Part shown: positions 1-64,000 of the stretch, one piece after another | How the letters are laid out: the number at the start of each line of letters is the position of its first letter | Position numbering within the stretch: position 1 is the stretch's first letter | Origin: Sphaerisporangium krabiense | GTDB taxonomy: Bacteria; Actinomycetota; Actinomycetes; Streptosporangiales; Streptosporangiaceae | Length of the DNA stretch: 64,000 bases | Reading direction: 5' to 3' | Assembly (NCBI RefSeq): GCF_014200435.1 | Contig: NZ_JACHBR010000002.1 | Location: 734,501-798,500, forward strand | Translations under genes and position numbers: made by a program | Notes under the pieces: generated by a model | Seen by the model: only the letters and a program-made list of their open reading frames with translations | The model's database searches: none | What the model was told of the DNA's origin: nothing

Positions 1-768
1 TGCCGCGAGCACGGCGGCCTCGCCGAGCATGTTGCCGCCGGCCAGCACCGCCGTCAGGTCGGTGCGGTGCTGCAGGAGCCCGGCCGCCGCCGCGTAGGCC
101 GAGTCGCGGGTGGCGCGCGCCCGCACGATCAGCTCCTCCTCGACCGGCAGCCCGAGCGCGGCCATCGCCTCGCGGAAGCCCCGCACCCGCTGCTCCTGGC
201 CGTGCCGCGCGAGGAAGGCGACGCGGCGGTGGCCGAGCCCGGCCAGGTACTCGACCGCCGTGCGCATGCCGGAGCGGTCGTCGGCCACGACGGCGGGGAC
301 GTCCTCGCGTCCCCGGACCGGCCGCTCGGCGAACACGACGCTCAGCCCGGCGCGGAAGGCCGGGCCCCACATCTCGCCGTCGCCGGAGGGCACGGCGATC
401 ACGCGTTCCACGCTCTCCTCGATGAGGGAGCCGATCAGCTCGGCCTCCCGCTCGGGGTCGTCGCGGGTGGCGCCGATCATCACCGGTTCGCCCGCCGCCT
501 GCGCGCAGGTGAGCACGCCGTCGGCCAGCCGGGCGTAGAAGGTGTCGGTGATGTCCGGCACGAGCAGGCCGATGCCGCCGGTCCGCCTGCGGCGGAGGTT
601 GCGGCCGAGCGCGCTCGGGCGGTAGTCGAGCCGCGCCGCGGCGGCCAGGACCTTCTCGCGCGTCGCCGGGCTCGCCGACCCTCCCGACAGCACCCGCGAC
701 ACGGTCGCGACCCCGACCTCCGCCGCCTCGGCCACGTCCTTGATCGTCGTACGCCGCTGCTCGCTCAT
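1..768 (-). CDS. LacI-family transcriptional regulator (3' end cut by window start)
   Basis: DNA-binding repressor of the LacI/GalR family. The N-terminus reads [20 protein letters not shown], the family helix-turn-helix, followed by the hinge region ([12 protein letters not shown]) and a periplasmic-binding-protein-like sensor domain starting at [14 protein letters not shown]. At least 256 residues are present; the family is usually 330-350 long, so roughly 80-90 C-terminal residues lie beyond position 1. Start: ATG at 768, with a second in-frame ATG at 774. Neither has a clear Shine-Dalgarno sequence, so the message could be leaderless. It is divergent from the sugar-ABC ATPase at 941, and LacI members commonly control sugar uptake, so regulation of carbohydrate transport is likely. 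Palindromes sit directly on its start (773-800), suggesting autoregulation. The effector cannot be named. Confidence 0.93.
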
Positions 769-772
769 CCGC

Positions 773-800
773 ATGGAAACGATTCCATCATGGTTTCCAT
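773..800. promoter_or_regulatory. Nested palindromes, probable LacI-family operator
   Basis: ATGGAA-ACGA-TTCCAT (773-788) is a perfect 6-bp inverted repeat with a central ACGA. The outer arms ATGGAAAC (773-780) and GTTTCCAT (793-800) form a second inverted repeat around it. The GGAAACGATTCC core resembles operators of the LacI/CcpA type. It lies 5 bp upstream of the regulator's ATG at 768, which suggests negative autoregulation. That the adjacent repressor binds here is inferred from position and symmetry only. Confidence 0.6.
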
Positions 801-860
801 GGGTCGGCCAAGCCCGCACCGGCATCCGAAGAGGTGAAGCGCCTATTTTTCTGGAGGGCT

Positions 861-889
861 TGACAGAGATGTCCGGTTCAGATGAGATT
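861..889 (+). promoter_or_regulatory. Possible sigma70-type promoter for the ABC ATPase gene
   Basis: A consensus -35 hexamer TTGACA lies at 861-866. With a 17-bp spacer the -10 position falls on TGAGAT (884-889), a poor match. It is upstream of the ATPase start at 941 and downstream of the LacI-type palindromes. Confidence 0.3.
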
Positions 890-940
890 CATGAAAACGT
901 ATCCACATCCGGCGGCACCCCGGACGCACGAAGGACTGCC

Positions 941-2158
<1,218 letters not shown>

Positions 2159-2190
2159 GGCGCTACAGACCACTTCTCCATCCCTGCGGA

Positions 2191-2227
2191 GAGCCCCCGC
2201 CGTGTACCCCTCCCACGGCGGGGGCTC
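2191..2227 (+). terminator. Rho-independent-like hairpin after the ABC ATPase gene
   Basis: Perfect 14-bp stem: GAGCCCCCGCCGTG (2191-2204) pairs with CACGGCGGGGGCTC (2214-2227) around a 9-nt loop. It starts 33 nt after the ugpC stop. There is no long T-run, as is usual for actinomycete terminators. Confidence 0.8.
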
Positions 2228-2390
2228 TTCGCGTTCAAGGAAGGCGGAACGGGAAGGCGATGGTTCCGCAAAACCGGTGCGCCGGACGCCTGACGTCCCG
2301 CTTAGGTGCATAGAACGGTTGCGTCGACATCTCGCTCGGCTTACGGGCGATGTCTCCCACAGCCGGAAACGCGCCCATCGGAGAGTCTGA

Positions 2391-3242
2391 ATGGCTGGGA
2401 AACGCACCATACCTATGTTTGTGGCATTGATTCTGACCGGGGTGACCGGGTCGGGAACCGCGTCGGCGGCAACCGTCGTCACCGCGTCGGCCGCCGCGGG
2501 GCCCGTCGCGCACGTGGAGCAGTCCGTGTCCCGTGTCCCGGCCGTGCCTCCGAACGCACCGAGGAATCTGCGGCTCGTCCAGATCACCGCCAACCTCATC
2601 AGGCTGCGGTGGGATCCGCCCGGGGGCGACCCTTACCCGCCGCGCCCCGGCGTGGTCGCCTACGACATCTACGCCACCGGCTCGCCGTTCCGGCTGATCG
2701 CCACGGTGCCCGGCACCGTCCTGACCTACCTGAACCGGCGCCGGTTCTGCGACACGGTCTCGTACTTCGTCAGGGCACGGAACGCGGCGGGCGAAGTGTC
2801 GGCGCCGAGCAACGTCGTCACCCGCCACCGCTCGGAATGCAAGCGGCACCATGACGAGGACGCCGTGGACGACGAGTTCGACGCCAGGAACAAGAAGGAC
2901 GATGTCGTCGACGACAGGCACCACCACGACTCCGGGAACGACCAGGAGATCATCAGGGCCGACAAGGTGCTCGCCCTTGAAGACTCCTCCAACGGCGGCG
3001 GCGGAGGCCACGAGTCCGACCACCACGAGGGACACGGGGGCGCGGGCGCGGAGGCGCACGCGGCCGGCGGACCGAAGGCCGGCGGCGAGGAGCACGCGGC
3101 CGAGCAGCACGCCGGCAAGCAGCTCCCCTTCACCGGCGCGCCCGTGGCCGCGCTGGCCGGAGTCGGCGGGGCCCTGCTGGTCTCCGGAGCCGCCGGTGTC
3201 CTGATCTCCATGCGGCGCCGCCGATCCACTGGTGCGCGCTAG
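2391..3242 (+). CDS. Secreted FN3-domain protein with LPFTG cell-wall sorting signal
   Basis: Predicted surface protein of 283 residues. The N-terminus (KRTIPMFVALILTGVTGSG...ASA) is a signal peptide. Residues about 48-150 form one fibronectin type III domain (PNAPRNLRLVQITANLIRLRW ... YDIYATGSPF ... RARNAAGEVSAPSNVV). Then follows a highly charged His/Asp/Glu-rich linker (DDRHHHDSGNDQE, GGGGHESDHHEGHGG). The C-terminus has LPFTG, a hydrophobic segment and an RRRR tail: a sortase substrate signal. The His/Asp-rich part could bind metal ions, but that is a guess. Start ATG 2391 has GGAGAG at 2380-2385. The stop overlaps the start of the DUF4012 gene by 11 nt, so the two are probably co-translated. 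No sortase gene is in the window. Confidence 0.85.
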   Translation: MAGKRTIPMFVALILTGVTGSGTASAATVVTASAAAGPVAHVEQSVSRVPAVPPNAPRNLRLVQITANLIRLRWDPPGGDPYPPRPGVVAYDIYATGSPFRLIATVPGTVLTYLNRRRFCDTVSYFVRARNAAGEVSAPSNVVTRHRSECKRHHDEDAVDDEFDARNKKDDVVDDRHHHDSGNDQEIIRADKVLALEDSSNGGGGGHESDHHEGHGGAGAEAHAAGGPKAGGEEHAAEQHAGKQLPFTGAPVAALAGVGGALLVSGAAGVLISMRRRRSTGAR

Positions 3243-4989
3243 AAGGCGCCGGCGCGTCGCCGCCGCCGCGCTCCTGCCGGTTCTCGTCCTGACGTCGTAC
3301 GGGGGCTGGTCGGCGTATGCCGGGCTGAGCGTGCGCGACCACCTGCAGGCGACCAGGGACGCCCTGGTGCACCTGCGCGCGGTGATGAGCGCCCGTGACC
3401 TCGCCCGGATCCGCGTGACGCTGGCGGACGCCCAGCGTCACGCGGCCGAGGCGCGGCGCCTCACCTCCCGCGCCGACTGGGCGCTGCTCACCCACCTGCC
3501 TCTGGTGGGGGACGGCGCCACGACCGTGCGCGGGATCGCCGCGTCGGCCGCCGAGGTCACCGGCGTGCTGACCGGCGTCCAAGGGGTCGGCGCGTCCCTC
3601 CTCACCGCCGGTTCCGGCGCCGACGACGCCGACCGGCTCCTGAACGGTCTCAGGACGGCGGCCCCGGTCCTGCACGGCGCCGCCGCCCGGCTCACCCGGG
3701 CCCGCGACCACCTGGCCGCCACTCCCGCCCGCACCCGGGTCGCCTCCCTGGACGAGGCGCGGGGCAGGCTCCTGTCCGAGCTGGACCGGCTGCGCGGCTG
3801 GATCGGCTCCGCGGCGACCGCCGCGGAGCTGCTGCCCCCCATGCTCGGCGGCGACGGCCCGCGCCGCTACTTCCTGGCCTTCCAGACCAACGCGGAATCG
3901 CGGGGGACCGGCGGTCTCGTCGGCGCCTTCGGCATCCTGTCCGCCGACCACGGCCGTGTCCGCGTCACGCGGCTGGCAGCCAACAACGACCTCACCCCCG
4001 GGGCCCGCCCCGTCGTCGACCACGGCCCCGCGTTCCGCGAGCGGTACGGCGAGGGCGCGGCCACGCTCCTCTCGGTCTCCAACCTCTCCCCGCACTTCCC
4101 CTACGCCGCCGGCACCTGGACCGCGCTATGGGAGCGGAAGACCGGCCGGCGGCTGGACGGCGCCCTCGCGATCGACCCGGTCGGCCTGTCCTACGTGCTC
4201 GCCGTGATCGGGCCGGTCACGCTGCCGGGCGGGGAGCGGGTGACCGCCTCCAACGTCGTCGACCTGACCGAGCGCGCGGCCTACGCGCGCTATCCCGACC
4301 CCGTGCGCCGCAAGCGCTTCCTCATCGCGATCGCCGCGGCCGTCGGCGAGGCGCTGCCCAAGGCGTTCCCTGCGCCCTCCCACCTGCTGCCCGTGCTGAA
4401 GCCCATGGCCGAGGAGCGCAGGCTCCAGATCTGGAGCCGCCACGCCGCCGAGCAGCGCCGCCTGTCCGGCACCGCGCTCGGCGGCGTGCTGCCGCGGCGA
4501 CCGGGGCCGTACGCCGGGCTCGTGGTCAACAACTCGGCCGGCGGCAAGCTGGACTACTACCTGAACCGCTCGGTGGAATACACGCTGGGCCCCTGCCGGG
4601 GCGGCCGGCGGTCGTCGCGCGTGCGGGTCCGGCTCACCAACGACGTGCCCGGCGTGGCGCTGCCGTCCTATGTCACCGGCAGGCTGGACAGCCCCGACCG
4701 GCCGCACGCGCCCGGCTCCAACCTGCTGTGGGTGTCGCTGTACGCCGGGGTGGGCAGCGAGCTCACCGGGACCCGGGTGGACGGCCGCACCGTCTGGGCC
4801 CGCACGGAGACCGAGAGGTCCCACCCGGTCCACTCCATCCTCCTGGAACTCGCGCCCGGGCAGTCCAGGACGTGGGAGCTCGACCTCGTGGAGCCGGCCT
4901 CCGGGGCGGCTCCCGTGGTCCCGGCGCAGCCCTTGGCCCGTCCCCAGCAGAGCCGGGTCGACCAGGATCGGCATGGCTGCCCGCCCTGA
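3232..4989 (+). CDS. DUF4012 domain-containing membrane-anchored protein
   Basis: 585-residue protein with an Arg-rich N-terminus and one transmembrane segment (AAAALLPVLVLTSYGGW), then a large extracytoplasmic part. The central region (RRYFLAFQTNAESRGTGG, GAFGILSADHGRVRV, LSPHFPYAAGTWTALWE, LDGALAIDPVGLSYVLAVIG) is the DUF4012 signature. The family occurs next to capsule and exopolysaccharide genes in actinomycetes and other bacteria, but has no established biochemical activity. Start GTG 3232 overlaps the end of the FN3 gene; no good Shine-Dalgarno is visible, consistent with translational coupling. The last 17 nt overlap the phosphatase start. Context suggests a role in assembly or attachment of the surface polymer; the role itself is inference. 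Confidence 0.85.
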   Translation: MRARRRRRVAAAALLPVLVLTSYGGWSAYAGLSVRDHLQATRDALVHLRAVMSARDLARIRVTLADAQRHAAEARRLTSRADWALLTHLPLVGDGATTVRGIAASAAEVTGVLTGVQGVGASLLTAGSGADDADRLLNGLRTAAPVLHGAAARLTRARDHLAATPARTRVASLDEARGRLLSELDRLRGWIGSAATAAELLPPMLGGDGPRRYFLAFQTNAESRGTGGLVGAFGILSADHGRVRVTRLAANNDLTPGARPVVDHGPAFRERYGEGAATLLSVSNLSPHFPYAAGTWTALWERKTGRRLDGALAIDPVGLSYVLAVIGPVTLPGGERVTASNVVDLTERAAYARYPDPVRRKRFLIAIAAAVGEALPKAFPAPSHLLPVLKPMAEERRLQIWSRHAAEQRRLSGTALGGVLPRRPGPYAGLVVNNSAGGKLDYYLNRSVEYTLGPCRGGRRSSRVRVRLTNDVPGVALPSYVTGRLDSPDRPHAPGSNLLWVSLYAGVGSELTGTRVDGRTVWARTETERSHPVHSILLELAPGQSRTWELDLVEPASGAAPVVPAQPLARPQQSRVDQDRHGCPP

Positions 4990-5629
4990 CCCGTGGTGCC
5001 CCGCGCCGCGCGAGGAGGGCTTCCGCCTGCTGTTCGTCTGCACCGCCAACATCTGCCGCTCCCCGATCGCCGAGCGGTACGCCCGCGCCGCGCTTGGCGC
5101 GGGCTCACCCGTCGTCGTGGCGAGCGCCGGCGTGTGCGCCGTGCCCGGACGGCCGATGGCCCGCGGGGCGGCGCGCGCGCTGGAGAGGCTGGGCGGCGAC
5201 CCTTCGGGGTTCGCCTCGCGCCGGGTCACCTCGCGGATGCTGGAGGAGGCCGACCTGGTGCTGACCGCCACGACCGCGCACCGCGCGGCCGTGGTCCAGA
5301 AGTGCCCGCGGATCTCCGGCCGGGCCTTCACCATCGCCGAGTTCGGGGCGCTGGCCGGGGCCGTGCCGGCGCGGTCCCGTGCGGACCTCGCCCGGGCGGG
5401 GGGCCCGGCGATGCGGGCCCACCTCCTGCTCGCCCGGGCGCGGGCGCTGCGCGGGCTGGTCCGCGTGGAGGAACCCGACGTGGCGGATCCCTACGGCGGA
5501 CCGGGCCGCGCCTACAGGTCGGCCGCCCGGCGGATCGCCGAGGGACTGTCGGCACTGCTGGAGACGCTGACCGCCGCGGCCGCTCCGACCTCGGCCGGCC
5601 GGAGCGGCCCGTCCTGCACCGGCTGGTAG
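4973..5629 (+). CDS. Low-molecular-weight protein-tyrosine phosphatase (Wzb/CpsB-like role)
   Basis: Cytoplasmic phosphatase expected to dephosphorylate the polysaccharide BY-kinase encoded opposite. The P-loop CTANICRSP (C-X5-R-S) lies near the N-terminus, and the general-acid Asp is in VADPYGG near residue 165. It is 218 residues, longer than the typical 150-180, with an insert between SGRAFTIAEF and the DPYG loop and an Ala/Ser-rich tail. ATG 4973 follows AGGATC and overlaps the DUF4012 stop by 17 nt. The last 118 nt overlap the 3' end of the kinase gene on the other strand. This completes the kinase/phosphatase pair typical of Wzx/Wzy polymer systems. Confidence 0.92.
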   Translation: MAARPDPWCPAPREEGFRLLFVCTANICRSPIAERYARAALGAGSPVVVASAGVCAVPGRPMARGAARALERLGGDPSGFASRRVTSRMLEEADLVLTATTAHRAAVVQKCPRISGRAFTIAEFGALAGAVPARSRADLARAGGPAMRAHLLLARARALRGLVRVEEPDVADPYGGPGRAYRSAARRIAEGLSALLETLTAAAAPTSAGRSGPSCTGW

Positions 5630-6957
5630 GAGCCGTCGTATCCGTAGGTGTGCTTGGTCTTGGCGGGCACGTGGTTCAGCACGCCTCCCACCACGCGGGC
5701 GTTGATCGACGACAGCAGCTCGGTCGCGCGCGCGATGTGCCCCGTGCGCGTCCTGCCGTGCCGGGCGATGAGCAGGGTGCTGTCGCAGATGGCGGCCAGC
5801 GAGGCGGCGTCGGTCACCGGCAGCAGCGGGGGAGTGTCGATGATGACGATGTCGTAAGTGTCGGTGAGCGTGGCCAGGAGCTTGCGCATCCCGTCGGAGT
5901 TGAGCAGTTCGCTGGGGTTCGGCGGGATCCGCCCGCTCGGCAGCACGGTGAGGGACGGCGGCCCCCAGGTCTGGGCCACGTCCTCCAGCGCGGCCGAGCC
6001 GATCAGCACGTCGGTGAGCCCCGCCGATCCTTCGAGGCCGAACTGGGCGGCGACCCGGGGACGGCGCAGGTCGGCGTCCACGATCGCCACCCGCCAGTCG
6101 GCCTGGGCGAGCACGATGGCGAGGTTGACCGCGATCGAGGTCTTGCCCTCCCCGGCCAGGCAACTGGTGACCACCAGCGAACGCGGCCGCCGGTCGACGC
6201 TGATGAACTGCAGATTCGTGCGCACCGCCCGGAACGCCTCGGCCCGGGACGAGATGCCGTGGTCGCGGATGATCAATGGGTACCGCTGGGCGTCACGCTC
6301 GCGCCCGATCACCCCGATCGTCGGGCTCTTCGACATGGCCTGCAGCGTCTCGGGCGTCTTGATGGTGGTGTCCAGGCGATCGCGCAGCACCAGCGCCCCG
6401 ACGACGGCGGCCAGGGCGATCAGCTCCGCGACGAGCAGGTTGACCAGCGGACGCGGGCTGACCGGCCTGACCGGGATGCTCGCCTGGTCCACCACCGTCA
6501 CCCTGATCGTGGAAGGGCTGGACCGGCTCGGGCGCTCCAGTTTGTCGATCACCTGGGGGAAGACCACGCCCAGCTTGTCGGCCAGCCGCGCCGCGCGGGC
6601 GGGTTCGCTGTCGGTGACCGTGACCCGGATCAGCGTGGTCATGGGAATGGCCTCGGCCTTGATGCCGGCCTGGACGCGCGCGACCTCGCCCGGGCCGGCG
6701 ATCTGGCCGACCACCCGCCGGCTGGACACGAGGCTCGCGTACGACTGCACCCGCTGCTGGGAGAGCGCGCCCGCCTGGATCGCGGTGGCGAGGCTGCCCT
6801 CCTTGTCGTATCCCGTCACCAGCAGGTCGATCTGCGCCTGGTATCGGGGCGGCGTCTTGGCGGTGACGACCATGGCCACGGCGGCGGAGGCGATCAGCGT
6901 CAGCGCGATGATCGCCCAGTGCGCGCGGATGAGCCGGAGGTAGTAGAGGCCTTGCAC
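5512..6957 (-). CDS. Wzz-domain/BY-kinase (Wzc/CpsCD-like polysaccharide co-polymerase and tyrosine kinase)
   Basis: Membrane protein of 481 residues controlling chain length and export of the polymer. The N-terminal Wzz part has TM1 (AIIALTLIASAAVAMVV) and TM2 (LLVAELIALAAVVGALVL, about residues 175-192). The cytoplasmic bacterial tyrosine-kinase domain has Walker A CLAGEGKTS (about 267), Walker A' VAIVDADLRRPR and Walker B IVIIDTPPLLPVTD. Three tyrosines (YGYDGSY) follow the kinase fold and are the probable autophosphorylation cluster. GTG 6957 starts 3 nt after the stop of the transferase gene, so it is the last gene of a coupled operon. Its final 39 codons are antisense to the phosphatase gene, whose stop codon overlaps the third Tyr codon of the cluster. 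Confidence 0.93.
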   Translation of the reverse strand: MQGLYYLRLIRAHWAIIALTLIASAAVAMVVTAKTPPRYQAQIDLLVTGYDKEGSLATAIQAGALSQQRVQSYASLVSSRRVVGQIAGPGEVARVQAGIKAEAIPMTTLIRVTVTDSEPARAARLADKLGVVFPQVIDKLERPSRSSPSTIRVTVVDQASIPVRPVSPRPLVNLLVAELIALAAVVGALVLRDRLDTTIKTPETLQAMSKSPTIGVIGRERDAQRYPLIIRDHGISSRAEAFRAVRTNLQFISVDRRPRSLVVTSCLAGEGKTSIAVNLAIVLAQADWRVAIVDADLRRPRVAAQFGLEGSAGLTDVLIGSAALEDVAQTWGPPSLTVLPSGRIPPNPSELLNSDGMRKLLATLTDTYDIVIIDTPPLLPVTDAASLAAICDSTLLIARHGRTRTGHIARATELLSSINARVVGGVLNHVPAKTKHTYGYDGSYQPVQDGPLRPAEVGAAAAVSVSSSADSPSAIRRAADL

Positions 6958-6960
6958 GGA

Positions 6961-7998
6961 TCAGCGCCTTTCGGTGATGCGGACGGCGGGTTCGCCGGCG
7001 GTTCCTGGCACCGGGCCGTGCGCCTTCTGCAGGAGCCCGATGAGCACGATGGCCGCGGCGACCGCGGTGACCGCGGTGATGAGGGGCGGGGTGAGATTCA
7101 AGGTCATCGCCAGGTTGAGCGCCCCGGAGAGGACCGCCGCGCCGGCCAGGACGAGGGTCGTGACCCCGACGCTGAGACCGAGCGCGTTGAGGCGGTGGGA
7201 CAGGTGGTCGGTGGCGCCGAGCAGCAGCGGGCGGCCCGCGCGCGCCCGGGACAGCAGCACCACCCCGGTGTCGACCGTGGCGACGAACGTGGGCAGGAGC
7301 AGGCTCCCGATCACCTGGTCCGGGCTCTGGTCCCGCGCCACCGCCGTGGCGGAACAGGCCACGACGAACCCGATGAACAGCGAGCCGGAGTCGCCCATGA
7401 ACACCCGGGCCGGCGTCCAGTTGTGCAGCAGGAACCCCACGCCGGCGCAGCACAGCGCGGTCAGCAGCATGCCGATCGCCGGCCGGCCGGCGACGAACGC
7501 CGTGACGGCGAGCGGGGCGGCGCCGGCCGCCGTGATGGCGCCGAGCGAGCCGTCCTGGTTGTCGAGCAGGTTGAACGAGTTGGTGATCAGGACGATCCAC
7601 AGGATCGTCAGCGGGACGTCCGGCCAGCCGCCGGTCACGGGGGCGTGGAGCCCGCTCAGCACGACCCCGGCCGCCGCCACCGACTCGACGCCGAGCCGGG
7701 CGAAGGGCGAGAGCGGGGCGATGTCGTCGATCAGGCCGAGCAGCGCCACGGCGACGGCGGCGCAGACCACCACGGCGAGCGTGAGGTCGCCCAGGCCGGC
7801 GATGACGACCACGGGGGCGACGGTGCCCAGCATGATCGCGACACCCCCGAGGTAGGGGATCGGGCGGGCGTGCGCCTTGTACCCGCCCGGGCGGTCGGTG
7901 ATGCCCCAGCGGATCGCGAGCCGGCCGAGCGGCCCCGTCACGAGCCCGGTGAGCAGGAAACCGGCCAGCCCGGTCATGAGGATCGTGGAGGCGTTCAT
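6961..7998 (-). CDS. Polyprenyl-phosphate sugar-1-phosphate transferase (WecA/MraY family)
   Basis: Multi-pass membrane enzyme that starts the repeat unit by moving a sugar-1-phosphate (GlcNAc-1-P in WecA/TagO relatives) from a UDP-sugar to undecaprenyl phosphate. Family motifs: HARPIPYLGG, the Asp pair in LLGLIDD, LLDNQDGSLG (in place of the more usual N-x-x-D-G-x-D-G-L-A), FMGDSGSLFIG and the HLSHRL histidines. It is 345 residues with about 10 hydrophobic segments. The ATG at 7998 overlaps the preceding epimerase stop as ATGA, so translation is coupled. Substrate sugar cannot be read from sequence. Confidence 0.92.
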   Translation of the reverse strand: MNASTILMTGLAGFLLTGLVTGPLGRLAIRWGITDRPGGYKAHARPIPYLGGVAIMLGTVAPVVVIAGLGDLTLAVVVCAAVAVALLGLIDDIAPLSPFARLGVESVAAAGVVLSGLHAPVTGGWPDVPLTILWIVLITNSFNLLDNQDGSLGAITAAGAAPLAVTAFVAGRPAIGMLLTALCCAGVGFLLHNWTPARVFMGDSGSLFIGFVVACSATAVARDQSPDQVIGSLLLPTFVATVDTGVVLLSRARAGRPLLLGATDHLSHRLNALGLSVGVTTLVLAGAAVLSGALNLAMTLNLTPPLITAVTAVAAAIVLIGLLQKAHGPVPGTAGEPAVRITERR

Positions 7999-8993
7999 CG
8001 CGGGGACGCCACCAGTTCGCCCTGGGCCTCGACGATGGTCTCCCGCAGGATGTCCAGGAGCGTGCGCCGCGGCGTCCATCCGGTGAGGGCGTGCAGCTTC
8101 GCGGTGTCGGGGACCCGGCGGGTCATGTCCTCGAAGCCCGTCTCGTACGCCTCGGCGTACGGGATGTTGTCGATCCCGCTGGTCGCCCCGGTCAGCTCGA
8201 TGATCATCTTGGCCAGTTCCAGGATGGTGATCTCGTGGGACGCGCCGACGTTGAACGTCTCGCCGATCGCCTCCTCGCGGTCCAGCAGCTCCAGCAGCGC
8301 CACCACCACGTCGGCCACGTGGGCGAAGCACCGGGTCTGCGTGCCGTCGCCGAAGACGGTGAGCGGCGTGCCGCCGAGCGCCTGCCGGATGAGGCGCGGG
8401 ATGACCATCCCGTAGGCGGGGCTCTGCCGGGGGCCCACCGTGTTGAACAGCCGCACGATGACCGTCGGCAGGCCGCGTTCCTTGTGGTAGGCGTTGGCGA
8501 GGATCTCGTCCACCGCCTTGGCCGTGCTGTAGGCCCACCTGACCACCGCCGGGCTGCCGAGCACGCGGTCGGAGAGCTCCGACAGCGGGCCGCTGGAGTT
8601 CTTCCCGTAGATCTCGCTCGTGCTGGTGATCAGGATCTTCCTGCGGTAGCGGTGCGCCGCCTCGATCACGATCTCCGAGCCGCGGATGTTGGTCGTCAGC
8701 GAGCGCAGCGGGTGGTCGACGATCAGCTTCACCCCGACGGCGGCGGCGAGGTGGACGACGACGTCGCACCGGTGCACCAGCTCGTCGACGATGAGCTCGT
8801 CCAGCACCGAGCCCTGGACGAACCGCAGGCGCGGGTGACCGAGGACGTGCTCGATGTTGGCGATGCGCCCGGTCGACAGGTTGTCCAGGACGCACACGGA
8901 GTCCCCGCGCGCGAGCAGGGAGTCGGTCAGATGGGACCCGATGAACCCGCTCCCGCCGGTTATCAGGTAGGTCTTCCCTGGCGAGTCGTTCAC
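7995..8993 (-). CDS. NAD-dependent NDP-sugar epimerase/dehydratase
   Basis: Extended short-chain dehydrogenase of 332 residues acting on a nucleotide sugar in the cytoplasm. It has the Rossmann motif TGGSGFIGSHL, the SEIYGKN catalytic Ser/Tyr region and the YSTAKAVDE Y-x-x-x-K motif, then FNTVGPRQSPAYGMVIPR and FGDGTQTRCFAHVADVV, which resemble the UDP-glucuronate decarboxylase/GDP-mannose dehydratase/UDP-glucose epimerase group. The exact reaction is not decidable. Start GTG 8993 was chosen for its strong Shine-Dalgarno (AGGAG, 7-nt spacing). An alternative ATG at 9053 overlaps the upstream stop (TGATG) and would add 20 residues lacking family features. Third gene of the GT4-to-kinase operon. 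Confidence 0.88.
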   Translation of the reverse strand: MNDSPGKTYLITGGSGFIGSHLTDSLLARGDSVCVLDNLSTGRIANIEHVLGHPRLRFVQGSVLDELIVDELVHRCDVVVHLAAAVGVKLIVDHPLRSLTTNIRGSEIVIEAAHRYRRKILITSTSEIYGKNSSGPLSELSDRVLGSPAVVRWAYSTAKAVDEILANAYHKERGLPTVIVRLFNTVGPRQSPAYGMVIPRLIRQALGGTPLTVFGDGTQTRCFAHVADVVVALLELLDREEAIGETFNVGASHEITILELAKMIIELTGATSGIDNIPYAEAYETGFEDMTRRVPDTAKLHALTGWTPRRTLLDILRETIVEAQGELVASPR

Positions 8994-9052
8994 GGTTGCT
9001 CCTGTCAGCGTGCGAGGACGTCCTTGGTGGTCGATGCGGTGGATGTGTTCCA

Positions 9053-10015
9053 TCAGAGCGCGGCGTCGATCTCGTGCGGGACCGGGCGCGTGAACGTCCG
9101 GAACCAGGCCACCGTCCGGCGCAGCCCTTCCTCCAGCGGGACGGGCCGCAGGTCGGGGAAGAGTTCTCCGAGCAGCTTGGGCGAGGACCGCGAGTCGTGG
9201 ATGTCACCGGCCCGGGGCGGCAGGAAGGACGCCTCGACGGGGCGGTCCAGCACGGTCGCGAGCGTGTCCCTCAGCTCCAGCAGGGAGACCCGCGTGCCGA
9301 ACGCGAGATTGACCGGCACGGGGCTGGTCACGCCGCGGGCCGACGCCACGGCCAGGACGTCGGCCACGGATTCGACGTAGGTGAAGTCCCGGGCCTGGGT
9401 GCCGTCGCCGTGGATCGGGACCGGCTCGCCGCGCAGCGCCGCCGACACGAACGCCGGCACGACGGCCGCGTAGGCGTGGTCGGCCGGTTGCAGCGGCCCG
9501 TAGACGTTGAAGAACCGGAACGCCAGCACCGGAAGGCCGTAGCTGTGCCCGTAGGCCAGCGTGTAGCTCTCCGCGGCGAGCTTCCCGGCGCCGTAGGGGC
9601 TGAGCGGCCGGGCGGGCAGGTCCTCGTGCTTGAACGCCGCCGCGCTGTCCCCGTACACCGAGGACGACGAGGCGACGATCACGTGCGGCCCGGTGCGCCG
9701 GCATGCCTCCAGCACGTTGACGGTGCCGGTGGCGTTGACGACGTGCGAGGTCAGCGGGTCCTTCAGCGACCTGGGCACGGACGGCACGGCCGCGAGGTGG
9801 ATCACCGTGGTGGCGGCGGGGACCAGCTCGGCCAGCAGCTTGCGGTCCAGGACGCTGCCCATGACGAAGTCGGCGTCGACGCCGGCGAGGTTGACGAGGT
9901 CCCCGCCGGTGAGATCGTCCAGGACCGTGACCCGCTCGACGTCGGGCCGCGCGGCCAGCGCGCGGCACACGTTCGCGCCGATGAACCCGGCCCCGCCTGT
10001 GACGAGCACTCTCAT
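9053..10015 (-). CDS. NAD-dependent NDP-sugar epimerase (GalE-like)
   Basis: 320-residue extended SDR. It has TGGAGFIGANV at the N-terminus, SSSSVYGDS (catalytic Ser/Thr region), YGAGKLAAE (Y-x-x-x-K), RFFNVYGPLQP, and HGDGTQARDFTYVESVADV, the substrate-binding signature of UDP-glucose/UDP-GlcNAc 4-epimerases. A 4-epimerase supplying UDP-Gal or UDP-GalNAc is the simplest reading, but related dehydratases and decarboxylases share these motifs. ATG 10015 overlaps the GT4 stop as ATGA. It shares only family-level similarity with the neighbouring epimerase, so they are probably two different steps rather than duplicates. Confidence 0.88.
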   Translation of the reverse strand: MRVLVTGGAGFIGANVCRALAARPDVERVTVLDDLTGGDLVNLAGVDADFVMGSVLDRKLLAELVPAATTVIHLAAVPSVPRSLKDPLTSHVVNATGTVNVLEACRRTGPHVIVASSSSVYGDSAAAFKHEDLPARPLSPYGAGKLAAESYTLAYGHSYGLPVLAFRFFNVYGPLQPADHAYAAVVPAFVSAALRGEPVPIHGDGTQARDFTYVESVADVLAVASARGVTSPVPVNLAFGTRVSLLELRDTLATVLDRPVEASFLPPRAGDIHDSRSSPKLLGELFPDLRPVPLEEGLRRTVAWFRTFTRPVPHEIDAAL

Positions 10016-11220
10016 CTGTCCACCTCCGTGGTTTGTGGCCGGCGGTCGCGCGCGGCCGCCCGGTGAAGGGCCCGGTACAGGGCCTCGGTGTCGGAGACCA
10101 GGCGTTCGACGGCGTAGGAGGAGGTGGTCCACCGGCGGGCGGCCTCGCCCATCGTCCGGGCGAGGCCGGGGTCGGTGAGCAGCCGCACGACGTGGCCCGC
10201 CAGCTCGGCGGGGTCGCGCCCGGCCAGCAGGCCGGTCCGGCCGTCCAGCACCACTTCGCCGACGCTGCCCACGCGGGTCGCCACGACCGGCACCCCGGCC
10301 ATGCCCGCCTCGATGAGCGTGAGCGGCGTGCCCTCGTTGTCCGAGGTGAGCAGGACGACGTCCGCGGCCGCGTAGACCGTCTCGGTGTCGCCGCGCCAGC
10401 CGGTGAACACCACCGGCCCGGGAAGCCGTGCCGCGGCGCGCTCGGTCTCCTCGCGCAGCTCGCCGCCGCCGCAGACGACGAACCGGCAGCCGGGGACCCA
10501 TCCGAGGACGGCCTCGGCCGTGGCGAGCAGCCGGTCCGGCCGTTTCACCTTGGTCAGCCGTCCGAGGAAGGCCACGACGGGCGCGTCCATGGGCAGGTCC
10601 AGGTCCTTCCTGGCCGTCTCGCGGGACGGCGGCGGGCGCAGGCCGACGCCCGGGGGGATGACGACGTACTGGCCGGGCCTGCCGATCCCGGCGGCCAGCA
10701 GGTCCTCGCGGACGCGGTCGCCGACCGTGACCAGCCGGTGCGACACCGTGGCCAGCGCCCGCTCGGCGCGGACGTACGCGGCGCGCTTGGCGCCGGTGAA
10801 GTATCCGTCGAGCAGGTGGCCGTGGAAGGTGTGCACCCGGGCGGAGCCGGCCCCCGACAGCACGGAGGCGAGCCGGCCGAGGGCTCCCGCCTTGGCCGTC
10901 CGGGTGTGCACGACGTGCGGCCGGAAGCGGCGCATGGCGGCGACGAGGTGGGCGAGGGCGCGCACGTCGTCGGACGGCCTGATCGCCCGGCCGAGCCCGT
11001 GCACCCGGTGCACCCGGAGGGCCGGGTCGTCCGGGTGCCCGGCGAGCACGCCGAGCCCGGGATGGTCGGCCTCGTCCTCCTCGACGTGCCCGGTGTACAG
11101 GCGGTGGTCGAATTCACGGTGGTTCAGCCGTTCGATGAGCCCGGATATCTGGGTCGCCGGCCCTCCGACGTTCAACCGGGCGATTATCTCCATGACGCGG
11201 ATGCGGCTGTCGGACTTCAC
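10012..11220 (-). CDS. Glycosyltransferase family 4
   Basis: GT-B-fold glycosyltransferase, 402 residues, probably adding a sugar to the lipid-linked repeat unit on the cytoplasmic face. N-terminal motif IARLNVGGPATQISGLIERL is typical of GT4 acceptor domains. The C-terminal donor domain has AFLGRLTKVKRPDRLLA, VVCGGGELREE, VVFTGWRGDTETVYAAADVVLLTSDNEGTPLTLIEAGMAG... with the conserved E-x7-E arrangement. GTG 11220 was chosen because AGGAGC lies 6 nt upstream; open frame extends to 11307 without support. First gene of the five-gene minus-strand operon ending in the kinase. Confidence 0.9.
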   Translation of the reverse strand: MKSDSRIRVMEIIARLNVGGPATQISGLIERLNHREFDHRLYTGHVEEDEADHPGLGVLAGHPDDPALRVHRVHGLGRAIRPSDDVRALAHLVAAMRRFRPHVVHTRTAKAGALGRLASVLSGAGSARVHTFHGHLLDGYFTGAKRAAYVRAERALATVSHRLVTVGDRVREDLLAAGIGRPGQYVVIPPGVGLRPPPSRETARKDLDLPMDAPVVAFLGRLTKVKRPDRLLATAEAVLGWVPGCRFVVCGGGELREETERAAARLPGPVVFTGWRGDTETVYAAADVVLLTSDNEGTPLTLIEAGMAGVPVVATRVGSVGEVVLDGRTGLLAGRDPAELAGHVVRLLTDPGLARTMGEAARRWTTSSYAVERLVSDTEALYRALHRAAARDRRPQTTEVDR

Positions 11221-11689
11221 GCGCGCTCCTTGGCGGTGTGCCTGGGTCACGTCGAAGAAGCTAGCCCGCCATTTATTCCATTCGCCGCACCGTCGCGGTG
11301 GCCGCAAAAGTGTTTCCTCATTCGATACCCACTCATGGCCGGTTTGCGGGGAAGGGAGTGCGATCCGCCCGGCGGTGTGTGCGGCCGCGGTGTTTTCGGA
11401 TTAATCCGTCGTATGACCCGGCGAAGGCACAGTTATGGATTGAAGGGGAAATGACCGTTCCGGCGGGGTGGGACCCGCCGCGTTCGCCGGAGTGACGGGG
11501 GTGGCGCCGCGCGTCCGGCCCGCGCCGTGGAAAGACTCCGCACGCTGCGGGTCATCGTCGTACCAGGCCAGGGGGATGCGGTGATCTTCCGGCGCGCCGC
11601 GGCATTAGCGTCGTGCGAGTTGCCTTCGTCCAGGGCGTTCCGCGACCGCCGGCCGTGGGTGTGATCTCGCGGGAGGGGAGCCGGTTCTC
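11221..11689. other. Divergent intergenic region with palindrome CGGATTAATCCG
   Basis: 469 bp between the GT4 operon (-) and the wzy-like gene (+), so it should hold promoters for both. A perfect 12-bp palindrome CGGATTAATCCG lies at 11397-11408 and is a candidate operator. Short open frames here have no recognisable protein features and no convincing ribosome sites, so no gene is called. Confidence 0.5.
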
Positions 11690-12970
11690 ATGGAACTCGT
11701 CATCGTCATGCTCATCGTCGCGGCCCTGGTCCTGGTGGTCCGCGCGGGCCTCCCCGCGCCGGTGGCGAGACGGGTGCTGCCGGTGCTGCTGGCCGCCTTC
11801 GCGGCCCGCCTGGCCGCCCACGTGTCGCTGAAGGGCGGGGCCCTGTTCGACTACGGCGGCGACAACGTCCTGTACGACCTGTGGGCGGGGGAGATCGCCG
11901 ACCAGTGGAGGCGGGACGGCGTCTCCTACGTCACGGTCAACGCCGCGGGACGGCTGTACGGGGCCGCGCTGCACTGCAACATCCTGGCGCTGCTCCGGTA
12001 CATCTGCGGCGGCCCCGTCCCGCTGGCCTCGGCGGCGCTCATGGCCCTGATGGCGTGCGTGCTGTGCGTGGTCATGTACAGGTTCGCGAGGATGCTCGGC
12101 GCGGACGACCGGGGCGCGTTCTGGCTGCTCGTCGTGGTCGCCTTCATGCCGGGCTTCCTGCTGCACACCTCCGACACCTACAAGGACGGCGTGAACGCGC
12201 TGCTCGTGGTGGCGTCCCTGGCCGTCGGGGTCTCGCTCACGCGGCGCTGCACCCTCGGCAAGCTGCTCACGCTCGTTCCCCTGTTGTGGGCGCTGTGGAA
12301 CATCCGCCCCTACATGGCGTTCATGTGCCTGCTGCCGCTCGCCCTGGGCTTGAGCGGGCTGCGCCAGGTGGTGTCGCTGCGGAGCCTGGTCGTCCTCACC
12401 GCGCTGGCGATGGTCGTGTTGTTCCGGTTCGACTTCGTGATGCAGAGCGAGCCGATCGAGGCGATGCGCGACCAACTGGAGTTCGCGCAGTCGCCGGCCG
12501 CCCAGATGTCCAACGCCGGCGTCTCGGGGTGGCACAACGGGTCGGGCGTCGGCTTCGAGGACGACGGCAGCCCGTGGGGCGCGCTCGGCGCCAAGCTGGT
12601 CTACACGCTGCTCTCCCCGTTCCCGTGGACCCCCGGCAGCCTGGCGCTGCAGCTCGGCAAGATCGACACCTGCCTGTGGTACGCGCTGCTGTGCTTCGGC
12701 GTGGCCGGCGGCCGCCGGCTGTGGCGCCACGACCGCAGGACGCTGCTGATCCTGCTGCTCTTCCTGGTCCCGAGCGCCCTGGCCTACGCGACCACCATGG
12801 CCAACATCGGCCTCATCGCCCGCCAGCGGATGCCCCTGGTCATGGTCACGAGCCTGCTGTGCGCGCTCGCCTGGACTCGGGCGTCCTCCGGGAGCCCGGC
12901 CGAACCGGAGATCGGCGCCGAAGGCCCTACGGAGCCGGAGCGGACCGCCCGGCAGGCGGTCCGCTCCTGA
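11690..12970 (+). CDS. Polytopic membrane protein, candidate Wzy-type polymerase
   Basis: 426 residues with about ten hydrophobic segments, for example VMLIVAALVLVV, LMALMACVLCVVMY, FWLLVVVAFMPGF, LVVLTALAMVVLFR and LLILLLFLVPSALAYA. Between TMs it carries SDTYKDGVNALLV and NIRPYMAFMC, and a large extracytoplasmic loop (residues about 250-310, EPIEAMRDQL ... GWHNGSGVGFEDDGSPWG). This topology and setting match O-antigen/capsule polymerases (Wzy), which diverge too far for a sequence signature. A GT-C-type transferase is the alternative. ATG 11690 is preceded by GGGAGGGGAG (11671-11680). It is the only Wzy candidate in a locus with PHPT, Wzx and BY-kinase. Confidence 0.6.
   Translation: MELVIVMLIVAALVLVVRAGLPAPVARRVLPVLLAAFAARLAAHVSLKGGALFDYGGDNVLYDLWAGEIADQWRRDGVSYVTVNAAGRLYGAALHCNILALLRYICGGPVPLASAALMALMACVLCVVMYRFARMLGADDRGAFWLLVVVAFMPGFLLHTSDTYKDGVNALLVVASLAVGVSLTRRCTLGKLLTLVPLLWALWNIRPYMAFMCLLPLALGLSGLRQVVSLRSLVVLTALAMVVLFRFDFVMQSEPIEAMRDQLEFAQSPAAQMSNAGVSGWHNGSGVGFEDDGSPWGALGAKLVYTLLSPFPWTPGSLALQLGKIDTCLWYALLCFGVAGGRRLWRHDRRTLLILLLFLVPSALAYATTMANIGLIARQRMPLVMVTSLLCALAWTRASSGSPAEPEIGAEGPTEPERTARQAVRS
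12938..12966. terminator. Hairpin inside the last codons of the wzy-like gene, possibly bidirectional terminator
   Basis: Perfect 12-bp stem GAGCGGACCGCC (12938-12949) / GGCGGTCCGCTC (12955-12966) with loop CGGCA. It ends 1 nt before the TGA at 12968, so its sequence encodes the C-terminal residues. For the minus-strand GT4 gene it lies 20 nt past the stop (12986). With only 15 nt between the convergent genes, it is the only visible terminator for either. Confidence 0.6.
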
Positions 12971-12985
12971 GTCCCCCCGGGGAGG

Positions 12986-14080
12986 TCAGCCCCGGGAACG
13001 CGACGGCGCCTCGTCGTACAACCGGTCGAACCACTTGGCGGTCTCGCCGATGTCGATCGTCCCCGCGCTGGCGCGCGCGCCGTCGCGCAGCCGGGCGTGG
13101 GTGTCCGGGCGCATCGCCGCCAGGATCGCCCCCGCGAACGCCTTGGCGTCGCCCGGCGGGACGAGCAGGCCGTTGCGGCCGGACTCGACCAGGTCGGGGA
13201 TCCCGCCGACGCGGGTGGACACCACGGGGACGCCCGCGGCGAGCGCCTCCATCATGACGACCGGCAGCCCTTCGTAGGTCGAGCAGTGCGCCAGCAGGTC
13301 GGCGGCGGCGATGAGGCGCGCGGCGTCCGGAACGTGGCCGAGCAGCCGCACGTTGGGGAGGCGCAGCTCGGCGACGCGCCGCGCCGTCTGGTCGAACAGC
13401 GGCCCCGACCCGGCGAGCAGGAACACCGTGCGCGCCCGCTCCGCGGCCGACAGCTCGGCCGCCGCGTCGAGGAGGAAGCCGTGGTTCTTGACCGGGCGGA
13501 AGTTGCCGGCGTGCACGATCAGGAAGGCGTCGCCGGGCACGTCCCACTCCTTCCTGATCAGCGCCGCCTCCGCCGCCCAGCGGCGCTGCTCCGCCACGTC
13601 GACGCCGTGTACCCGGATCGACAGGCGCCGCGCGCCCAGGGTCGTCACGCTGCGCGCCACCTCGGGAGAGACGGCCACGGTGCGGTCGTCCAGCCAGCCG
13701 GTGGCCCGGTCGACGAGCAGGGTCGGCAGCCGGAACCTGACACTGTGCACGGTGGACACCAGCATCGGCCGGCGCCGCCACAGCCGGGACGCCGGCCGGA
13801 GCGCCGCCGCGGGCAGCGGGGAATGGACGTTGAGCACGTCCGGGCGCAGCCGCCGCACCACGGTCAGCAGCCTGGCCGTCCGCAGCGGGCGGGGGCAGGA
13901 GGTGAGGTCGACGACGGTCACGCCGTGCCGCCGCAGCCGCTCCAGGAACGGCGCGGGGGCGGCCTCCAGGCACACGACGGTGTAGCGCTTGCCCGGGGGA
14001 GCGGCGCACAGCCGCCGGGTGAGCAGGACCTCGGCGCCGCCCACCCGGGCGAGCGACTTGATCACTTCGCAGACGTGCAC
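12986..14080 (-). CDS. Glycosyltransferase family 4
   Basis: GT-B glycosyltransferase, 364 residues. The N-terminal acceptor domain begins CEVIKSLARVGGAEVLLTRR with the G-G-A-E motif of GT4. The donor domain has IVHAGNFRPVKNHGFLLDAA, FLLAGSGPLFDQ, VRLLGHVPDAARLIAAADLLAHCSTYEGLPVVMMEALAAGVPVV..., containing the E-x7-E nucleotide-sugar motif. Start GTG 14080 has GGGAGAA upstream and overlaps the deacetylase stop by 19 nt. Last gene of the sulfotransferase-methyltransferase-deacetylase operon. Donor and acceptor sugars are unknown. Confidence 0.9.
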   Translation of the reverse strand: MHVCEVIKSLARVGGAEVLLTRRLCAAPPGKRYTVVCLEAAPAPFLERLRRHGVTVVDLTSCPRPLRTARLLTVVRRLRPDVLNVHSPLPAAALRPASRLWRRRPMLVSTVHSVRFRLPTLLVDRATGWLDDRTVAVSPEVARSVTTLGARRLSIRVHGVDVAEQRRWAAEAALIRKEWDVPGDAFLIVHAGNFRPVKNHGFLLDAAAELSAAERARTVFLLAGSGPLFDQTARRVAELRLPNVRLLGHVPDAARLIAAADLLAHCSTYEGLPVVMMEALAAGVPVVSTRVGGIPDLVESGRNGLLVPPGDAKAFAGAILAAMRPDTHARLRDGARASAGTIDIGETAKWFDRLYDEAPSRSRG

Positions 14081-15150
14081 GGGTTCTCCCGCCCGGTACG
14101 AGGCTCAGACCGCAGTCCCGCGCGCGCGGCGAACCCCGCCCGGTACGCGGCCAGGGTCAGCCCCTCGAACGGGCCGGCGGCGAACGCGAACAGCGCCTCG
14201 ATGTCGTCGTAGAGCGCCTCGACGCTCCGGAAGGTCCGGAAGTAGGGGCTGCCGCCCGGCATCAGCTCCGAGGAGTGCAGCATGAACTCGACGTGATCGC
14301 GCCCGGAGCGCAGCGCCCGCCCGGCGAGTTCCAGCATCTCGCGGCGGTTCCTGCCGTTCGGCCGCAGCCAGGACGTCCGCGGCCAGAGCCGGCCCGCCAC
14401 CCGTCCCGCGGGCCCGCCCCGGGACAGCACGGCGCGCGCGCCGCCCACCAGGGGGCCGTACCGGCGGGGCGCGATCGTCATCGGCACCTCCAGCAGCGGC
14501 GATTCCCCCGCCCTGTGCAGCGCCCGCGGATCCACGAAGTACGGGTGCTCGGGGTAATCCGTGTAGTCCCTCGGGCCGCGCCCGCCCGGCGCGCCGGAGG
14601 TGCCGTGCCAGGAGACGTGCGGCGTCACCGAGCAGTCGGCCAGGTACCCGTGCTCGACGAGGATCCGCGCGTAGGTCTCGTCCATCATCCACCGTCCGGC
14701 GCGGTGGCTCACCGGCGCGATCCCGAAGACGTCCTGGAGCGTCCGCGTCGCGGTCGTCACCTTCGCCGCCATCACCGGCTCGGGAAAATCGATCAGGAAC
14801 GGCTTGTGCCGGTGGTCGGTGCCGGTCAGCGGGAGGATGGGCGGCGTGGTCCAGGCGTGCAGGTGCATGCCGATCTCGCCCCGGCCGCCCGCCAGCACCG
14901 CGCGGCCGAACTCCTGGAACTCCGGGCTGGTCGCCATGGTCCAGTCGACCAGATAGGTGGGAGGAAGGCCGTACCGGTCGCACAGCGCCTGGAACCGGGG
15001 CAGGAAGCCGGCGTTGCGCGTCCGGACCGCCGCCGCGCCGCTCCAGGCGTCGTCCTCCTCGACGTCGATCGTGATGAGGAAGGCCGGGCGCGGCGGCGCG
15101 CCGTCGTCTCCGGCGCCCGCCGCGCGGACCGGCGCCGCGCGGTCAGACAT
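14062..15150 (-). CDS. Polysaccharide deacetylase family protein
   Basis: Predicted NodB-like carbohydrate esterase fold, 362 residues. FLITIDVEEDDAW holds the Asp residues of the first NodB motif, and GEIGMHLHAWTTPP the metal-binding H-x-H like second motif. SHRAGRWMMDETY corresponds to motif 3 (R-x-x-x), and FMLHSSELMPGG near the C-terminus to the L-H-S motif 5. No signal peptide is seen, so it may act on a cytoplasmic lipid-linked or nucleotide sugar, like the PIG-L/WbmS-type deacetylases in polysaccharide loci. ATG 15150 overlaps the methyltransferase stop by 8 nt and its own end overlaps the GT4 start. Substrate unknown. Confidence 0.85.
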   Translation of the reverse strand: MSDRAAPVRAAGAGDDGAPPRPAFLITIDVEEDDAWSGAAAVRTRNAGFLPRFQALCDRYGLPPTYLVDWTMATSPEFQEFGRAVLAGGRGEIGMHLHAWTTPPILPLTGTDHRHKPFLIDFPEPVMAAKVTTATRTLQDVFGIAPVSHRAGRWMMDETYARILVEHGYLADCSVTPHVSWHGTSGAPGGRGPRDYTDYPEHPYFVDPRALHRAGESPLLEVPMTIAPRRYGPLVGGARAVLSRGGPAGRVAGRLWPRTSWLRPNGRNRREMLELAGRALRSGRDHVEFMLHSSELMPGGSPYFRTFRSVEALYDDIEALFAFAAGPFEGLTLAAYRAGFAARAGLRSEPRTGRENPCTSAK

Positions 15151-15772
15151 CGCAGCGGTAGAGCAGCAGGTGCTTGTCGTCCTGCCAGTCGTGCCGCCGG
15201 TCCACCCGGACGCCGAGGCCGTCGAAGAGGCGCTCGATCCGGCCCTTCTGCTCGGGGAATTCGTCGACCAGCACGTACCTGACCCGCTTGGCGGCGAGCA
15301 GCGCGCGCATCTGCTGCCCGATCCAGTCGTCGGGCATGTAGTGGAACCAGCCGAGCATGATCAGAAGGTCGATCTCCCGCACCTCGTGCCTGATCAGCGC
15401 GTCGAAGCTCCCCACCGCGAACTCCGGCCGCGCGCCGCCGGGGCGCCGCAGGAACCGGGCCCAGGAGATGACGCCGCGGTCGATGTCGAAGCCGACCCTG
15501 CGCCGGGCCGGCACCCGGCCGAGGACGTCGCCGAGCCCGCATCCGACCTCGACGGCGACGTCCAGCCGGCCGGGCACGGTCCTGGCGATGTCGACCGCCA
15601 TCTTCTTGTAGTTGGTGGTGTGGAAACCCCGCAGGTGCCATCGGTCGGCGCCGAACACGAAGGACAAGGGGAGCTGCAACGCCTTCCCCGCGAGGGCCTT
15701 GGCGACGTTGTCGGCGCCGTGCCGCCGCGCGACCTCGATCTTCCTGCTGAGCTTCTTCACGGTGGTCTGCAT
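15143..15772 (-). CDS. SAM-dependent methyltransferase (class I)
   Basis: 209-residue protein with the class I motif I VAVEVGCGLGDVLGRV, motif post-I RRRVGFDIDRGVISWA and a later IDLLIMLGWFHYMPDDW region in which GWFHYM is the likely substrate end. The N-terminal 60 residues (KKLSRKIEVARRHGADNV) are basic and helical. ATG 15772 is preferred over the adjacent GTG 15775 because of its spacing from GGGGG. In an operon with a sulfotransferase, deacetylase and glycosyltransferase, it most likely O-methylates a sugar of the polymer, but this is inferred from position. Confidence 0.82.
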   Translation of the reverse strand: MQTTVKKLSRKIEVARRHGADNVAKALAGKALQLPLSFVFGADRWHLRGFHTTNYKKMAVDIARTVPGRLDVAVEVGCGLGDVLGRVPARRRVGFDIDRGVISWARFLRRPGGARPEFAVGSFDALIRHEVREIDLLIMLGWFHYMPDDWIGQQMRALLAAKRVRYVLVDEFPEQKGRIERLFDGLGVRVDRRHDWQDDKHLLLYRCDV

Positions 15773-15804
15773 CACGATCCCCCTGCATGAATTCGATGGC
15801 GCGG

Positions 15805-16746
15805 TCAGAGCGCGTAACCCCGTTCGACGAGGTACGGGCCGAGAGAGCGGTTCAACAGCGCGAGCTGGGCGGGCGTGAGGTCACGGCGGAACGCGTCCGC
15901 CCGCCCGTCCTCGAACCGGTGGCGGCCGAACCCGTGGTCGAAACGCGACGTCCACGGCAGGCCGAGGAACTGCAGGATCGCCGTCATCCGCCCGCGCGGA
16001 TCCTCGATCAGATCCTCGTAGCGGACCTCCAGCCACTGGTGGGCGGGAACGCCGGTCCGGGCGCGCTCGTAGGCGTCCATGAGGATCTTCCACCCGATGC
16101 CGGCCAGATGGATCATCGACCGCCCGCCGCGGTCCCATTCGTCGGCGTAGGCGTCCGGCAGCGGCCCGAAGTGCCAGCCCCAGGGGCCGAGGTGGCCACG
16201 CCACCACGGCATCCGCGTCCAGGAGCTGGCGACCGCACGCCCGTCCCGCACGATGTGCACGAAACGGGCTTCGGGAAAGACCTCGCGGAGAAAGGCGGCG
16301 CGTGGCCAGCCGGTGAACTTGTGCACGTAGTGGTCCACGCCCTCGCGCGCGGCCCGGTCCTCGTAGAAGCCGCTCAGCCGCCGCGCCAGCCAGGGCGTCA
16401 CGTCGGCCGCCACCAGCTCGCGGAACGGGTCGACGACCAGCGGGGACACCTCCCGGGCCAGCGCCGCCTGCGCCTCGCTCGGCCGCACCCGCTTCGGCGG
16501 GAACCCCGGCCACGACCACCGGTGCATGGCCGTCCCCAGCCGCCGGACCGGGGTCGCGACCCGTGCGAACCGGTCGTCGAGGTTGGTCGGGAAACCGACG
16601 CCGGGATGGCGGGCCAGCACCTTGTAGAGCAGCGTGGATCCGCAACGCCCCGTGCCGAGGATGAAGGTGAGGCCCAGGCCCCCCGGCGGCTCGTCCGGAT
16701 CCACCGTCGCGACCCGGGTCCGCGCCATGGAGTGGGTGTCGTCCAT
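15805..16746 (-). CDS. Sulfotransferase family protein
   Basis: PAPS-dependent sulfotransferase, 313 residues. The 5'-phosphosulfate loop is ILGTGRCGSTLLYKVLARH near residue 35, and the 3'-phosphate-binding segment is FVHIVRDGRAVASSWTRMPW. WLEVRYEDLIEDPRGRMTAILQFLG is the conserved C-terminal helix of the family. The start ATG 16746 has GGGAG 9 nt upstream; the frame stays open to 16923 without a better site. First gene of the operon reading into the methyltransferase (32-nt gap). It suggests a sulfated sugar in the surface polymer, though small-molecule or lipid sulfation is possible. Confidence 0.88.
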   Translation of the reverse strand: MDDTHSMARTRVATVDPDEPPGGLGLTFILGTGRCGSTLLYKVLARHPGVGFPTNLDDRFARVATPVRRLGTAMHRWSWPGFPPKRVRPSEAQAALAREVSPLVVDPFRELVAADVTPWLARRLSGFYEDRAAREGVDHYVHKFTGWPRAAFLREVFPEARFVHIVRDGRAVASSWTRMPWWRGHLGPWGWHFGPLPDAYADEWDRGGRSMIHLAGIGWKILMDAYERARTGVPAHQWLEVRYEDLIEDPRGRMTAILQFLGLPWTSRFDHGFGRHRFEDGRADAFRRDLTPAQLALLNRSLGPYLVERGYAL

Positions 16747-17097
16747 TGTTCGGTCTCCCGGTTTCGCCGAGGCGCACGTTCTGCGGAAACATAGGTACAC
16801 CTGCGCCCGGAGATCACCGCCGGGCCTGCGGCGGAGTTTCCGAATCGCTGCCATGTTCATAGCCGGGGTTGACCGGAAGGCCGGGCCGTCCGCTCCGCCG
16901 TGCCGGGTCCTTCCATCGGCCACAGGTGTTCTGGAATCCCGCCGTAATGTCGGGCCCGGCGCTTTCCCGTCCGCCGGGCGGGCGGTGACCGGACGTTTTC
17001 CGCCGCGTTCACGCGCACCGGCAAAGAATCGGCAACAAGACGGCCGGGCGCATATTCCGAACGGCCTTCCCGCGGGCCCGCCGACCAGAATTGCCGC
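16747..17097. other. Divergent intergenic region
   Basis: 351 bp between the sulfotransferase (-) and the GT-C-like gene (+). It must carry both promoters. No gene, strong inverted repeat or recognisable RNA element was seen. Confidence 0.5.
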
Positions 17098-19506
17098 ATG
17101 GATCAGACGCCGTCATATCGCGGCTCCGGGAACCGGTCGGAGATCGTCCTCGACACCGCGCCGGCGGACCCGGCGGCGCCACCGGAAGGAGAGGGGGCGG
17201 CGCGGGGCCCCCGGCGGGGATGGCCGGCGGCCCTGTGCGGGCTCGCGGTGGCGGTGGCCGTGGCGGCGTGGTTCGGGACGCCGGCGCGGGACATGGCGTC
17301 GTTCGGCGCGTACCTGGCGCTGGCGGTGGCGCTGCCGGGGACGCTGGTGGTGCGGGCCCTGTACCGGGGACGGCGGACGGCGGCCGAGGAGGTCGCGCTC
17401 GGCCTGGCGGCCGGATACGCCCTCGAGGTCCTCGCCTACCTGCCCGCCCGCGCCTTCGGTGCCCCGCGTCTCGTCCTGGCCTGGCCGGTCGCCACCTACC
17501 TGGCGTTCCTGCTGGTGCCCGGGCTGCGGCGGTTCTGGCGGAGCGGCGCGCGCGTCCGCGCGCCGCGGTGGGCGTCCTGGACGCTCGCGGCCTCCTTCGC
17601 GGGGCTCGTCGTGTGGAGCGGCGTGCCGTTCTTCCGCAACAACGCGCTGAGCTGGCCCGCCATGGGGGCGGGCGACTACGACGAGTCGTTCCACCTCGCG
17701 CTGGTGGCGGAGCTGCGGCACCACATGCCGCCGCGGCTGCCCATGGTGCCGGGGGAGCCGCTGCTCTACCACTGGTTCACCTACGCGCACGTCGCGGCGT
17801 CGAGCTGGGTGACCGGCGTGGAGCCGGCCGTCCTGGTGCTGCGGCTGACGGTGCTGCCCATGCTGGCCGCGTTCCTGGTGCTGATCGCGATGACGGCGCG
17901 GCGGGTGGCCGGGTCCTGGCGGATCACCGCGCCGGTGCTCGCCGGCACCGTGTTCGTGGGGACGCCGAACCTGTACCTCAGCTCCACCATGGTCTTCGGC
18001 TGGGGCGGGGTGCAGGCGACCGCGTGGCGCAGTCCCACGCAGACCTTCGGCGCCCTGCTGTTCGCCGCGCTGGCCGTTCTGGTGCTGGACGCGCTGAACC
18101 GGCGTGCCGTGAGGTGGGCCGGTCCGCAGTCGCCGCCGATCCCGGGCCCGGCCGGGCCGCAGGCGTCGCCGATCCGGGGCCCGGCCGGGCACTGGGCGCT
18201 GACCGCCCTGCTGGTGGTGGCCGTGATGGGCGCCAAGGCGGTCTACCTGCCGCTGCTCCTGGCCGGGCTCGTCGCGGTGATCGCCATCGAGGCGGCGCTG
18301 CGGCGGCGGCCCCTGTGGCCCGGCCTGCTCGCGGCGGCGATGACCCTGGCCTGCCTGGCCTACGCCCAGCTCGTGTTGTTCGGCAACGCCCGCCAGGGCA
18401 TCCTGCTCGCGCCGCTCTTCGCCATGCGGCAGCGCTGGCAGGAACTCGGCGGGCAGTCCGGCGCCGGACCGCTCTGGCCGCTCGGCGCCGGCGCGCTGCT
18501 GGCGTTGTGCCTGGCGTTCGCCTGGTGCGGAGTGGCCGGGCTCCTGGCCGACCGGCGGCTGTTCGCCAGGCGCCCGGTGGTGTTCCTGCTCGCCATGGCC
18601 GCCGCCGGGCACGCCGCCACCCTGCTGTTCTACCAGCCCGGCTACAGCCAGTTCTTCTTCCTGTTCGCCGTCTATCCCTACCTGGTCATCGTCACCGTCT
18701 ACGGCGCCCGCGTCCTGCTGCGCCGCGCCCGCGTCCCGATCCGGGCGACGGCCGGCGCGGTTGCCGTCGCGGTCCTGGCCGTCTGCCTGGTCGCCGTCGC
18801 CTGGCACGTGACGGTCCCGCTGCCGCCCGGCCGGCCCGCCGTCACCGTCTTCCTGCCCTACCTCACCGTGCTCGCCGGCCTCGCCCTGGCCGCCGTCGCG
18901 CTGGCCGCGACCCTCGGACGGCGTCGCGCCGCGGCGCTCCTGGCCGCCGCCGCCACCGGCGTCGGCCTGCTGGCCTGCGGGTACGGCCTGCTGCTCTGGC
19001 TTCCCGCGAAGGTCGCGGCCAAGGGCCTCGGCAAGGTCGGCCACGCCGTGACCGCGGAGTCGGACGCGGTGCCCGAGGGCGCCCTGGCCGCGGCGCGGTG
19101 GCTGCGCGACCATTCCGCGCCCGGCGACCTGGTGGCCACCAACTCCCACTGCCATTGGGGGCGGCGCGACCCCTGCGACGCCGGCCAGTTCTGGGCGGCG
19201 GCCCTCACCGAGCGGCGCGTCCTGGTCGAGGGCTGGCGTTACACCACCCCGGTCAACGACAGGTGGCGGCCCGGCCAGGACTACCGGTACCTGCCCTTCT
19301 GGGACCCCGGGCTGCTGCGCCGCAACGACGCGGCCATCAACACCGCGGACGCGGCCGCGCTCGGCGCGCTGCGCGACCGCCACCACGTCCGCTGGCTGCT
19401 GGTCGACCGGCGCCTCACCGGTCCGGGCTCCCCGCTGGACGCCCTGGTCGCCCCGCGCTTCCGCTCCGGCGAGTACGCCGTCTACCGGTTGCCCGACCGG
19501 GCGTGA
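17098..19506 (+). CDS. Large polytopic membrane protein, GT-C-like (paralogue of 32373-34775)
   Basis: 802 residues with at least 12 hydrophobic segments and a C-terminal soluble domain from about residue 660. Shared with the second copy in the window: GEPLLYHWFTYAHVAASSW-TGVEP, WRSPTQTFGALLFA, VVAVMGAKAVYLPLL, and in the tail AAARWLRDHSAPGDLVATN...HCHWG...DPCD and ALTERRVLVEGW. The multi-TM body with a DYDESFHLALVAEL motif in the first large loop resembles polyprenyl-linked GT-C glycosyltransferases, but no exact family is recognised. A Pro/Gly linker (residues about 343-365) holds a short duplicated segment (PIPGPAGPQ / PIRGPAGH). ATG 17098 has no clear Shine-Dalgarno. Its 3' end overlaps the flippase gene by 25 nt. 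Confidence 0.75.
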   Translation: MDQTPSYRGSGNRSEIVLDTAPADPAAPPEGEGAARGPRRGWPAALCGLAVAVAVAAWFGTPARDMASFGAYLALAVALPGTLVVRALYRGRRTAAEEVALGLAAGYALEVLAYLPARAFGAPRLVLAWPVATYLAFLLVPGLRRFWRSGARVRAPRWASWTLAASFAGLVVWSGVPFFRNNALSWPAMGAGDYDESFHLALVAELRHHMPPRLPMVPGEPLLYHWFTYAHVAASSWVTGVEPAVLVLRLTVLPMLAAFLVLIAMTARRVAGSWRITAPVLAGTVFVGTPNLYLSSTMVFGWGGVQATAWRSPTQTFGALLFAALAVLVLDALNRRAVRWAGPQSPPIPGPAGPQASPIRGPAGHWALTALLVVAVMGAKAVYLPLLLAGLVAVIAIEAALRRRPLWPGLLAAAMTLACLAYAQLVLFGNARQGILLAPLFAMRQRWQELGGQSGAGPLWPLGAGALLALCLAFAWCGVAGLLADRRLFARRPVVFLLAMAAAGHAATLLFYQPGYSQFFFLFAVYPYLVIVTVYGARVLLRRARVPIRATAGAVAVAVLAVCLVAVAWHVTVPLPPGRPAVTVFLPYLTVLAGLALAAVALAATLGRRRAAALLAAAATGVGLLACGYGLLLWLPAKVAAKGLGKVGHAVTAESDAVPEGALAAARWLRDHSAPGDLVATNSHCHWGRRDPCDAGQFWAAALTERRVLVEGWRYTTPVNDRWRPGQDYRYLPFWDPGLLRRNDAAINTADAAALGALRDRHHVRWLLVDRRLTGPGSPLDALVAPRFRSGEYAVYRLPDRA

Positions 19507-20834
19507 GCCTCCGGCTCGGGCGGGGCCGTCCCGCGCCGACCGGCCAGGACGCGCCCGGCGAGAGGGGCGTCGCCCGCCGCCCGCGCCGCCGCCGACAGCG
19601 AGACGGCGATCTCCGACCACCGCGGCAGCAGCCCCCGCGCCGGTGTTCCGGTCACGCGCAGGAACCACGCGCACTGCGCGCCGGCCAGCGCGGTCAGCAC
19701 GATCCCGGAGACCGCCGCGCAGCCCGTGGCGCCCCAGCGGGGGATGAGGAGCGCGTTGAGCGCCACGTCCAGGCACAGCGCCCCGACCGACATCGAGGTG
19801 GCCACCCACGGCCGGCCCAGTCGTAGCAGGAAGACCCAGATGGGCCGGGCGACGCTCGCCGACACGATGCCGGGCGCGACGCAGAGGAAGGGCGCCACGC
19901 TGCCGCGGAACGCCTCCCCGTAGACCAGCGGGACGAGCGCGGACGCCAGCGCGCACAGGCCGGCGGCCGTGACCAGCGCCATGACGAAGGCGGCGCGGGC
20001 CGCGCGGAGCGTCACCTCCACCGCGCGCTCGTGGTCGCCCTCCACCTGCCGGGGCATCACGATCTTCGCCAGGGCCTCGACCGGGATGCGCGCCAGGTCG
20101 GCCAGCGCGGTGGCGACGGCGTAGAGCCCGGCCTGGCCGGTGGAGGCCAGCGCGCCCACCATCAGCACGTCCACCCGGGGCAGCAGTTGCGTGGACACCA
20201 GGCCGAGGTGGTAGCGCAGCCCGACGCCCAGGGTGCGGCGGGCCAGCCCGAGGTCGAAGTCCCTCGCCCGCGGCCGGAGCGCGTGGACGAAGCAGGCGAC
20301 GGTGACCAGCTCGTACGCCGCCCACAGGGCGAAGGCGACCTCGGCGGTCAGCCGTCCCGCCAGCGCGGCGGTCACCACCGAGGCGCACCACACCAGGCAG
20401 CCGATCATCGTGCCGTTGTTCAGCACGCGGGCCCTGTCGCGCAGCAGCGCGATGCCGCAGAGGTACTCCCAGGCGATCAGGACCGGCATGGACGCCGCCA
20501 CCAGGACCGCGCCGGAGGCGCTCCACCCGGAGAGGAGCATGACCGCGCCGACGACCGGAGCGGCCGACATGCCCATGAGGACGCCCATCACCAGGGCGTT
20601 CGCGGTCAGCGCGGGGCGCAGGCCCGCGTCGGCCCACAGGACCGTCTGGCCCTGCTCTGCCGAGAGCCCGCCCAGCACCAGGCCGGCCCAGGCGATGGCG
20701 ACCAGCACGGCGTACTCTCCCCGCCCCTCGGCGAGCAGGGTGCGTGCGGTGATCACGCTGATCACGGCGGAGGTGGCGGTCACCGCCCCGCGGGCCGCGA
20801 TGGTGTGGACGAGGGTCCTCGCCGCGCCGGTCAT
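19482..20834 (-). CDS. Lipid-linked oligosaccharide flippase (Wzx/MATE-like)
   Basis: 450-residue membrane protein with 12-14 hydrophobic segments (AVTATSAVISVITARTLL, NALVMGVLMGMSAAPVVG, AFVMALVTAAGLCALASA, and others). RYHLGLVSTQLLPRVDVLMVGALAS-TGQAGLYAVATALADL is the typical polysaccharide-synthase/Wzx middle motif. It would move undecaprenyl-linked repeat units across the membrane for the Wzy-like polymerase. The start ATG 20834 is uncertain, since no Shine-Dalgarno is visible and the frame stays open to 21248. Divergent from wecE, as wzxE is next to wecE in enterobacterial ECA loci, although here the orientation is opposite. Confidence 0.85.
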   Translation of the reverse strand: MTGAARTLVHTIAARGAVTATSAVISVITARTLLAEGRGEYAVLVAIAWAGLVLGGLSAEQGQTVLWADAGLRPALTANALVMGVLMGMSAAPVVGAVMLLSGWSASGAVLVAASMPVLIAWEYLCGIALLRDRARVLNNGTMIGCLVWCASVVTAALAGRLTAEVAFALWAAYELVTVACFVHALRPRARDFDLGLARRTLGVGLRYHLGLVSTQLLPRVDVLMVGALASTGQAGLYAVATALADLARIPVEALAKIVMPRQVEGDHERAVEVTLRAARAAFVMALVTAAGLCALASALVPLVYGEAFRGSVAPFLCVAPGIVSASVARPIWVFLLRLGRPWVATSMSVGALCLDVALNALLIPRWGATGCAAVSGIVLTALAGAQCAWFLRVTGTPARGLLPRWSEIAVSLSAAARAAGDAPLAGRVLAGRRGTAPPEPEAHARSGNR

Positions 20835-21255
20835 CCGGCGGCCGCCGCGCCGCCCGGGGTGGTGCTCATGTCGACCTCCGCGTGCGCCGGCCGCGATACG
20901 TGCCGAGCCGTACATTCGGCGAGGCGTCGGGTCCGAATTCGGCCAGCATATCGAAATGGCCCCCGGACACCGGTCCGCCGCGCGCGGGAAATCCCTGTCC
21001 GGCGGCGGGCGTGACGCCTTTTCCGGACCATTCACGCCGACGTCATCAAAGGGAACGGTCGCGCAGGGCCGGCCCGGACGTTCTTCGCATGCGCCTTTTG
21101 GCATAGGAACTCGGGATATGAACGCCGTGAACGGGCGCCATGGGCGTCGCAGGGAACGCGCGGTGACCGCTTGAGCAAGGACTCGCCAAAGCGCGGTCAT
21201 TCGGCGCCGCAGCCCCGTGCGGCTGGTGTTCATTGTTTCCGTGAGCACAACAGAT
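20835..21255. other. Divergent intergenic region between wzx-like and wecE-like genes
   Basis: 421 bp. A tiny open frame ending STTPGGAAAAG just before the flippase start has no support as a gene. GTG codons at 21217 and 21241 are alternative wecE starts. No clear operator or hairpin was seen. Confidence 0.4.
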
Positions 21256-22395
21256 ATGACGACGATCCCGCACCACCGGGCATTCGTCGCGGAAAACCAG
21301 CTCGCCTATGTCACGGCGGCCATGCACGGGAAATGGTCCTCCGGATACGGGCCGTTCGGTGAGAGGGCCGCGGCGCTGCTGCGGGAGATCACCGGGGCCG
21401 CGCACGTGCTCCTCACCACCTCCGCGACCACGGCCCTGGACCTGTCGACGCTCCTGCTCGACGTCGGCCCCGGCGACGAGGTCATCGTGCCGTCGTACAC
21501 CTTCGTGTCCACGGCGAGCGTGTGGGTGCAGCGCGGCGCGGTCCCGGTGTTCGCGGACTGCCGCCCCGACACCCTCAACATCGACGAGGACCTGATCGAG
21601 GCCGCCGTCACCGCGCGGACCCGCGCCGTCGTGGTCACGCACTACGCCGGCGTCGCCTGTGAGATGGACAAGATCACCAAGATCGCCGAACGCCACGGCC
21701 TGGCGCTGGTCGAGGACAACGCCCACGGGCTGGGCGGGACCTACCGGGATCGGCCGCTCGGCACCTTCGGCCGGCTGGCCGCGCTGAGCTTCCACGCGAC
21801 CAAGAACGTGCAGTGCGGCGAGGGGGGCGCGCTGCTCGCCGCCGGCGACGACCTCGCCCGGCGCGCCGAGATCATCCGGGACAAGGGCACCAACCGGCGG
21901 CAGTTCTTCCGCGGCGAGGTGGACCGGTACCGCTGGGTGGACGTCGGCACCAACTACATGCAGGCCGAACCGCTCGCGGCGCAGCTCGTGGCGCAGCTGG
22001 AGGCGTTCGGCGAGATCCAGCGGCGGCGGCAGGAGGTGTGGCGGGCCTACCACGACGGCCTGGCGGCGTGGGCGCGGGACAACGGGGTCGCGCGGCCGGC
22101 GGTCCCGCCGGAGTGCGTCCACCCGGCCCACATCTACTACCTGCTGCTTCCGCACGCGGCCGGCCGGACGGCGCTGATCGCCCACCTCGCCGAGCGCGGC
22201 GTGCAGGCCGTCTTCCACTACTCCCCGCTGCACGCCTCCCCGGCGGGGGAGAAGTACGGGCGCGCGGCGCCGGGCGGGTGCCCGGTCGCGGAGAGCGTCG
22301 CCGACCGGCAGGTCCGGCTGCCGCTGTACCCCGGCCTCGACGACGGGGAACTGGGCCGCGTGCTCGACTCCGTGACCTCCTTCAAGGTCTCCTGA
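21256..22395 (+). CDS. wecE: dTDP-4-amino-4,6-dideoxygalactose transaminase (WecE/RffA-like)
   Basis: PLP-dependent DegT/DnrJ/EryC1/StrS aminotransferase. It would convert dTDP-4-keto-6-deoxyglucose to dTDP-4-amino-4,6-dideoxygalactose using glutamate. The PLP lysine is K183 in SFHATKNVQCGEGGAL. The stretch KGTNRRQFFRGEVDRYRWVD is a WecE-specific signature, and TYAGV..EDNAHGLGG the cofactor region. Start chosen: ATG 21256, giving 379 residues and an N-terminus matching the family; in-frame GTG 21241 and 21217 are alternatives and none has a clear Shine-Dalgarno. The stop shares its A with the next start (TGATG), so the two are coupled. RmlA (24765) and RmlB (31404) in this window supply the substrate. 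Confidence 0.9.
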   Translation: MTTIPHHRAFVAENQLAYVTAAMHGKWSSGYGPFGERAAALLREITGAAHVLLTTSATTALDLSTLLLDVGPGDEVIVPSYTFVSTASVWVQRGAVPVFADCRPDTLNIDEDLIEAAVTARTRAVVVTHYAGVACEMDKITKIAERHGLALVEDNAHGLGGTYRDRPLGTFGRLAALSFHATKNVQCGEGGALLAAGDDLARRAEIIRDKGTNRRQFFRGEVDRYRWVDVGTNYMQAEPLAAQLVAQLEAFGEIQRRRQEVWRAYHDGLAAWARDNGVARPAVPPECVHPAHIYYLLLPHAAGRTALIAHLAERGVQAVFHYSPLHASPAGEKYGRAAPGGCPVAESVADRQVRLPLYPGLDDGELGRVLDSVTSFKVS

Positions 22396-23168
22396 TGGGC
22401 GAGGCGACGGCCGTCCCCGCGGTGCGGACGCTGGCCTCCCCCCACGAGTCCGCGCGGATCGGGCGGCCGGTCGAGCGGCTGACCGTGCCCGGCGGGAGCG
22501 ATGGATCGTTCGCGCCGGTGCGCGCGGCGATCCGGGAGTCGGCGGCGGACGTCATCGTCCTGCGGTACCCGGCGGAGCGGGTGGAGTGGTTCGCGGAACT
22601 GCTCACCACCGGCCGCACCGCCCTGCTGGCGGACTCCCTGGTCTACTGGCGCCTGGTCGCGGGACGAGGCCGGGGCGCGGCGCGGACGCCGGGGCTGTGG
22701 ACGGGCCCGCTCCGCGACCCCGGCACGGCGGGCGCGCTGGCCGCGGAGATCTTCGCCGGATACCGCAACCACTACGCCGCCGATCCGCTCTTCGCCGCGT
22801 GCGACGCGCGCGCCGGCTACGCGGACTGGGCGCGGGGGTCGGCCGCCGCGGGCGACTGCCTGGCCCTGTACGGGCCGGGGGAGGGGGAGCCGCGCGCGAT
22901 CGGGCTGGTGACCGTGGCCGACGACGGACCGGTGACGGACATCCTGCTGGCCGGCGTGGTGCCGGGCGAGCGGGGGCGCAACCGGTACGCGCACCTGCTC
23001 GCGGCCGTGGAGGAGCGGACGCGCGCCCGCGGCGCAACCGAGGTGGTCATCTCCACCCAGGGCCACAACACCGGGGTGCAGCGGGCCTGGGCCAGGTACG
23101 GATTCGAGCCGGTGCGGACCCTGCTCACCGTTCATCTGGTGCGGAAAGGCCTGATCCCGTCCGGGTGA
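22395..23168 (+). CDS. GNAT acetyltransferase, probable dTDP-Fuc4N N-acetyltransferase (WecD-like role)
   Basis: 257-residue protein with a GNAT fold in the C-terminal half. VTDILLAGVVPGERGRNRYA carries the acetyl-CoA pyrophosphate loop, and STQGHNTGVQRAWARYGFEP the B-motif helix, as in WecD/RffC. The N-terminal 120 residues are less conserved, as also in WecD. ATG 22395 overlaps the wecE stop by 1 nt. WecD acts directly after WecE, acetylating dTDP-4-amino-4,6-dideoxygalactose to dTDP-Fuc4NAc; the coupling supports that assignment here. Sequence similarity to WecD is at motif level only. The 3' end overlaps the GT2 gene by 44 nt. Confidence 0.75.
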   Translation: MGEATAVPAVRTLASPHESARIGRPVERLTVPGGSDGSFAPVRAAIRESAADVIVLRYPAERVEWFAELLTTGRTALLADSLVYWRLVAGRGRGAARTPGLWTGPLRDPGTAGALAAEIFAGYRNHYAADPLFAACDARAGYADWARGSAAAGDCLALYGPGEGEPRAIGLVTVADDGPVTDILLAGVVPGERGRNRYAHLLAAVEERTRARGATEVVISTQGHNTGVQRAWARYGFEPVRTLLTVHLVRKGLIPSG

Positions 23169-24132
23169 GCCCGCCGGGGCCCGCCGGAGGCGGGACGCTC
23201 GCGACCGCGCCCGAGCCGGTCCGCTCGCGGATGACGTACGTCGGCCGTCCCATGCCGCTCGTGTGGATGCGGCCGACGTACTCCCCGAGGATGCCGATGG
23301 ACATGAGCTGCGCCGAGGAGAACAGCGTGATCATCGAGCAGATGCTGGTGAACCCGGCCACGGTGGTGGCGCCCACGGCGAAGCTCCACAGCACGGCGGC
23401 GCCGAGGACCAGTCCCACGAGACCGACCAGGAAGCCGAGGTAGCTGGCCACGCGCAGCGGCAGGGCGCTGCAGCCGAACAGCATGTTGGCGGTGTGGCGG
23501 CACAGCGTGCGCAGGGTGTAGGTGGAGGGCCCGTCGTCGCGCCGGTCCATGTGCACCCGGACCGAGCCGATCCGCGTGGTGGCCCAGGGGAGCACGACGT
23601 CGATCGAGGCGTACGGCCCGGTGAGCCCGTCGAAGCCCTGGCGCAGGTGCGTGCGGAACGCGCGGAAAGCGCTGATCACGCGGGCGGTGCGGAGGTCCAG
23701 CGCGCCCGCCATGGCGGCTTTCACCGACCGGGACGCGAGGCTGCGCAGCGGCCCGTGCTCCTCCTCGTGCGCAACGCCGTAGACGAGGTCGAGGCGGTCG
23801 CCGTGCAGCGCGGCCAGCAGGAGGGGGATCTGCTCGGGCGGATGCTGCAGGTCGTCGTCCATCGTCACGATGACCTCCAGCCGCGCCTCTCGCACCCCGG
23901 CGAGCAGCGCGTTGTGCTGCCCGTAGTTGCGGGACAGGTGCAGGGCGCGCACGGCCTCGAACCGGTCGGCGAGCCGCGCCGCGACGTCCCAGGTGTCGTC
24001 CGGGCTCCCGTCCACCACGAGAATCACCTCATATGGCGTTGAAATGCCCTCCAGCACGGTGATCAGCCGGTCGAGTAGTTTCGGCAGCGTGCGCGCGGAG
24101 CGATAACAGGGAACGACCACCGACACTGACAT
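23125..24132 (-). CDS. Glycosyltransferase family 2, GtrB/dolichol-phosphate-mannose-synthase-like
   Basis: 335 residues: a GT-A domain (SVSVVVPCYRSARTLPKLLDRL, EVILVVDGSPDDTWD, LSRNYGQHNALLAG, VIVTMDDDLQHPPEQIP with the D-x-D/DDD metal site) followed by two C-terminal TM segments (YLGFLVGLVGLVLGAAVLW and FTSICSMITLFSSAQLMSIGILGEYVGRI). This is the layout of bactoprenol-phosphate glycosyltransferases, which charge undecaprenyl phosphate with one hexose on the cytoplasmic face. ATG 24132 ends the gene's 5' side 89 nt from the GtrA-like gene on the other strand. The pair likely forms a side-chain glycosylation module; donor sugar unknown. Confidence 0.88.
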   Translation of the reverse strand: MSVSVVVPCYRSARTLPKLLDRLITVLEGISTPYEVILVVDGSPDDTWDVAARLADRFEAVRALHLSRNYGQHNALLAGVREARLEVIVTMDDDLQHPPEQIPLLLAALHGDRLDLVYGVAHEEEHGPLRSLASRSVKAAMAGALDLRTARVISAFRAFRTHLRQGFDGLTGPYASIDVVLPWATTRIGSVRVHMDRRDDGPSTYTLRTLCRHTANMLFGCSALPLRVASYLGFLVGLVGLVLGAAVLWSFAVGATTVAGFTSICSMITLFSSAQLMSIGILGEYVGRIHTSGMGRPTYVIRERTGSGAVASVPPPAGPGGLTRTGSGLSAPDER

Positions 24133-24221
24133 TTATTCCCCCGTTGATCGGCGTTGATGACGCGAATGGCCATTACGATGTTCTGGACGTGACCGCCCGT
24201 CATCGGTTCGGGGGAATCCGA

Positions 24222-24686
24222 GTGGTCGAAACCAGACAACGGGCCGGCCGGGACGTGGGCGCCGGGCGCAAAATGGCCGGGCGCGTCCGAATACCCGGCG
24301 GCCACCTCATCACATACCTCGCAGGGGGCGCGCTCACGGCGTTGCTCTACTACGTCACCTTGGTCGCCGGATTGCGACTTCTTGGTCACGCCGTTCCCTA
24401 TCTCTACCTGGTGGTGGCGAGCCATTTCCTGACCGTGGTGATGGCGTATCCGTGGTACCGGCTGGTGGTCTTTCCCGGCGGCAAGGATTCCTGGATCGCC
24501 GGTTATCTCCGGTTCTATGTGGTGGGCATTGGATTTCTGGCGTGGTCCCTCGCGGGGCTGCCGGTGCTCGTGGAGGGCGCCGGCATGCCGATCCTCACGG
24601 CGCAGCTGGTCCTGACGGTGACGAGCGTGCCGCTGAACTACGCGATCAACCGGGTGTGGGCGTTCCGCGGCCACCGGTGGTCGTGA
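24222..24686 (+). CDS. GtrA-like membrane protein
   Basis: 154-residue protein with four TM segments: ITYLAGGALTALLYYVTLV, YLYLVVASHFLTVVMAYPWY, YLRFYVVGIGFLAWSLAGL and ILTAQLVLTVTSVPLNYAINRVWAF. The NYAINRVWAFR end is characteristic of the GtrA family. GtrA members are thought to flip polyprenyl-phosphate-linked monosaccharides made by GtrB. GTG 24222 was chosen for the GGGGGAA site at 24209-24215; ATG 24273 is a shorter alternative starting nearer the family domain. Divergent from the GT2 gene, and 78 nt upstream of rmlA in the same direction. Confidence 0.82.
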   Translation: MVETRQRAGRDVGAGRKMAGRVRIPGGHLITYLAGGALTALLYYVTLVAGLRLLGHAVPYLYLVVASHFLTVVMAYPWYRLVVFPGGKDSWIAGYLRFYVVGIGFLAWSLAGLPVLVEGAGMPILTAQLVLTVTSVPLNYAINRVWAFRGHRWS

Positions 24687-24764
24687 CGGGGCGGTCCCGG
24701 GACGGCGCGATCGGACAGGTGGCCCGCCGTGGCCACGATTCCCGACGTAAGGATTCGATGAGCG

Positions 24765-25832
24765 ATGAAGGCACTCGTACTCGCCGGGGGCAAGGGGACG
24801 CGGCTGCGGCCGCTCACCCACACCTCGGCCAAGCAACTGGTCCCGGTCGCCAACAAGCCGGTGCTCTTCTACGGGCTGGAGGCCATCCGCGACGCCGGAA
24901 TCACCGAGGTCGGCGTCATCGTGGGGGACACCGGCGACGAGGTGCGGGCGGCGGTGGGGGACGGGGCGGACTTCGGTCTCGCGGTCACCTACATCCCGCA
25001 GGACGCGCCGCTCGGCCTGGCGCACTGCGTCCTCATCGCCCGCGAGTTCCTGGCCGACGACCCCTTCGTCATGTATCTGGGGGACAACTTCCTGGTCGGG
25101 GGCATCACCGGGCTGGTCGACGCCTTCCGGCGCGGAGGCCACGACGCGCAGATCCTGCTGACCCCGGTGGCCGAGCCGCAGTACTACGGGGTCGCCGAGC
25201 TCGGGCCACGCGGAGAGATCCTGGCGTTGCAGGAGAAGCCCGAACATCCGCGCAGCGACCTGGCCATCGTGGGCGTGTACACGTTCTCCCCGGTCGTCCA
25301 TGACGCCGTGCGGGCGATCAGACCCTCCGCGCGGGGGGAGCTGGAGATCACCGACGCGATCCAGTGGCTCGTGGACAACGGGTACGGCGTTCACTCGCAC
25401 ATGGTGGGCGGCTACTGGAAGGACACCGGCCGTCTCCAGGACATCCTGGAGTGCAACCGCATCGTCCTGGAGGCGGTCGAGCCGGACCTCGGGGGCACCA
25501 TCGACGCGCTGAGCGAGACGTCGGGGCGGGTGGTCGTGGAGCCCGGCGCGGTGGTGGAGAACTCCGTCCTGCGCGGGCCCCTGGTGATCGGCGCCGACAC
25601 CAAGATCGTCTCCTCCTACGTCGGGCCCTTCACCTCGATCGGCCGCGGCTGCGAGCTGCGCGACGCCGAGATCGAGTACTCGATCGTCCTGGACGGCTCC
25701 TCCGTGGACGGCGTCTCGCGGATCGCCCACTCGCTGATCGGCCGCAACGTCCAGGTCAGCCGCGCGACCGGTGTCGCCAACACCCACGAGCTCATGGTCG
25801 GCGACCACAGCAGGATCCAGGTGAAGGTCTGA
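24765..25832 (+). CDS. rmlA: Glucose-1-phosphate thymidylyltransferase (long form)
   Basis: Makes dTDP-glucose from glucose-1-phosphate and dTTP. It has the nucleotidyltransferase signature LAGGKGTRLRPLTHTSAKQL at residue 6, PVANKPVLFYGLE, and YLGDNFLVGG (metal-binding Asp). The C-terminal left-handed beta-helix hexapeptide region (SVLRGPLVIGADTKI, SSYVGPFTSIGRGCEL) marks the 355-residue 'long' RmlA group found in actinomycete sugar clusters (StrD-like) rather than the 290-residue form. ATG 24765 starts just after another ATG (24759), out of frame. It is the entry enzyme for the dTDP-sugar branch completed by rmlB, wecE and the GNAT gene. Confidence 0.95.
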   Translation: MKALVLAGGKGTRLRPLTHTSAKQLVPVANKPVLFYGLEAIRDAGITEVGVIVGDTGDEVRAAVGDGADFGLAVTYIPQDAPLGLAHCVLIAREFLADDPFVMYLGDNFLVGGITGLVDAFRRGGHDAQILLTPVAEPQYYGVAELGPRGEILALQEKPEHPRSDLAIVGVYTFSPVVHDAVRAIRPSARGELEITDAIQWLVDNGYGVHSHMVGGYWKDTGRLQDILECNRIVLEAVEPDLGGTIDALSETSGRVVVEPGAVVENSVLRGPLVIGADTKIVSSYVGPFTSIGRGCELRDAEIEYSIVLDGSSVDGVSRIAHSLIGRNVQVSRATGVANTHELMVGDHSRIQVKV

Positions 25833-25853
25833 GGATCGTCCTGCCACCGGGAC

Positions 25854-25897
25854 GGGGCCGCCCGGCCGCCTTCGCGCGAAGGTGACCGGGCGGCCCC
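25854..25897. terminator. Bidirectional hairpin terminator between convergent genes
   Basis: GGGGCCGCCCGG (25854-25865) pairs with CCGGGCGGCCCC (25886-25897), 12 bp. Inside, CCTTCG/CGAAGG forms a second short stem. It lies between the rmlA stop and the stop of the DUF3494 gene on the other strand. Confidence 0.8.
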
Positions 25898-25901
25898 GGG
25901 C

Positions 25902-27461
25902 TCATGCCGAGGAGGGCGTGAAGACCACGTCGACCCAGTAGTTGGTCGACTGATAGGTGTTGGTCGGGAAGGTGTTGGTCCCGCCGTACTGGTAGACGCC
26001 GTTGCCGCCGTCCGCGCCGTCCGCGGGCGCGAGCAGCGGGGCGTTGTCGTACTGGACGGTGAAGTACGGGCGGGTGACCGCGTAGAACCCCACGTTGGTC
26101 AGGCAGCTCGCCACATAGGTGGTGTTCGCGCTGATCGCGACCGGCGAGGCGAAGTTCGCCTGCTGCCAGCCGCTGGCCGTCTCACTGGAGAACGCCGAGC
26201 TGGCCAGCTGCGTCCCGTTGCCCGTCCACAGGGTCCCGACATGGGCGCCGGTGTTCTGCGCCCCCTTGTAGAACCGGATGCCGCTGACGGTCCCGGCCGT
26301 GTTGGCCCGGAACTTCACCCCGACCACGACCGCCCGGTTGTCCTGGTAGGACGCCACCGCCGGTGTCGTCGTGCTGCTCCACAGGCTCGCGGAGACGTTC
26401 TGGGCGAGGACGCTCGACTTGCTCGGGGCGAAATGCACGAGCGCCTCGTGGTCGAAGGTGTCGCCGCCCAGGTAGACGGCCTGGATCTGGTGGGTTCCCA
26501 CCGACAGGGAGGAGGTGCTGAAGGTGGCCACGCCGGAGGAGTCGAGGAAGCCCGAGCCGAGGGTCGTCGTCCCCTCCTTGAACAGCACCTGGCCCTGCGG
26601 GACCAGCGAGCCGCTGACCGCGCTCACCGTGGCCGTGAACGTCACCACCTGGTTGCGCGCGACGGGGTTGACCGACGAACTCAGGGTCGTCGTGGTCGCC
26701 GGCTCGACCGGCACGGCGATACGGGTCGCCGGGCCGTTGGTGGTGCCGGCCAGGATGACGTTGGCGTTGATGGTGAACAGCCGGCCGAAGACGGACGCGC
26801 CCGAGAGCGCCTGCGCGGTGTTGGCCGCCATCACGGTGCCGCGGAACGTGGAGTTGACGCCGAGCGTCGCCGAGTCGGTCGCCTGCCAGAACACGTTCTT
26901 GGCCTGCGCGCCGTTGATGAGCGCGATGTTGCTCACCGTCGCCGTGGTGAGCGTGGCGGACGTGAAGATGAACACCGAGTCCGGCTCGCCCTGGGCGTCG
27001 AGGGTGAGCGTCCCGGTGATCGTGAACGCGCCGCCGGTCGGTGCGTAGACGCCCGGCCCCTTGGTGGTCCCGCCGAGTTCGGCGGCCACCGTGGTGACCG
27101 GCGTCCGGCCGGCGATGTCGTTGTAGGCGGCGAGCATGTCGGTCCTGGCCGTGGCGGCGGCGGCGTCACCGGCGTGCGTCGTGCCGGTCACCGTGCCCGG
27201 CGGGAAGCCGGTCACCGTGCTGCCGGGACTCACCCCGAGGTCACCGGTGACGGCGGTGAAATTGTTGTTGTTGACCGCGGTTCCGCCGAGGACGGCGAAC
27301 GAGGCGGCCGAGCCGAGGTTCACCGGCGCCCGCCGCGCCGCGTTCGCGGTCAGCGGTGTCGCGAGGAGCGCGGCGGCCGTGAGGACGGCCGTGAGCGCCG
27401 CCGTCACCCAGGCGCGACCGGCGCCCGGCCGCGCGGCCCGAAAAGGAATTCTGTATTTCAT
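25902..27461 (-). CDS. Secreted DUF3494 (ice-binding-like) protein with Ig-like and DUF4082 domains
   Basis: 519-residue secreted protein. A signal peptide (WVTAALTAVLTAAALLATPLTANA) is followed by a DUF3494 domain (about residues 55-265) with VNLGSAASFAVLGGTAVNNN, VTGDLGVSPGSTVTGFP and FRGTVMAANTAQALSGASVFGR: the right-handed beta-helix fold also seen in ice-binding proteins. A Ig-like repeat follows (TTTTLSSSVNPVARNQVVTFTA...), then one C-terminal DUF4082 domain (VVVGVKFRANTAGTVSGIRFYKG ... TFPTNTYQSTNYWVDVVF). No anchor is seen. ATG 27461 has GAAGGA 8 nt upstream. Antifreeze activity is not implied; in soil actinomycetes such proteins are more likely adhesive or matrix components. Divergent from the large DUF4082 gene. 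Confidence 0.85.
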   Translation of the reverse strand: MKYRIPFRAARPGAGRAWVTAALTAVLTAAALLATPLTANAARRAPVNLGSAASFAVLGGTAVNNNNFTAVTGDLGVSPGSTVTGFPPGTVTGTTHAGDAAAATARTDMLAAYNDIAGRTPVTTVAAELGGTTKGPGVYAPTGGAFTITGTLTLDAQGEPDSVFIFTSATLTTATVSNIALINGAQAKNVFWQATDSATLGVNSTFRGTVMAANTAQALSGASVFGRLFTINANVILAGTTNGPATRIAVPVEPATTTTLSSSVNPVARNQVVTFTATVSAVSGSLVPQGQVLFKEGTTTLGSGFLDSSGVATFSTSSLSVGTHQIQAVYLGGDTFDHEALVHFAPSKSSVLAQNVSASLWSSTTTPAVASYQDNRAVVVGVKFRANTAGTVSGIRFYKGAQNTGAHVGTLWTGNGTQLASSAFSSETASGWQQANFASPVAISANTTYVASCLTNVGFYAVTRPYFTVQYDNAPLLAPADGADGGNGVYQYGGTNTFPTNTYQSTNYWVDVVFTPSSA

Positions 27462-27806
27462 CAAGTGTCCTTCATCCCCGATATGGAGCGATGCGGCATA
27501 TGAATGAGTAGCCGCTGTCACCGATTCTGGTGACGTCACGGGGAGGCGACATGCGGGGCACGCCCGGTGTTCCGGTAAAGGGCGGTGAATTTCTTTTGCC
27601 GAAAACTCAGATGTCGTGCTAAAGGGCCGCAGGGGTACGGGCAAACATCGGTTGGTCTGTTGCGACACGGAAATTATGTCGCCGTTCCCCCGGGCGTCGT
27701 GCCGTTACGATCCTGCCGAAGCCCGAGCCTTTGGGTACGTCCCGCACGCTCGCGGGCTTCGCGTGGCCTGCGGGGGCGGCCACGGATCGTCGCAAGGAGA
27801 ACGCTC
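27462..27806. promoter_or_regulatory. Divergent promoter region of the two DUF4082 genes, with inverted repeat
   Basis: 345 bp shared by two divergently transcribed secreted-protein genes. GTCACC-gattct-GGTGAC (27517-27534) is a perfect 6-bp inverted repeat, and GTCAC follows at 27535-27539. It could be a common operator. No gene or known riboswitch was recognised. Confidence 0.35.
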
Positions 27807-30800
27807 GTGGCGGATCGTGTGGAAATCTCGAGCCCATGGTGGAGGGTGTTTCGCGGGGCGTCGGCCGCCTTCCTGGCGGCGGTCCTCGCCACATCGGGCC
27901 CGTCCGGAGCGGCGTGGGCCGGTACCGGCGCCGCGCACGGGGGCCACGGCCGGGGTGCGGCCGCCTGCCCGCCGACCTCGGTCATCTGCCTGGAGAACAG
28001 CCTGCCCGGCAATCCCCCCAGCGAGTGGGACGTCTCCGGTTCCGGCGATCCCGCGATCCAGGGCTACGCCACCCAGATGAGCGTCGCCCCGGGCGAGACG
28101 GTGAACTTCAAGGTGATCACCAACGCGACGAGCTACCGCCTGGACATCTACCGCATCGGCTACTACGGCGGCATGGGCGCCCGCAAGATGGCGACGGTCA
28201 ACCCGTCCGTCCCGCTGCCGCAGACGCAGCCGACCTGCGCGAGCGACTCCACCACCGGGCTGGTCGACTGCGGCAACTGGGCCGTCTCGGCCTCGTGGAC
28301 GGTGCCGGCGAGCGCCGTCTCCGGGGTCTACACCGCCAAGCTGGTGGGGACGGACGGCAGCACCGGGGCCAGCCAGATCATGTTCGTCGTCCGGGACGAC
28401 ACGCGAGGCTCCACCCTGCTCTTCCAGACCTCCGACGCGACCTGGCAGGCGTACAACACCTACGGGGGCAACAGCCTGTACGCCGGCCAGCCCGCCGGCC
28501 GCGCCTACAAGGTCAGCTACAACCGGCCGATCAACACCCGCAACGCCAGCATCTCGCCGCAGAGCTTCTTCTTCAACGCCGAGTACCCGATGGTCCGCTG
28601 GCTGGAGGCCAACGGCTACGACGTCAGCTACACCAGCAACGTCGACACCGCCTCACGCCCCGCCGAACTGCTGGAGCACAAGACGTTCATGTCGGTGGGC
28701 CACGACGAGTACTGGTCCAACGAGATGCGCACCAACGTGGAGAACGCCCGCAACAACGGGGTCAACCTCGCCTTCTTCTCCGGCAACGAGATCTTCTGGA
28801 AGACGCGGTGGGAGCCCAGCATCGACGGGACGACGACACCGTTCCGCACGCTGGTCTGCTACAAGGAGACGATGGCCAACGCCAAGATCGACCCCAGCCC
28901 GCAGTGGACCGGCACCTGGCGCGACGCCCGCTTCTCCCCGCCGTCGGACGGCGGCCGGCCGGAGAACGCCCTGACCGGCACCCTGTTCATGGTCAACGGC
29001 ATCGCCAACGACGCGACCGTCGTCCCGGCCGAGTTCGCGACCATGCGGGAGTGGAGCAACACCGCCATCGCCGCCCTGCAACCCGGGCAGACGATCACGT
29101 TCCCCACCGGGGTCCTCGGCTACGAGTGGGACGAGGCGCCGGACAACCCCACCCGGCCGCCGGGGCTGGTGGCCATGTCCAAGACCACGGTCACCCTGAC
29201 GAGCAGGTATCTGCTGAACGAGGGCAGCGTCTACGGCGCCGGGGTGGCGACCAACAAGCTCTCCCTCTACAAGCACAGCAGCGGCGCGCTCGTGCTGGGC
29301 ACCGGCACCGTCCAGTGGTCCTGGGGCCTGGACGCCAACCACGACCGGGCGGGCACCCCCACGGACGTCTCCATGCAGCAGTTCACGGTCAACATCCTGG
29401 CCAACATGGGGGCGCAGCCCGCGAGCATCCAGACCGGCCTCGTCCCCGCGACCCCCTCCACGGACACCTCGCCTCCCACGGCGGTGATCACGAGCCCGGT
29501 GAGCGGCGCGTCCTTGATCAACGGCGCGGCCACCACCGTCCAGGGAACGGCCACCGACACCGGAGGCGGTGTCGTGTCCGCCATCGAGGTGTCCTCGGAC
29601 GGCGGCGCGACCTGGCAGCAGGCCACCGGGCGCAACACCTGGCAGTACACCTGGACGCCCACGCAGGGCGGACCGGCGACGATCATGGCGCGCGCCATCG
29701 ACGACATCGGCAACATCCAGCCGACGCCGGCCTCGGTGAACGTGAACGTGACCGCTGCCGACACCATCTGGCCTCCGACCACGGTGCCCGCCATCGCGGC
29801 GCAGAACGACCCGAACTCCGTGGAGGTCGGGGTGAAGTTCCGCACCACGTCTCCGGGCACGATCAACGGCATCCGGTTCTACAAGGGCTCCTCCAACACC
29901 GGCACGCACGTGGGCAACCTGTGGAGCTCGACCGGTCAGCTCCTCGCACAGGCGACGTTCACCAACGAGACCAGCAACGGCTGGCAGTCGGTGACCTTCT
30001 CGTCACCCGTGCAGGTGACCCCCAACACCACCTATGTGGCCTCGTACTTCGCCCCGCAGGGCATGTACTCCAAGAACACGCCGTACTTCACCCAGGCGGT
30101 GGTGAGCGGGCCGCTCACCGCCCTCGCGGACGGCACCGACGGCGGCAACGGGGTGTACGCGTACGCGTCGAGCACGACCTTCCCGACGAACACCTACCAG
30201 TCAAGCAACTACTGGACGGACGTCATCTTCTCGCCGACCACGACCACGACCGGCAGCCTGTGGAACAACGCGACGGTTCCGACCAACACGTCCTGGCCCG
30301 ACTCCGGGTCGGTCGTGCTCGGAGTGAGGTTCCGGTCGTCGGTCGACGGGGTGATCAGCGGTATCCGGTTCTACAAGGGCTCGGGGAACACCGGGACGCA
30401 CATCGGGAGCCTGTGGAGCAACACCGGTCAGCTGCTCGCCAGCGCCACCTTCACCAATGAGACCGCGTCCGGCTGGCAGCAGGTGTCGTTCCAGAATCCT
30501 GTCCCGATCACCGCCGGTACGACCTACGTCGCTTCGTACCTCGCGCCGACGGGGAACTACGCGGTGGACCGTCCCTACTTCACCACGTCGTTCACGAATT
30601 CCCCGCTCACCGCCCTCGCGAGCGGTACGGACGGGGCGAACGGCGTCTACGGGTACAGCTCGACGAACGCGTTCCCCACGCAGACCTACCAGACGACCAA
30701 CTACTGGGTCGACGTGGTCTTCTCGCCGGGCACGACCACCGCCGGCAGCCTGTGGAACAACGCGACGGTTCCGACCAACACCTCCTGGCCCGACTCCGGG

Positions 30801-31226
30801 TCGGTCGTGCTCGGAGTGAGGTTCCGGTCGTCGGTCGACGGGGTGATCAGCGGTATCCGGTTCTACAAGGGCTCGGGGAACACCGGGACGCACATCGGGA
30901 GCCTGTGGAGCAACACCGGTCAGCTGCTCGCCAGCGCCACCTTCACCAACGAGACCGCGTCCGGCTGGCAGCAGGTGTCGTTCCAGAATCCTGTCCCGAT
31001 CACCGCCGGTACGACCTACGTCGCTTCGTACCTCGCGCCGACGGGGAACTACGCGGTGGACCGTCCCTACTTCACCACGTCGTTCACGAATTCCCCGCTC
31101 ACCGCCCTCGCGAGCGGTACGGACGGGGCGAACGGCGTCTACGGGTACAGCTCGACGAACGCGTTCCCCACGCAGACCTACCAGACGACCAACTACTGGG
31201 TCGACGTGGTCTTCGCCGCCTCGTGA
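27807..31226 (+). CDS. Large secreted protein: N,N-dimethylformamidase-like domain, Ig-like domain and three DUF4082 domains
   Basis: 1139 residues. A signal peptide ends near SGAAWAG. Residues about 60-550 match the DMFase large-subunit-like domain: LPGNPPSEWDVSGSGDPAIQGYA, RLDIYRIGYYGGMGARK, LLFQTSDATWQAYNTYGG, FFNAEYPMVRWLEANGYDV and MSVGHDEYWSNEMRTNVE. A Big/Ig-like module follows (PPTAVITSPVSGASLING ... ATDTGGGVVSAIEVSSDGGATWQ). Then come three DUF4082 domains of about 155 residues; the last two are almost identical at DNA level. GTG 27807 has AAGGAG (27794-27799). The three repeats suggest a carbohydrate- or matrix-binding tail. Whether the DMFase-like part is an active amidohydrolase is unknown. 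It sits inside the polysaccharide locus, so a role at the cell surface is likely. Confidence 0.85.
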   Translation: MADRVEISSPWWRVFRGASAAFLAAVLATSGPSGAAWAGTGAAHGGHGRGAAACPPTSVICLENSLPGNPPSEWDVSGSGDPAIQGYATQMSVAPGETVNFKVITNATSYRLDIYRIGYYGGMGARKMATVNPSVPLPQTQPTCASDSTTGLVDCGNWAVSASWTVPASAVSGVYTAKLVGTDGSTGASQIMFVVRDDTRGSTLLFQTSDATWQAYNTYGGNSLYAGQPAGRAYKVSYNRPINTRNASISPQSFFFNAEYPMVRWLEANGYDVSYTSNVDTASRPAELLEHKTFMSVGHDEYWSNEMRTNVENARNNGVNLAFFSGNEIFWKTRWEPSIDGTTTPFRTLVCYKETMANAKIDPSPQWTGTWRDARFSPPSDGGRPENALTGTLFMVNGIANDATVVPAEFATMREWSNTAIAALQPGQTITFPTGVLGYEWDEAPDNPTRPPGLVAMSKTTVTLTSRYLLNEGSVYGAGVATNKLSLYKHSSGALVLGTGTVQWSWGLDANHDRAGTPTDVSMQQFTVNILANMGAQPASIQTGLVPATPSTDTSPPTAVITSPVSGASLINGAATTVQGTATDTGGGVVSAIEVSSDGGATWQQATGRNTWQYTWTPTQGGPATIMARAIDDIGNIQPTPASVNVNVTAADTIWPPTTVPAIAAQNDPNSVEVGVKFRTTSPGTINGIRFYKGSSNTGTHVGNLWSSTGQLLAQATFTNETSNGWQSVTFSSPVQVTPNTTYVASYFAPQGMYSKNTPYFTQAVVSGPLTALADGTDGGNGVYAYASSTTFPTNTYQSSNYWTDVIFSPTTTTTGSLWNNATVPTNTSWPDSGSVVLGVRFRSSVDGVISGIRFYKGSGNTGTHIGSLWSNTGQLLASATFTNETASGWQQVSFQNPVPITAGTTYVASYLAPTGNYAVDRPYFTTSFTNSPLTALASGTDGANGVYGYSSTNAFPTQTYQTTNYWVDVVFSPGTTTAGSLWNNATVPTNTSWPDSGSVVLGVRFRSSVDGVISGIRFYKGSGNTGTHIGSLWSNTGQLLASATFTNETASGWQQVSFQNPVPITAGTTYVASYLAPTGNYAVDRPYFTTSFTNSPLTALASGTDGANGVYGYSSTNAFPTQTYQTTNYWVDVVFAAS
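30251..31214 (+). repeat. Tandem duplication, period 492 bp (164 codons), two near-identical DUF4082 copies
   Basis: Copy 1 is 30251-30722 and copy 2 is 30743-31214. By eye only two differences were found over 472 bp (ACG/ACC Thr near 30290; AAT/AAC Asn near 30458), both silent, so the two domains are identical in protein. The first DUF4082 domain (about 29770-30240) is clearly diverged. This indicates a very recent duplication or gene conversion. Confidence 0.95.
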
Positions 31227-31285
31227 CGGCCGCGCGCCGCCCGCCTCCGGACCCGGCAACGTGTCCCGCGCGTTTCGGCAAAGGC

Positions 31286-31318
31286 GCGAGCGGGCGCGGG
31301 CCCGCGGTCGCGCCCCGG
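31286..31318 (+). terminator. Weak hairpin between the DUF4082 gene and rmlB
   Basis: GGGCGCG (31292-31298) pairs with CGCGCCC (31309-31315) around a GC-rich loop. It may end the upstream transcript; the stem is short. Confidence 0.3.
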
Positions 31319-31403
31319 CCGTAGGTTGAGCCCGTCATGATCGGGACGGACGGCCCGTCGCCACCTCGGCGGCGGGCCGCCGCGCGAGACGAAAGGCGAG
31401 CGT

Positions 31404-32390
31404 GTGAGGATCCTCGTCACCGGCGGGGCCGGGTTCATCGGCTCCCATTACGTGCGCGCCCTGCTGACCGGCGCCTACCCCGGCTACGAGGACGCGCGGG
31501 TGACCGTCCTCGACAAGCTCACCTACGCGGGCAACCCGGCCAACCTCGCCCCGGTGGCCTCCAGCCCCCGTTTCACGTTCGTCCGCGGCGACATCGCCGA
31601 CCCGCGCGTCGCCGCCGGCGTGGTCCCCGGCCACGACGTGGTGGTGAACTTCGCCGCCGAGACCCACGTCGACCGCTCCATCACCGGGGCGGCCGACTTC
31701 GTCCTTTCCAACGTGCTCGGCACGCAGACGCTGCTGCAGGCCGCCCTGGACGCCGGGGTGCGCACCGTGGTGCAGGTCTCCACCGACGAGGTGTACGGCT
31801 CGATCGACGAGGGCGCGTGGGACGAGGACGAGCCGCTGCTGCCGAACTCCCCGTACTCCGCCGCCAAGGCGGGCGCCGACCTGCTGTGCCGCGCCTACCA
31901 CCGCACCTACGGCCTGGACGTCCGGGTGACGCGCTGCTCCAACAACTACGGCCCCTACCAGTACCCCGAGAAGCTCATCCCGCTCGTCGTCACCAACCTG
32001 CTCGACGGGGACCGCGTGCCGCTGTACGGCGACGGCCTCAACGTCCGCGAGTGGCTGCACGTCGACGACCACTGCCGCGCCGTCCGGCTCGTGCTGGAGA
32101 AGGGCGCGCCCGGCGAGGTCTACAACGTCGGCGGCGGCGTCGAGCTGACCAACCGCGCACTGGTCGGCATGCTGCTGGAGGCGTGCGACGCCGGCTGGGA
32201 CGTGGTCGACCACGTGACCGACCGCCCCGGGCACGACCGCCGGTACTCCGTCGACAGCGGGAAGATCCGGTCCATCGGGTACGAGCCCCTGGTCCGGTTC
32301 GACCAGGGGCTCGGCGAGGTGGTGCGCTGGTACACGGCCAACCAGGCGTGGTGGCGGCCGTTGAAGCGCCGCTCAGGAGGGCGCGCCTGA
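31404..32390 (+). CDS. rmlB: dTDP-glucose 4,6-dehydratase
   Basis: Converts dTDP-glucose to dTDP-4-keto-6-deoxyglucose with NAD+. Family hallmarks: TGGAGFIGSHYVR, VLDKLTYAGNPANL, NFAAETHVDRSI, VSTDEVYGS (catalytic Thr-Asp-Glu), YSAAKAGADLL (Tyr/Lys) and RCSNNYGPYQYPEKLIPL. It is 328 residues, the standard length. GTG 31404 is preceded by AAAGG. It lies 6 kb from rmlA, separated by the divergent DUF4082 genes, an unusual split of the rml pair that suggests those two genes were inserted later. The last 18 nt overlap the convergent membrane-protein gene. Confidence 0.96.
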   Translation: MRILVTGGAGFIGSHYVRALLTGAYPGYEDARVTVLDKLTYAGNPANLAPVASSPRFTFVRGDIADPRVAAGVVPGHDVVVNFAAETHVDRSITGAADFVLSNVLGTQTLLQAALDAGVRTVVQVSTDEVYGSIDEGAWDEDEPLLPNSPYSAAKAGADLLCRAYHRTYGLDVRVTRCSNNYGPYQYPEKLIPLVVTNLLDGDRVPLYGDGLNVREWLHVDDHCRAVRLVLEKGAPGEVYNVGGGVELTNRALVGMLLEACDAGWDVVDHVTDRPGHDRRYSVDSGKIRSIGYEPLVRFDQGLGEVVRWYTANQAWWRPLKRRSGGRA

Positions 32391-34775
32391 GGCCGCCGGG
32401 CCCCGGGCCGGGTCCGGCAGCCGGTAGACCGCGTAGTCGCCGTACCGCACCTGGAACGACGCGAACCGCCCCACCATCTCCGGGCGGCCGAGCAGCCGCT
32501 CGTCCGCGACCAGCCACCGCACGCCGTACCTCTCGCGCAGCTCCTCCACCCCCCGCGCCGAGGGCGCCTCGAACACGGCGTCGTTGGCCCGCAGGCGCGC
32601 CGCGTCCCAGAAGGGCCGCTCGGTGAACGGCAGGCCGCGCTCGTCCCGGTCCAGGTTGGCGGCGGTGTAGGCCCAGCCCTCCACCAGCACGCGCCGCTCG
32701 GTCAGGGCCGACACCCAGAAGTGGCGGCTGTCGCACGGCCGCTCGTGCCCCCACAGGCAGTGGGCGTTCGTGGCGACCACATCGCCGGGACCGGCGTGCC
32801 CGCGCAGCCATCGCGCGGCCGCCATCGCGCCGCGCGGGATCTGCTCGGGCACGGGATGGTCGGCGGCGTTCAGGTTGCTGTCGGCGCCGTGCCCGAGATG
32901 GTCGAGCACGCGCGCCTGCCAGGCCGCGGGCACGCCGGCGGCCGAGACCGCCACGATCAGCAGCGCCCGGGCCGCCGCGCGCCTCGGGCCCGACAGCGAC
33001 GCCGCGACCAGCGCCGCGGCGCCGATGAACAGGAGCAGGACGGCGAACGGCAGGAACGGGCCGACGCTCCTCTCGCCGGGCGGCAGCGGCACCTGGACGC
33101 CGCAGGCCACCCGCACCAGGATCGCCGCGGCCATCCCGGCCAGGCAGGCGACGATGATCGCCCTCACTCCCGGCCGGCCCGCGCGCACGGCGGTGACCAG
33201 GCCGTACACCGCCAGCACCGCCAGGTACGGGTAGCAGGACTGCAGGAAGTACCCCTGGTTGAGGTCGCCCTCGCTGCCGAGCAGCAGCATCAGCCCCGCG
33301 CCCGCCGCCGACAGCCCGGCCATCAGCGTCACGGCCGGGCGCAGCAGCAGCGCCGGCCGGGCGAGCAACCCGAGCGCCCCGCACCACGTCACCCCCCAGC
33401 AGGCCAGGAACACCAGCGCGAATCCGGCCACCAGCCCGGTGGCCGCCGGCCGTCCCGCCAGCTCCGCCCACGTCGCGCGCACCACCGACAGCGGCTCGAC
33501 CGTCATCCCCTGCCGGGCCCCGCCGAACAGCACGACCTGCGCGAACGCCAGCGCGCCCGCCGTCATGCCGAGTGCCCCGAGCGCGGCACGCGGGAGACGG
33601 CGCAGCCGCACCCCCTCCACGACCGTCACCAGCGCGAGCGCCGCCGCCAGCAGCGGAAGATAGGGCGCCTTGGCTCCCATCACCGCCACCAGCAGCAGGG
33701 CCAGCAGCGCCCACCGGCCACGGCCGCCTCCCGGCCGGGTCAGCAGGTCGGCGAGCAGCAGCATCACGGGCGCGAACAGCAGGGCGCCGAACGTCTGCGT
33801 CGGGCTGTTCCACGGCACGTGCAGGACGCCGGTCCAGCGCAGCAGGCCGTTGGCGCCCGAGTACAGGCTCGGCGCCGCCACCAGCAGCGTCCCGGCGACG
33901 GCCATGGCGCCCGCCGCCGCGGAGCCGATGACCCGCCGCCCCGTCAGGCCCACCAGGACCGCGAAGGCCACCAGCATGGGCAGCACGGACAGGCGCGTGA
34001 GCAGCGTCAGCGGCTCCACCCCGGTGATCCAGCTCGACGCCGCCAGGTGCGCGTAGGTGAACCAGTGGTAGTTCAGCGGCTCCCCGGCCACGAACGGCAC
34101 CTGCGGCGGCACGTGGTTCCGCAGCTCGCCCGCCATCGACAGGTGGAACGGCAGGTCGGGGTGCGCCCAGCCCGCCTCCGGCCAGGTCGGCGCGACGACC
34201 CGGAAACATACGAAGGCGCTCCACCCGGTCAGGTACACCACCGTCCCCGCCGCGAACCACCGCTCCCAGCCGGGGACGTTCGGGCGCGGGCGCGCCCTCC
34301 AGAAGGGACGCAGCCGGGGGACCAGCAGGAACGTGGCGTAGACCGCGGCCGGCCACGCCAGGACGAGCAGCGGCGCTCCGGCGGCCCGTGCGGCGATGTA
34401 GGCGGGCACCTCGGCCGCGTAGCCGACCGTCAGCCCGAGCGCGAGGTCCTCGGGCAGTGAGCGGCGGCCGCGGTAGGCGGCCCGCGCCAGCAGCACCCCG
34501 GGCACCGCGACGCACACGGCCAGGTAGGCGCAGAAGGACGCCAGGTCCCTGGCCGAGACGCCGTAGTAGGAGAGCACCGCGACAGGGAAGCAGCCCGCCA
34601 CCACGCCGGGCGCCCATCGGGAGACCACCGGGCCCCACGTCGTGCCCCCTCCCCGGAAGCGGCGGCCGGCCGTGCGGCCCGGGGGAGCCAGGGCGTCAGG
34701 GGAGGGACTGCCGGTCGTCGCGACCGGCGCGATCCGGCCGCGCGCGGTGGCGCCGGCCGGCGGATTCGTCGTCAT
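32373..34775 (-). CDS. Large polytopic membrane protein, GT-C-like (paralogue of 17098-19506)
   Basis: 800 residues, the same length and architecture as the copy at 17098: an Ala/Pro/Gly-rich cytoplasmic N-terminus, at least 12 TM segments, and a C-terminal extracytoplasmic domain. Shared motifs: GEPLNYHWFTYAHLAASSWI, WNSPTQTFGALLFAP, VVAVMGAKAPYLPLLA, AAARWLRGHAGPGDVVATN, HCLWGHERPCD and ALTERRVLVEGW. The first large loop has HPDLPFHLSMAGEL, where the other copy has YDESFHLALVAEL. Probable polyprenyl-sugar-dependent glycosyltransferases, one at each side of the locus; the family was not identified. ATG 34775. It follows the dehydrogenase gene after a terminator, so it likely has its own promoter. 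Confidence 0.75.
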   Translation of the reverse strand: MTTNPPAGATARGRIAPVATTGSPSPDALAPPGRTAGRRFRGGGTTWGPVVSRWAPGVVAGCFPVAVLSYYGVSARDLASFCAYLAVCVAVPGVLLARAAYRGRRSLPEDLALGLTVGYAAEVPAYIAARAAGAPLLVLAWPAAVYATFLLVPRLRPFWRARPRPNVPGWERWFAAGTVVYLTGWSAFVCFRVVAPTWPEAGWAHPDLPFHLSMAGELRNHVPPQVPFVAGEPLNYHWFTYAHLAASSWITGVEPLTLLTRLSVLPMLVAFAVLVGLTGRRVIGSAAAGAMAVAGTLLVAAPSLYSGANGLLRWTGVLHVPWNSPTQTFGALLFAPVMLLLADLLTRPGGGRGRWALLALLLVAVMGAKAPYLPLLAAALALVTVVEGVRLRRLPRAALGALGMTAGALAFAQVVLFGGARQGMTVEPLSVVRATWAELAGRPAATGLVAGFALVFLACWGVTWCGALGLLARPALLLRPAVTLMAGLSAAGAGLMLLLGSEGDLNQGYFLQSCYPYLAVLAVYGLVTAVRAGRPGVRAIIVACLAGMAAAILVRVACGVQVPLPPGERSVGPFLPFAVLLLFIGAAALVAASLSGPRRAAARALLIVAVSAAGVPAAWQARVLDHLGHGADSNLNAADHPVPEQIPRGAMAAARWLRGHAGPGDVVATNAHCLWGHERPCDSRHFWVSALTERRVLVEGWAYTAANLDRDERGLPFTERPFWDAARLRANDAVFEAPSARGVEELRERYGVRWLVADERLLGRPEMVGRFASFQVRYGDYAVYRLPDPARGPAASGAPS

Positions 34776-34872
34776 GGGCGAAAGCTAGGGTCCCTGACCT
34801 GCCAGAACGCGCGCGGACGCCCGCAGGCGGCGATCTCCTTACCGTCCTTTTATCCCCCGTCTGACCGCCTCG

Positions 34873-34921
34873 CCCGCCGTCGCCCCGCCACCTTCCGGCG
34901 GGCGGCGGGGCTGTCGGCGGG
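34873..34921 (-). terminator. Interrupted hairpin directly after the UDP-sugar dehydrogenase stop
   Basis: Outer arms CCCGCCG (34873-34879) / CGGCGGG (34915-34921) and inner arms CCCCGCC (34883-34889) / GGCGGGG (34904-34910). It begins at the base next to the stop codon (34922-34924 on the minus strand). Confidence 0.6.
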
Positions 34922-36181
34922 TCACAGGCGTTCGACGTTCGGGCCCCTGCACCGGTTGCGCGCGTCGAACACGAACCCCGACGCCCGCTCCACCAGCTCG
35001 TAGTCGAAGCGGTCATGGTCGGTGAGGACCACCACGACGTCCGCCTGCGCCAGCTCCCACGCCGTGGCCTCGACCAGCACCAGGCCGCCCGGCAGCGGGT
35101 GGACGTCCACGTGCGGGTCGGCCACCCGCACCTCCGCGCCCAGCTTGAGCAGCTCCTTGACCACCTCGATCGCCGGAGACTCGCGGATGTCCCCGGTGTT
35201 CTTCTTGTAGGCGAGGCCGAGGGCGAGCACCCGGCTGCCCAGCACCGGCTTGCCCTGCCGGTTCAGCGCCAGCGCCAGCCGGTGCACCACGTAGTCCGGC
35301 ATGTGGTCGTTGATGTCGTTGGCCAGTTCCACGAACCGGAAGTTGTGCCCGAGGCTGTGCTTGACCTTCCACGACAGGTAGGAGGGGTCGATCGGCAGGC
35401 AGTGCCCGCCCACGCCCGGCCCGGGCGTGAACCGCATGTAGCCGAAGGGCTTGGTGGAGGCGGCGTCGATGGCCTCCCACACGTCGATGCCGAGCTGCGC
35501 CGCGAAGATCGACAGCTCGTTCACCAGCGCCACGTTGACATGCCTGAAGGTGTTCTCCAGCAGCTTGCACAGCTCGGCCACCCGCGTCGACGACACCGGC
35601 ACGGCGTGCTCCACGACGCGCTCGTAGAACGCGCGCACCTTGCGCAGCGACTCGGCGTCCACCCCCGAGACGACCTTCGGCGTGTTCTCCAGGCGCCAGC
35701 GCGTGTTGCCCGGGTCGATGCGCTCGGGACTGTAGCCGAGCGAGAAGTCCTCCGGCGTGCGCAGCTCGGAGCCCTCCTCCAGCACGGCCCGCAGGTGCTC
35801 GTCGGTCGTGCCCGGGTAGGTCGTCGACTCCAGCACGACCGTCGCCCCCGGCCGCACGTACGGCGCGATCGAGCGCCCGGCCTCGGTGATGTGCCGCAGG
35901 TCCGGGACCCCCTCGCGCAGCGGCGTCGGCACCGTGATCACGCAGACGTCGAACCCCTCGGCGTCCGCGTAGTCGATGGTGGGCAGATAGCGGCCCGACC
36001 GGCGCGCCTCCGCCAGGACGTCGTCCCCGACGTCCTCGATGTAGGACTCCGCGGCGTCCAGCCGCTTCACGCGCCAGGCGTCGACGTCGATCCCCACGAC
36101 GTCGAACCCGGCCTCCACCGCCCGCATGGCCAGCGGCAGGCCGACATACCCCTGCCCGACCACCACCAGTTTGTCGCCCAC
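34922..36181 (-). CDS. UDP-sugar 6-dehydrogenase (WbpA/WecC-type nucleotide-sugar dehydrogenase)
   Basis: NAD-dependent enzyme that oxidises C6 of a UDP-hexose to the uronic acid. It has the Rossmann motif VVGQGYVGLPLAMRAVEAG, LESTTYPGTTDE, GYSPERIDPGN, VSSTRVAELCKLLENTFRHVNVALVNE, and the catalytic cysteine in FTPGPGVGGHCLPIDPSYLSWK. LGLAYKKNTGDIRESPA is in the C-terminal UDP-binding domain. The HCLPIDPSYLSWK form favours UDP-GlcNAc or UDP-ManNAc over UDP-glucose, but the substrate is not certain. 419 residues. GTG 36181. No UDP-GlcNAc 2-epimerase (WecB) is present in the window. A uronic acid would give the polymer negative charge. Confidence 0.9.
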   Translation of the reverse strand: MGDKLVVVGQGYVGLPLAMRAVEAGFDVVGIDVDAWRVKRLDAAESYIEDVGDDVLAEARRSGRYLPTIDYADAEGFDVCVITVPTPLREGVPDLRHITEAGRSIAPYVRPGATVVLESTTYPGTTDEHLRAVLEEGSELRTPEDFSLGYSPERIDPGNTRWRLENTPKVVSGVDAESLRKVRAFYERVVEHAVPVSSTRVAELCKLLENTFRHVNVALVNELSIFAAQLGIDVWEAIDAASTKPFGYMRFTPGPGVGGHCLPIDPSYLSWKVKHSLGHNFRFVELANDINDHMPDYVVHRLALALNRQGKPVLGSRVLALGLAYKKNTGDIRESPAIEVVKELLKLGAEVRVADPHVDVHPLPGGLVLVEATAWELAQADVVVVLTDHDRFDYELVERASGFVFDARNRCRGPNVERL

Positions 36182-36300
36182 GTCACGACCCCCCGTCGCT
36201 CCCCGTCCACGTCGAAGCCGACTGTAGGCGTCCGGGACGCGGCGCGACGATCATTCCCCCACCGGCGCGCGTGTCGCCCCGGCGGTGGTAACGCCGCAGG

Positions 36301-37050
36301 TCAGCGGCCGAGGAGCGCCGACGCCCGCGCGACCACCCCCGGGGGGACGTACCTGGCCACCGCCGCGATCGCCTTGTACCGCGGGTCCGGCACGCTGATC
36401 CGCACGCCGCGCGCCAGGTCGCGCAGCGCGGCGTCCACCACCTTGTCGGCCCGCAGCCACAGGAAGTCGGGAATGCCGGAGGTGTCGATGGACGCCCGCT
36501 CGTGGAACTCGGTGCGCACGAAACCCGGGCACAGCGCCATGACGCGCACCCGCGGCTCGCGCACCCGCGCCGCCAGGCCCGCGCTGAAGTTCACCACCCA
36601 CGCCTTCGACGCGCTGTAGGTGCCGTCCGCGAGGAAGGCGGCCACCGAGGCCACGTTGATCACGCCGCCGCGTCCCCGCACCCGCATGCCCGGCAGCGCG
36701 GCGAGCGTGAGCCGCAGCACCGCCTCACAGTGCACCCGCAGCATCGTCACCTCGTCGGCCGCCGGGACCTCCAGGGCGTCCCGAGGGTGGCCGAACCCGG
36801 CGTTGTTCACCAGCAGGTCGACGCCCTCGGCCAGGCGGTCCTCCACCGCCGCGACGCCCTTCTCCGTGGCCAGGTCGGCGGGCAGCACGTCCGCCCGCAC
36901 CCCGTACCTGCGGTGCAGCGTGCCGGCCGTCGCGTCGAGACGCCGCTCGTCGCGGGCCACCAGCACCAGCGAGAATCCGTCGGCGGCCAGCCTGCGGGCG
37001 AAGGCGGCGCCGAGCCCGGCGCTCGCGCCCGTGATGAGTGCGGTAGGCAT
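36301..37050 (-). CDS. Short-chain dehydrogenase/reductase
   Basis: Classical SDR of 249 residues. ITGASAGLGAAFARRLAADG is the NAD(P)-binding loop, LLVNNAGFG the NNAG motif, and INVASVAAFLADGTYSASKAWV holds the Ser-Tyr-Lys catalytic set. The C-terminal RGVRISVPDPRYKAIAAVARYVPP tail resembles the SDR group annotated as putative ketoreductase/YqjQ-like. ATG 37050. It is 119 bp upstream of the dehydrogenase gene on the same strand, but no functional link to polysaccharide synthesis is evident. Substrate unknown. Confidence 0.88.
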   Translation of the reverse strand: MPTALITGASAGLGAAFARRLAADGFSLVLVARDERRLDATAGTLHRRYGVRADVLPADLATEKGVAAVEDRLAEGVDLLVNNAGFGHPRDALEVPAADEVTMLRVHCEAVLRLTLAALPGMRVRGRGGVINVASVAAFLADGTYSASKAWVVNFSAGLAARVREPRVRVMALCPGFVRTEFHERASIDTSGIPDFLWLRADKVVDAALRDLARGVRISVPDPRYKAIAAVARYVPPGVVARASALLGR

Positions 37051-37216
37051 GCCGGAAGACTAGCCCTTCCCGCCCACCCCCCGTCCCCGCCGCACGCCCC
37101 TCCACCACATCACCCCCACAACCGCCGTATCCGGGGAGCGCGCATGCGCCGGCGGGCGCTCACCCGCCGGGTGCAACTCCAGGATCGGGTGACCGAGCAC
37201 GGCGACCGCCCCGCCG

Positions 37217-37287
37217 CCGGGGTCCGTGGCCGACGCCCGGCCACGGACCCCGGATCCTTCGACGGGACGACCCCTGGCCCGTCGAAG
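37217..37287 (-). terminator. Double-hairpin terminator after the pirin gene
   Basis: First, in minus-strand order, CTTCGACGGG/CCCGTCGAAG (37257-37266 / 37278-37287). Then a perfect 16-bp stem (37217-37232 / 37238-37253) with a 5-nt loop. Both lie just past the pirin stop at 37298. Confidence 0.8.
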
Positions 37288-37297
37288 CGATAGGGCC

Positions 37298-38290
37298 TCA
37301 GATGGTCTCGTCCTCGGTGGAGCGGTGGGGGACCTTCTCGGGCGGGACCACGCCCATGCGGCCCGCCTCGAAGTCCTGGAACGCCTGCACGATCTCGTCG
37401 CGGGTGTTCATCACGAACGGCCCGTAGCGGGCGACCGGCTCGCGGATCGGCAGGCCGCCGAGCACCAGGATCTCCCAGCCGGCGGCGGACGCCGACGGCT
37501 GCGTGTCCGCGGCCCGCACGGTCAGGGCCTCGCCCCGCGCCCCGAACACCGCGAGTCGTCCCTCCTCCAGCGGGACCTGGTTCTGCCCCACCGTGCCACG
37601 GCCGCTGAGCACGTACACCAGCGCGTTGAAGCCCTCGGGCCAGGGCAGGTCGAGGCGCGCGCCGGGCGCGACGGTGGCGTGCAGGTAGTTGATCGGCGTG
37701 TACGTGACCCCAGGGCCGTCGTACCCGGCCACGGACCCGGCGATCACCCGGACCAGCGAGGAGCCGTCCGCGCTGGAGAGCAGCTTCACGTCGTTCCGGC
37801 TGATGTCCTGGTAGCGCGGCGCCACCCACTTCTGCGCCCGCGGCAGGTTCACCCACAGCTGCACGCCGTGGAACAGCCCGCCCGCGGCGACCAGCTCCGG
37901 CGGAGGCTGCTCGATGTGCTGCAGCCCGCTCGCGGCGGTCATCCACTGCGTGTCACCGTCCGAGATCAGGCCGCCCCCGCCCGTGGTGTCCCGGTGCTGG
38001 AACGCGCCGTCGATGATGTAGGTCACGGTCTCGAACCCGCGGTGCGGATGCCACGGCGTGCCCTTGGCCTCGCCCGGCGCGTACTCCACCGCGCCCATGT
38101 GGTCGAGGAGCAGGAACGGGTCGGCCAGCGACAGGTCCACGGTGGGGAAGGGACGGCGCACCGCGAACCCCTCGCCCTCCAGGTGGCGCTCGGCGGTGAC
38201 GACCCGGCTCACCGGCCGCCACGCCGTGGTGGCCTCGGGCAGACGCGGAAGCCGCGGCAGGGTCAGGGTGTCAGCGGTAACGGCCGGCAT
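37298..38290 (-). CDS. Pirin family protein
   Basis: Bicupin of 330 residues. The N-terminal cupin carries the metal-binding histidines in GTPWHPHRGFETVTYIIDG and HRDTTGGGGLI, with DTQWMTAASGLQHIEQPP completing the pirin signature. The second cupin (YINYLHATVAPGARLDLPWP, ALVYVLSGRG) lacks most metal ligands, as usual. Pirins are iron- or metal-binding proteins, some with quercetinase activity, some acting as regulators; which applies here is unknown. ATG 38290 was chosen for its strong AAGGAGG site. A MarR-like inverted repeat lies about 90 bp upstream. Confidence 0.92.
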   Translation of the reverse strand: MPAVTADTLTLPRLPRLPEATTAWRPVSRVVTAERHLEGEGFAVRRPFPTVDLSLADPFLLLDHMGAVEYAPGEAKGTPWHPHRGFETVTYIIDGAFQHRDTTGGGGLISDGDTQWMTAASGLQHIEQPPPELVAAGGLFHGVQLWVNLPRAQKWVAPRYQDISRNDVKLLSSADGSSLVRVIAGSVAGYDGPGVTYTPINYLHATVAPGARLDLPWPEGFNALVYVLSGRGTVGQNQVPLEEGRLAVFGARGEALTVRAADTQPSASAAGWEILVLGGLPIREPVARYGPFVMNTRDEIVQAFQDFEAGRMGVVPPEKVPHRSTEDETI

Positions 38291-38377
38291 GGCCCCTCCT
38301 TCTTCGTCACGGCACGTCCCGGCAGGCCCCAGCCCTTCGATCCGCACCGCAGCACATCAGATACTCCCCACAACAGA

Positions 38378-38393
38378 AGTTGATATTTCAACT
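38378..38393. promoter_or_regulatory. Inverted repeat AGTTGA-N4-TCAACT upstream of pirin
   Basis: Perfect 6-bp arms with a TATT centre, in an AT-rich patch that stands out from the surrounding GC-rich DNA. TTGA-N4-TCAA dyads are common MarR-family operators. It lies 88-103 bp upstream of the pirin ATG. No MarR gene is in the window. Confidence 0.4.
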
Positions 38394-39259
38394 ATTCCGC
38401 CGCACTCCAAGCCACCACTCACCCCAGCCCACCCCGCGTTGACCTGCGGCGCCGTACCCCACATCGGCCCACGGCGCCGTACCGGGCATCGGGCTGCTGT
38501 CGTCGACTCCGCCGAGTCGCCGGCGGCGACGTTCGCGCGAAAGCCCTGAGAACCCGGTGAGCGGCCGCGGCTTCTCACAGGCCGATCACAGTCGGCCCCC
38601 TCCACGGCTAAGGGCGCCACCCAGAACGCTCCCCCTCACCCGAGCGACCTGCATCCGGCTCCCGCATCCGCCCGGTCGCCGACCCGCTGTCCACTCGCGA
38701 CGCCGACTTCGGTCGAGAACCGCTGGTGCCCTCTCGTCCCGACATCCCTGTCGGCGGATGAGCGGTCTATGTAACGAGTCGAATGGCTTTTTCGCCAAGG
38801 TTTGGTCAAGATTCTTCTGGTGGGCGCGGTAGAGGCCTGCCGCCAAAGGGGACAACCATCCTGTTATCCCGCAATAAAGGTAACCCCGGTGCCCTCCTCC
38901 CGTTCAAACCGCAGCCCTCGACAACACCTCACCACGTGGCCTGCCGATCGGTGCCGCACTCCGGCGACCGGCCGTGGCGTCAGCACCTCACGGTCGACTA
39001 CCGCCGTCGTCACGCATGACGGTCGAGAGAGCGCTCCGCTCATCACCGACGGTTGTCGTGGACCTGTACACCGGCGCCCACTTCGTCCTCGACGGTGGCC
39101 TCTCCGGGACCCTGATCCGTCGCGGTCGTATCTCGTCCTGCCCGGCCGGTGCCCTGCCGTATGTCACCGTGCCGGGTGCCCGGCGACCAGCGGGGGCGCG
39201 TGGTCCTTCGCGGTCGAGTGGTCATCCGGCCGGCCCTGTCCGCCTGTCCGAGGAGAGAC
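38394..39259. other. Long non-coding stretch upstream of the AAA gene
   Basis: About 870 bp with several short open frames on both strands, none with domain-like sequence or a good ribosome site. It includes less GC-rich patches around 38780-38890 that could hold the AAA gene's promoter, but no confident -10/-35 pair was found. Confidence 0.5.
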
Positions 39260-42200
39260 ATGTCGTCCGTTCCTCCCAACGAACCCAAGCCCGTCCGCGT
39301 CCCGCCACCCGGAACCCCGACGGGAACGCCACAGGTGGACAGCGCACCTCCTGACCCTCCACCGAACGAACACGGCCACTACGGCGATCGTCCGCACGAG
39401 GGTCCCCTCAAAGGCAGCCCCTTCGGCCGTTCACCGCGCCCGTCCTTCATGCCGGCCGGCGCAACCCCACCGGGCGCTCCGGGCAGCCGATCCCATGAGG
39501 GGCGTTACACACCGGACGGGCACGGACAACCACAGAACGGGGCCGCGTCCTCCATCGCCGACGACCAACCGGACCGTGTCCACGGCGTAGGCAAGAGCGC
39601 ATACGACCCGCCCGCCCTGTCGAGCAGCCAGACGCCCTCGCGCCGCGATGGCGAGCCAGGCCGAGAAGGCGGCGGAGGGGCAGACACGCACGCCCACGAC
39701 TGGTTCTTCGGCACCGGCAGCGCCGAGGGTCCGTACGGTGAGGCCGGGCGAGAGCGCGGCGAGGTGATCGAACACGGCCCTGACGCATCCGACCTCGGGC
39801 ACGTCAGCGCTGAGCATGCCCACGGCGAGTCAGGAGCGAACGGCGGCGGGACAGGCGCACGCCGCCGCAACCGTTCCGACCTCGGGTACGGCGGCGCCGA
39901 CGGTGCATACAGTCAGGCCGCGCGACGAGGTGGTGGGAGAGGTGGGCGCCGTCACGACGATCCCCACGGTGGTGCCTACAGCGCCTCTGGTTCGTTCGAC
40001 GGTGCCCTCGGGCCGGTCGACGGTGTCCCTGAATCGCTCGACGGTGGCCGTGGTTCGCTTGATGGCGCCCGTGGTTCGGTCGGCGGTGGCCATGGTCGTG
40101 GCGACGGTGCCCGTGGTCGGTCGGACGGTCTCCACGGTCGTGGAGACGCTGCCTATGACCACGCTCGTGAAGGTACGGAATCGCTGGGGTACGGGCCTCC
40201 AGGCCCGGGTGTTCCGTTTGGGCGCGGTCCGAGATCGGGACGCGGGTGGAGTCGGGAGAGGACGGAGGCGGCAGCGTCTTCGAGGGCGGGCGCGGTAAGA
40301 GATGCACCATGGCAGGCCAGGACGTTGATGGGCATATGGGATCAGGGCAAGATCCTTCTAGTGCTCGTGCTGGCCTTTCTCGTTATGGCCTGGCGGCACG
40401 CGGTCATCGTCGAAGGGACGGGCACCTTCGGTGAGGCGCTTGGCGCGGTCGCGAGCGGATACGTGGGTTCGGTCGTCCTCGTACTGATCGTCCTGGAGAC
40501 TCTGCGGCAGGTTCACACTCTGACCGCCGAACGCTCGGTCGCCTACCGGCGCTGGCGGGACGTGAGAACGGCGCGTTTCGACCGTTGGGCTCACACACGG
40601 TTCGATGACCGCAGCCGTCACCTCCTCGCCTCGACCGCCAAGTCACTGTTCTGGCTGGCAGCGGTCGCTCTCATCCTCGGCGAGATTCTGGATGCATCGC
40701 CGCTCGCCGCCCTGCTCCGCTCACCTGATCTGCTCGGCGAGCTCCTCGCGTACGCGCCGCAGCTCGCCCTCGGTGTCCTCTTGGTCGGGATCACCGCCGG
40801 CGGGCTCCTCTGGCGCTTCCTGCGCACGGGAATCGACACCTACCGCCCAGGGGAGATCAGAACGCGGTTCTCCGACATCCAGGGACAGGACCACATCGTC
40901 GATCGGCTCAGGGACCACGTCGTTCTGCTCCGGGACCCCACGCCGTTCGAGGCGAGGGGCGGCCACGTGCCGAGGACGCTGCTGCTGTGGGGCCCACCGG
41001 GCACCGGCAAAACCCTCATGGCCGAGTCCCTCGCCGGCGAGTCCGCCAAGCCGTACGTCCATGTCCGCCCGGACGCCTTCAGCGGCCCGCTGCCAGCACT
41101 CGGCGCCATGAAAATGAGGGCCCTGTTCCGGAGACTGCGCAGGCTAGCCCTCCGCCATGACGGCGTGATCGTGCATTTTCCCGACATGGCCGCATGGTCC
41201 AGCCACTTACGTTCCCCCAGCGCCACACCACCTGGGGATCCCCACCTGAGCAGTTCAGCAGTCGCGACGCCCGCCAACGGCGCCACCGTCCCCACCTCCG
41301 CCATGACGGAGAACGACTGGGCGTCCCTGGGAAGACGGCTGGCCGGCAGGATGTCTCCGCCCAGCGAGACAAGCCTCAACGCCTCTGTGGCACTCCCGAA
41401 TGCACCCTCACCCGCTGGCGGCGCAACGGGATCCGGCAGCGGCGCGACGCTTGGAAATCTGCACGCTGGAGGTTCGCCGATCGGCAATATGGCGGCCGGC
41501 GGTTTGGCGGCTGGAAATTCACCGGTCAGCGGTGTAACCGGTGGCGGTGTGATCGCCGGAGAACTGACCACTGGAGGACTGCCCAGTGACCGTGCGATCG
41601 ATGGCGGTGTGACGGCTCAAGGTCTGCCGTGTGACGGTGTAGCCGGTGGCGGTGTGACGGCTCAAGGCCTGCCGGGTGACGGTGTGGTCGGCAGCGGTGT
41701 GACGGCTGAGGGATTGCTCGATGGCGGTGCGACGCCCGGTGGAGTGACCATCAATGGGGCAAGTAGTGCCGATGCCGTAGGCGTTGAGCCTGGCGCCAAG
41801 GAGACGGCGATCTCCAGCGCGGGACCCACGTCCGTCACCGCCCATGCGCGCCGCGAACAGGCCGATCACATGCGCGGTGACCGTGACGTCCCCGATCCTC
41901 GGCCGCTCGCCACATCGTCCGTCACCGCCCATGCTCCCCGCGAGCAGGGCGATCACATGCGCGGTGACCGTGACGTCTCCGATCCTCGGCCTCTCGCTAC
42001 ATCCCTCACCGGCGGACCCCAGGGCGATCTTCTGTCGGCGCCTGGTCGCCCACCCGTCCTCGCGACCCTGCTGGCGGAACTGTCGGGACTTACCAGACCA
42101 CGCGGGTTCTTCAACGTCCATGTACGGCGATTGCTCGGCATGCGGCCCTTACCGTCGCCCAAGCACCGGATCCTCATCGTGTTGTCCAGCGAGAACCACG

Positions 42201-43219
42201 ATTCGATCGACGACGCTCTGGTACGTCCAGGCGTCATCGACCGCGTCTACGAGGTCGCCCTCCCGTCCGAGACTGGACGTCTCCACATCTATCAGGCGTA
42301 CTTCGCACGGGTCCGCCACCAGCTCACCCCGGAGCAGCTCGACATACTCGCGGCGATCACTCCAGGCATCACGGACGCCGCGATCAGGACCCTGGTCAAC
42401 GAGTCCCTGATCAACGCTCTCCGAGCCGGACACGAGCACATCACCTGGCCTGACATCATGGCCGCCCACCAACTCGTCCTGTCCGGCCCCACCGAGGACG
42501 CCCAACACCTCACACCCACGAACCCACCACCCGCCAACCCCGCGGACCCCACCCCTCGAGTCCCATCTCCCCAGATCCGCCTTACCTCTGCTCCAACCCC
42601 GCCTGCCCCGAGCCATGTCCCCGATGTGACCGACACTCCTCCAGCGACTATTGATCAGTCCACCCGGCGCCCGTCCACTCGGTCGAATGGAATCGGGACT
42701 CTGGTCGGAAGGCGAGCCCGATACGGGTACGGGGATGCTCCTGGCAGGGGACGGGCTATCGGTCCGATGGGGGTGGTGGTCGCGGCCATGATCGGGCTTG
42801 TCGTCTTCGTACTGGTCGGGGTGGCGCTCTTCGGTGGAGATTCGGTCTCTGCGGACGGGGGCGAGAGTACGGGACCATCTCTGCGCACGATGGCGGCCAT
42901 GCTCGCGGGCTTGGTGGTGCTGGGAGCCGGTGTTGTGGTCGCTGTCACGACCGTCCGCGCCCAGCAGGCGGCACGCGTCAGAGCCGAAGAGAACCAGGCG
43001 CGGGCCGTCGAACGCGCGCAACTCCTCGCCGCGGCCCTGGACCCCGAAACCGCGATGCGCCTCCTCGGCTACCCCCCTGAGCACCCCATCCCCCCGAATC
43101 CCCTTCACACAACCACCAACCACACCCCCGGTTTCGCCTCGCCTGCTTACCCCGGTCCGTTCAATAGGAGCGCCGACCACGCCGCCGATTTGCCCTCGCC
43201 TGCTTATCCTGGTCCGTAA
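39260..43219 (+). CDS. Membrane-bound FtsH-like AAA ATPase, no protease domain, AAA core split by repetitive insert
   Basis: 1319 residues. Residues 1-360 are disordered and Gly/Asp/Arg-rich. About four TM segments follow (ILLVLVLAFLVMAW at 365; GSVVLVLIVLE; SLFWLAAVALILGEIL at 463; LALGVLLVGITAGGLLW near 505). The AAA module starts at FSDIQGQDHIVDRL; Walker A is GPPGTGKT at 578. The Walker B position reads VIVHFPDM (636) instead of the usual IDE, so the acidic pair is lost. About 290 repetitive residues (645-930) intervene before LATLLAELSGL (934), sensor 1 LIVLSSEN (972), and RPGVIDR (989), in which the first arginine-finger position is Val. Two more TMs lie near 1175 and 1215. No M41 HExxH is present. 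ATG 39260 has AGGAGA. Its activity as an ATPase is doubtful; a scaffold or pseudo-AAA is possible. Confidence 0.8.
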   Translation: MSSVPPNEPKPVRVPPPGTPTGTPQVDSAPPDPPPNEHGHYGDRPHEGPLKGSPFGRSPRPSFMPAGATPPGAPGSRSHEGRYTPDGHGQPQNGAASSIADDQPDRVHGVGKSAYDPPALSSSQTPSRRDGEPGREGGGGADTHAHDWFFGTGSAEGPYGEAGRERGEVIEHGPDASDLGHVSAEHAHGESGANGGGTGARRRNRSDLGYGGADGAYSQAARRGGGRGGRRHDDPHGGAYSASGSFDGALGPVDGVPESLDGGRGSLDGARGSVGGGHGRGDGARGRSDGLHGRGDAAYDHAREGTESLGYGPPGPGVPFGRGPRSGRGWSRERTEAAASSRAGAVRDAPWQARTLMGIWDQGKILLVLVLAFLVMAWRHAVIVEGTGTFGEALGAVASGYVGSVVLVLIVLETLRQVHTLTAERSVAYRRWRDVRTARFDRWAHTRFDDRSRHLLASTAKSLFWLAAVALILGEILDASPLAALLRSPDLLGELLAYAPQLALGVLLVGITAGGLLWRFLRTGIDTYRPGEIRTRFSDIQGQDHIVDRLRDHVVLLRDPTPFEARGGHVPRTLLLWGPPGTGKTLMAESLAGESAKPYVHVRPDAFSGPLPALGAMKMRALFRRLRRLALRHDGVIVHFPDMAAWSSHLRSPSATPPGDPHLSSSAVATPANGATVPTSAMTENDWASLGRRLAGRMSPPSETSLNASVALPNAPSPAGGATGSGSGATLGNLHAGGSPIGNMAAGGLAAGNSPVSGVTGGGVIAGELTTGGLPSDRAIDGGVTAQGLPCDGVAGGGVTAQGLPGDGVVGSGVTAEGLLDGGATPGGVTINGASSADAVGVEPGAKETAISSAGPTSVTAHARREQADHMRGDRDVPDPRPLATSSVTAHAPREQGDHMRGDRDVSDPRPLATSLTGGPQGDLLSAPGRPPVLATLLAELSGLTRPRGFFNVHVRRLLGMRPLPSPKHRILIVLSSENHDSIDDALVRPGVIDRVYEVALPSETGRLHIYQAYFARVRHQLTPEQLDILAAITPGITDAAIRTLVNESLINALRAGHEHITWPDIMAAHQLVLSGPTEDAQHLTPTNPPPANPADPTPRVPSPQIRLTSAPTPPAPSHVPDVTDTPPATIDQSTRRPSTRSNGIGTLVGRRARYGYGDAPGRGRAIGPMGVVVAAMIGLVVFVLVGVALFGGDSVSADGGESTGPSLRTMAAMLAGLVVLGAGVVVAVTTVRAQQAARVRAEENQARAVERAQLLAAALDPETAMRLLGYPPEHPIPPNPLHTTTNHTPGFASPAYPGPFNRSADHAADLPSPAYPGP
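41603..41740 (+). repeat. 45-bp in-frame tandem repeat (about 3 copies) inside the AAA insert
   Basis: The unit encodes roughly GGVTAQGLPxDGVxG (15 residues). Copies begin at about 41603, 41648 and 41693, with a partial fourth at 41723. Confidence 0.85.
41831..42004 (+). repeat. 87-bp in-frame direct repeat (2 copies) inside the AAA insert
   Basis: Copies 41831-41917 and 41918-42004 encode a 29-residue unit beginning SVTAHAxREQxDHMRGDRDV, with a handful of differences between them. Confidence 0.9.
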
Positions 43220-43513
43220 TAGGTCCGCCGACCACACCCCCGGTTTCGCCTCGCCTGCTTACCCCGGTCCGTTCAATAGGAGCGCCGACCACGCCGCCGA
43301 TTTGCCCTCGCCTGCTTACCCCGGTCCGTAATAGGTCCGCCGACCACATCCCCGGTTTCGCCCTGCCTGCTTACCCTGGTCCGTTCAATAGGAGCTGCCG
43401 ACCACGCCGCGGATTTCCCTCACCTGATTACCCCGGTCCGCTCGATGGGTCCGCCGACCACAGCCCTGACGTCGTCTCCTCCGCTCCCTCTCGTTCGTTC
43501 AATGGGACCGCCG
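43119..43513 (+). repeat. Minisatellite, about seven 55-58-bp units (112-bp higher-order period), crossing the AAA stop codon
   Basis: Units start with ACCAC at 43119, 43176, 43231, 43288, 43343, 43401 and 43457. Odd and even units alternate in type (one ends TTCAATAGGAGC, the other TAATAGGTCC), giving a 112-bp dimer. Units 1-2 are translated as the protein tail (SPAYPGP twice). The stop TAA at 43217-43219 lies at the end of unit 2, and units 3-7 are outside the gene and increasingly degenerate. Confidence 0.92.
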
Positions 43514-43849
43514 AGCGCGCTGCTGGCTTCGCGCCTTTTAGTCAGCCATATCCGGGTAACGACACTCGCCGACGGCACCACTGAGTCCGTGACCTCAAAT
43601 CGCCCTGATTCGCTTCATACGGCCTTCGATGGCATGGATTAGTCCGCGCTCTGTGTCCTTCCGCGCCCTCGATCCGTTCGCTTGGTGCGCCTTCTCGCCG
43701 TCGTCAGATCTGTTGGCACGCAACACCCATAGGCACGCGCGGATGCTTATGGCGATCACCGACCGCCCGGGTGGCCGGGTCGCTGTCACCGCCACCGTCA
43801 CGCGCGGCCGGTTACGGCGTGGCGCGTCGGGGGCCGTGGATGTGGGGGG
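43514..43849. other. Intergenic region, no gene recognised
   Basis: 336 bp between the tandem array and the aldehyde dehydrogenase stop. Short open frames on both strands lack any recognisable features. Confidence 0.5.
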
Positions 43850-45391
43850 TCACAGTTTGAAGTCGAGGTCGGGGATTATCTCGGCGACGTCCATCTGGGC
43901 TTTTTGCAGGCGGCCGGAGTAGTCCCAGTTGAGGGACTGCCAGCGGGTGAACTGGTCGAGTACCCATTGTCCGGACTGGCGGCTGCCGTTGCCGGACTTG
44001 CCGTTGCCGCCGAACGGGAGGTGGGCCTCGGCGCCGGAGGTGGAGTTGTTGACGCTCACCATTCCGGCGCCGATCCCCGAGCGGAACCGGAAGGCGGCCC
44101 GCGGGTCGGTGGTGTAGATGGAGGAGGACAGGCCGTAACCCGGCCGGTTGGCGAGCTCGACCGCCTCGTCCAGGCTGGCGAACGACGCGACGCCGACGAT
44201 CGGCCCGAAGGTCTCCTCGAGGAACAGCCGGTCCTGCGCGCGGACGCCGTCGACCACCACCGGGTGGTAGTAGAGCCCGCCCGCGCCGTCGAAGGCACCG
44301 CGCGGGTTGTCCGCGGTGATACGGCCGGTGGGGCCGGTGACGACCGTGTGGTGCGGCTGGATCCAGCCGAGGTACTCCTCGAACCGCTCGGCGAACCGCT
44401 GGTCGAGCATCGGACCGAAGAGGACCTCTCCGGCGGGGTCGCCGACGCTCGCGCCGGCCACGGCCCGCGCGTACCTACGGACGAACTCGTCGTGCACGGA
44501 CTCGTGCACCAGGACCGTGCCGAGGGAGGTGCACCGCTGCCCGGCCGTGCCGAAACCGGAGAACAGCGCCCCCTCGACGGCGAGGTCGAGATCCGCGTCC
44601 GGCATGATCACCATGGGGTTCTTGCCGCCCAGCTCCAGGCATGGCGACTGGAGGTGGCGCCCGCACAGCTCGCCGACCTGGCGTCCGACCGCGGTGGAGC
44701 CGGTGAAGCCGACCTTCTGGACGGTGCCCTCGCCGAGGGCGGCGTCCAGCCCGGCGAACGTCGTGGGGCCATCGGCGAAGACGATGTTCAGCACCCCGTC
44801 GGGCAGCCCGGCCGCGGCGAAGAGGCGGTAGAGCGCGTGGGCCGAGGCGGCGGCGTACTCCGCGGGCTTCCACACCACGGCGTTGCCGCACAGCAGGGCC
44901 GGGACCAGATACCAGCTCGGTACGGCGACGGGGAAGTTGCCCGCGGTGATGACGGCGGCGACGCCCACGGGCACGCGGAAGGTGAACAGGCTCTTGTCGG
45001 GCATCTCTGACGGCACGGTCTGGCCGTAGAGGCGCCGGCCTTCGCCGAGGAAGAAGTCGCAGGTGTCGACGATCTCTCTGACCTCGCCGAGCGCCTCGGC
45101 GTACGGCTTTCCGATCTCGGTGGTCACGAGCCGGGCCAGGGCCTCGGCGTTGGCCTCGACCAGCCGCCCGATCGAGGCGATCACCCGGCCGCGCACGGGC
45201 GCGGGGACCGCCGCCCACTCACGCTGCGCGGCCGACGCCACGCCGCAGGCCCAGGCGAACGTCGCCTCGCCCGCTAGCCGGACCCCGGCCACGACCTCGG
45301 ACGTCCTCGCCGGGTTGATCGACTCGTAGGTCGAACCGCTGGCGTCGTCGGCGGGCTTGCCGCCGATGACGGAGCTGATCTGGCGGGTCAC
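43850..45391 (-). CDS. NAD(P)-dependent aldehyde dehydrogenase
   Basis: 513-residue ALDH-superfamily enzyme oxidising an aldehyde to the acid. AAVITAGNFPVAVPSWYLVPAL and CGNAVVWKPAEY form the cofactor site, and VGFTGSTAVGRQVG the Rossmann turn. The catalytic Glu is in LELGGKNPMVIM and the catalytic Cys in GFGTAGQRCTSLGTV. EETFGPIVGV and NNSTSGAEAHLPFGGNGKSGNG complete the signature. The closest subgroup by eye is the piperideine-6-carboxylate/semialdehyde group (GNFPVAVPSW, GQRCTS), but the substrate is not certain. GTG 45391 has a near-perfect GAGGAGGT; the frame is open to 45607 without support. A 10-bp inverted repeat lies 77 bp upstream. Confidence 0.93.
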   Translation of the reverse strand: MTRQISSVIGGKPADDASGSTYESINPARTSEVVAGVRLAGEATFAWACGVASAAQREWAAVPAPVRGRVIASIGRLVEANAEALARLVTTEIGKPYAEALGEVREIVDTCDFFLGEGRRLYGQTVPSEMPDKSLFTFRVPVGVAAVITAGNFPVAVPSWYLVPALLCGNAVVWKPAEYAAASAHALYRLFAAAGLPDGVLNIVFADGPTTFAGLDAALGEGTVQKVGFTGSTAVGRQVGELCGRHLQSPCLELGGKNPMVIMPDADLDLAVEGALFSGFGTAGQRCTSLGTVLVHESVHDEFVRRYARAVAGASVGDPAGEVLFGPMLDQRFAERFEEYLGWIQPHHTVVTGPTGRITADNPRGAFDGAGGLYYHPVVVDGVRAQDRLFLEETFGPIVGVASFASLDEAVELANRPGYGLSSSIYTTDPRAAFRFRSGIGAGMVSVNNSTSGAEAHLPFGGNGKSGNGSRQSGQWVLDQFTRWQSLNWDYSGRLQKAQMDVAEIIPDLDFKL

Positions 45392-45467
45392 CGTTGACCT
45401 CCTCACATGGGCGCTTGCTGCCATTCTTCCGCCTGCGCGGGCTTTCCCCAACACGTGGTCCGGCGAT

Positions 45468-45492
45468 TGTGGACAACTTCCCGTTGTCCACA
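45468..45492. promoter_or_regulatory. Perfect inverted repeat of DnaA-box-like 9-mers (TGTGGACAA / TTGTCCACA)
   Basis: TGTGGACAAC-TTCCC-GTTGTCCACA: 10-bp arms, 5-nt spacer. TTGTCCACA is the preferred Streptomyces DnaA-box sequence, and both arms match it exactly. It lies in a 523-bp intergenic region, 77 bp upstream of the ALDH start. It may bind DnaA or may simply be the operator of an unknown regulator. Confidence 0.55.
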
Positions 45493-45844
45493 GAAACCGC
45501 TTGGACAACCGTCGCCGGCCGGCCCCGGCCGAGGTGGTCGCCGTCTGGGATCGCGGAAAACCGCGGCATGAGTGACCGGTTCGCCGGGTGCGGCGGACAA
45601 TATGCACCTAAATCGGCATTTCTGAGTCGGGGAGGATTCAGCGGCCGACGAGGTGTTCGTCCGTCGATTTTTGTCCTTCCATTGCCGTGCTCGAAGCGCT
45701 CGTGATCGCCGGGCGGGTACGCACGAGATCGATCGTCACCCGTCTTGCATAAGCCCGAATCATGGCGACGCCGGTTCGGCTCACCGCTGACGCCGGTGAA
45801 ACCAGATTCGGGCGAGATGGGCCCGTCAATCGTGCATTTTCCCG

Positions 45845-45871
45845 GGATCCGTCGTCGCGAGTGACGGATCC
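45845..45871. promoter_or_regulatory. Inverted repeat GGATCCGTC-N9-GACGGATCC upstream of the TNT gene
   Basis: Perfect 9-bp arms, ending 43 nt before the TTG start at 45915. It could be an operator or a leader hairpin. Confidence 0.4.
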
Positions 45872-45914
45872 GATGAAACATGCCCGACTTGCCGCACGAA
45901 GCAGGGAGGACCCA

Positions 45915-46691
45915 TTGCGAAACCTTCGCCGGCGCGCGTCGCTGGCCGCCGCCATCGGCATCACCGCCTTGTCCCTCGCCGGTATTCCGGCCCAGGCGGG
46001 CACCGGCCCGAGCCTCGCGCCGACGGCCCGCACCTCCGCCTGGACGGCGCTTCCCGCCGCACCGGTCGCGTTCGCCGCGGCCGAGACGCATAAGGGAGCA
46101 CGGTCCGCCGCGTCGGGCGAGCCCGTCTGCACCGCGCCGTACATCAACGAGGATCAGCGGCTCGGCCCGAAGAGCCTGCCGCAGAAAGGGGTCCTGGGCC
46201 GGATATTGCGGACCTATGTCCCTCTCGGGGGTCTTCCTCCGCAGAAGTTCCTCGACCGCTACTGGGATTGGTCCGTCAACTTCTACCGATTTCCGCCGGA
46301 CTTCGGGTTCGCGCACTCGGGTGGCTATCCGAACGGCAGGCCGCTGATCGCGTCGAAAACCCTGCGCGTCGGTGAACGGGTGGACCGGTTCGGCAGCGAG
46401 AACGGCGCCTTCCTCGCCCCCTACGGAACTCCCTACGAGGAGCGCGGCATTCCACCGACCAGCCTCGACACGTTCCCCGATTCTCCCGAATATCCGTGTA
46501 ACTACCATGTGTATCGGGTGATCAAGGAATTCGCCGTCGATTTCGGGCCCATCGCCTCCGCGTTCCAGCAGCCAGGAGGAGGCTCGCAGTACCACCTGGT
46601 GAGCAGGCTGATCGCCGAGGCGCCCCAGAACCGGGACGAGGTCGCGGTCGGCTGGCTCGTCCAGAACGGGTACCTGGTGCGGCTCAACTGA
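45915..46691 (+). CDS. Secreted TNT-domain protein (probable NAD+ glycohydrolase)
   Basis: 258 residues with a signal peptide (RNLRRRASLAAAIGITALSLAGIPAQAG). The C-terminal TNT domain (tuberculosis necrotizing toxin, about residues 115-256) shows YRFPPDFGF, VDRFGSENGAFLAPYGTPYEER, PPTSLD, NYHVYRVIKEF, GPIASAFQQPGGGSQY and WLVQNGYLVRL. The Arg in DRFG, His in YHVY and Gln in GGGSQY occupy positions known to matter for NADase activity in TNT. TTG 45915 was chosen because GGGAGGA lies directly upstream (45904-45910) and it places the signal peptide at the N-terminus; in-frame upstream codons are less well supported. No adjacent immunity (IFT-like) gene was recognised. It is a stand-alone secreted enzyme rather than a CpnT-like pore fusion. 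Confidence 0.85.
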   Translation: MRNLRRRASLAAAIGITALSLAGIPAQAGTGPSLAPTARTSAWTALPAAPVAFAAAETHKGARSAASGEPVCTAPYINEDQRLGPKSLPQKGVLGRILRTYVPLGGLPPQKFLDRYWDWSVNFYRFPPDFGFAHSGGYPNGRPLIASKTLRVGERVDRFGSENGAFLAPYGTPYEERGIPPTSLDTFPDSPEYPCNYHVYRVIKEFAVDFGPIASAFQQPGGGSQYHLVSRLIAEAPQNRDEVAVGWLVQNGYLVRLN

Positions 46692-46696
46692 ACGGC

Positions 46697-46722
46697 CGGG
46701 CGGGGGAGCGGCACCCCGCCCG
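46697..46722. terminator. Hairpin between convergent TNT and cupin genes
   Basis: CGGGCGGGG (46697-46705) pairs with CCCCGCCCG (46714-46722), 9 bp with an 8-nt loop, 5 nt after the TNT stop and 36 nt beyond the cupin stop on the other strand. Confidence 0.7.
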
Positions 46723-46758
46723 CGCCCTCTCACCGGCGCTACGGACGTCCCGGTAGCG

Positions 46759-47364
46759 TCAGAGGGCCGTGAAGTCCGCGAAGTCGAACCCCGGGGACAC
46801 CACGCAGCTCACCAGCACGCCTTCGGTCCCCGCCGGACGGGCCGCCTGCCACGTCCCCGCCGGCACCAGCGCCTGGGGCTCCTGGCCCGCCTCCACATCG
46901 GGGCCGAGCCGGACCGTCCGCGCCTCGCCCGGGCGCGCCCCGGAGCCGCCCAGCACCAGGTCGAGCGGCCCGCCCCTGTGCCAGAACCACACCTCGTCGG
47001 AGCGCACGACGTGCCACACCGACTCCTCGCCCGGCTGGAGCAGGAAGTAGATGCCCGTCGCGCTCTGGCGGAGCCCGCCGTGACCGGGGGGTTCGAAGGA
47101 CACGCCGGTCCGCCACGTCTCCCGGAACCACCCGCCCTCGGGGTGGGGGAGCAGGTCGAGCGCCTCGGCCACCGCGGGACGCTCCTGGACGGCGACGAAG
47201 GCGCCGGTCACGTCACGGCGCAGGAAGCGCCTGCGTCCCTGGTCGACGAGGATGACCGGGTCGGGGCCGGTGAAGGTCTCGCCCGCCACGCGAAGCGCCT
47301 CCGCTTCGCCGGACACCTGGACCGAGGGGCCGTCGGGGTACGCGCCCAGCGTCATGAGCAGCAC
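46759..47364 (-). CDS. DUF985-family cupin
   Basis: 201-residue single-domain cupin. LLPHPEGGWFRETWRTG, GIYFLLQPGEESVWHVVRSDEVWFWHRG, ALVPAGTWQAARP and VSCVVSPGFDFADFTAL are the typical family blocks (Cupin_5). The family is structurally known but has no assigned reaction. About 60 N-terminal residues before the cupin block (to EALDLL) are less typical. Start taken at 47364; a shorter start is possible. The neighbouring MFS gene ends only 10 nt before this start, so they form one transcript. Confidence 0.85.
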   Translation of the reverse strand: MLLMTLGAYPDGPSVQVSGEAEALRVAGETFTGPDPVILVDQGRRRFLRRDVTGAFVAVQERPAVAEALDLLPHPEGGWFRETWRTGVSFEPPGHGGLRQSATGIYFLLQPGEESVWHVVRSDEVWFWHRGGPLDLVLGGSGARPGEARTVRLGPDVEAGQEPQALVPAGTWQAARPAGTEGVLVSCVVSPGFDFADFTAL

Positions 47365-47374
47365 ACGGTAGATC

Positions 47375-48664
47375 CTATTCGACCGGCGCCGCCGCGGGTG
47401 TCCCGGCCACGCGTGCCGGAGTGGTGAGGCGCCGGACGTCCGGCACGGCCAGGACCGCCGCGCCGGCGACGAGCTGCCACACCGCGCCGAAGCACAGCAC
47501 GGTCGTGACGCCCGCGACGGCGGCCACGGGACCGGCGGCGGCGAGGCCGACCGGGCCGAGGGCGAAGGCGCCCACGCCGGTGAGCGAGGTGATCCGCGCC
47601 AGGACCTCCGGCGGCACGTGCTGCTGGTTCGTCGTGGCGTACAGGGCCCCGCACACCGCCGAGCCCGCGCCCGCCACCAGCGCGGCGACCGCCACCACGG
47701 GCGTCGACAGGCCCGCGGCCAGAGCGCCCGACGGCAGCGCCCAGCCGAAGGTCGCCACCGTCGCCACCACCAGAGGGCGACGTGGCACGCGCCCGCCCAC
47801 CATCGCCAGACCGCCCGCCATCGCGCCCGCCCCGTACAGGCTCATGATCAGGCCCCACCCCTGGGCGCCGCCGAGGCGTTCGTGCGCCACCACCGGGCCG
47901 AGGACGAGGAACGGCGCCCACACCAGCACGTTGAACAGCGTGAACTGCACGGTCGTGACCCACAGCCAGGTGCGCGCGCGGAAATGGTCCCAGCCCTGGC
48001 GCATCGCGCCCTTCTCCCCGCCGGAGGAGGGCACCGGGGCGTCCGAGACGCGCAGCTTCGCCAGGGCGACCGCGCCCGCCGCGTAGGTCGCCGCGTCCAG
48101 CGCGACCACCACGCTCGCCCCCGCCCCGGCCATCACCGCTCCGGCCAGGACGGGCCCTCCCACGTTCGCCAGGGACTGGGCCAAGCCGGACAGAGCGTTG
48201 GCGTCCCGCAGCTTGCCCTCGTACGGAGTGCCGGAATCGGCGAGCCTGGGGATGAGGCCGCCGCGCGCGGGCATGGCGAACGCCTCGCCCGTACCCCACA
48301 CGACGGCCGCCGCGACGAACGTCCAGATCGACGGGCGGCCGAGGAACAGCGCGGCGGCGAGGACGGCCTGGCTCGCGCCGCGCAGGACGTCCGCCGCGAT
48401 CATGACGCGGCGGGGGCCCACCCGGTCGGCGACGACGCCACCGAGCGGCAGGAGCGCCACCATGGGGACGATCCGCGCCGCCATGATCACGCCGAGCTCG
48501 GTCTGCGTGCCGCCGGTGTCCAGGACGGCGAAGGTGACCGCCAGCGCCGCCATCGACGAGCCGAGCAGCGAGGTCGCCTCGCCCGCGAAGAAGAGCCGCA
48601 GGTCTCTGTACGCCAGAGCGGCCAGGCGTCCGCGCGCCCATTTCCCCAGTGATTTCCGCGCCAT
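47375..48664 (-). CDS. MFS transporter (macrolide-efflux/EntS-like group)
   Basis: 429-residue membrane protein with 12 predicted TM segments. LFFAGEATSLLGSSMAALAV and LPLGGVVADRVGPRRVMIAADVLRG (loop 2-3, G-x3-D-R-x-G-R-R) match the DHA3/enterobactin-exporter-like MFS group. The second half has SLYGAGAMAGGLAMVGGRVPRRPLVV. The substrate is likely a small molecule or drug, but not identifiable. ATG 48664. It reads into the DUF985 cupin gene. It faces the integrase-like gene across 268 bp that hold the promoters; no operator was identified there. Confidence 0.9.
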   Translation of the reverse strand: MARKSLGKWARGRLAALAYRDLRLFFAGEATSLLGSSMAALAVTFAVLDTGGTQTELGVIMAARIVPMVALLPLGGVVADRVGPRRVMIAADVLRGASQAVLAAALFLGRPSIWTFVAAAVVWGTGEAFAMPARGGLIPRLADSGTPYEGKLRDANALSGLAQSLANVGGPVLAGAVMAGAGASVVVALDAATYAAGAVALAKLRVSDAPVPSSGGEKGAMRQGWDHFRARTWLWVTTVQFTLFNVLVWAPFLVLGPVVAHERLGGAQGWGLIMSLYGAGAMAGGLAMVGGRVPRRPLVVATVATFGWALPSGALAAGLSTPVVAVAALVAGAGSAVCGALYATTNQQHVPPEVLARITSLTGVGAFALGPVGLAAAGPVAAVAGVTTVLCFGAVWQLVAGAAVLAVPDVRRLTTPARVAGTPAAAPVE

Positions 48665-48932
48665 GACCGTCCACCTTGCGGTGCCCCGCGAGAGCTTTCA
48701 AGAAGTCGGCTGAGGAAAGTTGAGTCTCTTTACTGCAGGATTCGCACGGCGGCCGCACCTTGCCATCAGGCCGGTACAGAAGCCTAAGTAGACTCGGACG
48801 GCGGCCTCGAGGATTGGGTTTTTACTGCGGTAGAAGGGTGACGACGATGGCACATCCCCACCTAGGAGGAGAAGACGGCGCCGACCGTCCCCGTGCGGTG
48901 ACGCTCGCGAGCGGGACCGAGGGGGACGTGCG

Positions 48933-50174
48933 GTGACGCTCGCGCCCGTCGAGTACGCCGTGGCGGTCGAGCACTACCTTGGCACGCTGCGCCTGGCCGA
49001 GGCGTCCCGGCGCGTGTACCGCATCGCTCTCGCCACCTGGGCGTGGTCCCTCGTCGACCGGCCTCCTCCCGAGGGCAGGGCCCGCCGTGGCGCGGCGCCG
49101 CCCATCGTGCCCCTCGCCTTGCTCGACGCTCCCGACGCACCGCACCGCCTGAGCGTCGCCCTCGCCCACCGGGCCGCCGTCGCCGATCCGCGGACGATCG
49201 GCCGTGAACTGTCCATCCTGCGCGGGGCGATCGCCTGGTGGCGCACGCGCGGGTGGATCACCGCAGATCCGCTCCGCGGGCTCCGTCCCCCGCCTGGGCA
49301 GGCCGCCGAACCCGTGGCGCTCACCTCTGAGCAGATCGAGGCGATCTTCGCGCTGCCGGTTCCGCTGCGCGAGAAGGTCTGCTGGCGGCTGCTGTACGAG
49401 ACCGCCGCCCCGATCGAGCGGCTCCTCGCCCTGAACGTGGACGACCTGGACCTCGGCCGCATGCGGGTTCGCGCCCATCCCGAGAACAGCCGGTCCGGCA
49501 CGGCTCCGAATGGCCGATCGCGGACAGGTACGGCGACCGGCAACCGCCGCCCCGGCACGGCCTCCGGCAACGGCCGTCCGCGGACCGGCACGTCCGCTCC
49601 GAACGCCCCTCAGGCCGGTTGGGCCCCTTGGGCCGACCCGCGGGTGGGTACGGCGGCCCAGACGGGTCGGCAGGCTGGCACGGCGGGGGAGACAGGGCCG
49701 TGGACCGGTACGGCCCCTTGGACCGACCCGCGGGTAGGTACGGGGGCCGAGACGGGTCGGCAGGCCGGTACGGCGGGCGGAACGGGCCCGTGGACCGGTA
49801 CGGCTCCTCGGACGGACCCGCGGGTAGGTATGGCGGCCGAGGCGGGTCGGCAGGGCGGGACGGGCCCGTGGGTTGGAGCGGATGCCGGGACCGGCCCGCA
49901 GGCGGGCGTGGTGTCGGAGATGCGGTGGCGGGCGGGTACGGCGCGGCTCCTGGCGTTGCTCCTGGTCGGGCGGGCCGGTGGTCCGGTCTTCCTCACCGAG
50001 CGCCGGGCCCCGTCCGGCACCGCGCCCCGCGACCGCTGCCCGGTGACCGGCCGCGGCCGATTGTCGTACCGTCGCGCCGCGGAACTCTTCACGGTCGCGA
50101 CCCGTCATCTCGACCCCGACGGCCACGGCTGGACCCTCCGCCACCTCCGCGCGGCCGGCCCCGCCCGCCCGTGA
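48933..50174 (+). pseudogene. Degenerate tyrosine recombinase/integrase with repeat insert and truncated end
   Basis: 413-codon open frame. Residues 1-120 resemble a SAM-like core-binding domain (VEHYLGTLRLAEASRRVYRIAL, ELSILRGAIAWWRTRGWI). LTSEQIEAIFALP and LLYETAAPIERLLALNVDDLDLG match the start of the catalytic domain, but where Arg is expected (as in TGLRVSEL) there is Pro. A Gly/Thr/Pro-rich insert (about residues 185-330) with 90-bp repeats interrupts the domain. The fold then resumes with GGPVFLTERRAP, CPVTGRGRLSYRRAAELF and HGWTLRHLRAAGP, where the H-x-x-R box is cut short; the catalytic Tyr region is missing. It therefore cannot be an active recombinase; it is a decayed or repurposed gene. 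ATG versus GTG start is uncertain. Confidence 0.65.
49606..49875 (+). repeat. 90-bp in-frame tandem repeat, about 3 copies, in the integrase-like gene
   Basis: Units aligned on ACCCGCGGGT at 49636, 49726 and 49816 (exact 90-bp spacing). They encode about TDPRVGTxAETGRQAGTAGG plus TGPWTGTAP per unit. The copies differ at several bases, so the array is not very recent. Confidence 0.9.
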
Positions 50175-50493
50175 GCCACCGACCCAACCCCGGCGCCGAG
50201 CGCCCCGCATGTCCTGCCCCGAACGGGGCGCACCAGAAGTGACCGGTGGTCGGCCGCCGATCACCCCTTTTGGCGAAAGAAATCTACGATGTAAAGGGCC
50301 GTGGTCGGGTCGCCACCCGACATACCGGCGACAGCGGACCCCATGCGACGACAAGGTGTCTGGTCTTCGCGGGGTCAGGTCCCCCGCACTAAAGGGCTCG
50401 CGGGGTCAGCCCTTGAACGGAGCAGGTTCGCTGGGGGGCGGATTGCTCGAACGCACGGGGTTCGCAGGGGCAGGTCGCTCGAAGAGTGCCGGG
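50175..50493. other. Intergenic region with short imperfect repeats
   Basis: 319 bp between the integrase-like gene and the VWA stop. Short recurring phrases (GCGGGGTCAGG, CAGGTCGCTCG) appear several times between 50370 and 50510 and run into the end of the VWA gene. No gene or clean terminator was seen. Confidence 0.5.
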
Positions 50494-51672
50494 TCAGGTC
50501 GCTCGGACGGCGAGGGTGCGTTCGGCCCACTGGGCGATGTCGCGGCGTTCGATCGCGGCGGCCATGAGGTCGGGGAAGGCGTCCGGCGTGCAGGCGAAGG
50601 CCGGCACGCCCAGCGCGGCCAGGGCCTCGGCGTTGTCGCGGTCGTAGTGGGGCTGGCCCTCGTCCGAGAGCGCGAGCAGGACGATGACCTGGACCCCGGC
50701 CGCCGTCATGGCCGCGACCCTGCGCAGCATCTCCTCCCGCACGCCCCCCTCGTACAGGTCGCTGATCAGAATGAAGATCGAGTTCGTCGGCCGGGTGATC
50801 AGCCCCTGGCAGTAGGCGATGGCGCGGTTGATGTCGGTGCCGCCGCCGAGCTGGGTGCCGAACAGCAGCTCGACCGGGTCGTGCAACTGGTCGGTCAGGT
50901 CGACGACGCTGGTGTCGAAGACCACCAGGGACGTGCGCAGCGCGCGCATCGAGGCCAGCACGGCGCCGAAGACGCTCGAATAGACCACCGACGCCGCCAT
51001 CGAGCCGCTCTGGTCGATGCACAGCGTGACCTCGCGGATGACCGCGCGCTGCTTGCGCGCGTAGCCGACCAGCCGCGACGGGACGACGGTGTTCCTCTCG
51101 GGCAGGTAGTTCTTCAGGTTGGCCCTGATCGTGCGGTCCCAGTCGATGTCGGAGACCCGGCGCGGCCGGTGGGTGCGGGCCGACCGGTCGAGCGCGCCGG
51201 TGATGGCCGTCCGCGTGCGCTGCGCCAGCCGGCGCTCCAGGTCGGCGACGACCTTCGCCACCACCGCGCGGGCCGACCGGCGGGCGGTCTCGGGCATCAC
51301 GCGGTTGAGCGAGAGCAGCGTGCCGACGAGGTGGACGTCGGGTTCGACGGCCTCCAGCATCTCGGGTTCCAGCAGGAGGCGGGTGAGGTTGAGGCGTTCG
51401 ATGGCGTCCTTCTGCATGACCTGGACGACCGTCGAGGGGAAGTAGCTGCGGATGTCCCCGAGCCATCGCGCGACCCGGGGCGCGGAGGCGCCGAGGCCCG
51501 CGCCGCGCTGGGCGTCCGCGCGCCCGCCGCCGTCCTGTCCCGTGCCGCGCCCGCCGTTGTAGAGGGCGGCGAGCGCCGCGTCCATCTGGGCGTCGGCGCC
51601 GCCCAGCGCGCAGCCGGTGCCGTCGGCGTCGCCGCCGAGCACCAGCCGCCACCTGCGCAACCGGTCGTCCAT
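50494..51672 (-). CDS. VWA domain protein (CoxE-like), last gene of MoxR/VWA operon
   Basis: 392 residues. The von Willebrand A domain occupies the C-terminal half. The MIDAS motif is CIDQSGSMAAS (D-x-S-x-S), with the conserved Thr in GGGTDINRAI and Asp in ILISDLYEGG. The N-terminal half (ETARRSARAVVAKVVADLERRLAQ, DWDRTIRANLKNYLPERNTVVPSRLVGY) is the helical region found in VWA partners of MoxR ATPases. It would bind a protein ligand through a metal ion, probably together with the MoxR ATPase encoded two genes upstream. ATG 51672 is preferred over GTG 51675 because of spacing from GGAG. The preceding DUF5682 stop is 55 nt away. Confidence 0.9.
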   Translation of the reverse strand: MDDRLRRWRLVLGGDADGTGCALGGADAQMDAALAALYNGGRGTGQDGGGRADAQRGAGLGASAPRVARWLGDIRSYFPSTVVQVMQKDAIERLNLTRLLLEPEMLEAVEPDVHLVGTLLSLNRVMPETARRSARAVVAKVVADLERRLAQRTRTAITGALDRSARTHRPRRVSDIDWDRTIRANLKNYLPERNTVVPSRLVGYARKQRAVIREVTLCIDQSGSMAASVVYSSVFGAVLASMRALRTSLVVFDTSVVDLTDQLHDPVELLFGTQLGGGTDINRAIAYCQGLITRPTNSIFILISDLYEGGVREEMLRRVAAMTAAGVQVIVLLALSDEGQPHYDRDNAEALAALGVPAFACTPDAFPDLMAAAIERRDIAQWAERTLAVRAT

Positions 51673-51727
51673 CACGCGCTCCTTCCCATGTCGTGCCGGC
51701 TTGTGGTCCGCGCGCGGGGCTCGGGGG

Positions 51728-54217
51728 TCATGACGCCTCTCCCAGGATCGTGAGAACGGTGGCGACGGCGGGGCCCGCGCGTTCCGCGTCCGCCTCGGGC
51801 GCCGAGACCGGGGCCGCGTCGCCCGAGGCCACCCGCCCGCCGATGGCGCGGCGCTCCGGCGGGGGGAACGCGCCGAACGTGCGGCGCAGCAGGGGCAGGA
51901 CGTCCACGAACGCCTCGCCGGGCAGGCTCGTCAGCCACGTGTCGATCAGGCCGAGCAGGCCGGCGTCGTGGACCAGGAGAAGGCCGCTGCCGGCCAGGAA
52001 GCCCTCGACCCAGGCGGCGGCCTGCGCGGGCGGGGTGCCCGCCGACATCGCCCGGGACATGCGCAGGGCGACCTCGTCGGCCGGGATCGTGCCGGCGTCG
52101 AGCAGGATGCGGGTCAGCCGGCCGCTGATCAGCCCGTGCAGGTCGCGGCGCTCCGCGATCCCGCGCAGCGTGGCCAGCCAGCCGTCCCTGCGCGACTCCA
52201 GCAGGCCGACGGAGGTGTGCACGGCGTCGACGTGCGCGAGCATCTCGCGGGCGGAGTCGTCGTCGAGCCCGGTGACGGCCGCGGGGAGCCCGGCGCGGAT
52301 GCGGCCGAGCAGGGAGTCCACGATGACCGACAGGCCCGCCGCCGGGGTGCCGCGCACGTCGCCGTAGCGCTGCGTGCGGACCAGCGCGGGCAGGGCCGCC
52401 ATCAGATGCGTCACGTCGTTGTCGAGCGCCGCCCGGGTGGAGATCGACGCCAGGACGTGGGGGAGCGCGTCCGGCAGGTCGGCCAGCAGGCAGCGCTCGG
52501 CCACCGCCGTGAGCTCGGCGAGCGTCCTCGGGGACGACTCGGCGGGAAGCCTCGGACCGGCGTGCCGGGCCGTCCGCGCCGATCCCACGTCCACGAGCTC
52601 GCGCACCCGGGCGGTGGCCGCGGCGGGGACCGTGGTGCCGTACGCGCCGGCCTCGATCAGGTCGACGTCGAACTCCGGGCGCCATGCGAGCGTCCACGAC
52701 TCGCGGAAGGTGCCCTTGCCGCGGGCCTCGCGCGCCGTTCCCCACGCCACGCCGAGCAGCCCGAGACGGTGCAGCAGGCGGCTGCGCTCCAGGTCGAGGG
52801 GCTTGCGAAGGTCCAGGTCGAGTTCGCGCTCCAGCGCCTCGGGGCGCAGCTTCAGGCGGCGCTGCCGGTCGCGCAGGTCGCGCTGGAGCGGGACCATGGG
52901 CGTATCGTCCGGCACGCGGCCGAGCCGTTCGCCGACGACCATGCGCCGCTGGATCAGCTCCACCGGCAGCTCGTCGCCTTCGCAGAGCACCGCGCGGACC
53001 GCCTCGGTCACCTCGCCGAGCCCCGCGAGGGGGTGTCCCCGCACGAGGGCGAGGCTGTCGGCCAGGCGGACGGCCTCGATGACGTGGGCGGAGGAGACCG
53101 GGAGGTCCTCCTCGCGCAGCACGGCGGCGGCCGCGGCGAGCCAGCGTTCGATCGGCTTGTCCGGCGAGGCGAACAGGTGGTCGTACCAGCCGGGCGAGGT
53201 GATGCCCGCGCCGTAGCCGCTCCAGGACGCCAGCCGCCCGTGCGTCCACGGCACCCAGGTCATCTCGACCTTGACCTTGGGAAGCCCCTTCAGCAGGCGC
53301 TCGTCCGGCGCGGCCGGGCCCGGTTCGCGCAGCGCGGGAACGTGCCAGGCGCCGCACACCACGGCGACGTGACGGTGGCCGTCCTTGACCGCGGCGCGCA
53401 TGGTCCTGCGCATGTACGCCTCGCGGCGGGCCTCCTGCTCGTGGGGGGTGTAGCCCTCGCGCACGGCGGCCATGGCGTCGGCGATCACCTCGAACGGGGT
53501 GTCGCCGCGGTGTTCGACGGCGTCCTCCCACCAGCGTTCCGGGTCGTCGTACCCCGCCGCGCCGGCGAGCTCGCCGATCGGGTCCCGGTGCGTGACGGGT
53601 CCCCGCGGGCCGTCCGCCTCGGCGTCCGGGAGGGTGATCCGCTCTCCGGGGTGCGCGCCCGGCTGCCCGCGGCGTGCTTCCGGCTCGCCGGGACGCCCAT
53701 CGGGCTCCTCGGGAGGCGCTTGCGGTTGCCCGGGACCCGCCGCCGGGGGAGTGGGCGCGGTGGTGCCGGGGCCGGCGTCCACGGACGGCGCCACCGGCTC
53801 GGGGTCCGGTTCGGCGGGAGGGCCGGCCAGACCGTGCGTGGCGGGCAGGTCGCAGAAGCGGACGGGGATGCCGGCGCGGATGGCGTACTGGATGGCCTGC
53901 CACTCGGGGGAGAACGTCGCGAACGGCCAGAACGCGGCCCTGGACGGGTCTCCGGGCACGTGGGCCAGCAGCGCGACCGGCGGCTCCATGCCGGGGTCGG
54001 CGGCCAGCGCCACCACGGCGTCGGCCTCCGGCGGGCCCTCGACGAGGACGATGTCCGGGCGCAGCCGCTCCAGCTCGGCGACCACCGCGCGCGCCGACCC
54101 GGGCCCGTGGTGCCGCACGCCGAGCACGCTGAACACCGGCGCGGCCCCGGCGTCCCTGCGGTGCTGCCCGGGCCGTGCGGCGCGCTCCGCCACGGCGGGC
54201 GGCCGCTCAGGAGACAT
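51728..54217 (-). CDS. DUF5682 family protein (possible EreA/ChaN/TraB-like fold)
   Basis: 829 residues. The N-terminal domain has SVLGVRHHGPGSARAVVAELERLRPDI and VLVEGPPEAD, then VAVVCGAWHVPAL; the His pair, Glu and the final G-A-W-H arrangement recall the erythromycin-esterase/ChaN/TraB superfamily of putative metallohydrolases. An acidic/proline-rich linker (residues about 125-235) separates these parts. The rest is mostly helical (PISSAHVIEAVRLADSLALVRGHPLAGL, WDV... SARTARHAGPRL). The family has no proven activity. ATG 54217 overlaps the MoxR stop by 11 nt, so translation is coupled. Within the operon it is the best candidate for an effector or enzyme, which is inference. Confidence 0.85.
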   Translation of the reverse strand: MSPERPPAVAERAARPGQHRRDAGAAPVFSVLGVRHHGPGSARAVVAELERLRPDIVLVEGPPEADAVVALAADPGMEPPVALLAHVPGDPSRAAFWPFATFSPEWQAIQYAIRAGIPVRFCDLPATHGLAGPPAEPDPEPVAPSVDAGPGTTAPTPPAAGPGQPQAPPEEPDGRPGEPEARRGQPGAHPGERITLPDAEADGPRGPVTHRDPIGELAGAAGYDDPERWWEDAVEHRGDTPFEVIADAMAAVREGYTPHEQEARREAYMRRTMRAAVKDGHRHVAVVCGAWHVPALREPGPAAPDERLLKGLPKVKVEMTWVPWTHGRLASWSGYGAGITSPGWYDHLFASPDKPIERWLAAAAAVLREEDLPVSSAHVIEAVRLADSLALVRGHPLAGLGEVTEAVRAVLCEGDELPVELIQRRMVVGERLGRVPDDTPMVPLQRDLRDRQRRLKLRPEALERELDLDLRKPLDLERSRLLHRLGLLGVAWGTAREARGKGTFRESWTLAWRPEFDVDLIEAGAYGTTVPAAATARVRELVDVGSARTARHAGPRLPAESSPRTLAELTAVAERCLLADLPDALPHVLASISTRAALDNDVTHLMAALPALVRTQRYGDVRGTPAAGLSVIVDSLLGRIRAGLPAAVTGLDDDSAREMLAHVDAVHTSVGLLESRRDGWLATLRGIAERRDLHGLISGRLTRILLDAGTIPADEVALRMSRAMSAGTPPAQAAAWVEGFLAGSGLLLVHDAGLLGLIDTWLTSLPGEAFVDVLPLLRRTFGAFPPPERRAIGGRVASGDAAPVSAPEADAERAGPAVATVLTILGEAS

Positions 54218-55271
54218 CGCGGCACGCCCGGTAGAAGTCGCGCCACTCGGGGCGCTCGCGGACCACGGTCTCCAGGTACTCGTGCCAGACCACGCGGTCG
54301 GACACCGGATCCTGGACGACGGCGCCGACGATGCCCGCCGCCACGTCGCCGGGGCGCAGCACGCCGTCACCGAAGTGCGCCGCCAAGGCGATGCCGCTGG
54401 TCACGACCGAGATCGCCTCGGCGGTGCTCAGGGTGCCGCTCGGCGACTTGACGGTCGTGCGGCCGTCAGAGGTGGCCCCCGAGCGCAGCTCGCGGAAGAC
54501 CGTGACGACGCGCCTGATCTCTTCCAGGCCGGTGGGCGTGGGAGGCAGCTCCAGGGACCGGCCGAGCTGGGCGACACGGCGCGCCACGATGTCCACCTCC
54601 TCCTCGGCGCTGGCGGGCACCGGCAGGACGACGGTGTTGAAACGCCGCCGCAGCGCGCTGGACAGCTCGTTGACGCCGCGGTCGCGGTCGTTGGCCGTGG
54701 CGATCACATTGAAGCCGCGGGTCGCCTGGACCTCCTCGTTCAGCTCGGGGATGGGCAGCGTCTTCTCCGACAGGACGGTGATGAGGGCGTCCTGGACGTC
54801 GGACGGCATGCGCGTGAGCTCCTCGACGCGGGCCAGACGGCCCTCGGCCATGGCGCGCATCACCGGGCTCGGCGTCAGCGCCTCGCGCGAGGGACCCTCG
54901 GCGAGCAGCCGGGCGTAGTTCCAGCCGTAGCGGATGGCCTCCTCCGCGGTGCCGGCCGTGCCCTGGACGAGCAGCGTGGAGTCGCCGCTGATCGCCGCGG
55001 CCAGGTGCTCCGACAGCCACGTCTTGGCGGTGCCGGGCACGCCGAGCAGCAGCAGCGCCCTGTCGGTCGCCAGCGTGGCCACGGCCACCTCGACGATGCG
55101 GCGCGGGCCGATGTACTTGGGGGTGATCTGAGCGCCGTCGCCGAGCAGGTAGGTGGTCACGGCCCAGGGCGAGAGCCGCCACCCCGGCGGTCTCGGCCGG
55201 TCGTCCGCCTTGACGAGGATCTCCAGCTCGTCGGCGTACTGGTCTTCCGCGTGGGGCCGCAGAACGGTCAT
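54207..55271 (-). CDS. MoxR-family AAA+ ATPase
   Basis: 354 residues, the usual MoxR length. Walker A is LLLGVPGTAKTWLSEHLA, Walker B-like RLARVEELTRMPSDVQDALITVL, and sensor 1 FNVIATANDRDRGVNELSSALRRRF with the arginine finger region (RRRF). The lid domain follows (EEEVDIVARRVAQLGRSLELP). Such ATPases act as chaperones that remodel partner proteins, often together with VWA proteins; a VWA gene is two genes downstream. ATG 55271. The preceding DUF5691 stop is 86 nt upstream; the 3' end overlaps the DUF5682 start. Confidence 0.93.
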   Translation of the reverse strand: MTVLRPHAEDQYADELEILVKADDRPRPPGWRLSPWAVTTYLLGDGAQITPKYIGPRRIVEVAVATLATDRALLLLGVPGTAKTWLSEHLAAAISGDSTLLVQGTAGTAEEAIRYGWNYARLLAEGPSREALTPSPVMRAMAEGRLARVEELTRMPSDVQDALITVLSEKTLPIPELNEEVQATRGFNVIATANDRDRGVNELSSALRRRFNTVVLPVPASAEEEVDIVARRVAQLGRSLELPPTPTGLEEIRRVVTVFRELRSGATSDGRTTVKSPSGTLSTAEAISVVTSGIALAAHFGDGVLRPGDVAAGIVGAVVQDPVSDRVVWHEYLETVVRERPEWRDFYRACRDVS

Positions 55272-55357
55272 GTCTGTTCAGCTCACTCTCTCGACGTGGA
55301 TGGGGGTCGCGTGGGTGGAGGGCGCGCGGCTCGGAGGTCCTCCGGAGGAGTGGTGGG

Positions 55358-56869
55358 TCATGGGCGTAGCTCGGCGTGCATGTGGCGGCGGAAGCGCAGC
55401 GTGGCGGCGACCTCCTGGACGTGCCACTCGTCCGAGAGCCGGGCGGCCATCTCGTCCATGGCCGGGTCGACGCGCTCGCCGGCCAGGCGGACCAGCTCCT
55501 CGAGGTTCCAGGGCTGGTGCCCCGCCGTCGCGATGATCTTCTCCAGCACGGCCTGGGCCAGGGCGGCTCCCCACGGCGCGGGCAGGCCGCCGAGCATCAT
55601 GATCAACTGGCCGTCGACCGGCTGGTCGTGGACCAGCTCGGCCGCCTTGTCGGCGCGCTCGGCGGGCGGCAGCACGGCGAGCAGGTCGCTCAGCGGCTCC
55701 ACCGCGAACAGCGCCCGTGCCCACTCCGCGTCGTTCTGCAGGACGGCGGCGCGCTCCCAGCCGAGCCTGATCTCCCGGGCCCACTCGCCGATGTTCAGCG
55801 CGACGATCCGCTTGGCGGGCAGCCCGAAGTGATCGGCCCAGAAGGACAGCGGCGTGTGGGCGATGACCTGCTGGAGCCACCAGCTGCGCTGCCCGGTGCC
55901 GGCCGGGGCACGGGACCGGATGCCGTCGCGCTCCATGGCGGCGTCGCAGGCCGCCGGAGGCTCGGCGTGCAGCCGGTCGCCGGTGACGCGCAGGCACAGC
56001 GCCGCGCGTGCGGTCATCCTGAGGCCGAGCCGCGACCGGGGGAGCCGGGTCAGCAGGTCGGCGGCCTGGGCCCTGACCTCGCGGCGCCGGTCGTCCAGCG
56101 CGGCCTCCAGGAACGGCTCGTCGGCCATCGACAGCCCGTCGGACAGGGCGTGGACGAACGCCGCCCGGTCCTCCGGGGTCTCCTTGTCCCAGCCGCGCAG
56201 CAGCAGTGCCCGCGCCTTCGCCGGATCGTCGGCCCGGAGCCCGCGCAGGAAGGAGAGCCGATCGCCTCGCGTGCCGAACTCCCACAGAGGATGCCCGGCC
56301 ACGTCCTCGCCGCCCCCGGCATCGGCGCCACCTGTCCCGCCACCTGCGGCATCGGCAGGAGATGGCCGGGCGGCGCCTGAGGCAGGGACGTGCCGATGCC
56401 GCGGGGCTTCCGTGCCGGCGTGCGCCGGGACGCCGGAGCGGAGGGTGGCCTCTTCCAGGACGTACTTCCAGGTGTCGTTGAGTGTGGCGAGCCACCGGCC
56501 GCGGGCGCCCGCGAGGACGCCGATCGACGGTCGCAGGGACCGGTCGCGCGCGCCGTGGTCGAGCACCGGGGGCAACAGTTTCGCCGGCAGCCGGTAGCCC
56601 AGCGCGGCGGCGGCCTCCAGCCACTCGGGCAGCAGGCGCGACTGCTCGCCGCCGAGAACGCGCGCCAGCCGGTCGGCCGCCGCGCGCGGCACCGGCGGCT
56701 GCTCCTCGGCGGGCGCGGCGGGCAACGGCTCCCCCCTCTGGAGCCGCTGCCCGGCCCGCGCGCCGACCGTGCGGGCCGCCGCCTGGCCGAGCAGGCCGGG
56801 CCGGGGCCGCCGATCGGTGCCGACCAGCGCGGCCGACACCAGCCGCTCCCAATCGTCGATCGTGATCAC
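55358..56869 (-). CDS. DUF5691 family protein
   Basis: 503 residues, largely helical with HEAT-like character (RLSFLRGLRADDPAKARALLLRGW, EDRAAFVHALSDGLSMADEPFLEAALDDRRREVRAQAADLLTRLP). The N-terminus TIDDWERLVSAALVGTDRRP and the C-terminal WNLEELVRLAGERVDPAMD ... FRRHMHAELRP are conserved in the family. A disordered Gly/Ala/His-rich insert (about residues 160-195) is present. GTG 56869 has AGGAG 5-6 nt upstream. No activity is known. It always appears, as here, next to SWIM, MoxR and VWA genes in actinomycetes (from general knowledge), so it is probably a scaffold or adaptor of that system. Confidence 0.85.
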   Translation of the reverse strand: MITIDDWERLVSAALVGTDRRPRPGLLGQAAARTVGARAGQRLQRGEPLPAAPAEEQPPVPRAAADRLARVLGGEQSRLLPEWLEAAAALGYRLPAKLLPPVLDHGARDRSLRPSIGVLAGARGRWLATLNDTWKYVLEEATLRSGVPAHAGTEAPRHRHVPASGAARPSPADAAGGGTGGADAGGGEDVAGHPLWEFGTRGDRLSFLRGLRADDPAKARALLLRGWDKETPEDRAAFVHALSDGLSMADEPFLEAALDDRRREVRAQAADLLTRLPRSRLGLRMTARAALCLRVTGDRLHAEPPAACDAAMERDGIRSRAPAGTGQRSWWLQQVIAHTPLSFWADHFGLPAKRIVALNIGEWAREIRLGWERAAVLQNDAEWARALFAVEPLSDLLAVLPPAERADKAAELVHDQPVDGQLIMMLGGLPAPWGAALAQAVLEKIIATAGHQPWNLEELVRLAGERVDPAMDEMAARLSDEWHVQEVAATLRFRRHMHAELRP

Positions 56870-56936
56870 CAGGACTCCTCTGTCGCGTGAGGCGCGCTGC
56901 CGCCCTCGCGGCGCGCGGACGGACCGGGACGGGAGG

Positions 56937-58307
56937 TCACAGCACCACCACCTGGCCGTCTTCGTCCCATGTGGTGAGGGGACGCAGCCCTCGCGGCGTC
57001 CACTCGGCGGCGACCGTCGCCGGATGCCCCCCGGACACGGCCAGCAGCCGCCAGGGAGCGCCCAGGGAAGGGTGCAAGGGCACACCCTCCGCCTGCTCGC
57101 CCGGCGCGGCGGCGGGGTCGGCGAGGAGCCAGCGGCCGCCTCGGGACGCGGGGACGACGTCGCTCAGGAGGACGGGCCAGGAATCGGCCCAGGGGTCGCC
57201 GGCGATGGCGGCGGCGACCAGATCGAGGACCTCGCGCACGCCGGAGCCGCGGGGCGGTGTGGACGGCAGGGCGCCGTGCCGCGCGGCCACCAGGGCCCGC
57301 AGCGGGGACGCGCCGGGGTAGAAGGCCAGCTCCGCGTCGATGACGGTGCCGGTGACCAGGGTGGCGTCCATGGCCTGGCCGACCGGCGCGAAGGTGAGCA
57401 CGAGCGCGTACCGGCCCGTGGTCTGCCCTTTCAGCCAGACCCTGCGGGCGACCAGACGGTCCTGCTCGTCGTCGCGCTGCCCGAGCACGTGCCACCGGTC
57501 GCGCACGGCGGGCGAGGCCAGGACCTCTTCACGGGAGACGGGGAAGCCGACGCGCGAGCGGACGGTGTCGCGCAGCGGGGCGGGCAGGGAGGCGGCGCGG
57601 CGGTAGCCGACGGCGAGGAGGTTCAGCAGGCCGTACTCGCCGAGCAGGCGGGCCGGCCAGTCTTCCTCGGTGAGGACGCGGTGCAGCCGGGAGACCGCCG
57701 CCGCGACGCCGGGCGCCTGGGCGTCGACCAGCCGTCGCGTCAGCTCCTGCCACTGGGCGGGGGAGCTCTGCCGGGCTCCGGACAGCCCCTGCCCGATCTG
57801 GTCGGCGAGCCAGCGCTCCAGCTCGGCGAGCCCGGCCGCGACCCGCTCCTCCCGCTGGGCGGCACGGCGTTCGGCGGCGGGGTCGGGACCGTCCTCGGCG
57901 GACGCCCCCGTGGGCCCCTGCCCGGCGGAGGGAACATCGGACGCCCGCTCGGCGGTCTTGGCGGCGCGGGCGCGGCGCTGCTCCAGCCACTCGGCCACCC
58001 AGTCGGGGGCGGCCTCGGCGGCGGGCACGTCGCCGGCCGACCAGATCAGCAGCAGGCCGAGGGCGTGTTTGCAGGGGAACTTCCTGCTGGGGCAACTGCA
58101 CCGGTAGGCGGGCTCGCCGAAGTCGACGCACGCGCGGTACGGCGAGGCGCCGCTGCCCTTGCACTCACCCCACAGCGCCCCGGCCCCGACGCCCGTCGCC
58201 GACCACTTGGCCGCAGTGCCGACGCTCTGCGCGCCCTTCTGGGAAGAGGCGTCGGGGGCGAGCGCGAGCACCTGGTCACGGCTCCAACGTTCGATCACGA
58301 GCGGCAC
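56937..58307 (-). CDS. SWIM zinc-finger protein, first gene of the MoxR/VWA operon
   Basis: 456 residues. The SWIM motif C-x-C-x(n)-C-x-H is in AYRCSCPSRKFPCKHALGLLL at about residue 70-90, following KWSATGVGAGALWGECKGSG. The rest is a helical/beta C-terminal region with RRVWLKGQTTGRYALVLTFAPVGQAMD... of unknown function. SWIM fingers bind DNA or proteins. The start is uncertain: GTG 58307 is used, while TTG 58328 and GTG 58298 are possible; there is no strong Shine-Dalgarno. It heads the operon SWIM-DUF5691-MoxR-DUF5682-VWA, with its promoter in the 178 bp before the VOC gene. Confidence 0.88.
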   Translation of the reverse strand: MPLVIERWSRDQVLALAPDASSQKGAQSVGTAAKWSATGVGAGALWGECKGSGASPYRACVDFGEPAYRCSCPSRKFPCKHALGLLLIWSAGDVPAAEAAPDWVAEWLEQRRARAAKTAERASDVPSAGQGPTGASAEDGPDPAAERRAAQREERVAAGLAELERWLADQIGQGLSGARQSSPAQWQELTRRLVDAQAPGVAAAVSRLHRVLTEEDWPARLLGEYGLLNLLAVGYRRAASLPAPLRDTVRSRVGFPVSREEVLASPAVRDRWHVLGQRDDEQDRLVARRVWLKGQTTGRYALVLTFAPVGQAMDATLVTGTVIDAELAFYPGASPLRALVAARHGALPSTPPRGSGVREVLDLVAAAIAGDPWADSWPVLLSDVVPASRGGRWLLADPAAAPGEQAEGVPLHPSLGAPWRLLAVSGGHPATVAAEWTPRGLRPLTTWDEDGQVVVL

Positions 58308-58485
58308 ACTAGCGGCGGCCTCTGACAAAATCGGAGTCCGCGCCTGCCCGCGGCCCGGTCATCTATACCTATGGCGAAACCCCAGGTCAGCGTACGGATG
58401 ATGTCCGCAGTGCCCGCGTGGCCCGTCCGCGGGGCCGGCGGGGCGCGGGGCTCGAGGGGAATACCGGAGCCCGCAGGGGTACGGG

Positions 58486-58854
58486 ATGCCCATGAGTCTC
58501 ATATGGGAACAGGTCGTCATCGACGCCGCCGATCCGGTGGCGCTCGGCCAGTGGTGGACGAAGGCCCTCGGCTGGGTGGTGGTCAACGACGCCGAGGACG
58601 AATACGAGATCAGGGTCGCCCCCGACCTCCTGCCCGGGCTGATCTTCGTGCCCGTGCCGGAGGGCAAGCAGGTGAAGAACCGCCTGCATCTGGACTTCCG
58701 CCCGAAAGATCAGAAGGCGGAGGTGGAGCGCCTGCTCGCGCTCGGCGCCCGCCCGGCCGACGTGGGTCAGGGTGACGAGCGGTGGGTCGTGCTCGTCGAC
58801 CCGGAGGGCAACGAGTTCTGCGTGCTCTCCGACCGCCGGCAGGACGCGGTGTGA
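58486..58854 (+). CDS. VOC-superfamily (glyoxalase-like) protein
   Basis: 122-residue single-domain protein. LIWEQVVIDAADPVALGQWWTKALGW is the beta-alpha-beta-beta start of the VOC fold, NRLHLDFRPKD supplies a metal-ligand-like His, and VVLVDPEGNEFCVLSD is the end motif with the conserved Glu. This Glyoxalase_6-like subgroup is widespread in actinomycetes; function unassigned. ATG 58486 follows AGGGG; ATG 58492 is two codons later. Confidence 0.85.
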   Translation: MPMSLIWEQVVIDAADPVALGQWWTKALGWVVVNDAEDEYEIRVAPDLLPGLIFVPVPEGKQVKNRLHLDFRPKDQKAEVERLLALGARPADVGQGDERWVVLVDPEGNEFCVLSDRRQDAV

Positions 58855-58957
58855 CGATCGCCGGCCGATGGGGGGCGTGGCCGTCGCCGATGACCTAGGA
58901 CCAAAGACCGAGAGGGGCCCGATGCGGCAGCGCCAAATCAGGACATAACGTAACCCA

Positions 58958-60331
58958 GTGTCCTCAGCTGTGATCGATTCCCCCGTCGGCCCCCCTCCCG
59001 GCGTGTTGAGCCGTCCGTACCGGGCGATCAGCGTCGGCATGGTGGCGCTGATCCTCCTCGTGGCCTTCGAGTATCTGGCGGTGGCCACCGCGATGCCGGT
59101 GGTCGCCAGGAGCCTGCACGGCCTGCCGCTCTATGGGCTGGCCTTCAGCGGCTCCATGGCGGCGAGCGTGATCGCGACCGTGGCGGGCGGCCGGTGGAGC
59201 GACGTCCGCGGCCCCGTCGCCCCCTTGTGGGCGGGGGTGGGCGGTTTCACCCTCGGCCTGCTCATCGCGGGCTTCGCCCCGAGCATGCACGTCCTGATCG
59301 CCGGCCGGTTCGTCCAGGGCATCGGCGGCGGCCTGTTCTCCGTCGCGCTGTACGTGGTCGTGGCCCAGGTGTTCCCCGCCGCGATGCACCCCAAGGCGTT
59401 CTCGCTGCTCGCGGCGGCCTGGGTGCTCCCCTCGGTGGTCGGCCCGGCGATCACCGGTGCCGTGGTGGAGCACGTGGGCTGGCGGTGGATCTTCCTCGGC
59501 ATCCCGCTGTTCGTCGCGCCCGCCGCGCTGCTGCTGTGGCGCGGCCTGGCGGGCAGGACCACCGTGCCTCCCGCGTCCGACGGCGCGCCGGGCACCGGGT
59601 TTCGCGCCCGGCTGCTCTGGGGCGGCGTGGTGGCCGTCGGCGCGGCGCTCCTGCAGTACGGCAGCGGCCTCGGCCCGGGCGGCTTCCCGCTGCTGGCGGC
59701 GGGCCTGCTGATCCTCGCCTTCGCCCTGCCCAGACTGCTGCCCCGGGGCACCCTGCGCGCGGCGCGCGGCTTCCCCGCCGTGGTCCTGCTGCGCGGCCTG
59801 GCCGCGGGCGCGGTGTTCGCGGCCGACGTGTTCATCCCGCTCATGCTGACCGGCCAGCGCGGCCTGAGCCCGACCCAGGCCGGGCTCTTCCTCACCGGGT
59901 CCGCGCTGAGCTGGTCGTTCGCCTCGTGGGTGCAGGGGCGCGGCCGGCACGACCGCAACAAGCTGCTGCGTCTCGGCACCACCATGCTGTCCGCGGGCGT
60001 CGCGGGCGCCGCGCTGCTGGTCTTCGCCCCCGTGCCGCTGGCCGCCGGCCTGGTCGCCTGGCTGGCCGCCGGGTTCGGCATCGGCCTGGTCTACCCGATC
60101 CTGTCGGTCCTCACCCTGGAGCTGTCCGCGCCGGGCCAGGAGGGCGTGAACACCTCGTCCCTGCAGATCGGCGAATCGGTCTTCTCCGTCGTGATCATGG
60201 CGGTCACCGGCGCGGTGTTCGCCGGGCTGGACACCGCGTGGTGGGTGTACCTGCTGTGCTTCGGGCTCATCGCCGCGCAGGCTCTTCTCGGGTTGCTGAT
60301 CAGCGGCCGGGTGCGGCCTGTCAGCCCCTGA
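58958..60331 (+). CDS. MFS transporter (DHA2-like)
   Basis: 457 residues, 12-14 TM segments. LLVAFEYLAVATAMPVVARSL is the DHA2-type TM1 motif (in place of L-D-x-T-I-V-N-V-A), and GGRWSDVRGPVAPLW the loop 2-3 motif. FVQGIGGGLFSVALYVVVAQVF and VLPSVVGPAITGAVVEHVGWRWIFLGIPLF (G-P-x-x-G, WRWIF) are motif C and the following helix, typical of drug/H+ antiporters. GTG 58958 was used. The upstream 100 bp lacks a recognised regulator gene. Substrate unknown. Confidence 0.9.
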   Translation: MSSAVIDSPVGPPPGVLSRPYRAISVGMVALILLVAFEYLAVATAMPVVARSLHGLPLYGLAFSGSMAASVIATVAGGRWSDVRGPVAPLWAGVGGFTLGLLIAGFAPSMHVLIAGRFVQGIGGGLFSVALYVVVAQVFPAAMHPKAFSLLAAAWVLPSVVGPAITGAVVEHVGWRWIFLGIPLFVAPAALLLWRGLAGRTTVPPASDGAPGTGFRARLLWGGVVAVGAALLQYGSGLGPGGFPLLAAGLLILAFALPRLLPRGTLRAARGFPAVVLLRGLAAGAVFAADVFIPLMLTGQRGLSPTQAGLFLTGSALSWSFASWVQGRGRHDRNKLLRLGTTMLSAGVAGAALLVFAPVPLAAGLVAWLAAGFGIGLVYPILSVLTLELSAPGQEGVNTSSLQIGESVFSVVIMAVTGAVFAGLDTAWWVYLLCFGLIAAQALLGLLISGRVRPVSP

Positions 60332-60423
60332 CCAGGACGAAAGGGACGTTCCCTCTGCCCGCGTTTGGCCTGGATCCCCACACCGGGCACCATGGAAGGG
60401 CAGGTGTCCGACAAGGGGGTTCC

Positions 60424-61539
60424 ATGCCACGCGTCCGTGAGCTTGAGGTCTTCCGGCTCGTGCTGCCCTACGGCAGGCGTCCGGAGAGCATCCTGGTGAA
60501 GCTCACCGACTACGGGGGCATGACCGGCTGGGGCGAGGTCGTGCAGGGCCCCGGCCGCACTCTGCCCGGCCCTGTGGCCGCCTCCGCCGAGGCCGGCGAG
60601 GAGGCGGACGAGGACGAGGTGGCGGGCGCGCGCGACAACGCCCTGGCCAAGACCTGGGCCGCGCTGGAGGAGTCGCTCGGCCCGGCCCTGCTCGGCGTCG
60701 ACTGGGAGCACCCCGACGAGCTGACCTCCCTGCCCGCGAGCTCCGCCGTCGACCTGGCCTGCTGGGACCTGTGGGCCCGCATGCGCGGCGTCCCGCTCGC
60801 GCACGCGATCGGCGGCACCCGCACGTCCGTGGTCGCGACCGTGCGCCTGCCCGCCGAGCGGTCCCTGGAGGCGATGGTCGCCCGCGTCAACCGGCACGTG
60901 TGCGCCGGATACGCCCACGTCACCCTGGACGTCCACCCCGGATGGGACGTCGAGCCGGTGCGCGCGGTGCGCGCGGCGTACCCGGCGCTGGCGCTGGCCG
61001 TGGACGCCCGCGGCGTCTACACCGACGTCACGGCGCTGGCGGCCCTGGACGCCTACGACGTGACGGCGATCGAGCGGCCCTTCGGCGGCTTCGACACCCC
61101 GCCCGACCTCGCCCTGCACGCCGAGTTGCAGGGCAGGGTGTCCTCGCTGGTGGCGGTGGAGGTGCATTCGGTCGCCGCGCTGGAGCAGGCCATCGCCGCG
61201 CGCGCCGCGAGCGCGCTGCTGCTGCGTCCGTCCCGCTTCGGCACTTTGCGCGCGGCGCGGACGGCCCACGACCGGGCCGCCGCGGCCGGCTGGGACATCA
61301 CGGCGGCCGGCGGCAGGGGGACGGGCCTGGCCCGCGCGGCCACCGTCGCCGTCGCCAGCCTCCCGGGCTGCACGCTGCCGGGAGACGTCACCGAGCCCCC
61401 GCGCAACGCCCAGATCGTGACGCCGCCGGTCGGCGCGTCCGGCGGCGTGGTGGCCGTCCCGCTGACCCAGCCGGGCCTCGGCCACCTCGTCGACGAGGAC
61501 CGGGTGCGGCGGCTCGCCCGCGACTCCTTCCGCCTGTGA
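60424..61539 (+). CDS. Enolase-superfamily protein (OSBS/NSAR-like) lacking catalytic lysines
   Basis: 371 residues. The N-terminal capping domain (LEVFRLVLPYGRRPESILVKL, GWGEVVQGPG) and the barrel domain align with the o-succinylbenzoate synthase/N-succinylamino-acid racemase group: SAVDLACWDLWARMRG, HPGWDVEPVRAVRAAYP, AVDARGVYT, IERPF. Where family members have K-x-K before PGWDVEP, this protein has T-L-D; the distal Lys (K-P-x-R-x-G-G) is R in LLLRPSRFGTL. Two of the metal ligands (D in VDARG, E in IERP) remain, and the third looks altered (VAVEVHS). So it is probably not a normal racemase or OSBS. ATG 60424 follows AAGGGGGT. Confidence 0.8.
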   Translation: MPRVRELEVFRLVLPYGRRPESILVKLTDYGGMTGWGEVVQGPGRTLPGPVAASAEAGEEADEDEVAGARDNALAKTWAALEESLGPALLGVDWEHPDELTSLPASSAVDLACWDLWARMRGVPLAHAIGGTRTSVVATVRLPAERSLEAMVARVNRHVCAGYAHVTLDVHPGWDVEPVRAVRAAYPALALAVDARGVYTDVTALAALDAYDVTAIERPFGGFDTPPDLALHAELQGRVSSLVAVEVHSVAALEQAIAARAASALLLRPSRFGTLRAARTAHDRAAAAGWDITAAGGRGTGLARAATVAVASLPGCTLPGDVTEPPRNAQIVTPPVGASGGVVAVPLTQPGLGHLVDEDRVRRLARDSFRL

Positions 61540-61546
61540 GAGGCCG

Positions 61547-63121
61547 TCAGCCGATCGACTGCTCGTGGCGGAACACGTCGTGCGGGTCCCACACCTGCTT
61601 GACCTCCAGCAGCCGCTCGTAGTTCTGCCCGTAGTACAGGCGGTACCAGGGCACGCCGGAGGTGTTCCAGATCTCGCTGTTCAGGTCGCGGTCGGGGTAG
61701 TTGACGTAGCAGCCGTCGGTCACCGCCTCGGGATCGGCCGCGCCGCCCGCCGGGACGGGCACGCCGCCGGTCCGCTGGTAGACCCTGCGGTACAGCTCGC
61801 GGATCCACCGCTCGTGCACGGCGTCCTCGCGCGGGTCGGTCCAGTACGTCTGGTACTGCAGCTTCATGATCGAGTCACGCTGGGCGACGGCCGTGTCGCG
61901 CGGCCCCACCGCGTTGATCCTGCAGCCGTAGGTGTCCACCTGGATCAGCGCGTCGGGGTTGTCGTACCCGGTGTTGTCGTAGTCGCCGTCGTCGCGTGCG
62001 CCGGACAGGAAGTTCCACATGACCTGGATCTGGTCATCGGGGAATGGCCTGCGCATGTAGGCGGACTTGTACTTTCCGCGCCGGTTCGGCCCCGAGCTGT
62101 TCAAGGTCTGGGTGGCCTGGATCCAGGGCATCAGGCGCGGCTCCTCGTGCAGGCCGGGGATCTGCGGATGCTCGCCCATGACGACGTCCAGCTCGGCGCG
62201 CGGAAGGTCGAGCCCCTCTTCGAGCCGGCCGAGGAAGGCGTCCAGCCGTTCGCGGCCGGTGAGCGGGTTGTTGGCCTCGACCTGGGTGATCAGCCCGATC
62301 TTCCCCGCCGACCTGTGCGTCAGCTTCAGGATGGAGAACAGGTCGGCGTACTCGCTGCGTATTCCGCCGTTCTCAGCGCAGAAGCGCCCGAAGTTCTCCA
62401 CCAGCCGGGCGAAGCGCTCGTAGCTCATGTCCTTCCACTCCCACGCGACGGCGCTGAGCCAGACGTTGATCGGCGGGCGCGGGAGGTTCTTGAACCAGTA
62501 GCGGGTGATCACGCCGAAGTTCCCGCCGCCGCCCCCGGTGTGCGCCCACCACAGGTCGCGCAGGTGGCCCTCGTCGTCCTTGCGGGCGATGACGGCCTCG
62601 GCCCGGTAGTCGCTGTGCGGTTCGCGGCGCACGACGACGACCTCGACGGCGTACAGGTAGTCGACGGTGAGGCCCGCGCGGCGGGACAGCAGGCCGTACC
62701 CGCCGCCGCAGATGTGGCCGCCCGCGCCGACCGAGTAGCACGACCCGGCCGGCAGCGTGAAGCCGGTCTCGCGGTAGAGCCGGGCGTAGTTGTGCCAGTT
62801 CGTCGACCCGGCCTCCACGCAGTACGCGCCCATGCCGGGGTCGTAGTGGACCCGGTCCATCTGGCCCACGTCGATGATGACCTGCGTCTGCGCGTTGGAG
62901 ACGAAGTTCTCGTAACAGTGGCCGCCCGAGCGGACGGCGATGCGGGTGCGGCCGCTGTTCAGCGCCTCGTTCAGGGCCCCGATCACGTCGGCGGTGGATC
63001 GGACGATCTTGATGTAGTCGGGGTGGGACGTCCAGCGCTGGTTGAACCCTTGGCACAGCGCGCCGTATCTGTCGTCGATCCCCGTCACGGTGACGCCCGA
63101 GCTGGCTTCCGCGTTGGACAC
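61547..63121 (-). CDS. Bicovalent FAD-linked BBE-type oxidoreductase
   Basis: 524 residues. The FAD-binding PCMH domain has the covalent His in RIAVRSGGHCYENFV and the covalent Cys in PAGSCYSVGAGGHICGGGYG, the double-linkage pattern of berberine-bridge-type oxidases (sugar oxidases and antibiotic-tailoring oxidases). HTGGGGGNFGVITRYWFKNLPR is the following conserved block. The C-terminal BBE segment is DGCYVNYPDRDLNSEIW ... YYGQNYERLLEVKQVWDPHDVFRHEQSI. GTG 63121 was chosen because AAGGAG lies 6 nt upstream; a 67-residue Pro/Ala/Thr-rich extension to 63322 is open but has no such site. The substrate is not identifiable, and no biosynthetic cluster adjoins it. Confidence 0.9.
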   Translation of the reverse strand: MSNAEASSGVTVTGIDDRYGALCQGFNQRWTSHPDYIKIVRSTADVIGALNEALNSGRTRIAVRSGGHCYENFVSNAQTQVIIDVGQMDRVHYDPGMGAYCVEAGSTNWHNYARLYRETGFTLPAGSCYSVGAGGHICGGGYGLLSRRAGLTVDYLYAVEVVVVRREPHSDYRAEAVIARKDDEGHLRDLWWAHTGGGGGNFGVITRYWFKNLPRPPINVWLSAVAWEWKDMSYERFARLVENFGRFCAENGGIRSEYADLFSILKLTHRSAGKIGLITQVEANNPLTGRERLDAFLGRLEEGLDLPRAELDVVMGEHPQIPGLHEEPRLMPWIQATQTLNSSGPNRRGKYKSAYMRRPFPDDQIQVMWNFLSGARDDGDYDNTGYDNPDALIQVDTYGCRINAVGPRDTAVAQRDSIMKLQYQTYWTDPREDAVHERWIRELYRRVYQRTGGVPVPAGGAADPEAVTDGCYVNYPDRDLNSEIWNTSGVPWYRLYYGQNYERLLEVKQVWDPHDVFRHEQSIG

Positions 63122-63454
63122 TGCGCTCTCCTTGTGAGGATTGCCGGGTTTATCGGCGTTGTCGGCGTTGTCCGTACCGTCGGCGGGCGCCGTCCCTGGA
63201 GGGACGGCGGGCGTGGCGGTCCTGGTGGTGGGCACAGCGGGGACCGCAGGAGACGACGGGCGCGGGAACAACGCGCGGAGCAGGCCGCCCGGGGCGCGAG
63301 GACGAGGCCGTGGAGGACGCATCGAGGAGGGCCGCTCTCAGCACGGCCGCGTCACGGGGGGCGGACACACGAGAAAGACTTACCGTAGCCGGTCCATCAC
63401 TACACGTCACCGTGAGGCCACCGTTATGAAACCGTGACCACCGCCGCGGCGTGC
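63122..63454. other. Intergenic region upstream of the BBE oxidoreductase
   Basis: 333 bp. It has a short GTTGTCGGC direct repeat (63156-63172) and proline-coding open frame without a ribosome site. No other element was recognised. The promoter of the BBE gene should be here. Confidence 0.4.
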
Positions 63455-64000
63455 TCAGGTGGCGCAGATGTCCTTGTCCTGGGCGGTGGCGGACGGCGTC
63501 GGCGTTCCCGGCCCGGGGGACGGGCTCACCGAGGCCGAAGGGGACGGGGAGAGGGACGGTGAGGACGGCGAGGAGGGGGCGGGCGTCGGGGCCGGCGCGG
63601 CGCGGCGCCCGGAGTCCCGTACGGCCTTGGCGCTCAGCCTGCGGATCAGGTCCCAGTCCGGGTTCCCGGTGTGGATCAGCGGCGGCACGAACTGCACGCC
63701 GGTGACGCGCGCGTCCCGCACCTTCAGCGCCAGCGGCACGAGATGGGAGAGCATCGGCCGGGGGATGTCGGTGCGGAACATCCCCTTGGTGGCCTTGGCG
63801 AGCTGGTTGAAGCGCAGCAGCACGGTCGCGGGGTCGGCCTGGTGCAGCAGGGCGTCCAGCACGCAGCGCTGGCGTCCCATCCGCGTGTAGTCGTCGCTGT
63901 AGGTGCGCGACCGCGCGAACCACATCGCGTCCGCGCCCCGCAGGCGGCGGGTGCCCGCCTTGACCAGCCCCTCGTTGTACTTGCCGAACACCACGTCGGT
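63455..64000 (-). CDS. LytR-CpsA-Psr (LCP) family protein, C-terminal part (5' end beyond window)
   Basis: The last 181 or more residues of an LCP-family protein. LRGADAMWFARSRTYSDDYTRMGRQRCVLDALL carries the conserved R-x-x-x-x-D-Y-x-R-x-x-R-Q motif whose arginines bind the polyprenyl pyrophosphate, followed by the helix FNQLAKATKGMFRTDIP. The end is a Pro/Ser/Thr-rich tail (about 55 residues). LCP proteins transfer polymers from undecaprenyl carriers to peptidoglycan outside the membrane. It is 26 kb from the polysaccharide locus, so a link is possible but not shown. The frame runs off the window at 64000. Confidence 0.9.
   Translation of the reverse strand, partial: TDVVFGKYNEGLVKAGTRRLRGADAMWFARSRTYSDDYTRMGRQRCVLDALLHQADPATVLLRFNQLAKATKGMFRTDIPRPMLSHLVPLALKVRDARVTGVQFVPPLIHTGNPDWDLIRRLSAKAVRDSGRRAAPAPTPAPSSPSSPSLSPSPSASVSPSPGPGTPTPSATAQDKDICAT

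Follow-up and report, generated by a model that had tools for sequence, protein, structure and literature searches.

CbbQ/CbbO, a MoxR-family AAA+ ATPase paired with a VWA protein, acts on a separate enzyme, and to our knowledge DUF5682, SWIM and DUF5691 proteins are part of neither this system nor NorQ/NorD. According to excerpts of the respective reports, NorQ/NorD acts on nitric oxide reductase, again a separate enzyme, with force on the NorD linker allowing metal insertion (PMC13036017), and RavA-ViaA acts with Nuo, likewise a separate enzyme (PMC3893208). A YehL subfamily of MoxR proteins, with E. coli YehL as a member, has been named (PMC3893208, PMC11432383), the excerpted parts of these two papers being devoted to RavA-ViaA and an MRP-type MoxR protein. 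We found no biochemical work on the YehL subfamily in the literature searched; among the titles listed there, only two genome reports hold two or more yeh gene names and none is a functional study of the yehLMPQ genes, and a text search of a paper collection for DUF5682 returned no paper containing the word. As described in part of PMC10652928, E. coli DGF-298 has a 29-kb deletion taking in yehL-yehQ, so these genes are dispensable in laboratory E. coli.

Here we describe a locus in a 64,000-nucleotide stretch of the Sphaerisporangium krabiense genome (the window) which, judged by sequence homology, is a YehL-type MoxR AAA+/VWA cassette homologous to E. coli yehL-yehM-yehP-yehQ. Five intact genes lie on the minus strand between 50494 and 58307, in the order SWIM, DUF5691, MoxR, DUF5682 and VWA_CoxE. 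The first encodes a SWIM zinc-finger protein of 456 aa (56937..58307; Pfam SWIM PF04434, E 7e-06) and is followed after 67 nt by the gene for a DUF5691 protein of about 503 aa (55358..56869; PF18944, E 8.6e-132), the start of which we corrected to a GTG near 56869 with an RBS-like GAGGAG upstream. After a further 86 nt comes the YehL-like MoxR-family AAA+ ATPase of 354 aa (54207..55271; AAA_5 PF07728, E 5.9e-39), overlapping by 11 nt the 829-aa DUF5682 protein, a YehM homologue (51728..54217, start corrected to 54217; PF18934, E 3.9e-279), and 55 nt further on the 393-aa VWA_CoxE protein, a YehP homologue with an intact MIDAS (50494..51675; PF05762, E 6.9e-54). Since the Pfam E-values range from 7e-06 (SWIM) to 3.9e-279 (DUF5682), all five gene identities are far beyond chance, and both sequence and Pfam bear out the same-strand operon of a preliminary description of this DNA, in the order given there.

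The relation to E. coli emerged from a DUF5682 search of a plasmid collection, which returned an E. coli record in which yehL, yehM, yehP and yehQ are annotated; Pfam assigns yehM to DUF5682 and identifies yehQ as a SWIM protein. The window MoxR protein is 43% identical to E. coli YehL over 353 aligned positions (249 bits); other MoxR subfamilies were compared through PDB chains, where midasin (66 bits) and NorQ (44 bits) are its sole matches at E<=0.01. The window DUF5682 protein is 25% identical to E. coli YehM, and the SWIM protein is a remote counterpart of YehQ. The sequence features of a YehL-type cassette are present, namely a MoxR protein closest to YehL, an adjacent VWA_CoxE protein with a MIDAS, and linked DUF5682 (YehM) and SWIM (YehQ) proteins. 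In both organisms MoxR, DUF5682, VWA_CoxE and SWIM stand together on one strand; however, SWIM comes last in E. coli and first in the window, and E. coli has DUF4132 (yehI, upstream) in place of DUF5691, a WGR-DUF4132 gene and a DUF4132 gene preceding its cassette. A Rhizobium etli plasmid carries annotated genes in the window's five-gene order, which recurs on a Hymenobacter radiodurans plasmid, where DUF5682 is split into three overlapping pieces and VWA was recognised by BLAST only. Moreover, the window genome carries on contig 1 a second cassette (L100) in the E. coli layout, composed of DUF4132, MoxR, DUF5682, VWA_CoxE and a 639-aa protein that is 25% identical to YehQ and lacks a Pfam SWIM match. 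Relatives add two paralogous layouts, one in which DUF5682 and VWA_CoxE occupy a single 1,300-aa ORF and a SWIM-like protein under the cut-off comes next, and another that combines VWA and MoxR with a distant form of DUF5682.

Investigating the conserved sites, we observed that SWIM residues C70, C72, C79 and H81 are unchanged in 24/24 alignment rows, the VWA MIDAS residues D221, S223 and S225 in all 23 rows, E. coli among them, and the MoxR Walker A residues G77, P79, G80, T81 and K83 in all 19. The canonical Walker B has the form D-E; the MoxR proteins in these 19 rows carry an E-E variant ('VEELTR'). In DUF5682, R35, H36, E60 and H292 are unchanged in 35/35 rows, and in 30/30 of an alignment with E. 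coli and Rhizobium. Of the motifs noted in the preliminary description, Walker A, the MIDAS, the Cys/His SWIM motif and the His/Glu pattern are invariant in these alignments, the last as a His/Glu/His set.

The structure model of DUF5682 (pLDDT 83.9, pTM 0.79) predicts an N-terminal alpha/beta domain with TraB/ChaN-like motifs at about residues 25-340, including an insert of low model confidence (138-209), and a helical, solenoid-like C-terminal half. Compared by eye with four TraB and six ChaN sequences, without a chance estimate, DUF5682 shares with TraB/PrgY/GumN and ChaN proteins the motif order G-x-x-H, Glu, a conserved Met/Ile helix stretch and G-x-x-H, its invariant H36, E60, G289 and H292 standing in signature order, yet it has the extra long helical C-terminal half and its profile match is weak. 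Profile-profile comparison gave scores of 26.9 against TraB (E 0.012; shuffled mean 13.9, sd 2.2; 0/60 shuffles as high) and 22.1 against ChaN (1/60 shuffles as high), both below the 28.8 of a reversed-alignment control against EreA. For EreA itself the score was 17.1, with 14/60 shuffles as high, in a weak test that a remote kinship could escape. Foldseek alone returned no match at E<=0.001. DUF5682 weakly resembles TraB/ChaN proteins in motifs and profile scores; of the EreA/ChaN likeness first proposed, the ChaN side is retained in this weak form, while a specific likeness to EreA found no support.

Gene fusions and gene order divide the set. DUF5682 and VWA are fused in one frame in L101 (Pfam-checked) and share a frame in L090, L102 and L103; SWIM and DUF5691 are fused in L184 (Pfam-checked) and share a frame in L085 and L128, although GC-rich DNA may also produce some shared frames from adjacent genes that lack an intervening stop, so that the fusions serve as strong leads. 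In 22 of 80 loci, all Kitasatosporales and drawn from the best 80 of at least 589 relatives, SWIM-DUF5691 is divergent from MoxR-DUF5682-VWA. Because both fusion types and this split divide the set at the same place, two physical sub-modules are likely: MoxR, VWA and DUF5682 as the motor and active part, SWIM and DUF5691 as the recognition part. DUF5691, mostly helix in its AlphaFold2 model (mean pLDDT 85.6), is predicted to be an all-helical repeat, solenoid-like protein; Foldseek returned nothing similar at E<=0.001, and such a protein would suit the role of scaffold. Distances are correlated (Spearman 0.855-0.919 over 66 rows, with one genome or more entered twice), which would also be expected from shared species history. 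The five proteins probably form one machine. In the flank survey, which covered 67 loci among the best 80 of at least 589, no family common to three or more orders was found in more than 4 loci; as no further family recurs usefully across orders nearby, the set looks self-contained.

The preliminary description had placed the operon in accessory DNA and proposed a neighbourhood survey, stating that a broadly conserved, vertically inherited operon with a housekeeping phenotype and no effect on phage, stress or toxicity would speak against its model; the conservation and inheritance named first are largely what we observed. Counted as the Pfam family, paralogues included, DUF5682 occurs in 11/11 genomes of the genus, the window genome included, in 122/150 genomes of the family (112/130 of good quality; 55/68 genera) and, patchily, in 21/296 genomes of a phylum-wide draw. 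DUF5691 is present in 109/150 family genomes and, over the cut-off, in 18/296 of the phylum-wide draw; all 18 are among the 21 with DUF5682 and have both within 3.5 kb by position, while three further genomes with DUF5691 under the cut-off have no DUF5682. Among the best 80 of at least 589 relatives in named genomes, a sample therefore biased to close kin, 40 loci show the exact co-directional five-gene order, spanning six phyla (Actinomycetota, Cyanobacteriota, Melainabacteria, Chloroflexota, Planctomycetota and Pseudomonadota), so that together with the divergent Kitasatosporales layout two arrangements of the same five genes cover 62/80. The remaining 18 are partial: in 13 the contig breaks off within some 510 nt on the missing-gene side, and contig ends explain L152 in part and leave L148, L171, L174 and L187 unexplained. 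A tree of DUF5682, built by a quick method from 84 rows of which 9 fell into no group, requires 15 changes for 15 orders against a minimum of 14, three listed orders needing two changes each, and groups the window genome with Sphaerisporangium corydalis; it largely follows taxonomy at the order level and may accommodate transfers between phyla. Flanks are conserved as well, with a cupin, MFS or enolase-superfamily neighbour kept in many Streptosporangiaceae loci and sucCD beside 25/26 Kitasatosporales loci examined and one Catenulispora locus (among the best 80 of at least 589). Since the order-level tree largely follows taxonomy and flanks are conserved, the comparative evidence argues for vertical inheritance and against accessory DNA, and the cassette, on this evidence, has a long history, passed on mainly by vertical descent in this lineage; it is patchy over the phylum and dispensable in laboratory E. 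coli.

The decayed integrase reported beside the cassette was upheld in part. The plus-strand neighbour at 48933..50174, outside the cassette, is a truncated XerC/D-like recombinase ORF by NCBIfam XerC (E 6e-09), under the cut-off (35.7 bits vs 335), and has no Pfam match. It contains a 90-nt coding repeat in the window, with an expanded array at 49615-49863, and read against XerC motifs it shows no recognisable catalytic Arg/His/Tyr set. However, in 10 cassette loci from other genomes of the genus the ORF is long and open in six, a fragment in one and absent in three, two of these three being cut by contig ends.

How might such a machine work? Across phyla the stable set, as judged from sequence comparison, is MoxR, DUF5682, VWA_CoxE and SWIM plus a large protein, DUF5691 here and DUF4132 in the E. 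coli type. The reading we favour, tentatively, is a YehL-type MoxR/VWA chaperone machine that remodels DUF5682 while SWIM-DUF5691 recognises the target; by analogy, the machine probably spends ATP on reshaping or activating a TraB/ChaN-like protein. The most economical reading is that DUF5682 is what MoxR and VWA act on, given the NorQ/NorD analogy and because DUF5682 adjoins VWA in 62 complete loci (best 80 of at least 589) and shares its frame in some paralogues; fusions and gene order likewise point to DUF5682 rather than an outside protein as the client. Beyond the single machine, we infer that the VWA protein would dock on the MoxR ring via its MIDAS and hold DUF5682, that MoxR ATP hydrolysis would remodel the DUF5682-VWA unit, and that this remodelling would load (with metal) or expose the His/Glu/His site of the TraB/ChaN-like domain. 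SWIM-DUF5691 would recognise a target, protein or nucleic acid, and recruit the machine, and as a result an activity of hydrolase or cofactor-handling type would be switched on, serving a pathway of stress or maintenance rather than a phage-specific response.

A different client is conceivable, although we consider this rather doubtful: DUF5682 might be a catalytically inert adaptor, with MoxR, VWA, DUF5682 and SWIM maturing an unlinked metallo-enzyme or complex in the manner of NorQ/NorD, CbbQ/CbbO or RavA/ViaA. The separate enzymes served by NorQ/NorD and RavA-ViaA give precedents, and the predicted solenoid-like half of DUF5682 is suited to binding; however, the flank survey revealed no linked client in the 67 loci examined, and R35, H36, E60 and H292 do not vary even among the aligned distant paralogues. 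At the other end, and unlikely in our view, the cassette might be an ATP-gated hydrolase, in which DUF5682, as a TraB/TIKI-like metalloprotease or hydrolase, would be twisted into activity by MoxR ring and VWA tether, with targets delivered by an exchangeable scaffold (DUF5691 or DUF4132) and SWIM; if true, yehLMPQ of E. coli would serve as the model system for it.

SWIM fingers also bind proteins, which weakens the case for a nucleic-acid-stress machine that senses DNA or RNA, a role to which the SWIM protein and the WGR/DUF4132-linked version point. The WGR-DUF4132 and DUF4132 genes ahead of the E. coli cassette, the Hymenobacter radiodurans plasmid copy, a Deinococcus plasmid with DUF5682 (family match alone), Deinobacterium chartae, one of 14 control genomes, with both DUF5682 and DUF5691, and pcrA near many Streptomyces loci would fit this role. 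Yet proximity to pcrA was confined to 21 of the 26 Kitasatosporales loci, where it lies in the same stretch as sucCD, and one Catenulispora locus (among the best 80 of at least 589), and we regard this explanation as improbable.

The preliminary description favoured a biological-conflict system with DUF5682 as effector, as in other published MoxR-VWA ternary systems. MoxR-vWA conflict systems are indeed wide in Actinobacteria (Kaur et al. 2020, PMC7159879, in part), a survey of CRISPR connects vWA-MoxR-VMAP systems with CRISPR loci and lists SWIM in a legend of CRISPR-associated genes (excerpts of PMC10910872), relatives have up to five DUF5682 matches per genome (some being two pieces of one gene), paralogous cassettes do vary in layout, and DUF5682 occurs in 36/72,556 plasmid-collection records, some chromosome-sized. 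The window shares the MoxR-vWA core with these systems (bpMoxR model 24.6 bits, under the cut-off of 27); in contrast, its VWA protein has no effector domain (VWA_CoxE at 150-367 of 393 aa), none of 23 aligned VWA rows runs far past the domain, and no VMAP or other third component appeared as a Pfam family at E<=0.01 in the five proteins, in a Pfam set that may not include each model. Kaur et al. 2020 (PMC7159879) make no mention of SWIM, DUF5691 or Yeh in their main text. PADLOC, run on six proteins, gave nothing at E<=0.001, the strongest of its three listed matches being IetA (E 0.0037) over a 30-residue MoxR stretch. Given this result, low architectural turnover, fixed flanking sites, yehM in 5,284/5,426 complete E. 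coli genomes at places that are chromosomal in 5,289/5,291 cases, no confirmed cassette in a viral-contig scan and no evidence found that favours a conflict role for this cassette specifically, we regard such a role as improbable.

Together, the comparison provides a stable core (MoxR, DUF5682, VWA, SWIM), two likely sub-modules, a swappable partner and residues to mutate. For a kind already named (YehL), yet uncharacterised in the literature searched, it contributes the gene fusions, a partner that can be exchanged and a lead towards TraB/ChaN. Like NorQ/NorD, the cassette combines a MoxR AAA+ ATPase with a VWA protein, and the window MoxR protein matches NorQ chains at E 1.4e-10, whereas the client of NorQ/NorD is, as described in part of PMC13036017, a known enzyme.

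When window positions 48600-59000 were compared with other cassette-bearing loci, the block running from the VWA gene through the SWIM gene was found in two orientations with respect to the flanking DNA: compared with L108, L110 and L111, it is inverted in L112, L113 and the window. The glyoxalase gene, where present, belongs to this inverted block. Clean inverted repeats were looked for at the inversion, and none were seen. One of its breakpoints is adjoined by the XerC-like ORF (window 48933-50174, plus strand), which is present in several genomes of the genus Sphaerisporangium and is short and apparently devoid of catalytic residues. In the window and L112 this ORF carries a long Thr/Gly-rich insert, which is absent from five other full-length relatives and in the window consists of a 90-nt coding repeat.

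The window also holds a gene for a TNT-type (tuberculosis necrotizing toxin) domain protein (45762-46691; Pfam E 7.4e-30), adjoined by the cupin gene and recurring in L112, L113 and L120.

Relatives of VWA and DUF5682 are both encoded on MT835988.1 (9344-12755), an unannotated faecal record labelled 'Bacteriophage sp.' that is probably a bacterial contig. On an E. coli plasmid (L034), the yehI-yehLMPQ region is flanked by two IS26 transposase genes with resistance genes adjacent, and here it appears to be chromosomal DNA carried along.

Paralogous cassettes take several layouts. In the Class-D cassette (L104, 3940-11237), a 629-aa frame is followed by VWA, MoxR and a highly divergent DUF5682 that scores 112.6 bits. 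The Class-B cassette (L101, 1445-12036) comprises a 1,696-aa frame and MoxR, followed by DUF5682 and VWA sharing one frame; neither the 629-aa nor the 1,696-aa frame had a Pfam match. S. krabiense itself encodes a second cassette on contig 1 (L100, 4638-14227), which is E. coli-like in its order DUF4132-MoxR-DUF5682-VWA-YehQ-like.
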